Positions 1-46,156 of a DNA stretch of 46,156 nt are shown in pieces. The first letter of the stretch is position 1; every line of letters starts with the position of its first letter. The stretch spans positions 1-46,156 of the forward strand of contig JABBBT010000056.1 of assembly GCA_018607365.1 (NCBI GenBank). Direction: 5' to 3'. The notes under the pieces were generated by a model. It was not told the DNA's origin. It did no database searches and was given only the letters and a program-made list of their open reading frames with translations. Both the position numbers and the translations under genes were made by a program. Source of the DNA: SAR86 cluster bacterium. GTDB lineage: Bacteria; Pseudomonadota; Gammaproteobacteria; Magnimaribacterales; D2472.

Positions 1-75
1 CGTATTTTGAACACCCACACGAGTAACCAAATATTTTTAAAGAACAACCGCCTCTTTGTGCGGACGCGTATTCTA
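1..75 (-). promoter_or_regulatory. rRNA operon leader and probable promoter (-10 TAGAAT at 70-75, GC-rich discriminator, boxB-like hairpin 48-63, boxA 34-46, boxC-like GTGTGGGTGTTC)
   Basis: The reverse complement reads TAGAATACGCGTCCGCACAAAGAGGCGGTTGTTCTTTAAAAATATTTGGTTACTCGTGTGGGTGTTCAAAATACG. It resembles the E. coli rrn leader (TGCTCTTTAACAA boxA, then CTGTGTGGGCACTCGAAGATACG). The 16S gene would lie left of the window. Confidence 0.75.
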
Positions 76-116
76 ACGAAGTTATTACGAAGAAGATACC
101 CTTTTTTTAATTAATT

Positions 117-1469
<1,353 letters not shown>

Positions 1470-1473
<4 letters not shown>

Positions 1474-3203
1474 GTTTGTTCATCCTTTGATAGCCACATA
1501 TTTTCTAAGCTGCCATTTGCAACCTGCATTGGATAAACATGCTCTGAGGGATCTACGTAAATATCAACAAAGACAAGTTTATCTTTCATTGCAAAAGCTT
1601 TTTTTAAACTTTCACTTAAATCAGAATTTTTTGTGATTTTAATTCCTACATGACCATATGATTCAGCCAGTTTTATAAAATCCGGTAACGAGTTTTGATA
1701 GGTACTTTCAGAATGCCTTCCTCCGTAATTCATATCCTGCCATTGTTTAACCATACCAAGAGCTTCGTTATTGATATTTATTATTTTTATTGGGAGATTA
1801 TATTGAAGGCATGTAGACAATTCTTGGATGCACATTTGAATACTACCCTCACCAGTAATGCAAACAACTTCATCTTTTGGAAAAGCGAGCTTTACACCCA
1901 TTGCTGCTGGCAAACCAAAACCCATGGTTCCTAGACCACCAGAATTGATCCATCTTCTAGGCTTATCAAAATGATAATATTGAGCAGCAAACATTTGATG
2001 CTGACCAACATCGGAAGTCACATATGCTTCCCCATTTGTAATCTCATGGACATGCTGGACTACAGCCTGGGGTAAAATGGGATGATCGTCAGATTCATCT
2101 TTATAAAGCTCATAATTTAAACCATGAAGTGATTTCCATTCTTTTATCTGATCATGCCAAGGCTGAAGAACAAAAGGATCGTAAGAATCTAATTTTTTTT
2201 CAAGAGTTTCTTTTATTAATTTTAAGGAATTTTTTACTTGTCCAAAAACAGCTACATTTGCTTCTATAATTTTTGATACAGATGAGTGATCAACATCTAG
2301 ATGAACCACTTTGGCATTAGGTGCAAACTTTGATGGTTTATTAGTAATCCTGTCATCAAACCTAGCGCCAATAGCAATTATTAAGTCTGCATTATGCATT
2401 GCCATATTTGCCTGATATGTTCCGTGCATCCCTAGCATCCCAAGAAATCTGTCATGACTAGCAGGATAAATACCCAATCCCATTAAAGTATTTGTAACAG
2501 GAGCATCAATAATTTCATTAAGTTCAAGTAATTCTTTTTCGGCATTACTAGCAATTGCTCCACCACCAGCATATATAACTGGTTTTTTTGATATCAATAT
2601 AGCTTCGACTGCTCTATCTATTTGATTTTGCTCTGGCTCAATCGGAGGATTGTATGATCTTATCCTGGCTTCTTCAGGATATGAGTAATCAAAAAGATTA
2701 TCCGGAGCTGTCATGTCTTTTGGAATATCTATAACAACAGGTCCAGGTCTGCCTGAAGTTGCGACATAAAAAGCTTCTTTAATTATTTTAGGTATTTCTT
2801 CAGCATTAAAAACTGTATAACTATGCTTAACAATTGGTCTTGAGACACCAATCATATCCGTTTCTTGAAAAGCATCAGTACCTATTAAATGGCTAGCAAC
2901 CTGCCCTGAAATAACTACCATTGGTATGGAATCCATAAATGCAGTCGCGATTCCTGTAATAGCATTTGTTGCACCAGGTCCAGAAGTGACTAAGACAACT
3001 CCTGGCTTACCTGTAGCCCTTGAATATCCATCTGCTGCATGGGTTGCACCTTGCTCGTGCCTTACTAAAATATGATCTATTTTATCTTGTCTAAAAATTG
3101 CATCATAGATATGAAGCGCGGCTCCACCTGGGTAGCCAAAGATTAGCTCAACACCTTCATCATGAAGTGCTTGCATCAGCATGTCTGCGCCAGATAATTT
3201 CAA
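1470..3203 (-). CDS. ilvI: acetolactate synthase large subunit (ThDP-dependent)
   Basis: MKLSGADMLMQALHDEGVELIFGYPGGA...; ThDP motif GEGSIQMCIQELSTCLQYNLPIKIININN. Confidence 0.96.
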
Positions 3204-3276
3204 TTTCTTACCAAAAAACTCTTAGGAATAAGGTTTATATTATTTTATTAATCAAAAAACAAGTTTTTAGTTACTA

Positions 3277-4209
3277 TTAGATCAATTTTCTTAATTCTAG
3301 AAGTAGTTCCTCCATATCATTTGGAGTGGGAATATCAAAAGAAAAAATATTATTTGTTTTTTGGTCATTGAATGAGAGGTGTGTTGCATGTAACGCCTGC
3401 CTTGGAAAACCTCGGATAATATTAATTAGCTCTTCAGGGGTATCTCTTGCAATAGACCTGCTTGGGTCATAGGTTTTATCCCCAATTATTGGTAGTTTTT
3501 TTGATGATAGATGGACCCTAATCTGATGAGTTCTTCCTGTCTCTATTCTTATATCCAACACAGAGTAGTTTCCAATATTTTCTTTAAGCTTTACAAAGGT
3601 TAAAGCATCTTTGCCATCTTCTCGAATTGCCATTTTGGTTCTATTATTTTTATCTCTTCCAATTGGCTCATCTATAGAAAAGCTTCCGAGTGTAGAACCA
3701 ATAACAATAGAGGTATATTTTTTTACAACTCTCCTCTCCTGCATCTCATTAATAAAAAAGTTCCTAAAAGACTCATTTCTTGCCACCAGCAGAATGCCAG
3801 AAGTATCTTTGTCTAATCGATGAACAATTCCCGACCTTGGAATATTAATCAATTCTGGAAATTTATAAATGAGCCCATTTGCAAGAGTTCCATCATAGCA
3901 ACCAGAACCTGGATGCATTATTAAACCAGCAGGTTTATTAATTATAATAAAATCTTCATTTTCAAAGTGAATTTCAAAATCTATATCTTGAGCTTCCCAT
4001 GATACTTTTTGTTCTTCTTTAGGGCTTAATTCAATCTGATCATTCTCATAAACTTTATCTCTTGGCTGGGATACCTCTCCATTTATAAGAACTCTGCCCT
4101 CTTCTATCCATTTTTTTATCTGAGTTCTGGAATAATCTGTAAACATTTCCGCTGTAGCTTTGTCTAGCCTCATTGAAGATAGATCATTTGGAACATTTTT
4201 AACAATCAT
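3277..4209 (-). CDS. rluD: 23S rRNA pseudouridine synthase, RluD type
   Basis: S4-like N-terminus; catalytic HRLDKDTSG motif; position divergent from bamD as in other gammaproteobacteria. Confidence 0.92.
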   Translation of the reverse strand: MIVKNVPNDLSSMRLDKATAEMFTDYSRTQIKKWIEEGRVLINGEVSQPRDKVYENDQIELSPKEEQKVSWEAQDIDFEIHFENEDFIIINKPAGLIMHPGSGCYDGTLANGLIYKFPELINIPRSGIVHRLDKDTSGILLVARNESFRNFFINEMQERRVVKKYTSIVIGSTLGSFSIDEPIGRDKNNRTKMAIREDGKDALTFVKLKENIGNYSVLDIRIETGRTHQIRVHLSSKKLPIIGDKTYDPSRSIARDTPEELINIIRGFPRQALHATHLSFNDQKTNNIFSFDIPTPNDMEELLLELRKLI

Positions 4210-4289
4210 ATGAACTTATTATAAAAAAATTAATCTAAATAGATGTTTTCAAGCTTAAATTACGATAATGCAGGTAGAATGTGCAAATA

Positions 4290-5108
4290 ATGAAAGATAA
4301 ACTAATTTTAAAACTATTTATAGTATTACCAATTGTAACTCTGTTATTGGTTAGTTGTAATTCTGATGGCCCAGAAATAGAACAGCCTGAAAAAATTTAT
4401 TACGATCAAGCCCAAAGAAGGATGGCTGGAAATAATTATTTTGGTGCTATTGATTCATTAGAAGCAATTGAATCAAGATATCCTTTTGGCAAATATGCTG
4501 AACAGGCGCAAGTAGAGCTTATTTATGCTCAATTTATGAATGCTGAAACTGAAGCTGCGCATGCTGCAGCAGAAAAATTTATAAGACTTCATCCCAGGCA
4601 TCCAAATATTGATTATGCATATTTTATGAAAGGCCTTTCTAGCTATACGAGAGATAATAGCTTTATTGTAAGAATGACAGACACTGATCTATCGAATAGA
4701 GATATCTCAGGAGCTAAGGAATCATTTTCAGAACTAACTGAATTCTTAACAAGATTTCCTGATAGCCAATATTCTACATATGCTAAACAAAGAAATATCT
4801 ATTTAAGAAATATGATTGCAAGAAATGAGCTTGCGGCAGCTGATTATTACGTTAGTGTTGATGCGCATATAGCAGCAATAAGAAGAGCAAATTATGTAAT
4901 TGAAAATATTCCTAACTCTAGTGAAAATTATAGAGCTCTTAAGATCTTAGAGGCTTCATATGAATCTTTGGGATATATTGAATTGCTTGAAGATACTAAA
5001 AAAATAATTTCTATTAACTACCAAGATGAGCAATCAAAAAAATCTGAAGATAAGTCTGGTTGGTCTTGGAATTTTATAAGAAATAGTAAGCCAGCATCTA
5101 GTGACTAA
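4290..5108 (+). CDS. bamD: outer membrane assembly lipoprotein BamD (ComL)
   Basis: Lipobox LLVSC, TPR-like protein (YYDQAQRRMAGNNYFGAIDSLEAIESRYPFGKYAEQAQ). The track ORF starts at GTG 4281; ATG 4290 is the likelier start. Confidence 0.93.
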   Translation: MKDKLILKLFIVLPIVTLLLVSCNSDGPEIEQPEKIYYDQAQRRMAGNNYFGAIDSLEAIESRYPFGKYAEQAQVELIYAQFMNAETEAAHAAAEKFIRLHPRHPNIDYAYFMKGLSSYTRDNSFIVRMTDTDLSNRDISGAKESFSELTEFLTRFPDSQYSTYAKQRNIYLRNMIARNELAAADYYVSVDAHIAAIRRANYVIENIPNSSENYRALKILEASYESLGYIELLEDTKKIISINYQDEQSKKSEDKSGWSWNFIRNSKPASSD

Positions 5109-5111
5109 AAA

Positions 5112-5333
5112 ATGTTCTTATTAAAATCAATATTACTTTTGATTCCATTGGTCATATTTATATTAATAATAACTGCGGTATTCTTTTTCAGATCTCTCAT
5201 ATCAGGACCTCCTAAAAAAAAGATTGATAACTCTATGATTAAATGTGATTCTTGCGAGACCTATACTCATGAATCACTTATTGTAAAAAAGCTAGGAAAA
5301 AATTATTGTTCGGAAAGTTGTTCTAATACTTAA
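5112..5333 (+). CDS. small membrane-anchored zinc-ribbon protein, PP0621 family-like
   Basis: N-terminal TM helix, then CDSCETYTHESLIVKKLGKNYCSESC. Confidence 0.7.
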   Translation: MFLLKSILLLIPLVIFILIITAVFFFRSLISGPPKKKIDNSMIKCDSCETYTHESLIVKKLGKNYCSESCSNT

Positions 5334-8300
5334 CCTTTCTCATTATCATAAACATTGCAGGAATATATAATAAGGCTGTAATAGTTGCCCCTAAAACTCC
5401 AATACTCATTGCCCAAGCAAGCGGCTTGAAGAATACACTTGCAAAAATAAGTGGAACAAAGCCACCAAGTGTTGTCAAAGAGGTAGTTATTATATGGCGT
5501 GTAGACCTGATAACAACCTCAATAAGCTCAGCTTTGGTTGGTGATTTCTTATCAGCCTCTTCTTTTATATGTGATAAGACAATAATTGAATCATTTATTG
5601 ATAAGCCAATTAACCCTATTGCACTTATAGTTCCAATAAATCCATAATTTTGCTGGCCTACAAATAAACCAAGAAAGGACAGTCCAATTGATAAGAATGC
5701 AACAGACAGAATGAGACCAGCCTCTCTAAAAGAATTAAGCGCCATAACCAAGCCAATTATTATAAGAATAAAATACATAAAAGCTGAAGAGTACAATGAG
5801 GCTTGAGATTGGCCCCTGCTTTCAGCCTCACCAAGCTGTTTTAATGAATAGCCTATTGGCAATCTTAATTCAAAATCTTGAACATCTTTCTTGATAGATT
5901 TTTCAGTAGCAGACGGGAGTGTACCTGTCCAAATCCAGCCCTCAACATCATTTGTTCTTTGACCATCAAGCCTGGTAATTGTTGACGATTTGTTTGTTAG
6001 TGAGCTTTTTCCAAAGCTATCAAAATATTCAAAACCATCTTGGGAGGGTATTGTTATAAAACTAGTATTTCCTGTAATATTATTTTTGTTAGTCAGTCCC
6101 TTCAACCTGACTGGTATTTCTTTATTTGAATCCAGCATAGTGCCAACAAATATTCCATTGTTTGCAGTAAACATTTCATTCACAAGATAATTGGCATTTT
6201 GATCAGATAATGAAATATTTGAGCTGTTAAGCTCAAACTCAACATTGGTTATTGAGTCTGAAGTTGCAGATTTTGTATGGCTCACATCAGGAGTGTTATT
6301 AATAATTAGCTCAAGCTCCTCGCCAAGTGATTTTAGTAAATCTGGATCATCTCCAAAAATTACATAACTGACATCTGAAAAAACCGGGGGGCCAGACGAG
6401 AAACTATCAACATAAACGATAATGTCAGGATTATTTTTAACCAATCTTCTTGATAGTTCTGGAAGGTTATCAATCATTTCATAATAATCAGTGGCAAAAA
6501 ATACAGACTGCGCAATATTATTAGATCCTTGTTTTTCTTCTCCACCAACAACATTCATCAAAACTCTAGGCATCATTCTGCCGATAAACGAATAGTCTTT
6601 TTCTATTGAAATTAACTCACTATCTAGAATTTCTTCTCTAATTTTCTTGACTCTTTGCATTGTAGTAAGTGACGAGGCATTAGAAGACAGTTCTATATTA
6701 ACTCTAAACATGTCTCTATCTTGAGCAGGGAAGAAATCTTTAGGCAAAGAATTAAAAAGGAAGAATCCTAGGACAGGTAATGCAAGCGATATCATGATTG
6801 CTCTTCTAGGAACTAAGAACGCCCAGTTTAAAAAGGCCCTATATTTATTAAGGATTTTTTCATTTCTATATCCTTCTTGGCTAATGTTCACATCCTTAAA
6901 GAACGGAATTTTTTCCATATAGCTCATCAGAACTGGAACCATTAATAATGCCAGGACCAATGAAGATGTTATAGACATAATAACTGTCAGTGCCATACCA
7001 CCTACGAATTCAATACTTGATCCTTCTCCAGTAACGATAGGAAGGAAAGAGAAGACGGTTGTTGCTGTTGCAGCAGCTAATGGGGCCCATAAGTTTTTTA
7101 GCCCTTGTGAGATTGAATCATTGATATTTAATCCGGATGCTCTTCTATTCTTATAATCTTCAACAACAATAATTCCATTATCTATAAGCAATCCTAGAGC
7201 AATAATAATTCCAGTAATAGATGTCATATGCAGGGGTAAGCCTATGAACCTACAGCCAACCATAACTAGGCAAATAGAAAATGGCAGTATAAGAGTAACA
7301 ATTATTGCTGATCTAAGTCCAAGAAAGAAAAAGCTTATACTTAAAACAAAAAATATTGCTAATGAAAAACTTTTTACAAGCTCATTAAATTTTTTAGTTG
7401 TGTAAGCAGATTCATCATAAATCAAATCTATTGAGATCTCAGTCGGGAGAGTTTCTCTCATTTCATCTACAACAATTGTTGCACGTTCTACATAGTCATG
7501 GACTCTTTGAGAAAATGATCCTGTTCCCGCAACAGAAATAACCACATTTCCATTAAACAAAAATATATCTTCAATAGGTGAAACCGGAATTTTTGAAATG
7601 AATGCTACATCATCCAATTGTATGATCTCTGATTTACCAATAACTTTGATAGGTATTTCTGAGAGTTTTTGAATACTCTGTATGTTATCTTTAAGTCTAT
7701 ATAAAAGCTCAGAATTGTTGTTTGAGGATACGCCAATGGGTTTTTTTGCATCTAGGGCTTTAATAGAACTTGCGATATCTTGAAATGATAGTCCGAGCGA
7801 AGATAGCTTTGATGAATCTAGTTCAATTAAGATTTCTTCATCCGTTTCACCAAAAATTGCAGTCTGATGAGATGAGCCTATTGAGCTTAATTTCCTTTTT
7901 AGCTGATTTGCTAATCTGGACATCATTATTAGCGGAGCTTCTCCACTGCCGTTCCAGGTTATAGCATACTGAACAGTGATAGGAGGACCGCTGCTTCTAT
8001 CAAGAAATATTTCTGCACCTTGAGGAATAACTATTTGATTAAGCTTGTCTTGAACTTTAGACCAAGTCTCCTCAATAAGGATAGGGGGTACACTTTGATT
8101 TAATTCAACTACAATTGTTGAAAAACCTTGAGTAATAATTGATTCAAGCTCATCAATTTCTTCAACTTCTCTAAGTTTAATTTCTAGATCATTGATTATC
8201 TCTGTTTCAATTCTTTCTGGAGATGCGCCAGGAAGAAAAATACGAACACCTCCCCATCTCTCAGCCAGTTCAGGGTTTTCTTGAATTGGTACTGAAAGCC

Positions 8301-8385
8301 CAGAAGAGATTCCAGAAAGTAATATAAATGCCAAAGTTAGAAATAATATCCTAGGCTTTTCTATTAGAAAATTAATAACATTCAT
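5323..8385 (-). CDS. RND-family efflux transporter permease (AcrB/MexB-like superfamily)
   Basis: 1020 aa; GIIIALGLLIDNGIIVVEDYKNRR and two 6-TM blocks typical of HAE-RND permeases. Confidence 0.93.
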   Translation of the reverse strand: MNVINFLIEKPRILFLTLAFILLSGISSGLSVPIQENPELAERWGGVRIFLPGASPERIETEIINDLEIKLREVEEIDELESIITQGFSTIVVELNQSVPPILIEETWSKVQDKLNQIVIPQGAEIFLDRSSGPPITVQYAITWNGSGEAPLIMMSRLANQLKRKLSSIGSSHQTAIFGETDEEILIELDSSKLSSLGLSFQDIASSIKALDAKKPIGVSSNNNSELLYRLKDNIQSIQKLSEIPIKVIGKSEIIQLDDVAFISKIPVSPIEDIFLFNGNVVISVAGTGSFSQRVHDYVERATIVVDEMRETLPTEISIDLIYDESAYTTKKFNELVKSFSLAIFFVLSISFFFLGLRSAIIVTLILPFSICLVMVGCRFIGLPLHMTSITGIIIALGLLIDNGIIVVEDYKNRRASGLNINDSISQGLKNLWAPLAAATATTVFSFLPIVTGEGSSIEFVGGMALTVIMSITSSLVLALLMVPVLMSYMEKIPFFKDVNISQEGYRNEKILNKYRAFLNWAFLVPRRAIMISLALPVLGFFLFNSLPKDFFPAQDRDMFRVNIELSSNASSLTTMQRVKKIREEILDSELISIEKDYSFIGRMMPRVLMNVVGGEEKQGSNNIAQSVFFATDYYEMIDNLPELSRRLVKNNPDIIVYVDSFSSGPPVFSDVSYVIFGDDPDLLKSLGEELELIINNTPDVSHTKSATSDSITNVEFELNSSNISLSDQNANYLVNEMFTANNGIFVGTMLDSNKEIPVRLKGLTNKNNITGNTSFITIPSQDGFEYFDSFGKSSLTNKSSTITRLDGQRTNDVEGWIWTGTLPSATEKSIKKDVQDFELRLPIGYSLKQLGEAESRGQSQASLYSSAFMYFILIIIGLVMALNSFREAGLILSVAFLSIGLSFLGLFVGQQNYGFIGTISAIGLIGLSINDSIIVLSHIKEEADKKSPTKAELIEVVIRSTRHIITTSLTTLGGFVPLIFASVFFKPLAWAMSIGVLGATITALLYIPAMFMIMRKVKY

Positions 8386-8386
8386 T

Positions 8387-9370
8387 TTATTTTATTATTT
8401 TTCCTTCAATAGTTTTTTGGGCTCCGCCTAAAATCACTAAGTCACCATTATTAAGTGTTCCGCTGACAAAAGCATATTCATCTTCAAAATAAATAACATC
8501 AACAAGATCTCTAACAACTACTTGTTGCTCGTTAATGGTATATATGGCCCAAATACCTTGTTCGGACTGGGACAGTGACTTAATTGGAACCCATGTACCT
8601 TTTGCTTTCTCAGTCATGCTTAGTTTGAGCTTTACTATTGATCCTGGATTAAAAAAGGTGTTAAATCTAAAAATTGCTAATCTATTATTGGAGCCTCCAG
8701 TTGACATAGGAGCCAGTCTCTCTAACTTAGCCTTTGCGGATATTCCTCTGATATCAAATTCATACTCCTCTCCAATCTTAACTTTGTTCATATAATTCAT
8801 TGGAATAGAAATTCGTGCTTCAACATTACTAGAGCCCAAAATTTCTAAAACTTGAACACCTGCATTGATTACTGATCCGGTATCAAGAAATCTATTTTGA
8901 ATAATCCCATTAAAAGGAGCTAGTAACTTAGTTTGCTCAAACTTAACTCTATAAAAATCATACTGCGACTTAGCTACTATTTGATCAGATTCAGCTTTAT
9001 CAAGATCTTGAGTAGATATATGTCCATCTGCTCTTAGATCTATATATCTTGCTAGCACTTGCTCAGCTAGATCAAATTTAGCCTTTGATTGATTTAATTG
9101 TGCTAAAGCTTCTCTATCATCCAATGAGGCAAGCTCATCTCCTAAGATGACCTCATCTCCGATATCAACATTAATAGAGTTTATCTTTCCAGGTATTTCA
9201 AATGCTAGCCTAGACTGATCTGAGGGAATAAGCTTTCCAGGAAATTCTCTAGTTATAGCATATTCATCTAGCATTTTAATCTCGAGAACTTCTATAGCTT
9301 CAAGGTTCGATAGAAATGTATTGCTTAATAAAAAAGCTATGACAGTGTTACTTATTTTTTTAATATTCAT
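8387..9370 (-). CDS. RND efflux periplasmic adaptor (membrane fusion protein)
   Basis: Lipoyl/hairpin adaptor pattern (ALAQLNQSKAKFDLAEQVLARY; LLAPFNGIIQNRFLDTGSVI). The track ORF starts at 9397; ATG 9370 (MNIKKISNTVIAF) is followed by a signal peptide. Confidence 0.9.
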   Translation of the reverse strand: MNIKKISNTVIAFLLSNTFLSNLEAIEVLEIKMLDEYAITREFPGKLIPSDQSRLAFEIPGKINSINVDIGDEVILGDELASLDDREALAQLNQSKAKFDLAEQVLARYIDLRADGHISTQDLDKAESDQIVAKSQYDFYRVKFEQTKLLAPFNGIIQNRFLDTGSVINAGVQVLEILGSSNVEARISIPMNYMNKVKIGEEYEFDIRGISAKAKLERLAPMSTGGSNNRLAIFRFNTFFNPGSIVKLKLSMTEKAKGTWVPIKSLSQSEQGIWAIYTINEQQVVVRDLVDVIYFEDEYAFVSGTLNNGDLVILGGAQKTIEGKIIK

Positions 9371-9380
9371 ATATTTGTAT

Positions 9381-9409
9381 TTGACTTTAGTTTGCAATCA
9401 ACTTAATGT
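9381..9409 (+). promoter_or_regulatory. candidate sigma70 promoter of the tetR gene (TTGACT - 17 nt - TAATGT)
   Basis: -35 at 9381-9386, -10 at 9404-9409 in the divergent intergenic region. Confidence 0.4.
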
Positions 9410-9426
9410 GTGCGCTGTATACATGA

Positions 9427-9443
9427 TAACATTATATATGTTA
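9427..9443. promoter_or_regulatory. candidate TetR operator, inverted repeat TAACAT-TATAT-ATGTTA
   Basis: Perfect 6-bp arms, 5-bp spacer, between divergent tetR and RND operon, next to TTGACA (minus strand, 9448-9453). Confidence 0.45.
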
Positions 9444-9468
9444 GCAGTGTCAACATTAAATTTAAATA

Positions 9469-10086
9469 ATGAATAATTATCATCACGGAAACTTAAAGGA
9501 AGAGCTTATAGAATGTGCATGCAAGCTCTGTGAAAGGTCCGGTTATACAAAATTAAGCATAAGATCACTTGCAAAAGAAAGCGGGGTTTCTCAAACCGCT
9601 CCTTATAGACATTTTAAAACTAAAGAATGTGTATATGCTGCTGTTGCAACCGTTGGCTTTAAAAAACTAAGTGAAGCTTGCAATATAGATGTAGAAAAAA
9701 AAGCAACAAAAAAACAACTTGTTAAGGCGGGATATAGATATATTGAATTTGGTCTACAGAATGCAAATACTTATGATTTAATGTTTGGAACAGCAGTTGG
9801 AAATTTTGCTGATTATCCAGATCTTTTAGAGTCTGCAAATAAAACATATGACTCATTCAGATCAAGCTTTTCTAAATTAACAAACGACAGTGAGGATATT
9901 ATTGCTTTTAAATGTCTGACACTTTGGTCTATGGTTCATGGGCTTGTTGGTATAATTAGAAAGGTACATGTGGTTGGCGATGATTTAAAAAACCCCAGTG
10001 ATGGGCCAATATCATCTGCACGTATGGTTGCTGATAATCTTGAACAGCATCTTGACATGGTTATAAATGGTCTAATTTCTAATTAA
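9469..10086 (+). CDS. TetR/AcrR family transcriptional regulator
   Basis: N-terminal [35 protein letters not shown]; divergent from RND pump. Confidence 0.92.
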
Positions 10087-10564
10087 CTTTTATAGTTATT
10101 TTCTCAGATAAAAAAGGGCCTTGCCCTGTAAAATTATTTACCTGCATTCTTGAATTATGCACATAGGATCCAAGAATTAGTTGGAGAGAATAGGTTCCAG
10201 GATCAAGATCAAGAATTGTTTCAGTTTGACCTCCTCCAAAATGGATATAACCTTTATCAAAAGGAATAAAGCTCTCAGGCAATGTTTCGATATTAACTAA
10301 AAGATGATGATGCCCGCTTGCAAAACATTTATTATTTGCAATCTCACCTTTGCCAGCTGGATTTATTTCAACGTTTTTTGACCCAAATAAGACTTTTACA
10401 CTATTAGATTCTGATACAAAACCATCTTGAGGGGAGATAATAAAAACACTTGGCTTTTCTTCACACTCTTTTTGGTTAGCAGAAACGTTAGAGGGAAGAA
10501 AAAAAGAATTGAGTATTATAAAAATATAAAATACATTTTTTGAGAATTTATTCATAGCTACCAT
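10079..10564 (-). CDS. secreted DUF4399-like protein
   Basis: Signal peptide; [30 protein letters not shown]...SGHHHLLVN...[12 protein letters not shown]. Confidence 0.75.
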
Positions 10565-11012
10565 CTACATATGTCAGTGTATTAATTTTTTCATCGCTAA
10601 GCGAGTTTGTGACATGACCTATCACAATAGTATGTGTGTGGTATGAAATTAATTCATCAACGGTGCAAAAAATATTAGCCTGAGCACTTTTTAAAAACGG
10701 AGTGCCGTTTAAATCCCAGTCACCACTATTAAATCTATCACCTTCGGTCTTAAATGAACTACATAGATTAGAAATATCCTCTTGATTTTTATTTAAAAGG
10801 TTTATACAAAAAGAGGATCCTTCTTTTATTGAATTGTGAATTCCAGCTGATTTATTGATGCAAACGAGCAAACTAGGAGGATCTAAAGAAACAGAGGTAA
10901 CAGAAGAAACTGTTATAGCACTAAACTTTTTGTTCTCATCAACGTTTGACATCACACTGACGGAGTAAATATAGCTCCTCATTGCTTTTCTAAAATTATC
11001 TTGTAGGTTCAT
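10548..11012 (-). CDS. flavin reductase-like domain protein (FMN-binding split barrel)
   Basis: [31 protein letters not shown]... flavin reductase motif. Confidence 0.85.
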
Positions 11013-11088
11013 GGATGGATTATACTTAGTTTTAATGTATTTTTAATTATAACTATTAAATAAATAGGCATACCCATTTTGCAAAAAA

Positions 11089-11643
11089 ATGAAAAATAAT
11101 ATCAGAATCACTGGAGGCTATTTAAAGGGTAAAAAAATACCTTTCGAATTCAAAGATACGTTAAGGCCAACTTCAAATAAATTAAAAGAAATAATTTTTA
11201 ATTGGCTTCAATTTGAGATTGAAAATTTAATATGCCTTGACTTATTTGCCGGGACGGGAGCTCTTGGTATTGAGGCAATATCCAGACAATCAAAAAAAGT
11301 TGTATTCGTTGAACTTAATAAGAAAAACTATTCTGTATTAGCAAAAAATATTCAACTTCTTGGCATCAAGGATAAAACTAAAGTTTTTTTTAAGGATGCA
11401 TTTAGTTGGATTAAAAAAAATGACTTATCTCATTTTGATTTAATTCTTCTTGACCCTCCTTTTGGGCAGGAACATGAATTAAAAATTCTAAAATCTATAA
11501 TTCGAAAGAACGAAATAAAGTCATCTTGTAAAATCTACCTTGAGTATAGTAAATTTACTACCTTAGAGATTCCTGAGGAATTCAATATCTTAAAAGAAAA
11601 GAGTGTTGGCGATGTGAAGGCTCTTTTATTAGAAATAAAATGA
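11089..11643 (+). CDS. rsmD: 16S rRNA (guanine966-N2)-methyltransferase
   Basis: RITGGYLKGKKIPF...LRPTSNKLKEIIFNWL; DLFAGTGALGIEA; DLILLDPPFG. Confidence 0.94.
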   Translation: MKNNIRITGGYLKGKKIPFEFKDTLRPTSNKLKEIIFNWLQFEIENLICLDLFAGTGALGIEAISRQSKKVVFVELNKKNYSVLAKNIQLLGIKDKTKVFFKDAFSWIKKNDLSHFDLILLDPPFGQEHELKILKSIIRKNEIKSSCKIYLEYSKFTTLEIPEEFNILKEKSVGDVKALLLEIK

Positions 11644-12551
11644 AAATAAGAATAGCTACAAGACAATCAGAACTAGCAATGTATCAGGCAAAATTTGTTG
11701 CAGATGAGTTATTGGCTAAGATCAATAATATTGAAGTTGAGCTTTTGTCCATGACGTCAGAGGGAGACCAAACAGACAAACCTCTTCATGAAATTGGTGG
11801 AAAGGGCCTATTCATTTCTACACTTGAATCTGCACTGGAGGCTGATGAAGCAGATATAGCAGTACATAGTTTAAAAGATGTTCCTGCAAAGCTTGATCCT
11901 AAATTTAAAATAATAAGTGTTTTTAGCAGGGAATCTCCAGAAGACCTGCTGCTATCAAAAGATGGGAAATCATTTTCTGAATTTGCTAGAAATTCAACTA
12001 TTGGTACTTCTGGTCCAAGAAGAAAAGCGCAAATTAATAACTTAAGACCTGATATAAAAACTATTCCTGTAAGAGGTAATATAGCTACTAGAATAAAGAA
12101 ACTCAATGATGGACAGTTTGATGGGCTGGTGGTTGCTAAGGCTGCTATAAAAAGGCTTGGTTTAAAACAAAATTCATATGAATTCTCAATTGAAGAAATG
12201 CTACCTTCTGCATCCCAGGGATATATAGCAATTGAATGTCTGTCTGATAAAAAAGATATTATTAAGCTTTTAGAAAATATTGGTGATCCTAAAGAATTAA
12301 TTCTTGCGAGTGCAGAACGGTCTTTTGTTGCTGCAATGGAAGGTACTTGTCTGTCTCCAATAGCTATTTTATGCGAAGATAAAAATGGCCAAATAAAAAT
12401 ATCAGGGAAAATATTATCATATGAGGGTAACAAAAAAATTTATAAAGAAAAGATGTCTTCCTTTGAAGATATTGCAATAGATATTATGTTATTTGCTGAT
12501 GAGTTTATTTTAGAAGGAGCGAAATCTCTGATTTTAAAAAATGATAATTAA
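11640..12551 (+). CDS. hemC: porphobilinogen deaminase (hydroxymethylbilane synthase)
   Basis: RIATRQSELAMYQA; DIAVHSLKDVP; GTSGPRRKAQ; dipyrromethane Cys region EGTCLSPIA. Confidence 0.96.
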   Translation: MKIRIATRQSELAMYQAKFVADELLAKINNIEVELLSMTSEGDQTDKPLHEIGGKGLFISTLESALEADEADIAVHSLKDVPAKLDPKFKIISVFSRESPEDLLLSKDGKSFSEFARNSTIGTSGPRRKAQINNLRPDIKTIPVRGNIATRIKKLNDGQFDGLVVAKAAIKRLGLKQNSYEFSIEEMLPSASQGYIAIECLSDKKDIIKLLENIGDPKELILASAERSFVAAMEGTCLSPIAILCEDKNGQIKISGKILSYEGNKKIYKEKMSSFEDIAIDIMLFADEFILEGAKSLILKNDN

Positions 12552-13242
12552 TACGAGGCCCAAAAATTTATCAGGAAACCTAATATCTTTGTGTGAAGCC
12601 CAAGAAATAGCTCTTAATAATATTTATCTTTCTCAAATTAATTCAATTGATCCTTCAGAAGATGCCATCGATAAAATTAAAAATATTTATTCATATTCAA
12701 ACTTAGTTTTTACTAGCCAAGCTGCTGTTTCGCATGGACTTGATATTTTGAAATCTTTTTACAATTTAGGTAATCTTCCTCACAATTTTTTGTCAGTTGG
12801 GCCCACAACTTCCAATAGACTTCTTGCGAGTGGCATACAATCTCATTTTCCTCAAAGCCATTCATCTAAAGGTATTCTTGAGTTAATAAAGTCTAGTTTT
12901 CCAGGAAACAGTCTTTTATTTTGCGGCGAAAATTCAAATGGGTTTCTTCAACAAAAACTTAAGGGTAGTCTAGATGAAATAGTTTGCTATGAAGTAATCT
13001 ATTTGCCCGAGCAAATACCAAAAGTTACAGACAATAATGAAATTTTTTTAATTTATAATTTTGATACTCTTAAATTCTTAATAACAAATCTGGACGATGC
13101 GGTTTTAAGAAAAAAAATATTTATTGTTGCTTCAGAAAATATAAAATGTAAATGTCAAAATGAGTCTAGAGAATTAGAAATCCACGTATCGAAAAACCCA
13201 ACTGATAAAATGATGATCGATATGGCAAAAAACTTTATCTAG
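12541..13242 (+). CDS. hemD: uroporphyrinogen-III synthase
   Basis: Divergent HemD-like sequence directly downstream of hemC ([27 protein letters not shown]). Confidence 0.85.
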
Positions 13243-14512
13243 TCTTCTTACCATTACCCCCTTTCATTGAAGTAAAGAACTCATCGTTTGTTTTATGTGA
13301 TTTCAATCTATCTATTAGGAACTGAATTGACTGAGCGTCCTCCATATCGTCTAAAATTTTTCTTAAGACCCACATTCTTTGTAATTCATCTTCAGCAGTA
13401 AGTAAATCTTCTCTTCTTGTTCCCGATCTTCTAATGTTGATAGCAGGATATATTCTTTTTTCTGCTATTTTTCTTTCAAGATGAATCTCCATATTACCCG
13501 TGCCTTTGAATTCTTCATAAATAACTTCATCCATTTTTGATCCTGTTTCAACTAGAGCTGTGGCAAGAATGGTGAGACTTCCACCCTCTTCAAGATTTCT
13601 AGCAGCACCAAAAAACCTTTTTGGCCTTTCAAGAGCATTAGAGTCAACTCCACCACTCAATATCTTGCCTGATGCAGGCTGAACTGAGTTATAAGCTCTT
13701 CCAAGACGAGTAATAGAATCTAATAAGATAACTACATCTTTCTTATGTTCTACAAGTCTTTTTGCTTTTTCAATAACCATATTTGCTACTTGAACATGTC
13801 GAGTAGGTGGCTCGTCAAAAGTACTAGCTACAACCTCTCCTTTTACAGTTCTTGACATCTCTGTTACCTCTTCAGGTCTTTCATCAATTAAAAGAACTAT
13901 AAGCTCTACTTCTGGGTTATTGCTTTTTATAGAATGAGCTATACTTTGAAGCATTAACGTTTTACCAGCCTTAGGTGGAGAAACAATAAGTCCACGCTGA
14001 CCCTTTCCTATTGGAGCAATCAAATCAATTATTCGAGATGATAGATCTTCATTAGACCCTGTTCCTTGTTCAAGGATTAGTCTTTCATTGGGAAAGAGAG
14101 GAGTTAAATTTTCAAAAAGAATCTTATTTTTAGTATTTCTTGGTTCTTCACCATTAATAGTATCAACTTGAATTAATGCAAAATAGCGCTCTTTATCTTT
14201 AGGGGTTCTAATTTTTCCAGCAACTGAGTCTCCCTTTCTTAGGCTAAACTTTCTAATTTGACTTGGTGAAACATAGATATCATCTTCACCAGCACAATAA
14301 GAACCCTCTGGAGATCGCAAAAATCCAAAACCATCATTTAAAATCTCAAGAACTCCGCCGCCATAGATATCAACACCCTCAGAAGCTTTATGCTTAAAAA
14401 TTCTAAATATTATCTCTTGCTTTTTAAGCCTTCCAACATCCTCAAGCCCAAGCTCGGTGGCTATATCTACAAGTTCGTTTATTGGTTTTATTTTAATTTC
14501 AGTAAGATTCAT
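13235..14512 (-). CDS. rho: transcription termination factor Rho
   Basis: [29 protein letters not shown]; Walker [20 protein letters not shown]. Confidence 0.98.
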
Positions 14513-14528
14513 TTAGTTATTTCCGTTC

Positions 14529-14575
14529 TAGTTTTTGTTTTTGTGATTGAAAAGGTGGGTTTTTGTTTTATGAGG
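14529..14575 (-). promoter_or_regulatory. candidate rut-like leader segment of rho (47 nt with no G on the transcribed strand)
   Basis: Minus strand: CCTCATAAAACAAAAACCCACCTTTTCAATCACAAAAACAAAAACTA; 14 C, 0 G; 17 nt upstream of the rho ATG. Confidence 0.45.
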
Positions 14576-14620
14576 CCTTAAGCCGCAGGAGTCGAAATGA
14601 TAGTCCTATTTCTTGTAATA

Positions 14621-14638
14621 TGCAAAGAAGTCTTTGCA
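14621..14638 (-). repeat. perfect inverted repeat TGCAAAGAAGTCTTTGCA, 3 nt past the trxA stop, in the trxA-rho intergenic region
   Basis: Direct reading: 8-bp arms, 2-nt centre; no U-tract after it on the minus strand. Confidence 0.6.
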
Positions 14639-14641
14639 AAG

Positions 14642-14968
14642 TTAAACTACTGTACTTATAAAATCCTCTAATTGTTGTTTAGTGAGAGCGCCTACTTCAA
14701 CTCCTGCAGGCTCTCCGTTTTTAAATATAATTAACGAAGGGATTGATCTTATTCCATATTTAGCAGCAATCTCTCTATTTGAATCAACATCCATTTTGCA
14801 AACTTTTAATGATTCTGATTTTTCTGCTGCAACTGCCTCAACAGTTGGTGCAAGCTGCTTGCAGGGTCCACACCACTCAGCCCAAAAATCGACCAATACA
14901 GGTTTTTCTGAATTTAAGACGTCGCTATTAAAACTTTCTTCGTCACGAATTTCTATCACATTGCTCAT
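14642..14968 (-). CDS. trxA: thioredoxin
   Basis: VDFWAEWCGPCKQLAP active site. Confidence 0.97.
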   Translation of the reverse strand: MSNVIEIRDEESFNSDVLNSEKPVLVDFWAEWCGPCKQLAPTVEAVAAEKSESLKVCKMDVDSNREIAAKYGIRSIPSLIIFKNGEPAGVEVGALTKQQLEDFISTVV

Positions 14969-15963
14969 TTGTTAGTTATCTCCTTGGAAATTTCTTTAGC
15001 TGCGTACGTTAGAATTGCATCAGCTCCTGCTCTCTTAAAGCTTATTAATGATTCTAACATAACATCGCTTTCAAGCCATCCTTTATCGATCGCCAGTTTA
15101 AGCATGCTGTACTCACCACTAACTTGGTATGCAAAGGTTGGTACTTTGAAGGTTTCTTTTACTTTAGAGATTATATCTAAATAAGGCATACCTGGCTTAA
15201 CCATGACTATGTCTGCACCTTCATTAATATCCATAGCAACTTCATGGAGTGCTTCATTTATATTTTTTGGTGACATTTGATAACTAGCTTTTGAAGAATT
15301 GCCAAGACTTGAAGCTGAATTAACAGCATCTCTAAATGGACCGTAAAACTTTGAATTATATTTTGCTGCATATGATAGTAGGATTGTATTTTTATAATCC
15401 ATTTCATCTAATGCCTCTCTTATATAGCCTATTCTTCCATCCATCATATCTGATGGCGCAATTATGTCCGTCCCAGCTTGAGCTAAGGTTAGTGATTGCT
15501 TTGTTAGAACAGCTAAAGTCTCATCATTATCAACATAATCATTTTTTAAAATACCATCATGCCCATGATCAGTATATGGATCTAGAGCAACATCAGATAT
15601 TAAGATTATTTCAGGAAATCGTTTTTTTATATTAATAATAGTTTCACACATCAAATTAGATTCATTGATAGCCTCATCTCCAGTACTATTTTTCTTGGAA
15701 TCATTAATAACTGGAAATAGAGCAATCGTATTTATATCATGCTCAAGTAGATCTTCTATTTCTGAAAAAATTGAGTCTTGCCCATATCTATTAATATTAG
15801 GCATGCTTTCAATAGCCTCTTTTCCAATCAAGCCTTCTTTAATAAATAAAGGCTGAATTAGATCATTTGTAGATAATCTAACTTCAGCAAGCAAGTCTCT
15901 AAGATTTGAATTGAGACGCATTCTTCTTAGTCTACTATTTGGAAATTTTCTTTTAAAATACAT
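14965..15963 (-). CDS. hemB: delta-aminolevulinic acid dehydratase (porphobilinogen synthase)
   Basis: RRMRLNSNLRDLLAEVRLSTNDLIQPLFI; DVALDPYTDHGHDGI; VMVKPGMPYLDI. Confidence 0.96.
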   Translation of the reverse strand: MYFKRKFPNSRLRRMRLNSNLRDLLAEVRLSTNDLIQPLFIKEGLIGKEAIESMPNINRYGQDSIFSEIEDLLEHDINTIALFPVINDSKKNSTGDEAINESNLMCETIINIKKRFPEIILISDVALDPYTDHGHDGILKNDYVDNDETLAVLTKQSLTLAQAGTDIIAPSDMMDGRIGYIREALDEMDYKNTILLSYAAKYNSKFYGPFRDAVNSASSLGNSSKASYQMSPKNINEALHEVAMDINEGADIVMVKPGMPYLDIISKVKETFKVPTFAYQVSGEYSMLKLAIDKGWLESDVMLESLISFKRAGADAILTYAAKEISKEITNK

Positions 15964-15965
15964 TT

Positions 15966-17627
15966 TTAATCTGTTACCGCTCCAAGACTAGCTGATTTAA
16001 CACTTTTTGCAAATTTTGCTAAGACTCCTTTTTTGGGAGGTGTTTTTGGGTTTACCCATTTACTTAGTCTATTTGATATTTCATCCTCAGAAATATTAAG
16101 AATCAACTTATCAGAATCTGCATCAATTAATATAGAGTCGCCATCTTTAATTATTGCAATTAAGCCGCCATCTGCTGCCTCTGGTGTAATGTGTCCAACA
16201 ACAAACCCATGAGTGCCTCCTGAAAAACGACCGTCGGTTATAAAAGCCACCTTATCTCCAAGACCTTGACCCATTATGGCAGATGTTGGTTTTAACATTT
16301 CTCTCATACCAGGACCTCCTTTTGGTCCTTCATATCTAATAACAACAACATCTCCAGCTTTAATAGACTTAGATAGGATTGCTTCAACTCCTTCTTCTTC
16401 TGAATCAAATACACGAGCACTTCCTTCAAAAGAGGTTCCTTCTTTACCAGTAATTTTTGCAACTGCACCATCTTTCGCTAAGTTGCCATAAAGAATCCTA
16501 AGATGACTATTTGACTTAACTGGGTCATCAAATGATTTTATTATTTGTTGATCAGGCTCATAAGGTTTTATTTCGGAAAGGTTTTCGGCAAGTGTCTGTC
16601 CGGTAACGGTAAGACATTCGCCATGTAATAATCCCTTTTCAAGCAAAGTTTTCATTAGTGGCTGAATGCCACCATTAGCATTGAGTTCAGACATATAATG
16701 AGAACCAAAGGGCTTAAGATCTGCCATGACAGGTGTTTTTTTTCCTATTCTTGTAAAATCATCTAGCTCTAAATCAACGCCTATTGAATGCGCCATGGCC
16801 AGCAAATGCAGAACTGCATTAGTTGACCCTCCTAGAGCAATTACCATTGTTATAGCATTCTCAAAAGCATTCTTAGTCATAATATCTGAAGGCTTGATAT
16901 CTTTTTTTAGTAAATTCATTATTGCTTCGCCAGCCTTAAAACAATCATCTTCTTTGTCATGTGAAATTGCATCTTGACTGCTGCTTCCAGGAAGACTCAT
17001 GCCTAGTGCTTCAATCGCAGATGCCATGGTATTTGCCGTATACATTCCCCCGCAAGATCCAGGCCCTTTTACGGAAATTTTTTCTACATGAATTAATTCA
17101 GATTCTTTAAGATCACCTTTTGAGTACTCTCCAGTTTTTTCACAAACAGTAACATAGTCAGTATTTTCTTTACTAGGCTTAATAGAACCACCATATATAA
17201 ATATTGATGGTCTATTCAATCTTGCCATTCCAATAATGCATCCAGGCATATTTTTATCACAACCACCGACAGCAATAACTCCATCATAACCAAGACATCC
17301 AACAACAGTTTCTATTGAATCTGCAATTACTTCTCGAGAAACAAGAGAATATTTCATGCCCTGTGTACCCATAGAAATTCCGTCGGAAACAGTAATGGTA
17401 TTAAAAAGAACACCCTTCCCGCCTGAAATATCAACTGATTTCTCAACAATCTCTGAAAGTGCATTTATGTGCATATTGCATGGGGTTACTTTTGCTCCTG
17501 TGGAAGCAATCCCAACAAATGGCTTTGTGAAATCCTCAGATGTGAAACCTACTCCTCTAAGCATTGATCTAGATGCAGCCTGATTAGGACCATCAACGAG
17601 CTCTTTTGAATATTTTCTATTTGTCAT
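15966..17627 (-). CDS. ilvD: dihydroxy-acid dehydratase
   Basis: [45 protein letters not shown]. Confidence 0.97.
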
Positions 17628-17642
17628 ATTTAATATATTAAA

Positions 17643-19241
17643 TTATTCAGATGCATACTTTAAAGCAGCTGATAGTAATTTTTTAGTATAGTCTTGCTCT
17701 GGACTTTCAAAGACTTTGTGAGAAGGCCCTGACTCTACGATTTCTCCGTTTTTCATAACAAAAATAAAGTCTGACATCGATCTAATGACCTTTAAATCAT
17801 GACTTATAAATAGATAAGTAAGCCCATATTCATTTTGTATCTCTTTCAATAAATCGATTACCTGAATTTGAATAGACCTATCTAATGCTGATGTTGGTTC
17901 ATCAAGAATCATAAAAGCAGGATTCATTATTAAAGATCTAGCAATTGCAATTCTCTGCCTTTGGCCTCCAGAAAACTCATGCGGGTATTTATTCTTAGCT
18001 AGTATTTCGATACCGACATCCAAAAGAACCTTATCTATCCTTTCATCTCTTTCTTTTTTTGTAAGCTTAAAGTGAACGCCTAAACCTTCGCCAACTATCT
18101 CCCCCACTGTCATTCGTGGTGATAATGACCCATAGGGATCTTGAAAAACAATTTGGACATTTTTTTTCAATTCTTTATTTTCTTTTTGGGAGTTTGAGTT
18201 GATATCTCTTCCGTCAAATTGAATATTCCCTTCATAAGAAACTAAGTTTGCTATGGCCTTACCCAAGGTGGACTTTCCAGATCCAGATTCCCCAACCAGG
18301 CCAATTGTAGTATTTTTATAAATATTAAAGGAGGTGTTTTTAACAGCATGAAAAGTATTCTTTTTAAAAAAATTAGTTGAAGGTATTGAGTAGTAAACAT
18401 TTAAGTTATTGATCTCAATTATTGGCTCATCACTTACAGGGTTATCTAATTTAGGCTGAGGCTCTGCATCTAAAAGTTTTTTTGTATATTCGTGAGAGGG
18501 GTTGTTAAATACCTCAACGGTATTTCCTTGTTCAACAATCTTGCCATTCTTCATAACACAAACATTGTCAGAAAATTCTTGAACAAGGCCTAGATCATGA
18601 GTAATAAAAAGTATTGACATGCCTAGTTCATTTTTAAGCTTAGACATAAGATCTAATATCTGGGCTTGAATAGTTACATCAAGAGCCGTTGTTGGCTCGT
18701 CAGCAATCAATAGCTCAGGCTTATTAACAAGGGCCATAGCAATCATAACTCTTTGTCGCTGCCCTCCAGAAAGCTCATGAGGGTATGCATAGAAACGTCT
18801 TTCAACATCATCAATCTCAACAAGTGCCATTAATTTTTTTGCTTCATCTATTGCATCTTTTTTTGAGCTTTTTGAGTGAAGCAGTATTGATTCAGTTATC
18901 TGATTACCTACTCTGTGATAAGGGTTTAATGAGGTCATCGGCTCTTGAAATATCATAGATATAATATTTCCTCTCAAGGAAAGTAACTTTTCATACTTGG
19001 CATCTATAATCTCATCGCCATTAAACTTAATAGAAGACTCTTTGGAATATGATGCTTGTGGTTTTTGAAGGAGCTGAAGAATTGACATAGCAGTTACCGA
19101 TTTACCAGAACCTGATTCACCAACCAAGGCCAAGGTTTGATTTTTTTCTATATCAAAACTTATATTATCCACTGCATTAAACAACCCATCCCTTGTTGAA
19201 AAATTAATGCTTAAGTTACTTACTTCTAAAATTTTACTCAT
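17643..19241 (-). CDS. ABC transporter with two fused ATPase domains (peptide/nickel-import type, YejF-like)
   Basis: Two Walker A (GESGSGKSVT, GESGSGKSTLG), two LSGGQRQR/FSGGQRQR signatures, two Walker B motifs. Confidence 0.93.
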   Translation of the reverse strand: MSKILEVSNLSINFSTRDGLFNAVDNISFDIEKNQTLALVGESGSGKSVTAMSILQLLQKPQASYSKESSIKFNGDEIIDAKYEKLLSLRGNIISMIFQEPMTSLNPYHRVGNQITESILLHSKSSKKDAIDEAKKLMALVEIDDVERRFYAYPHELSGGQRQRVMIAMALVNKPELLIADEPTTALDVTIQAQILDLMSKLKNELGMSILFITHDLGLVQEFSDNVCVMKNGKIVEQGNTVEVFNNPSHEYTKKLLDAEPQPKLDNPVSDEPIIEINNLNVYYSIPSTNFFKKNTFHAVKNTSFNIYKNTTIGLVGESGSGKSTLGKAIANLVSYEGNIQFDGRDINSNSQKENKELKKNVQIVFQDPYGSLSPRMTVGEIVGEGLGVHFKLTKKERDERIDKVLLDVGIEILAKNKYPHEFSGGQRQRIAIARSLIMNPAFMILDEPTSALDRSIQIQVIDLLKEIQNEYGLTYLFISHDLKVIRSMSDFIFVMKNGEIVESGPSHKVFESPEQDYTKKLLSAALKYASE

Positions 19242-20245
19242 AGTATTTTCTTATATTCTTTTAAAAAATCTTCAACGGCTATCTGCGCTGCTTTCAATTT
19301 AGTCATTGATGCAAACCCATGAAACATTGTTGGATAATGTAATTGTTTCACATTATGTTTACCTTTATGTAATAAATATGCATATTTTTCCCCATCATCG
19401 CATAGAGGGTCAAAGCCACCTGTAACGATAATCGTTGGCGGTAAAGTTTTTTCAAAATTAAATTTTAAAAGATTGAAGGCCGAATCGTTATTGTTTTCTT
19501 CGGAATTTCTAAACTTATCCCAAAACCAAATCATAGTTTTTTTAGTTAAAAGATATCCTGAAGATAATAAATTATAAGATTCAGACGAACAGGATGGATC
19601 ACACATTGGATATATTAGTAGCTGGCTACTAGGCAAATCTTTATTTTGTTCAGCCAGGTAATGACACAAAGAAGCAGCTAGATGAGCGCCTGCGCTGTCT
19701 CCACAAACTGAAATATCACCTGGCCCATATCCCTGATCGATGAGCCAAGAAAAAGCATCTAGAGCATCATCAAGAGAATCAGGATATTTGTTCTCAGGTG
19801 ATAGCCTATAGTCTAAAGAATAAAACTTTACTCCTATTTCATCTGACATATATGAAACCATATCATCGTGTGTATTGACTGAGTTAAGGACATAACCTCC
19901 TCCATGAAAATAGAGAATCACTTTTTTTGAATTCTCTTGGAACGGCTTATATTCTCTGATAATCAACTCATGCCTTGATAAAATATGGTCTTCTTTTCTG
20001 ACCTGCATAGACGGCGTTAAAGAAACCTTATTTTGAATTCTTGCTTCTTCAAGAGTGATTCTAGTTTTTGCAATTTCACCATCCAATAATTCTGATAAAT
20101 CCTTCTTTGGGAGCATAGACAATAATGCAGCTGATTGAGCATCAAATTGATGTCCCCTTATTACTGTTCTTTTTCTATAAAAAATTATTTTTAAAAACCA
20201 AATAGGTATATAAAAGAAAATTTTAAGTATGAAAGTCTGGAGCAT
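19238..20245 (-). CDS. alpha/beta hydrolase, HSL-type (family IV) esterase/lipase
   Basis: Oxyanion motif YFHGGGYV and nucleophile elbow GDSAGAHLA; C-terminal FHGF catalytic His context. Confidence 0.88.
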   Translation of the reverse strand: MLQTFILKIFFYIPIWFLKIIFYRKRTVIRGHQFDAQSAALLSMLPKKDLSELLDGEIAKTRITLEEARIQNKVSLTPSMQVRKEDHILSRHELIIREYKPFQENSKKVILYFHGGGYVLNSVNTHDDMVSYMSDEIGVKFYSLDYRLSPENKYPDSLDDALDAFSWLIDQGYGPGDISVCGDSAGAHLAASLCHYLAEQNKDLPSSQLLIYPMCDPSCSSESYNLLSSGYLLTKKTMIWFWDKFRNSEENNNDSAFNLLKFNFEKTLPPTIIVTGGFDPLCDDGEKYAYLLHKGKHNVKQLHYPTMFHGFASMTKLKAAQIAVEDFLKEYKKIL

Positions 20246-20316
20246 AAGTTTTTATCTACCGTGTTATTTAATAAAATCTTTATTTTAAGTACTTAGGGGT
20301 TTATTCTTAAGCCTTC

Positions 20317-20733
20317 ATGATCAAAAGTTTAATAATTATACTACTATCCAATGTTATTGCAGGTGAATTGTATTCCTCGAATCTTTTTGAAAAATCAAAT
20401 AGGGTTCCAGAGGCCAATGAAGTATTTGCTTTAACAGCTAATATTGAAAAACAAGCAGCATATATAACGTGGGAGATAAGAGATGGTTATTATATGTACT
20501 TGGATAGTATAAAGCTCAAATATAAAGATAAAGCACTCCCATTTAAGATTTTTGAGTCAAGAAAAGAGCTATACAAAGATGAGTTTTTTGGCGAGACTGA
20601 AATTCTTAGAGGTAAATTTGTAATAGGCATTGATATAAATTCTTCATTGAACTTATCAGAGGTTTTAATATACTATCAGGGTTGCTCAGAAGCGGGGTTT
20701 TGCTATCCAATACAAAAAAATCAACTCTTATAA
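20317..20733 (+). CDS. secreted stand-alone DsbD N-terminal (alpha) domain-like protein
   Basis: Signal peptide; C-terminal LIYYQGCSEAGFCYPIQKNQ matches the DsbD-alpha cysteine pair context; no TM or thioredoxin domain follows. Confidence 0.8.
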   Translation: MIKSLIIILLSNVIAGELYSSNLFEKSNRVPEANEVFALTANIEKQAAYITWEIRDGYYMYLDSIKLKYKDKALPFKIFESRKELYKDEFFGETEILRGKFVIGIDINSSLNLSEVLIYYQGCSEAGFCYPIQKNQLL

Positions 20734-20785
20734 AACTATCTATAAAATCCTTAAAAATCTGTAAATTTCTGTTAAAATCTATTTC

Positions 20786-21226
20786 ATGAATATATTGCTT
20801 ATTAATGGCCCCAACCTAAATCTTCTCGGAACTAGAGAAAAGGAAGTATATGGCAGCAAATCACTTGAAGATATTCAACAAGATTTGTCAGTTTTAGCAA
20901 CTCAAAATCAATGCAATTTGATATCTTTTCAAAGTAATGCCGAGCATGAAATAATAGAATCAATACATAGCACCATTGAAGCAAAAATAGACTTTGTAAT
21001 AATAAATCCTGCTGCATATACTCATACCAGCATAGCTATAAGGGATGCATTTCTTGGTGTCAAAATACCATTCTATGAGGTTCACCTTTCAGATATATAT
21101 AAAAGAGAGGAATTTAGACACTTCTCATATCTATCCGATATAGCTGAAGAAGTTATAACTGGTATGGGTGCTAAAGGTTATGAAGAGGCGATGCTTAAGG
21201 GCATATTAAAATACAGGGGTAAATAA
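20786..21226 (+). CDS. aroQ: 3-dehydroquinate dehydratase, type II
   Basis: [57 protein letters not shown]. Confidence 0.96.
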
Positions 21227-21670
21227 ATGGATATTAGAAAAATAAAAAAACTTATAGAAATGCTTCAAGAGTCTGACTTAAAAGAAATAGAAGTAAGCCA
21301 AGGAGATGAGTCAGTAAGAATTTCAAGAGATAACAGCTCTCATCAAGAATCTGTTTCAAAACCAGTTATGGTCAAAAATGAACCAGCCATCTCATCAACA
21401 ACTCATCAATTGGATGAGGTTAAACAAAATGCCATAGGGGATGTTGTTACCTCTCCGATAGTAGGAACTTTTTATAGAAGCCCAAGTCCAGAAAAAGATC
21501 CATTTGTAAAAGTAGGAGACAGTATAAAAGTAGGTGATGTGCTCTGCATAGTTGAGGCCATGAAAATGATGAATGAAATTAAATCAGAATTTGATGGCAA
21601 GATCACAAGTATTGATGTGGAAGATGGAAGTCCAGTTGAATTTGGACAAAAAATTATAACTGTTAATTAA
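21227..21670 (+). CDS. accB: acetyl-CoA carboxylase biotin carboxyl carrier protein
   Basis: Biotinylation motif [22 protein letters not shown]. Confidence 0.97.
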
Positions 21671-21671
21671 T

Positions 21672-23015
21672 ATGAGTTACAAAGTTCTTATTGCCAATCG
21701 TGGTGAGATTGCTCTTCGTGCTATCAGGGCTTGTAAAGAGCTTGGTATCAAGACAGTATCTGTTTACTCTGAAGCTGATAAAGATCTAAAACATTTAAGA
21801 TTCTCTGATGAAACTGTTTGTATTGGGCCTGCATCTCCAACTCAAAGTTACCTAAATATACCTGCCATTCTCTCAGCCGCAGAACTTACAAGTGCTAATG
21901 CTATATATCCTGGGTATGGGTTCCTTGCTGAAGACCATAATTTTGCAGAAATGTGTGAAAAAAGTGGATTTAAATTTATTGGGCCAGCCTCAGAAACAAT
22001 CCAGAAGATGGGCGACAAAATAACAGCAAAAACACTTGCTGAAAAATCCGGAATTCAAATCGTTCCAGGTTATAAAGATGAGATTCCATCTGATAATAAT
22101 GAGTTTAAAAAAATTGCTAGAGATATAGGCTACCCAATTATGATTAAGGCAACTGCTGGTGGTGGTGGAAGAGGGATGAGAGTTGTTGAAAAAGAGGAAG
22201 ATCTTATTAGCCATGCAGAAATAACAATGCAGGAAGCCAAAAATGGATTCGGTAATGAAACCATTTATCTTGAAAAATTTATTGGGAATCCTAGACATAT
22301 TGAGGTTCAAATAGTTGGTGATGGCAAAGGAAAGGCGATACATTTGGGTACTAGGGATTGCAGTATGCAAAGGAGACATCAAAAAATAATTGAGGAAGCT
22401 CCAGCACTTAATATAAATCAAGAAGCTCTTAATAAAACACTAATAGCTTGTGTCGATTTATGTAAAGAGATAAATTACGAAGGGGTTGGCACTATTGAAT
22501 TCTTATACGAAGATAATCAATTCTATTTTATAGAAATGAATACAAGAATTCAGGTTGAACACCCGGTAACAGAAATGATAACTGGCTTTGATTTGGTAAA
22601 AGCACAACTAAGAATTGCTCTTGGAATGCCAATTGAGCTAAATCAAGATGATATTAATTTTAATGGCCACTCACTAGAATGCAGAATTAATGCAGAAGAT
22701 CCAGATAATTTTCAACCATCCCCAGGAACAATTACAAAAATGCATACACCTGGAGGTTTTGGCATAAGGTATGACTCTCATATTTATGGAGGGTATAAAG
22801 TCCCCCCTAACTATGATTCACTTCTAGCAAAAATTATTACTCAGGCAAATTCTAGAAGCTCGGCTATTAAGAGAATGCTTAGTGCTTTAGATGAGTTCTT
22901 TATAGAGGGTATTAAAACAAATCACCCTCTTCATCAAAGGATTCTGCATGATGATACCTTTAAAGAAAATAAACATACTATTAATTACTTAGAAAATGAG
23001 TTCCTAAAAAAATGA
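21672..23015 (+). CDS. accC: acetyl-CoA carboxylase biotin carboxylase subunit
   Basis: [51 protein letters not shown]. Confidence 0.98.
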
Positions 23016-25426
23016 ATCCTGAATACAACCCAAGTCAAATAGAGAAAACCATCCAAGATGAATGGTTAAAAGAAGACAAGTTTAAAGCTAATCCTGATGG
23101 TAGAGAAAAATTTTATTGTCTATCAATGTTTCCATACCCATCAGGCAAATTACATATGGGTCATGTAAGAAACTATACGATTGGTGATGTCATATCTAGA
23201 TATAAAAGAATGAATAACTTTAATGTTTTTCAGCCTATGGGCTGGGATGCATTTGGGCTTCCTGCTGAAAACGCAGCGATTGCTAATAAAGTTAGTCCAA
23301 AAGATTGGACGAATCAAAATATTGAGCATATGAAACAGCAACTTATATCTTTGGGCCTTGGGTATGATTGGTCAAAAGAGCTTAGAACATGTGAACCGGA
23401 ATACTATAAGTGGGAGCAGTTAATATTTAAAAAGTTTTATGATAAAGGTTTGGTCTATAGGAAAAAATCATTAGTGAACTGGGATCCAGTTGATGAAACA
23501 GTTTTAGCAAATGAACAAGTTATAGATGGAAAAGGATGGAGGTCTGGGGCGCAAGTTGAAATAAAAGAAATTGATCAATGGTTTATAAAAATTACAGACT
23601 ATGCGGATGAACTTCTAACATCTTTGGATGAGGTGGATTGGCCTGAAAATGTTAAAACAATGCAAAGGAATTGGATTGGGAAATCTCAGGGAGCAGAAAT
23701 TAAATATATGATTGAGGATTCCGATGATTCTTTAACGGCATTTTCAACACGACCTGATACAATTTTTGGTGTTTCTTTTTTAGCTATATCACCAAATCAC
23801 TCTATATCGATAGAATTGTCAAAAAATAATGAATCGATAAAAGACTTTTTAAACAAATGCAAAGAAGTGAAAGCTGCTGAAGCTGATATGGCTAAAGCTG
23901 AAAAACTTGGAATTAATAGTGGAATGCATGTAATTCATCCAATTACAAAGAAGAAAATACCCGTATGGATTGGAAATTTTGTACTTCTTGATTATGGAAC
24001 AGGAGTAGTGATGGGTGTTCCTGCTCATGATCAAAGAGATTTCGAATTTGCATCTAAATATGATCTAGAGATTCCTCAAGTTATCAGTTCTGATAATAAT
24101 AATGAACTTCCAGTTGTACAAAAAGGCAAATTAATAAACTCTAATAAATATGATGGGATGGGCTCTGATGAGGCATCTCTTGAAATTATTAAGGATTTAG
24201 CAGACGCAAACCTTGGTGAACAATTAATCCAGTTCAGATTAAGAGACTGGGGCGTAAGCAGACAAAGGTATTGGGGTTGCCCTATTCCAGTTGTTTATGA
24301 AAATGGCGAACCAAGAGTTATTGATGAAAAAGATATGCCTATAGTGCTTCCAGAGTTAAAAAAGAACTCGGCACCTATTCCCTTAAGTCAAAATGAAGAT
24401 TTTTATAATATTTCTGATGGACTAAAAAGAGAGACAGATACTTTTGATACATTTATGGACTCATCATGGTACTACGCAAGATTTACTTCATCAGACAATG
24501 CAAATGAAATGTTTGATAAAAATTCAAAATATTGGCTTCCTGTTGATTTATATATAGGAGGTATTGAGCATGCGATACTGCACTTACTATATTCAAGATT
24601 TTTTCATAAGGCGCTTAGAGATATGGATTTAGTTGAAGGCAATGAGCCTTTTAAAAAGCTTCTTACACAAGGCATGGTTCTTAAAGATGGGGCTAAAATG
24701 TCCAAATCAAAAGGAAATACCGTAGATCCTCAATCTTATATAGAAAAGTATGGCGCTGACACTGTAAGGCTTTATATGATGTTCACAGCTCCCCCTGAGC
24801 AAAGTCTAGAATGGTCAGAGTCATCTGTAGAAGGTGCTTCAAGGTTTATGAAAAAAATATGGAATTTAGTCAGCAATAGAAAATTTATTGACTTAGAGGA
24901 GCCCAAGGACCCTTCAAAACAAGAAGTAGAGCTTCGAAGAAAATCGCATAATACTCTTAAAAAAGTTACAAATGACTTTGAAACAAGATACTCATTTAAT
25001 ACAGCCATTGCTTCGATAATGGAGCTAGTTAACTTTATACCTGATTCTTTTAAAGAAGATAATGCGTCGATCTCAAATCAATATTGTCTTAATGAAGCAA
25101 TAATAATTATTCTTAAAACTCTCAATCCTATTGCACCTCATATCTCACAACATTTATGGAATAATTTTTACTTTGACTTTGCAAAAGAAGAAATTGAATC
25201 TTCTTGGCCTGTTCTTAGAGAGGAGTTATTAGAAGTTTCTGAATTTAATTTAATAGTTCAAATAAATGGAAAGGTCAGAGGTAAGGTCATGATAGATAAA
25301 AACCTTGAGCAAAAAGATATAGAAGCTTTAGCACTGGCTATCGACAATGTGGCATCAACAATAAACAACTCGGCTATTAAAAAAACTATTTATATTAAAG
25401 AAAAAATAATAAATTTTGTTATTTAA
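23012..25426 (+). CDS. leuS: leucyl-tRNA synthetase
   Basis: [34 protein letters not shown]. Confidence 0.98.
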
Positions 25427-25470
25427 AATTAATCTTTGATATATATTCTTCTGATAGATACTATGAGGTT

Positions 25471-25935
25471 ATGAAACTAAGACCTTTCTTTTTATACACT
25501 TGTTTGTTGGTATCTTTAACTGGCTGCCAATATAATCAACTAAATATAGATCTAGATAAAAAAGATCTATTTAATTTTCAGTTTGATAGCAGTGTCCCTA
25601 ATTCTTTTGAGCAAAAGCTAGCAATCCTCTTCAATACAGAAAAAGAGGTTGAGAATCGTCAAAATCAGATTCTAATACAAGACTATATTTTAAATAAATA
25701 TGATGTCTATGGAGGCTCTTCTCTTAGAGCTCTTGAAGGAGAAATTAATTTAGAAATACATATAAAAATGATTGGAAATAAACAAATAAGTAAAAAACTT
25801 GTTAGTTACAAGAGATATAAATCGAATGAACTTAATCCATTTGCACAAGATCAAATGATTAAATCTCTTGAGTCTGAAATGCAGAAGGAATTAATTGATC
25901 AAATAATTTTTGAGGTGCATACTTTTGAAATGTGA
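25471..25935 (+). CDS. lptE: LPS-assembly lipoprotein LptE
   Basis: Lipobox LVSLTGCQ; small divergent protein located between leuS and holA, the conserved lptE position. Confidence 0.8.
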   Translation: MKLRPFFLYTCLLVSLTGCQYNQLNIDLDKKDLFNFQFDSSVPNSFEQKLAILFNTEKEVENRQNQILIQDYILNKYDVYGGSSLRALEGEINLEIHIKMIGNKQISKKLVSYKRYKSNELNPFAQDQMIKSLESEMQKELIDQIIFEVHTFEM

Positions 25936-25939
25936 GGCA

Positions 25940-26905
25940 ATGACAACTCAAAAATATTTAGATCAGTCACAAAATATCTTCTTTATTTTTGGATCTGAGG
26001 TTGTCTTAAAAAATAGCTCTAAAGATCTTTTGCTCAAACATTTATCAAATAAAGGGTTCAAAGAAAAAACAATTATTAATAAAGATGGGTTTGATAAAAT
26101 AGATCAGACTATTATTGAAAATGCTTCTGGATCTTTATTTGGCTCAAAAATAATAGTTGAGATTAATCATGATCAAGGAAAAATCCCTGACCAAATAATT
26201 AAAATATCTCAAATTGAAAACATTAACCATATGGATAATATTGCAATAATTATTAATTCAAGCAATGAAAAGCTTAATTTCACAACTAAGTGGGTAAAAC
26301 AGATGGATGAGATAGCCCTCATTATTGATTGTGGAAAACTTAAATCTTTTGAAGAAAAGATTTGGCTTAAGCATCAACTATCTTTTATTTCTGAAAAAGA
26401 TAGGCCCTCTTTAGTGCAAAATATATCTGAAATGAACTCTGGAAATTTAGTTGCCCAACAGAATGAAGTAAAGCTTCTAAGACTGACTTACAAGGATGGT
26501 GATGGCCAGGAAAGAAAATCTTCTACAGAGTCTGCAGAATTTATGCCATTTGAGCTTGAGGATAAAATTATTTCAAATAATACCAAGCAAGCTTTAAGAA
26601 TTATCCATTCAATAAAATCAGCGGAAGATCATTATGCACCCCTTCTAGTTTGGATAGTTGGTAAAATTATTAACAGTGCAGCCAATGCTAGACAAAGTAA
26701 AAATCCTATAGATAGTCTAATTAAATCTGGGGTTTGGAAAAATAAAACTTCTGAATATATGCATTTTATTAAAAATCACAAACTACAAAACTTAATACAG
26801 CTCCAAAGAAATGTATTTGAGCTCGATCTTGCAAATAAAGGTCTTAGTGATAAAGATTTTTGGTACGAGCTTGATAATATAGTTATTAAACTGACTTCTA
26901 ACTAA
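25940..26905 (+). CDS. holA: DNA polymerase III delta subunit
   Basis: FFIFGSEVVLKNSSKDLLLKHL...; synteny leuS-lptE-holA. Track ORF starts at 25910; ATG 25940 more likely. Confidence 0.87.
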   Translation: MTTQKYLDQSQNIFFIFGSEVVLKNSSKDLLLKHLSNKGFKEKTIINKDGFDKIDQTIIENASGSLFGSKIIVEINHDQGKIPDQIIKISQIENINHMDNIAIIINSSNEKLNFTTKWVKQMDEIALIIDCGKLKSFEEKIWLKHQLSFISEKDRPSLVQNISEMNSGNLVAQQNEVKLLRLTYKDGDGQERKSSTESAEFMPFELEDKIISNNTKQALRIIHSIKSAEDHYAPLLVWIVGKIINSAANARQSKNPIDSLIKSGVWKNKTSEYMHFIKNHKLQNLIQLQRNVFELDLANKGLSDKDFWYELDNIVIKLTSN

Positions 26906-27728
26906 GAAACTTCTTATTAAAAATTTCTTCACTCTTTTTGAAAAGAGGATGATATAAATCAAAGTGAGATTCTAGGTTACTAATTTCAGAAATGGGGGCC
27001 AGCCCTTTCGTCGAACTTGTGAGCCATGCACAAGAAGCATTAGATAAATCTTCTAGCCTGAAGTTATCTTCGATGACCTCTATATTATAATTTTTTAATT
27101 CATTAATTAGTAATGCTCTCGTTATGCCGGGAAGTATATTTCCATTTAGAGCTGGGGTGCAGATTGAATCATTTTTTACAAAAAAAAGATTAGATGCACC
27201 ACCCTCGGTCAACAAATTATCTTTGTGCATAATAACTTCATCACAATTATCTAGTTTTGCTGCATTCATGCTCATAACATTACCAAGCAATGATGTTGAT
27301 TTAATATCACACCTCCCCCACCTAATATCATCACACACTGATACTCTTAATGGTTTCCATTGGAATAAGTGCGCCTTTGCATAGCCAAAGGTTTCTATTT
27401 TTAGATTTGGCTCATGGATATGAGACCTTAATGGATCAACGCCTCGAGTAACTTGATAATAGACATAGCCATTACTAAATTCAGAGGATGTTATTAAAGA
27501 ATTAATTTCAAAAATAACTTTTTTTAAATCTACGGCCATCGCTAATTGACTAGCAGAAAATTCTAATCTTTTTATATGATGATCAAAAGCAATTGCAGTT
27601 GAATTAAAGAAAGGGACTACTTCATATAAGCTATCAGAAAAAGTATAAGCTCGAGAAAAAGGTGATATTTTTATATTGTCTACAGTATCAAAAGCTCCAT
27701 TAAAAACGCCTTTAAGTGGTGTCTTCAT
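26898..27728 (-). CDS. class IV PLP-dependent aminotransferase (D-alanine aminotransferase / branched-chain aminotransferase-like)
   Basis: FSRAYTFSDSLYEVVPFFN; LTEGGASNLFFVKND; adjacent to dacA as dat often is. Confidence 0.82.
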   Translation of the reverse strand: MKTPLKGVFNGAFDTVDNIKISPFSRAYTFSDSLYEVVPFFNSTAIAFDHHIKRLEFSASQLAMAVDLKKVIFEINSLITSSEFSNGYVYYQVTRGVDPLRSHIHEPNLKIETFGYAKAHLFQWKPLRVSVCDDIRWGRCDIKSTSLLGNVMSMNAAKLDNCDEVIMHKDNLLTEGGASNLFFVKNDSICTPALNGNILPGITRALLINELKNYNIEVIEDNFRLEDLSNASCAWLTSSTKGLAPISEISNLESHFDLYHPLFKKSEEIFNKKFLS

Positions 27729-28869
27729 CTGTCAGACCAAATAAGCTAAATATCCAGAGAACGAACTTCGACCATATTCTTCCAAAGAAACCTTTAGCTT
27801 CAATATTTTTTAAAGCAACCAAATCCGTAATAAGAACAACCTCATCATTGCTAATTATTTCTAGAGTCCCGACTTTTTGACCAACTACGATAGGAGCCTG
27901 GATATTGTTATTAACTTTATAAACAGTTTCAACATTTTTGAAGCTTGTTCTAGGAAGAGTAATAGATACATCTTCTAGAACGCCGACGCCAAGTATCTTT
28001 TCTTGTCCACCCCAAACTGTAATATTTTGATATTCTTTTTCTGCACTTAACATCTTCTGTGTTGTAAAAAATCTAAATCCATACTCAAGCAATCTTTGGG
28101 AAGATAAAAAACGATCATTATCTGACTTACTTCCTGCAACAACTGTAATAAGCCTCATACCGCCCCTTTTTGCTGAGCCAACTAAGCAGTATCCAGCAGC
28201 TTCTGTATGACCAGTTTTAACACCATCTGCTGAGTCGTCTCTCCATAAAAGCTTATTTCTGTTTAATTGCTTAATATTGTTAAAAGTAAATTGCTTCTGC
28301 TTATATAAAGCATATTCTTCTGGAAATTTATTAATGTAGTTAGCTGTCAGATTAGCTAAATCTTTTGCTGATGAAAAATGATTTTCATCTGGAAGCCCTG
28401 TTGAATTCTGAAAGATCGTATTAGTCATCTCCAAAGATGCAGCATAAGAGTTCATTAAATCAACGAAGCCTCTTTCAGTGCCTCCTGCATATTCTGCAAT
28501 TGCAACAGAGGCGTCATTGCCTGACTGAATCATAATACCTTTTAAAAGATCAGATACCGTAACTTTTTTTCCAGCTTCTATAAAGGTCTTAGACCCCTGC
28601 ATTCTCCATGCTTTTTCACTAATTAGTACTTCGTCATCAAGAGATATTAAACCATTTGCAATCTGATCAGCCACAACATAGCTAGTCATAATTTTAGTCA
28701 TGCTAGCTGGTTCTATTTCCAAATCTGAATTAAATTCTGCAATAACAGTATTGGTGTTTGGCTCAATTAGGATATAGCTCTTCAGATCTAACTCAGGAGA
28801 ATCTGGAACAAAACTCTGTGCTTGAACAAATATTGAAGTTGATAGTAATGTGAATAATAATTTTTTCAT
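27712..28869 (-). CDS. dacA: D-alanyl-D-alanine carboxypeptidase (PBP5/6)
   Basis: SxxK PASMTKIM; SGN QSGNDASV; KTG DGVKTGHTEAAGYC. Confidence 0.95.
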   Translation of the reverse strand: MKKLLFTLLSTSIFVQAQSFVPDSPELDLKSYILIEPNTNTVIAEFNSDLEIEPASMTKIMTSYVVADQIANGLISLDDEVLISEKAWRMQGSKTFIEAGKKVTVSDLLKGIMIQSGNDASVAIAEYAGGTERGFVDLMNSYAASLEMTNTIFQNSTGLPDENHFSSAKDLANLTANYINKFPEEYALYKQKQFTFNNIKQLNRNKLLWRDDSADGVKTGHTEAAGYCLVGSAKRGGMRLITVVAGSKSDNDRFLSSQRLLEYGFRFFTTQKMLSAEKEYQNITVWGGQEKILGVGVLEDVSITLPRTSFKNVETVYKVNNNIQAPIVVGQKVGTLEIISNDEVVLITDLVALKNIEAKGFFGRIWSKFVLWIFSLFGLTDEDTT

Positions 28870-29753
28870 TTTTTTAACTCTTCTGATAAGTAATAAACCG
28901 CCATTGCATAGACATCGCTAATATTATACTTAGCAATAGCCCTAAAGTTATCATCACCAATAAAAAAAAGATCTTTTCCATCTTCATTAAAGATTAAAGG
29001 TATGAATCTTGTTAGAGACTCATGAGGTTTATAAAATTTTCTAACATTGTTTGGGTAAGTTTTTGTTACGATCTTTCCTTCTCTCTTCCACCCATGAACA
29101 TAAAGATAATTTGCAATACTTCCAATTGCATCATCAACAGAATTAAATAAATCAACGTAACCATCTTCATCAAAATCTACAGCATAGGCTCGGTAGCTAG
29201 ACGAAATAAATTGTGCATATCCCATAGCTCCGGCATATGAGCCTTTTGTTGTTTTGATATCTAAATTATTTTCTCTTGTTAAAAGGAAGAACTCTATAAG
29301 TTCTCTTCTAAAAAAATTAGATCTTCGCGGGTCATCAAAACCTAAAGTAGTAAGACTATCTAAAACTCTATATCCACCTTTATTGCTGCCATAATTAGTT
29401 TCTACACCTAAAATGGCAGTAATTATTTCTTTGGGAACTCCAAATTCTTTCTCAGCCCTCTCTAAGGCATTAATATTTTTTTTTATAAATTTTTTGCCTT
29501 CTGAAACTCTTTTTGTTTTTATAAAGATAGCTCTATATTCATCCCATGTTTTTGTTTTTTCAGCAGGATTAGCAACAGATTTAAGCATCTCATCACGCTT
29601 TTTTGCATTTTTTAAGATTGCAGTAACATAAGATTCCTCAAAACCGTGTTCTGTGACGAGTTCATTTATTACCATTTGGCTATCTTTATGATTCGAATAA
29701 TCTGCAGTAATTGAAATAGTAAATATTAAAGTTATAAGTATAATTTTTTTCAT
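28866..29753 (-). CDS. mltB: membrane-bound lytic murein transglycosylase B-like
   Basis: ILGVETNYGSNKGGYRVLDSLTTLGFD; GSYAGAMGYAQFISSSYRAYAVDFDEDGYVDL. Confidence 0.93.
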   Translation of the reverse strand: MKKIILITLIFTISITADYSNHKDSQMVINELVTEHGFEESYVTAILKNAKKRDEMLKSVANPAEKTKTWDEYRAIFIKTKRVSEGKKFIKKNINALERAEKEFGVPKEIITAILGVETNYGSNKGGYRVLDSLTTLGFDDPRRSNFFRRELIEFFLLTRENNLDIKTTKGSYAGAMGYAQFISSSYRAYAVDFDEDGYVDLFNSVDDAIGSIANYLYVHGWKREGKIVTKTYPNNVRKFYKPHESLTRFIPLIFNEDGKDLFFIGDDNFRAIAKYNISDVYAMAVYYLSEELKK

Positions 29754-30850
29754 CTTTGCATTAATTTTTTATGTGTTGCCATAGAAATTATAATCCCAAA
29801 AGCTATATAAAAGGATAGCAAAGATGAGCCACCTTTGCTGATAAATGGCAGAGGCATACCAACTACAGGAACTACACCAACAACCATTGCTAAATTAATA
29901 AATAATGTAGAGGCAAAAACTAAACTTAGGCCTCCTATAGTTAACCTGCAAAATCTATCTCTTGCATTAAATGCTAAATATAAACATCTGAGTAATATAA
30001 AGAAAAATACTGATAACAAAATACAAACTCCAATAAAACCAAACTCTTCAGCAATAACAGCAAAAATAAAATCTGTTTCTGTCTCTGGTAAAAAATCAAG
30101 ATGGGCTTGGGAGCCCTCCTGATAACCTTTTCCATTAATTCCACCTGATCCAATTGCTATTTTTGATTGAGTTATATTCCATGCAGTACCATAAGGGTCT
30201 GCGTCTGGGTTCAAGTAAGTTAAAACTCTCTGTTGTTGAAATGGCTCTAGAAAGTTATTCCATAAAAAAGGTAAGGATAATAAAAATAAGGCTATTGCAG
30301 ATCCAATAAATCTCCAGCTTAATCCTGCTAAAAATAATACATAACCCCCTGACATAAATACTACTAAACTGGTTCCCAAGTCAGGTTGTCTAGCTACAAG
30401 TGCAAATATAAAACCTATTAATATCAATGTAATAAAAGTATGCCTAGTGCTTATTGGAAGTGGCTTGTTATATAAATATGATGATAAGAAAATTGGCAAT
30501 GATATTTTAATAATCTCAGAGGATTGCAGGGTAAAAAATCCTAAATCAAGCCATCTTTTGGCTCCATTTATTTCTTTACCAAATATCATAGTTAGAAAAA
30601 TCAATACAAGTGAAAAAATTAAAAATAACCCAGAAAATGTATTATAAAAATCAGGGTCCGGTTGGCTAACTACAAACATTAACAGCAAACCAAAACCAAC
30701 GAATATAGCTTGCTTAGCAACAGTGTTGATATCTTCTTGTGATGCGCTGTATAAAAAAAATAAACCCATGACCGACAACAGGGTTATTGCAATAAATAAA
30801 TATTGATCAAAATAAATGCTAAAGTTTTTAAAGTCTAATTTTTTCTTCAT
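29750..30850 (-). CDS. rodA: rod-shape-determining peptidoglycan glycosyltransferase RodA (MrdB)
   Basis: SEDS family: ARQPDLGTSLVVF; EEFGFIGVCILL; MPLPFISKGGSSLL. Confidence 0.95.
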   Translation of the reverse strand: MKKKLDFKNFSIYFDQYLFIAITLLSVMGLFFLYSASQEDINTVAKQAIFVGFGLLLMFVVSQPDPDFYNTFSGLFLIFSLVLIFLTMIFGKEINGAKRWLDLGFFTLQSSEIIKISLPIFLSSYLYNKPLPISTRHTFITLILIGFIFALVARQPDLGTSLVVFMSGGYVLFLAGLSWRFIGSAIALFLLSLPFLWNNFLEPFQQQRVLTYLNPDADPYGTAWNITQSKIAIGSGGINGKGYQEGSQAHLDFLPETETDFIFAVIAEEFGFIGVCILLSVFFFILLRCLYLAFNARDRFCRLTIGGLSLVFASTLFINLAMVVGVVPVVGMPLPFISKGGSSLLSFYIAFGIIISMATHKKLMQR

Positions 30851-32685
30851 TTATTGATAAGCTCATTTAAAACAGCTATAGCAACAGGACCTGCAACAGA
30901 ACCGCCGCTTTCACCATTTTCAATAACAACACTTACTGCATACTCTGGATCAGGCATTGGACCAAAAGCCACAATGATTGCATGGTCTCTGTTACCAATA
31001 TTTTGCCTTACTAGTTTGTAATCTTCCTTTGTTTCTGTGCTGACAAGCTCAACCGTTCCAGATTTTGCAGCAACAACATATGATTTCAAAGGTTTTAATC
31101 TTTTAGCAGTTCCTCTCGGATCTTCAATAACTCCAATCATGCTTGAGTGAATTTGATCCCAGTCTGAGTTATCTATGCTTAAATTATTTATAAAAGCAGT
31201 ATTGCTTATGCTGTCACTTTCGACAAATGATAGCTCTTGAAGATTTCCTTTTTTTGCTAGAAATGCAGAGTAATATGCTAATTGTACTGGAGTGGCACTC
31301 ATATAGCCCTGACCAACACCTAAATTAACGGTATCTCCTTTAAACCAACCAAAATTAAGATTATTCATTTTCCATTCAGGCGTAGGCAATAATCCAGAAT
31401 CTGGATTAAAACAATCCTTACAAACATTCCTGCCAAAACCAAACTCAGAAAGATGGCTGATTAAATTATTAATATCAGCCTTATAAGCAAGAGAAAAGAA
31501 AAAAGTATTAGAACTTTCTATAATTGCACCCTTCATATCAATTGTTCCATGTCCTCCTTTCTTCCATCCCCTATAAATCCTCTGATCCTCTGGTAATACA
31601 AAAAATCCAGGATCTTTAAGTGTAAAGTTCCAGTCTACTATTTTTTCTTTAATACCAAACAATGCTATTGCTGGCTTTATTGTAGAAGCTGGAGAGTATC
31701 GACCTTGACCGGCCCTATCAAAAAATGGCTTGTCTACATCATTAATTAGTTTTTCGAACTCTACCGACGACATGCCATTAGAAAGGCCATTTACATTAAA
31801 GCTTGGAGTGCTTAGGTAGGTAACTATAGAACCAGATTTAAGCTCTAAGGCAACAACAGCACCCCTTCTATTATTCATTTGTTCAAAAGCTTTTTTTTGT
31901 GAATTTAAGTCTAAATGAGTAAAAAGGCTTTTTCCATTAATAGGTTTTTCAAAACTTAGCTCTTTTAAAAGCCTTCCCCTTGCATCAACTTCAAATAATT
32001 TTTTTCCAAAGGACCCTCTTAAGGCTGAATCATAAATATTTTCCAATCCTGTTTTTCCAGCAATAAAACCACCTGAATACTTAAAAGTTGTTTCAGATTG
32101 CTTCAAATCTTGATTTTTTAAAATTGATAAAACCTTATCATTACTTACACCACCCACATAACCGAGTGCATGAGAAAATAAGTAAGGATATTTATTCTCT
32201 CTACTATACCTAACATCTATGAATGCATTCTTAAATTGGTAGCTTCTTACTTCAAATTTTGCTATTTCTTCTTTCGAGAGATCTTTTTTAATTGTTAGCT
32301 CTCTATTATAAGTTGCTCTCCTTTTAAAATTTTTATTGATGTTTTCAATTTCTGCATCTGATAGCTCTATTATTTTAGAAATATTAATAATGAAATCATC
32401 TAAGTTTTTAATTTTTGATGGTTGGATTATTAGGTCATATGTAGGGACATTATTAACTAGGATATTTCCATTCCTATCATAGATGACTCCTCGAACAGGC
32501 TGAACTAGCACTTCTTTTGTTTTATTCTTTAGTGCTGCTAGTTCATAGTCAGAATAGCTAGAAACCTGTAAAGAGTAGGTTTTGAAAAGTAAGAATAAAA
32601 ACAAGACCGCAAAGAAGAAATATATAAATAACAATCTATTAAAAAAGCTTCTTTTTTCAATAAACCTCTCATTCAGATCAATCAT
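30847..32685 (-). CDS. mrdA: penicillin-binding protein 2
   Basis: PVRGVIYDRNGNILVNNVPTYDL; YSPASTIKPAIAL; SSNTFFF; AKSGTVEL. Confidence 0.96.
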   Translation of the reverse strand: MIDLNERFIEKRSFFNRLLFIYFFFAVLFLFLLFKTYSLQVSSYSDYELAALKNKTKEVLVQPVRGVIYDRNGNILVNNVPTYDLIIQPSKIKNLDDFIINISKIIELSDAEIENINKNFKRRATYNRELTIKKDLSKEEIAKFEVRSYQFKNAFIDVRYSRENKYPYLFSHALGYVGGVSNDKVLSILKNQDLKQSETTFKYSGGFIAGKTGLENIYDSALRGSFGKKLFEVDARGRLLKELSFEKPINGKSLFTHLDLNSQKKAFEQMNNRRGAVVALELKSGSIVTYLSTPSFNVNGLSNGMSSVEFEKLINDVDKPFFDRAGQGRYSPASTIKPAIALFGIKEKIVDWNFTLKDPGFFVLPEDQRIYRGWKKGGHGTIDMKGAIIESSNTFFFSLAYKADINNLISHLSEFGFGRNVCKDCFNPDSGLLPTPEWKMNNLNFGWFKGDTVNLGVGQGYMSATPVQLAYYSAFLAKKGNLQELSFVESDSISNTAFINNLSIDNSDWDQIHSSMIGVIEDPRGTAKRLKPLKSYVVAAKSGTVELVSTETKEDYKLVRQNIGNRDHAIIVAFGPMPDPEYAVSVVIENGESGGSVAGPVAIAVLNELINK

Positions 32686-33146
32686 TTGTGGTAGGGAAGA
32701 TTTTTGAGAATTGAAAATGACCTATAGATTTGCTCTATAAGAACTATTTTGAAAAGTCTGTGAGGTAAGGTAAAACTTGAGATTGAGATTATCTTATTAG
32801 ATTTATCAAGAATATCTCGAGATATGCCAAATGAACCACCAATTACAAAATAAAGCTTCATATTTTCTAACATGGATTTTTCAAAAAATTTACTAAATTC
32901 TAAATTATTCAACGACTCACCACCTGAGTCCCAGCAAACAATATATCCATTAGAATCTATTTTGGACGAGATTAACTTAGACTCAAGTTTTAAGACCTCT
33001 TCTGTAGATCTTTTTGGATGTTGCTGGCCTTTTATGTTAATAAAATTTAGGTTTACTTCTTTGGGGATTTGCTTAGTGTAATATTCTATCCCTGTTGTCT
33101 CCCAAGATGAAGGTGGGTTTCCAACACTTATAATATTTAATAGCAT
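32682..33146 (-). CDS. rlmH: 23S rRNA (pseudouridine1915-N3)-methyltransferase
   Basis: YFVIGGSFGIS...SSFTLPHRLFKIVLIEQIYRSFSILKNLPYHK. Confidence 0.95.
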   Translation of the reverse strand: MLLNIISVGNPPSSWETTGIEYYTKQIPKEVNLNFINIKGQQHPKRSTEEVLKLESKLISSKIDSNGYIVCWDSGGESLNNLEFSKFFEKSMLENMKLYFVIGGSFGISRDILDKSNKIISISSFTLPHRLFKIVLIEQIYRSFSILKNLPYHK

Positions 33147-33491
33147 TTATTTCGAAGAATCGATGAGGGTATTTTCACCCCAAAGACCTTCTAAGTCATA
33201 AAACTCTCTTATGTCATTCTTCATAATATTTACTACCACCTCACCACAATCTACTAATATCCAGCCTGACTCTGTCCTGCCTTCTACTCCCATAATACTA
33301 ATTTTATTGGCTTTAATCTCCTCAACTAACTTTTCGGACAAAGACTTTGCATGCCTATTTGAATTTGCAGTTGCAATGATGATGTTATCAGCAAAAGAAG
33401 AAATACCTTTGATATCAAGTGATAGTACATTTTCAGCTTTATTATCACTGAGAGTTTCAGTACAAATGTCATTTAAGGCTTTTTTTGGCAA
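33147..33491 (-). CDS. rsfS: ribosomal silencing factor RsfS
   Basis: NIIIATANSNRHAKSLSEKLVEEIK; GWILVDCGEVVVNIM...REFYDLEGLW. Confidence 0.94.
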   Translation of the reverse strand: MPKKALNDICTETLSDNKAENVLSLDIKGISSFADNIIIATANSNRHAKSLSEKLVEEIKANKISIMGVEGRTESGWILVDCGEVVVNIMKNDIREFYDLEGLWGENTLIDSSK

Positions 33492-33575
33492 AACTATTGT
33501 ATATTTATTTAATGTTTAAATTTATTTTTAGACATTGCTATACTAAATCATTATTAAATAAAAAGGTGGGTAATT

Positions 33576-34004
33576 ATGGAATTTAATACTCTAAATACCA
33601 TCATAATTTTTTTTGAATCTTATAAAGTTCTCATTCTTTGGCTGAGCTCTATATCTTTATTTATTTTTTTATTTAGTCTCATTAGTATGAGGTGGCTTGC
33701 TGGATTAATTCCAAGTGACTATTTTATAAGGAAAGATGTCTCGAGATTTAAGACCAATAACCCCTTCCTGTGGTATTTAGTTTTACTAATTAAAAATATT
33801 CTAGGTTATTCTCTCATTATTGGAGGAATTATGATGCTGGTATTACCTGGTCAGGGTTTATTCACCATAATTATTGGATTAATGCTTAGTAACTATCCAG
33901 GTAAATACTATATTGAAAAAAGGTTTGTAGAAATCCCTGCGGTTTTTAAATCCATCAATTGGCTTAGAGCAAAATCTAATAAGCCGCCAATAATATTAAA
34001 ATAA
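33576..34004 (+). CDS. small membrane protein with PGPGW-like motif (VLPGQGLFTIIIGLMLSNYPGK)
   Basis: Two or more TM helices plus conserved PGQG motif. Confidence 0.65.
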   Translation: MEFNTLNTIIIFFESYKVLILWLSSISLFIFLFSLISMRWLAGLIPSDYFIRKDVSRFKTNNPFLWYLVLLIKNILGYSLIIGGIMMLVLPGQGLFTIIIGLMLSNYPGKYYIEKRFVEIPAVFKSINWLRAKSNKPPIILK

Positions 34005-34009
34005 ATAAT

Positions 34010-34600
34010 TTATGTAGTAGATATTCTTTCAATATAATCTGAGAGAATTCTCATGCGCTGTGCTGCATCAAATGCTTCTAATAGTTTTTGTTTTTCATTT
34101 GAGGTAAGAGGTATTAGGCCTGCTAAGTGGTATGCAACTGAATCAGCAGAGCTAAAGTCAACCTGGATGGGAAGATCGCTTATCTTAGGATGCTTTATAA
34201 GCTGAGAAAGAATGCTAGATATCTCAGGATATTCTGCTAAAACAGCTTGATCATCTACTTCTGGATCTATCTGTGCCTTAATGTCAGCAATATGTAGTCC
34301 GTCTTCTAATTGACATATGTTACTGACTATCACCTTATTTATAGATTTTACTGTTATCCCAAGGAGGCCATTTGGCAAATTATTAAAGTCTATGATTTCA
34401 ACGAAACTTCCCTTCTTAGAAAAAGTGAAATCGCTTTGAGATTCATTATTGGCATTAAAAACAATTACAAATCCATGGTTCTTGGACAGACATGTTTTAA
34501 CCATTTGTATATACCTAGGCTCAAAAATTTGAAGAGATTGGATACTGCCTGGGAGGGCAACTATTCCTAAAGGAAAAACTGGTAAATTATTATTTTTCAA
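34010..34600 (-). CDS. Lon N-terminal (substrate-binding) domain protein
   Basis: LPVFPLGIVALPGSIQSLQIFEPRYIQMV...; no ATPase domain. Confidence 0.88.
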   Translation of the reverse strand: MKNNNLPVFPLGIVALPGSIQSLQIFEPRYIQMVKTCLSKNHGFVIVFNANNESQSDFTFSKKGSFVEIIDFNNLPNGLLGITVKSINKVIVSNICQLEDGLHIADIKAQIDPEVDDQAVLAEYPEISSILSQLIKHPKISDLPIQVDFSSADSVAYHLAGLIPLTSNEKQKLLEAFDAAQRMRILSDYIERISTT

Positions 34601-35900
34601 AGTAGTCTGCGATGGGTTTCAATATTTTTTGACTGTCTTTGTTGGTCATCAAAATAACAATATCATAATCTGAGACAGCAGATATCGCTGCAGAAATAAA
34701 ATCTTCAGTAGTGTTGGTAGATTCAATACTAGAATCCTCTGATAAAACATTATTGTGATCTAGCCAAATAACATGGGTTAAAGATTTTGCAGATTCTACC
34801 AAAGATAAGCCATGAGAACCCCCAGACATAGTGTTTGAGCCTAGCTCAATGAGACCAAGTATTTTTTTTGATGGGTTTTTTGTTACAAGAGCATTAGAAG
34901 AAAATTCTATTGCAGTTGGATGATGAGCAAAATCATCATAAATTTCTATACCATCATAACTTCCTTTATATTCCAATCTTCTTTTTACGCCATCAAAGCT
35001 AGCTAATGATTTAATAGAATCTTGAATTTGAACTCCATCTGTCTTTGCTGCCAAAATAGCCGCAATGTAGTTTTTAAAATTATGTTCGCCTATTAAAGGT
35101 AACTCATTTAATGAATAAATACTTTCTTCATATTTTAGAGTCTTATCAGAATAAACTGCCTCAATTGAATTAGCATTATCATTGATTGCTATCTGATTTG
35201 ACCAAATTCCCATATCAATAAGATCTCTTATATTTTTATCATCAGCAAAATAAACAACATTTCCATTTGATGGAATTATTTTAATTAGATGGTGGAATTG
35301 TCTTTTAATGTCATCTAGATTATTAAAAATATCAGCATGATCGAATTCAATGTTATTGATGACTATGGTGCTGGGTGAATAGTGAATAAATTTTGACCTT
35401 TTATCAAAAAATGCAGAATCATATTCATCTGCCTCAATCACAAAAGTTCTATCTGACCCAAGGGAGGCAGAGCCAGATATATTGTTTGATATTCCACCAA
35501 CTAGAAAACCGACATCTCTACCCTGATCTAACATAATATGAGTCAACATATATGAGGTTGTTGTTTTGCCATGTGTTCCAGATATGGCCAAAACCTTTTT
35601 ATTTTTTAAAATCTCTCCAAGCATTTCAGGGCCTGACTTAAACGGAAGAGAATTAGACAAAATATGCTCAACAGATTCATTTCCTCTAGAAAGTGCATTA
35701 CCAATCACATACAAGTCGGCATTTGGCATGCTTTTTATGTCATAACCCTTTATCATTTCAATATCAAAGCTATCAAGATAGTCTGACATGGGAGGATAAA
35801 ATTGAATATCTGATCCAGATATTTCATGCCCTGACTCTTTAAGTATCTGAGCAAGGCCACCCATAAAGGTTCCACAGATTCCTAAGATATGTATTCGCAT
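34590..35900 (-). CDS. mpl: UDP-N-acetylmuramate:L-alanyl-gamma-D-glutamyl-meso-diaminopimelate ligase
   Basis: HILGICGTFMGGLAQILKESGHEISGSD; SGTHGKTTTSYML; DDFAHHPTAIEFS. Confidence 0.94.
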   Translation of the reverse strand: MRIHILGICGTFMGGLAQILKESGHEISGSDIQFYPPMSDYLDSFDIEMIKGYDIKSMPNADLYVIGNALSRGNESVEHILSNSLPFKSGPEMLGEILKNKKVLAISGTHGKTTTSYMLTHIMLDQGRDVGFLVGGISNNISGSASLGSDRTFVIEADEYDSAFFDKRSKFIHYSPSTIVINNIEFDHADIFNNLDDIKRQFHHLIKIIPSNGNVVYFADDKNIRDLIDMGIWSNQIAINDNANSIEAVYSDKTLKYEESIYSLNELPLIGEHNFKNYIAAILAAKTDGVQIQDSIKSLASFDGVKRRLEYKGSYDGIEIYDDFAHHPTAIEFSSNALVTKNPSKKILGLIELGSNTMSGGSHGLSLVESAKSLTHVIWLDHNNVLSEDSSIESTNTTEDFISAAISAVSDYDIVILMTNKDSQKILKPIADYFEK

Positions 35901-35953
35901 ATTAGTTATAATACTTTACATATTTTTATTTCAGTACATTTGATGGAGAAAAA

Positions 35954-37204
35954 ATGAAAAAAAATGCATTTTATGCTCAATCCGGCGGCGTTACCGCAGT
36001 TATAAATGCTACAGCTGGTGCTCTGATTTTAGAGGCCAAGAAGCATAAAGACATCGGTAAAATTTATGCAGGCAAGAATGGAATATTGGGTGCGCTGAAT
36101 GAGGAACTCATAGATACATCAAAAGAATCAATATCTGCATTAGAGTCATTGAAATATAGGCCTGGTGGGGCTTTTGGGTCATGTAGGTTTAAGTTAAAAG
36201 ATCTTGAATCAAGCGAAAGAGAGTATAAAAGGCTTATTGATGTTTTTAAGGCGCACAATATAGGATATTTTTTTTACAATGGTGGTAATGATTCAGCTGA
36301 TACTGCATTTAAAGTTTCGCAGATAAGTAAAAAATTAAACTATCCAATTAACTGTATAGCCATCCCAAAAACTGTTGATAACGATTTGGTATTAACAGAC
36401 TGCTGTCCTGGATTTGGGTCGGCTGCTAAATATATAGCAACATCAACTCTAGAAGCCTCATTAGATGTTCAATCAATGGCAGCAACATCAACAAAAGTTT
36501 TTATATTAGAAGTTATGGGCAGGCATGCTGGCTGGATGGCAGCTGCATCTTCTCTTGCAAGAAAAGAGAAAGGAGATGCGCCTCATATAATTTTATTACC
36601 TGAGATAACCTTCAACCAAAAAAAATTTCTAGCAGAAGTTAAAAGTGTTGTTAAAAAAAATGGCTACTGTGTTGTTGTGGTATCCGAAGGGTTGAAAAAT
36701 AATAAGAACAGATTTCTTTCTGAATCAGCAACAAAAGATGCATTTGGTCATGCTCAACTTGGTGGAGTTGCGCCTTACATTGCCAACTTAATTACTGATA
36801 AATTAAAACTAAAAAATCATTGGGCTGTTTCTGACTATCTGCAAAGAAGTGCACGACATATTGCCTCCAAAACAGACCTAGAGCAAGCTATGGCTGTTGG
36901 CGCCAAGGCAGTTCAGTATGCGGTAGAAGGCATGAATGGTGTTATGCCCATAATAGTTAGAGGTAAAACTAAAAAATATAGTTGGGCAATTGAACCAGCT
37001 CCACTGGCAAAAATAGCTAATTTAGAAAAGAAATTACCAAAATCTTTTATAGCTAAAAATGGAATGGACGTTACCCCAAAGGCAGTTGCATATCTTATGC
37101 CATTAATACAGGGAGAATCATTTCCAAATTTTAGAAATGGCATCCCTGAAATAAAAGAATTAAAGCTAAAAGAAGTTAAAAAGAAATTAAAGCTCTGGAT
37201 TTGA
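35954..37204 (+). CDS. 6-phosphofructokinase, likely PPi-dependent
   Basis: SGGVTAVINATAGA; YNGGNDSADTA; IPKTVDNDL (Asp and Lys at the PPi-diagnostic positions). Confidence 0.9.
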   Translation: MKKNAFYAQSGGVTAVINATAGALILEAKKHKDIGKIYAGKNGILGALNEELIDTSKESISALESLKYRPGGAFGSCRFKLKDLESSEREYKRLIDVFKAHNIGYFFYNGGNDSADTAFKVSQISKKLNYPINCIAIPKTVDNDLVLTDCCPGFGSAAKYIATSTLEASLDVQSMAATSTKVFILEVMGRHAGWMAAASSLARKEKGDAPHIILLPEITFNQKKFLAEVKSVVKKNGYCVVVVSEGLKNNKNRFLSESATKDAFGHAQLGGVAPYIANLITDKLKLKNHWAVSDYLQRSARHIASKTDLEQAMAVGAKAVQYAVEGMNGVMPIIVRGKTKKYSWAIEPAPLAKIANLEKKLPKSFIAKNGMDVTPKAVAYLMPLIQGESFPNFRNGIPEIKELKLKEVKKKLKLWI

Positions 37205-37687
37205 GAAGGAATCGAGATTTAATGTATCTATGATCTGAGTTAGCTCTTCTATTAATACATTTTTATCATCTTCATTTAAAAAGCTACCAACCTCAACATC
37301 CTCGCCTTTAGATCTAAAGCTTAGTTTAAGAAGTTCTCTTCTGTCTTTTGAAACCTGGAAAGAGGTAAATGACCTAAACTCTTCCCATTTATATTCAGCA
37401 TAATTAGAGCCTTTTTCTATAGTTACAAGATCTTGAGAAATAAATATTTTTTCTTTTTTATCACTCCATTTAAAACTTAAATAAAATGCAGTGAATAGAA
37501 TGCCAAGCTCTAAACCAGCAAAAGGCAAAATGAGCGTTGCTCCAACAAAGAAAAATATCAATGCTATGCCACCGCATACAATAGAAATACTAGATATAAA
37601 TATTATTCTATTAACACCAATGAGTGAGCTGTTTGGTTTTAAAGATACTAGAAATTTTTGGTCATTTAATTTTTGAACTGAAACCAC
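37187..37687 (-). CDS. DUF2244-like membrane protein
   Basis: KFLVSLKPNSSLIGVNRIIFISSISIVCGG...GATLILPFAGLELGIL; GTG start. Confidence 0.7.
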   Translation of the reverse strand: MVSVQKLNDQKFLVSLKPNSSLIGVNRIIFISSISIVCGGIALIFFFVGATLILPFAGLELGILFTAFYLSFKWSDKKEKIFISQDLVTIEKGSNYAEYKWEEFRSFTSFQVSKDRRELLKLSFRSKGEDVEVGSFLNEDDKNVLIEELTQIIDTLNLDSFSNPEL

Positions 37688-37701
37688 GATACAATATATT
37701 T

Positions 37702-38901
37702 ATGAAAGAAATAATTAAAGAATATACTAATTATATGGTGCCTTTTTATGCTCCTGCAGATTTTGTTGTAAAAAAAGCAAGTGGATCGCATGTATGGGAC
37801 CTAAATAATAAGAAATATATTGATTTCACGGCAGGCATTGCCGTCACCAACCTTGGTCATTCAAATAAAGATCTAATAAAAATTCTTAAAAAGCAATCTG
37901 AGGAGCTTTGGCATTTATCAAATCTCTACATAAATGAGCCCTCAGTTACTTTGGCAAAAAAGTTATGCAAGAATTCTTTTGCAGATAAAGTATTTTTTTG
38001 TAATTCAGGGGCAGAATCAATTGAGGCTGCAGTTAAGATAGCAAGAAAATTTTGCTCATCAACAGTTAATAAAAATAAAAATGAGGTCATTTCATTTTCA
38101 ACGTCATTTCATGGAAGAACTATGCTTGGTATAGCTTTAGCTAAAGCTAAGCATCTTACAGACGGTTTTGCGCCTCTGCCTAGAGGGATAAAAAATCATC
38201 CATATAATGACATTAGTAATCTAGAAAAAGTTTTTTCAGATAAGACGGCAGCGGTTATCTTAGAACTGGTTCAATGGCAATCTGGAATAACAAAAGCAGA
38301 TAAAAAATTTATAGCAAAAATAAAGAAACTAGCAAAAAAACATAAAGCACTTGTCATAATTGATGAAGTTCAATCTGGGATTGGTAGGACTGGAACACTC
38401 TTTGCCTATGAGCAATTTAATATTACTCCTGATATTCTTTGTTTTGCTAAAGGTATATCTAATGGCTTACCGCTAGGAGGCATTCTTACTATAGATAAAG
38501 TTTCAAAATATATGTCGACAGGATCTCATGGCACGACTTTTGGAGGAGGCCCAATTGCATGTGCCATAGGTAATAAAGTTATAGATACCATTTCTAAAAA
38601 ATCATTTTTAAATCAGGTTTTAAAAAAAGAAGTTAGATTTATCAATTTATTAAATAAAATAAATGAGAAGCACAAATGTTTTGAAAAAATAACTTCTGCT
38701 GGTTTATGGGTTGGGGTGGAGGTAAACAAGGATAGCAAAATTCAAATAGATGATTTAATAAAAAAATCTCATGATAATGGATTGATGATTCTCAAGGCGA
38801 ATGCATCTACTGTTAGGTTTTCTCCAAGCCTAATAATAGAAAATGAGCTAATTGATGAGGGTCTGAAAATCTTTGAGAAATCTATAATCAGTCTTCTTTA
38901 A
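37702..38901 (+). CDS. argD: acetylornithine/succinyldiaminopimelate aminotransferase
   Basis: [47 protein letters not shown]. Track ORF starts at 37624; ATG 37702 ([18 protein letters not shown]) fits the family. Confidence 0.92.
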
Positions 38902-41143
38902 CTTCTAGTTCAACCTCTTCGATCATTTTATCTACCTTTCTATATCCTTGTGGAAGCATGTTACCTCTTTTTGCTCTTGTAGAAATATAGTTTTCTAGAT
39001 CTTTAAGTTTTAAAGTGAGGAATCTCTTCCCGCTTTCAATCCTCAAAGAGCTAGCCTCAGAAACAAGTTGCGCATGAGTCATTAACTCTTCTTTTGCTAT
39101 AAATTTAGCGGTTGGTATATTTATTATTTTATTCCCTTTGCCCTTTCCAAGAATTGGCAATTCATCAATCTTAAAAATTAATAGTCTGCCAATATTTGAA
39201 ACTGCTGCTATATACAGATGATCATCTCTTACTTTAATGGCTTTAAGAAGGTCTGCTTCATGAGGAATTTTCATAAATGCTTTTCCTGACTTCTTATTAG
39301 AAACCATATTTTTAAACTCTGAAATATAACCATATCCAGCAGTATTCATAATCATGAATTTGTCTTCATCATTACCAATCAATGAAGAAATGAACTTTAC
39401 TCCAGAATCTGCAGATACCCTTCCGGTAATAGGATCACCCATTCCTCTAGCAGATGGAAGAGAATGACTTGCAAGTGAATAAGCCTTCCCATTTGAGTCA
39501 AGAAAAACTGAAACTTGATTGCTCTTTCCCCTTCCATAATCTTGAAGTACATCTTCTCCCCTATAGGAAAGTGAGCTAGGGTCTATCTCATGACCCTTGG
39601 CACTTCTGATCCAGCCAGCTGCAGACAAGACTACTGTAATAGGTTCAGTCACAAGAGTTTCCTCTTCAGAGAAAACTTTGGCTTCTGTTGCTTCTCTTAT
39701 TGGGGATTTTCTTTCTTCTCCAAACTCATCTTTTATTTCAATAAGCTCATTTTTAATTAATGTTTTAAGTCTTGCCTTAGAACTTAGTATTTTTTCAATA
39801 TCAGTTTGTTCTGCTACCAAAGTATCTCTTTCTTGTTCTAACTTAATTTGTTCTAGCTTGGCTAGTTGCCTTAACCTAATCTCAAGGATTGCATTTGCCT
39901 GGATATCAGAAAGTTTAAAAGCTGTAATAATATCTTTTTTTGGCTCATCTGATTCTCTAATAATCTTTATTACTTTATCTAAATCTAAATAAACAATTAA
40001 TAACCCCTCAAGGATATGCAGCCTATCATTTACCTGGTCGAGTCTATGTTCAAGTTTTCTTATTACAGTTTCTTTTCTAAAGACTAACCATTCTTTCAAT
40101 AAATCAACTAGAGAGAAAACTTTTGGTCCACCTTTCAATGAAATTAAATTCATATTTACTCTATAATTTTTTTGTAAATCAGTTGATGCAAAAAGGTGAT
40201 TCATTACATCTTCAGCATTTACTCTGTTCGATTTTAAAGTTATGACAAGCCTTACAGGCTCCTTGTGGTCTCCTTCATCAGTAAGATCAACTACCATTGG
40301 AATTTTTTTCTTAAGCATTTGATCGGCTATTTGCTCTAAAATTTTTGATCCAGATGCTTGATAAGGTAATGCGTTGATAACGATTTGGTTCTTATCTTGA
40401 GCCCATTGGGCTTGAGCTTTAAAACCGCCTTTTCCAGTCGAATAAATTTCATTCAGCTCATCTTTACTAGCAATTATTGGTGAATTATTTGAGAAATCAG
40501 GACCGTTAATTATCTTTAGCAAATCAATCAGCTGTGATTTTGGATTATCAATCAGGTGCACTGTGGCATCAATAATTTCATTAATATTATGAGATGGGAT
40601 ATCTGTTGCCATTCCTACTGCAATTCCAGATGTGCCATTCAATAAAATAGATGGGAGTTTGGCTGGAAAAATTACTGGTTCTAAAAGAGAGCCATCAAAA
40701 TTAGGCTGCCAATCGACTGTTCCAGACTTCAATTCAGAGATTAAAAGATTTGCAAATTTAGTTAACTTAGATTCTGTATACCTCATTGCAGCAAAAGATT
40801 TTGGATCATCCTGAGAACCCCAGTTACCTTGACCATCTACAAAAGGGTATTTGAATGAAAAATTTTGAGCCATTAAAACCATGGCTTCATATGCAGCGCC
40901 GTCTCCATGGGGATGGAATTTTCCTATTACATCTCCAACAGTTCTTGCTGATTTTTTGTACTTTGAGCCAGCATCAAGTCCAAGCTCGGACATTGCATAG
41001 AGTATTCTTCTTTGAACAGGCTTAAGGCCATCTCCAATATTAGGCAAAGCTCTATCTAAAATGACATACATTGCATAGTTAAGATAAGACTCTTCAGCAT
41101 ATTGCTTGAGGCTAATTGAGGTTATTTGTTCTTGTTCTTTCAT
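38888..41143 (-). CDS. parC: DNA topoisomerase IV subunit A
   Basis: [28 protein letters not shown] catalytic Tyr; 751 aa; next to parE. Confidence 0.95.
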
Positions 41144-41145
41144 AT

Positions 41146-43041
41146 TTATATTTTTGCTAGAGACCCTTTCTTTTCAAGCCATTCTTTTCTTGCTGGTGCG
41201 TTCTTTTTAGACAAAAGTAAGTCCATCATGGAATTTGCATTATCGCTTGAGCTGATAGAAAGCTGAACAAGCTGACGAGTAGCAGGATCCATCACAGTCT
41301 CTCTTAGTTGTGGTGGATTCATTTCACCCAGTCCTTTAAACCTTTGAATGTTCACTTTAGGCTTGCCCTTCTTCTTTTTAAATTCAGTAACTATTTCATC
41401 TCGCTGCTTATCATCAAGTGCATATAAAACATCTTTACCAGAATCGATTCTATATAGAGGAGGCATTGAAATATATATCCTTCCCTCTTGAACTAAAGAT
41501 TTATAATGCCTTAAGAACAATGCACAAAGTAAAGTTGCAATATGTAGACCATCTGAATCAGCATCTGCAAGAATACAAATTTTTCCATATCTTAGTGATG
41601 AAAGGTCGTTATTTCCTGGCAGAACTCCAATTGCAGTTGAGAGGTTTTTTATCTCCTGAGATTTTATTATTTCTGTACTCTCTAAGTCCCAAGTATTTAA
41701 AATCTTCCCTCTTAAAGGCATGATTGCCTGGAAAGATCTCTCTCTTGCTTGTTTTGCGGATCCGCCAGCTGAGTCCCCTTCAACTAAAAAAAGCTCTGTT
41801 TCATTTAAGTCCTGACTGTTGCAGTCCGAAAGTTTTCCAGGTAATGCTGGGCCTCTAAAAGTTTTCTTTCTTTCAACTATATTAGAAACTTTTGCTCTCG
41901 TCTGAGCAGACATAATTGCAAGTTCTGCTATTCTTTCACCCTCTTCTGTATGAGTGTTAAGCCAAATACTTAAAATGTCTTTTGTCGTACTTGAGACAAA
42001 CGACATATGATCTTTTGAATCTAGTCTTTCCTTGGTTTGCCCTGCAAATTGAGGATTCTGAAGCTTAGATGAGATTATAAAAATCGCATTATTAAGAACA
42101 TCGTCTGCATTAATTTTTAAACCTTTTGGCAATAGATTTCTGTATTCACAAAATTCTTTTAATGAGTCTAAAAGCCCAGCCTTAAAGCCATTTAAATGTG
42201 AACCACCCTGAGCAGTAGGTATGAGATTTACATAGGTTTCATCGAGTTTATTTTTTGGAGGTCTTAATGACCAATTGATTGCAAACTCAAGCTCTTGAGC
42301 TTGAGATTTTTTAGAGCATACAATTGAATCTAGCAAAACCAAGTCTGCTCCCTCAGAAGAGTCAATCAAATAACTTTTGAGCCCATCTTCAAAATACCAC
42401 TTTTGTTTATCATCAGTCTTTTTTTCATTAATAAACTCTATCGTTAATCCAGGGCAGAGAACTGCTTTGGCCTTTAATAAGTGCTTAAGCTGTTTTATCT
42501 GAATCTCTATAGTTTCAAAATATGTAGGATTTGGTTTGAATTTAATTGATGTCCCAGAATTTCTGAGCCCCACCTCTCCAATCGGTTTTAATTCAGAAGA
42601 TTTATCTCCATTATTAAAAGTGATTTGGTATTCTTTAGAGTCTCTTTTTACTCTAACCTCTAATTCATCAGATAGAGCATTTACAACAGAAACTCCAACA
42701 CCATGAAGGCCGCCAGAGAAATTATAATCATCTCCAGAGAATTTCGCTCCAGCATGAAGTTTACAAAGGATGAGCTCAACTCCTGAAACTTTATGTTCCG
42801 GGTGCTCATCAATTGGCATACCCCTTCCATCATCAGAGACCTTGATAAAGCCATCTTTAAGAACAGATACTTTTATGTTTGAACAATAACCTGAAAGAGC
42901 TTCATCAACTGAATTATCAAGAACTTCTTGAATTAAATGATTTGGGTTAGATGTATCCGTATACATCCCAGGTCTTTTTTTGACAGGATCTAGTCCAGAT
43001 AAGACTTCAATTGCCTGAGCGTCATATGAATTTTTAGCCAA
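41146..43041 (-). CDS. parE: DNA topoisomerase IV subunit B
   Basis: [32 protein letters not shown]; 631 aa, so no GyrB-type insertion. Confidence 0.96.
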
Positions 43042-43138
43042 TTTTTAAAGCCTTTTTATTATAAAAAATTATTGAACTTGTTAAAGATATTCTACTCTAA
43101 GAAATATAAAATAAATTCAATAAAATTAAAAAAAATTA

Positions 43139-43159
43139 AATGTTTGCACTGCAAACATT
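43139..43159. promoter_or_regulatory. perfect 21-nt palindrome AATGTTTGCA-C-TGCAAACATT upstream of tolC, candidate operator
   Basis: 10-bp perfect arms with 1-nt centre, 21 nt upstream of the tolC ATG, between divergent parE and tolC. Confidence 0.5.
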
Positions 43160-43180
43160 ATTAATAGGTTAAAATAAGTT

Positions 43181-44509
43181 ATGAAAATTTACACAAAATC
43201 ATTTTTAGCACTTTTTATCTCATTTAATATTTCATCTGAAAGTCTTTTAGATATCTATAATGAAGCGCTAGAGAATGACCCTACATACAAAGCAGCCGAA
43301 TATTCGTATTTAGCAGACAAAGAGCTTAAGGTTCAAGGAAGAGCTGCTCTTCTGCCGAGTATTACCTTGAGCGGATCAACTAACTGGAACGAATACTATC
43401 AAAATAAAGAACTGCAACAACAATATAACTCTTTTTCTTCATCTGCCAGGGTTACTCAGCCGCTATTTAGACTAGATACATGGTTTCAATATAGGCAATC
43501 TAAATCTCTTACAGATGCTGCTGAAGCAGATTTTGCATTTGAGCAGCAAAATCTTTTAGTAAGAACTGCTGAGCTTTATTTTGGCGTACTTAGAGCTATT
43601 GATAATTTAAATGCGGCGATATCTGAAGAAAAAGCTATTAAAAAACAACTTGATCAAGCAAAACAAAGATTCGAAGTTGGGTTGTCAGCCATAACTGGAG
43701 TTCAAGAGGCTCAATTGGCATTTGATCTAAGTAAAGCCTCAAGAATTAGAACAGAAGGATCGCTTTATTCCGCAAGAGAATCTTTAAATGCTCTTATTGG
43801 TAGAGAAATATTCAGCTTAAATGAATTGGGAGATAGTTTGCTTATCGACCTTCCAACACCAAGCTCAAAACAGAAATGGGTTGAATTAGCATTGGAAAAT
43901 AACTACCAATTAAAAGCAGCATATTTAAGAAAGAAAGCAGCTAAAAGCAGTGCAAGAAGTGTTGCTTCAAATCATTTACCTAAGATAGATATTGTTGGAA
44001 GCCAGTCAGAATCTGAAACAAACCAATTTAACTATGAGGGTTTTAATATAGACGGCCAAGGCATTCCAGTTCCATCAGTAACAGGGAGAAGGAATTATTC
44101 AATTCAGCTCAGCATGCCACTCTTTCAAGGCGGGGCTGTTAACTCAAGAAGGAAGCAAGCATATTCCCAATATGAAAGAGCAAATGAAAACACACTATTT
44201 ACAGAAAGAAGGATTATTCAAGAAGTAAGATCTCAGTTTTCAAATGTTTTAACATTAGTTGCAAATGTAAATGCTCAAAAACAAGCAGTAGTTTCGGCCA
44301 CTAGCGCCCTAGAAGCGACTCAAGTAGGCTACAGAGTTGGAACAAGAAACGTTGTTGATCTATTACAAGCAGAAAAAAACTTATACAGTGCTGAAAAAAA
44401 TCTCGCTAATGCAAAATATGATTACATACTTGCCAATCTAAGACTTGGACTTGCATCAGGAACAATTACACCAGCAGACATAGTAAAAATTAATAATTTA
44501 CTCAGTTAA
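43181..44509 (+). CDS. tolC: TolC-family outer membrane efflux/secretion channel
   Basis: SLLDIYNEALENDPTYKAAEYSY; VGTRNVVDLLQAEKNLYSAEKNLANAKYDYIL. Confidence 0.95.
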   Translation: MKIYTKSFLALFISFNISSESLLDIYNEALENDPTYKAAEYSYLADKELKVQGRAALLPSITLSGSTNWNEYYQNKELQQQYNSFSSSARVTQPLFRLDTWFQYRQSKSLTDAAEADFAFEQQNLLVRTAELYFGVLRAIDNLNAAISEEKAIKKQLDQAKQRFEVGLSAITGVQEAQLAFDLSKASRIRTEGSLYSARESLNALIGREIFSLNELGDSLLIDLPTPSSKQKWVELALENNYQLKAAYLRKKAAKSSARSVASNHLPKIDIVGSQSESETNQFNYEGFNIDGQGIPVPSVTGRRNYSIQLSMPLFQGGAVNSRRKQAYSQYERANENTLFTERRIIQEVRSQFSNVLTLVANVNAQKQAVVSATSALEATQVGYRVGTRNVVDLLQAEKNLYSAEKNLANAKYDYILANLRLGLASGTITPADIVKINNLLS

Positions 44510-44511
44510 AA

Positions 44512-45324
44512 ATGCCCGAACTTCCAGAGGTTGAGACAACCCTGAGAGCAATTAAAAAATTTAAAGGCTCTTTGCTTAAAGAGGCAAAAGTACACAATAG
44601 AAATCTTAGATGGAAAGTAGTGGATCACTTTGAAATATCAGTAAAAGATCAAGTTGTCGAAAGCTTAGAGAGAAGAGCAAAATATATAATCTTTAACCTA
44701 TCTAATGATAAAAAAATTATTCTTCATTTAGGAATGTCTGGCAGTCTTAGAATTGCAAAAAATAATGAAAACTTCTTTATTAAGCATGACCATATTGAAT
44801 TAATTTTTGATGAGGAAAGAATTATCTATAATGACCCCCGAAGGTTTGGATCAATGCATCTTACTTCTGATATCGATAAACATAAGTTAATAAAAAACCT
44901 TGGGCCTGAGCCTCTTTCTCAAAATTTTAATGCGAAGGATTTTTTTTCAGGGTGCAGTCACTCTAAAACAAATATTAAAAGCTTTTTAATGAATCAAAAA
45001 AATGTAGTCGGTATCGGCAATATATATGCGTCTGAAAGCCTTTTCTTAGCTAAAATTCATCCGCTAAAAAATGCCAATGATTTAGATTTAGATGCTTGTA
45101 AAAGATTAGTAGCTGCTGGAAAAAAGATACTAGAGCAAGCAATAGAGGTTGGAGGAACCACATTAAAAGACTTCTATTCAGCTGATGGTAGTCCAGGTTA
45201 TTTTAAATTTAAGTTAAATGTATATGGAAGAGAGGGCGAACCATGCAATAAATGTAAAGGCACTGTTTGTAAAACGACCGTCAATCAAAGAGCTACTTTT
45301 TTTTGTGAAACTTGTCAGAGTTAA
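44512..45324 (+). CDS. mutM: formamidopyrimidine-DNA glycosylase
   Basis: MPELPEVETTLRAI; C-terminal zinc finger CNKCKGTVCKTTVNQRATFFCETCQ. Confidence 0.97.
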   Translation: MPELPEVETTLRAIKKFKGSLLKEAKVHNRNLRWKVVDHFEISVKDQVVESLERRAKYIIFNLSNDKKIILHLGMSGSLRIAKNNENFFIKHDHIELIFDEERIIYNDPRRFGSMHLTSDIDKHKLIKNLGPEPLSQNFNAKDFFSGCSHSKTNIKSFLMNQKNVVGIGNIYASESLFLAKIHPLKNANDLDLDACKRLVAAGKKILEQAIEVGGTTLKDFYSADGSPGYFKFKLNVYGREGEPCNKCKGTVCKTTVNQRATFFCETCQS

Positions 45325-45803
45325 GTATCTAGCTTCGCTCGAAGTGCCTGCTCTACTATAGGATGAACAAACTTCGATATATCGCCTTTTAAGTCTGATA
45401 TTTCTTTAATTAAACTAGAAGATACATAAATGAGACTTTCTTTTGGTGTTAAAAAAATACTTTCAATATTGGGAGCCAGCGACCTATTCATTGTTGCTAA
45501 CTGAAATTCATATTCAAAATCAGAAACTGCTCGAAGGCCTCTTATAATTGCGCAAGCTCCATAGTCTTTTGCAAGATCAACTGTTAACTTTCTTGGAAAA
45601 CCTACAACCTCTACTTTTTCATTTCCTTTAAAAATAGACTGGGCTAAATTAATTCTATCCTCTAGACTAAAAAGAGGGTTTTTCGATTCACTCTTAGCTA
45701 TTGCAACAACAACCTTGTCAAAGAGTCCACAACCCCTATCAATAATATCAGTGTGACCATTGGTTATGGGATCAAAGGAGCCAGGGTAAATTGCAACTTT
45801 CAT
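45321..45803 (-). CDS. coaD: phosphopantetheine adenylyltransferase
   Basis: MKVAIYPGSFDPITNGHTDII; IIRGLRAVSDFEYEFQLATMNRSLAP. Track start 45824; ATG 45803 fits the family start. Confidence 0.96.
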   Translation of the reverse strand: MKVAIYPGSFDPITNGHTDIIDRGCGLFDKVVVAIAKSESKNPLFSLEDRINLAQSIFKGNEKVEVVGFPRKLTVDLAKDYGACAIIRGLRAVSDFEYEFQLATMNRSLAPNIESIFLTPKESLIYVSSSLIKEISDLKGDISKFVHPIVEQALRAKLDT

Positions 45804-45908
45804 ATTAAACATGATACTAAACAAGTCTACTTATGCAAAATAAATATTAATTTGAAATATGGTGTTTTATTACACATATTTTCTATTAAAAAAATAGATG
45901 TTTTTTAT

Positions 45909-45937
45909 TTGTAACCTCTATTAATATTGGTTACTAT
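45909..45937 (+). promoter_or_regulatory. candidate promoter for proteorhodopsin (TTGTAA - 17 nt - TACTAT)
   Basis: -35 at 45909-45914, -10 at 45932-45937 in the coaD/PR divergent intergenic region. Confidence 0.3.
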
Positions 45938-45970
45938 TAAATTTCATATTTAATTAGGGGGGAGGCAATT

Positions 45971-45988
45971 ATGCTTCTTTTTCATTAA
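45971..45988 (+). CDS. candidate 5-codon upstream ORF (MLLFH*) in the proteorhodopsin leader
   Basis: ATGCTTCTTTTTCATTAA preceded by GGGGGGAGG (GGAGG at 45961-45965, 5 nt spacing); stop lies 14 nt before the PR ATG. Confidence 0.35.
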   Translation: MLLFH

Positions 45989-46002
45989 TATAGGAGTTAT
46001 AT

Positions 46003-46156
46003 ATGAAATTATTACTGATATTAGGTAGTGTTATTGCACTTCCTACATTTGCTGCAGGTGGTGGTGACCTTGATGCTAGTGATTACACTGGTGTTTCTTT
46101 TTGGTTAGTTACTGCTGCTCTATTAGCATCTACTGTATTTTTCTTTGTTGAAAGAG
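46003..46156 (+). CDS. proteorhodopsin (5' end, truncated by window edge)
   Basis: Translates as MKLLLILGSVIALPTFAAGGGDLDASDYTGVSFWLVTAALLASTVFFFVER, which I recognise as the SAR86 green-absorbing proteorhodopsin N-terminus; SD AGGAG at 45992-45996. Absent from the ORF track because no stop falls in the window. Confidence 0.95.
   Translation, partial: MKLLLILGSVIALPTFAAGGGDLDASDYTGVSFWLVTAALLASTVFFFVER

Follow-up and report, generated by a model that had tools for sequence, protein, structure and literature searches.

A SAR86 contig ends within what is very probably an intact gene for a green-absorbing proteorhodopsin

The stretch of DNA analysed here (the window) is 46,156 nucleotides long and is the whole of contig C2, from a genome assembled in 58 contigs totalling 1.18 Mb. 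Towards its right edge the gene order is parC, parE, tolC, mutM, coaD and proteorhodopsin (PR), which is followed beyond the window by a short-chain dehydrogenase, and the features that we assigned are listed in Table 1. It had been claimed from the DNA by itself that a light-driven pump lies beside coaD, mutM and tolC; profile searches identified all three of these neighbours, with the nuance that PR and coaD are divergently oriented and do not form an operon.

Table 1. Features assigned around the proteorhodopsin gene (window coordinates)
Feature	Position	Strand	Basis
Type II topoisomerase subunit A (parC by context)	38888..41143	-	PF00521
Type II topoisomerase subunit B (parE by context)	41146..43041	-	PF00204, PF00986, HATPase_c, Toprim
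TolC family outer membrane protein	43181..44509	+	TIGR01844 above cut-off
mutM/fpg, formamidopyrimidine-DNA glycosylase	44512..45324	+	TIGR00577 above cut-off
coaD, pantetheine-phosphate adenylyltransferase, divergent from PR	45321..45824	-	TIGR01510 above cut-off
Putative sigma-70 promoter TTGTAA-17-TACTAT	45909..45937	+	Boxes of relatives at the same place
Leader hairpin GGGGGGAGGCAATTATGCTTC	45957..45977	+	Conserved and covarying among SAR86 PR leaders
GGAG, likely Shine-Dalgarno sequence of the PR gene	45993..45996	+	Sequence; invariant in leader alignment A1
PR gene, codons 1-51	46003..46156	+	Translation, PDB match, join over the 55-base overlap
55-base terminal overlap with C45:1-55	46102..46156	.	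Exact match; left edge is that of the run shared with G010

The frame that opens with the ATG at 46003 contains no stop codon up to 46155 and encodes 51 residues, MKLLLILGSVIALPTFAAGGGDLDASDYTGVSFWLVTAALLASTVFFFVER, which comprise a signal peptide (residues 1-17) and the start of helix A. When these residues alone were compared with the PDB, they matched green-absorbing proteorhodopsin with E=3e-25, far beyond chance. The gene is missing from the list of open reading frames, which holds no ORF of at least 100 aa after 45824, because its frame has no stop before 46156 and runs off the end. Two statements of the sequence-only reading, that a proteorhodopsin absent from the ORF track starts at the right edge and that the last 51 codons match the green-absorbing protein of SAR86, are borne out by these results.

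The first 55 bases of contig C45 are exactly those with which the window ends, and this 55-mer is found nowhere else in the assembly. When C2 and C45 were joined the frame continued to residue 249 and then reached a stop codon, with no early stop or frameshift. A profile search with the type-1 (microbial) rhodopsin family PF01036 gave 145.6 and 145.9 bits against a cut-off of 24.6. The mature part of the joined protein (residues 18-249) is 100% identical to PDB 7b03, and residues 2-249 differ from PDB 8cqc by one substitution; the best match is therefore to green PR and does not lie outside the rhodopsins. The joined frame carries H75, D97, L105, E108, D227 and K231. Thus the retinal-binding lysine of type-1 rhodopsins is present in helix G, both the acceptor (Asp97) and the donor (Glu108) of the proteorhodopsin pumps are there, and position 105 holds Leu, which like Met, and rather than Gln, denotes the green-absorbing subgroup. 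All of the checks proposed in the sequence-only reading (extension to the right, best match of the full protein, tuning residue 105 and the retinal lysine) accordingly came out in its favour.

Blue-absorbing proteorhodopsins carry Gln at position 105, and the blue-light absorbing PR of PDB 4kly and 4knf belongs to the same family as the joined PR, which has Leu as in green PR. Both the Leu105 and the Gln105 forms are found at the PR locus within the genus, the SAR86 relatives with Q105 (G009, G014 and G015) occupying the same neighbourhood as the window PR. With the green PR of SAR86 (GPR; PDB 7b03, 2l6x and 8cqc) the joined PR has L105, D97, E108 and K231 in common, and we see no difference at the protein level that matters, only that the joined gene is split over two contigs. 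The joined PR also shares its signal peptide with the 8cqc construct, in which one residue is substituted, and this would fit GPR-A18L, a variant for which pentameric and hexameric structures have been described (PMC11322631). From its identity with a biochemically studied protein we infer that the joined PR would act as a light-driven outward proton pump, with retinal bound to K231, D97 serving as counter-ion and acceptor, E108 as donor and L105 giving the green tuning. We conclude, with a probability of about 0.97, that an intact gene for the green-absorbing proteorhodopsin of SAR86 begins at the right edge of the window and is cut there by the contig end; the gene is real and intact but ordinary, and already known.

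A further SAR86 genome, G010, carries the same 249-residue protein, with flanking genes that are only ~76-83% identical in nucleotide sequence to those of the window genome. An exact run of 56 bases (46102-46157) is common to the two genomes, and the left edge of the overlap between C2 and C45 coincides with the left edge of this run. Co-occurring SAR86 strains that share 55-56 identical bases of PR and differ on both sides would cause an assembly graph built with k=55 to branch, and the shared stretch is probably what broke the contig. The join itself rests on the 55-base overlap and on synteny, and the parts of the gene on C2 and C45 could stem from separate strains of a single species. It is unlikely, however, that the joined PR is a chimera in which the N-terminal part (on C2) and the body (on C45) derive from different co-occurring SAR86 strains whose PR alleles differ. 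Such an origin would be compatible with an overlap that is exactly common to another SAR86 species, and with PR alleles that seem to have been swapped between near relatives, but the flanking genes of both C2 and C45 have the order seen in G011 and G002 and are mostly 94-97% identical to theirs in nucleotide sequence, and the natural full-length protein of G010 is the joined protein. The 51 codons that the window shows by itself might suggest a rhodopsin pseudogene, truncated or decayed, that ends just past the window, but this is scarcely credible given that the same frame runs on through C45 to its stop after residue 249 and that the mature part is fully identical to a functional protein. 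Some type-1 rhodopsins are sensory. A light sensor in place of a pump, a reading judged from the surroundings mainly via the anchor genes, is nonetheless extremely improbable here, as E108, the proton donor, is in place and the protein is identical over its mature part to the solved green PR, a known pump (PMC11322631).

Outside the window's own genome the nearest loci are mostly from records named SAR86 cluster bacterium or SCGC gamma proteobacterium. In the family around G000, PR lies beside coaD, mutM and tolC, and most of the family f1 relatives that we examined have the order from parC to PR, in some cases with additional genes separating coaD from PR; the order parC-parE-tolC-mutM-coaD around PR was not found in G037, G040 or G023. 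Both the nearest genomes and the conserved locus order therefore point to SAR86, the type of organism that had been named from the gene fragment. Matches to PR were obtained in 53 of the 61 genomes searched (the window genome and 60 relatives within the order). Viral transfer was considered and rejected, as no relative of PR was found in IMG/VR (pattern scan) or in the phage collection. We also observed that in G011 PR and the dehydrogenase are separated by a gene (L048:9123-10637) for an acyl-CoA synthetase-like protein of 504 aa, and that G010 and G002 carry homologous DNA. In the window genome this gene is deleted (L002, which is C45, ~700-830), apparently leaving a short piece of its 3' end.

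Comparison with close relatives indicated that PR alleles may be exchanged at this locus. Between G002 and the window genome, nucleotide identity is 94-96% in tolC, mutM and the dehydrogenases downstream, whereas it is 88% in coaD and 74-82% in PR (L062 compared with window 45321-46156 and C45), and the two PR proteins are 77% identical. An in-place replacement of the PR allele by recombination, reaching into coaD, in G002 explains this pattern well. For G010 the divergence from the window genome at fourfold sites is 0.23 in PR versus 0.51-0.59 in the flanking genes, a pattern that might also reflect codon constraint in a highly expressed gene rather than allele replacement.

The leader of the PR gene consists, in order, of promoter boxes, a GGGGGAG that begins a short hairpin, GGAG and the start codon. 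In most relatives in the genus TTGATA-17-TATNAT-like boxes occupy the corresponding position, with 16-20 nt between them and GGGGGAG. The boxes of the window genome are weaker than those of its relatives and score below the threshold of a generic scan, and in G010 boxes were not recognised. Among nine leaders of the same length pairing in the stem of the hairpin is 95%, compared with 81% after shuffling, both partners vary at three pairs, and covariation scores 0.571, with slid registers giving at most 0.153; these rows are only nine and related, and the register was chosen by folding the same sequences, and we regard the covariation as good but not final evidence for the hairpin. None of the same-genus genomes searched has more than two copies of the 12-base motif GGGGGAGKMAWT, and those of its other sites that we inspected lie inside genes or directly 5' of a start codon. 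At L163 (G006) and L154 (G009), CGGGGGAGTAAATATG is the ribosome site of another gene, for a protein starting MTNPNHP, and closely resembles the 5' side of the hairpin in the PR leader. No Rfam family matched the window over its gathering score, and a sub-threshold miRNA match near PR was dismissed as chance. A leader peptide was also considered, since a five-codon ORF at 45971-45988, ATGCTTCTTTTTCATTAA, follows a GGGGGGAGG run. The ORF is confined to the closest relatives and was rejected because there is no ATG in G003, G009 or the TAA..TTA clade and the frame is read through in G002, whereas the hairpin is retained. A literature search on combined terms for a structure in the PR leader found no paper. 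We tentatively propose, at slightly less than even odds, that PR mRNA bears a conserved structured 5' leader, in which the GGGGGAG hairpin stands 16-20 nt past the conserved -10 box, ahead of the ribosome site, and would control stability or translation, although the choice of mRNA stability or translation as its function is a guess.

It had been pointed out that no retinal-synthesis genes are visible in the window, and this absence extends to the whole assembly, in which no Blh, crtB or RPE65-family enzymes were found. With the completeness of the assembly at 89%, the lack of a gene in this one genome is weak evidence, and the survey covered all 61 SAR86 genomes. None of them matched Blh, for which 4 of 185 genomes in the class exceeded the cut-off of the model as a positive control, and none matched phytoene synthase, which was detected in 7 of 14 control genomes. 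Apparent matches to the lycopene cyclase profile PF05834 (crtY) covered mostly its first 35 positions and were also obtained in E. coli, and we rejected them as generic FAD folds. RPE65-type oxygenases were not found in the window genome, in 36 of the 37 family f1 genomes or in the f4 genomes. Among G025 and G037-G060, genes of the RPE65/carotenoid-oxygenase family were seen in every sampled f2 and f3 genome and in the one remaining f1 genome, and f2 and f3 hold them although phytoene synthase is lacking throughout; an f2 example is closest to lignostilbene dioxygenases. The cell thus seems to lack any known route to retinal, and it probably takes up retinal or a cleavable carotenoid from its surroundings. 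SAR86 has been reported to be without genes for carotenoid or retinal synthesis and may scavenge retinal (PMC3569297, PMC7734400, PMC11322631); because this dependence is already in the literature, our survey is a confirmation and not a discovery.

The missing call of the PR gene is explained as an effect of the assembly edge, and serves as a warning that a proteorhodopsin locus may be interrupted in a metagenome assembly if the strains have short identical stretches in common. Less familiar than the gene itself is the in-place swap of its allele in a close relative. The leader promoter and hairpin are likewise a less familiar side result, a modest new lead in which the hairpin would provide a concrete handle on the expression of an abundant ocean protein, and the survey of genomes fits what has been reported on the dependence of SAR86 on retinal.
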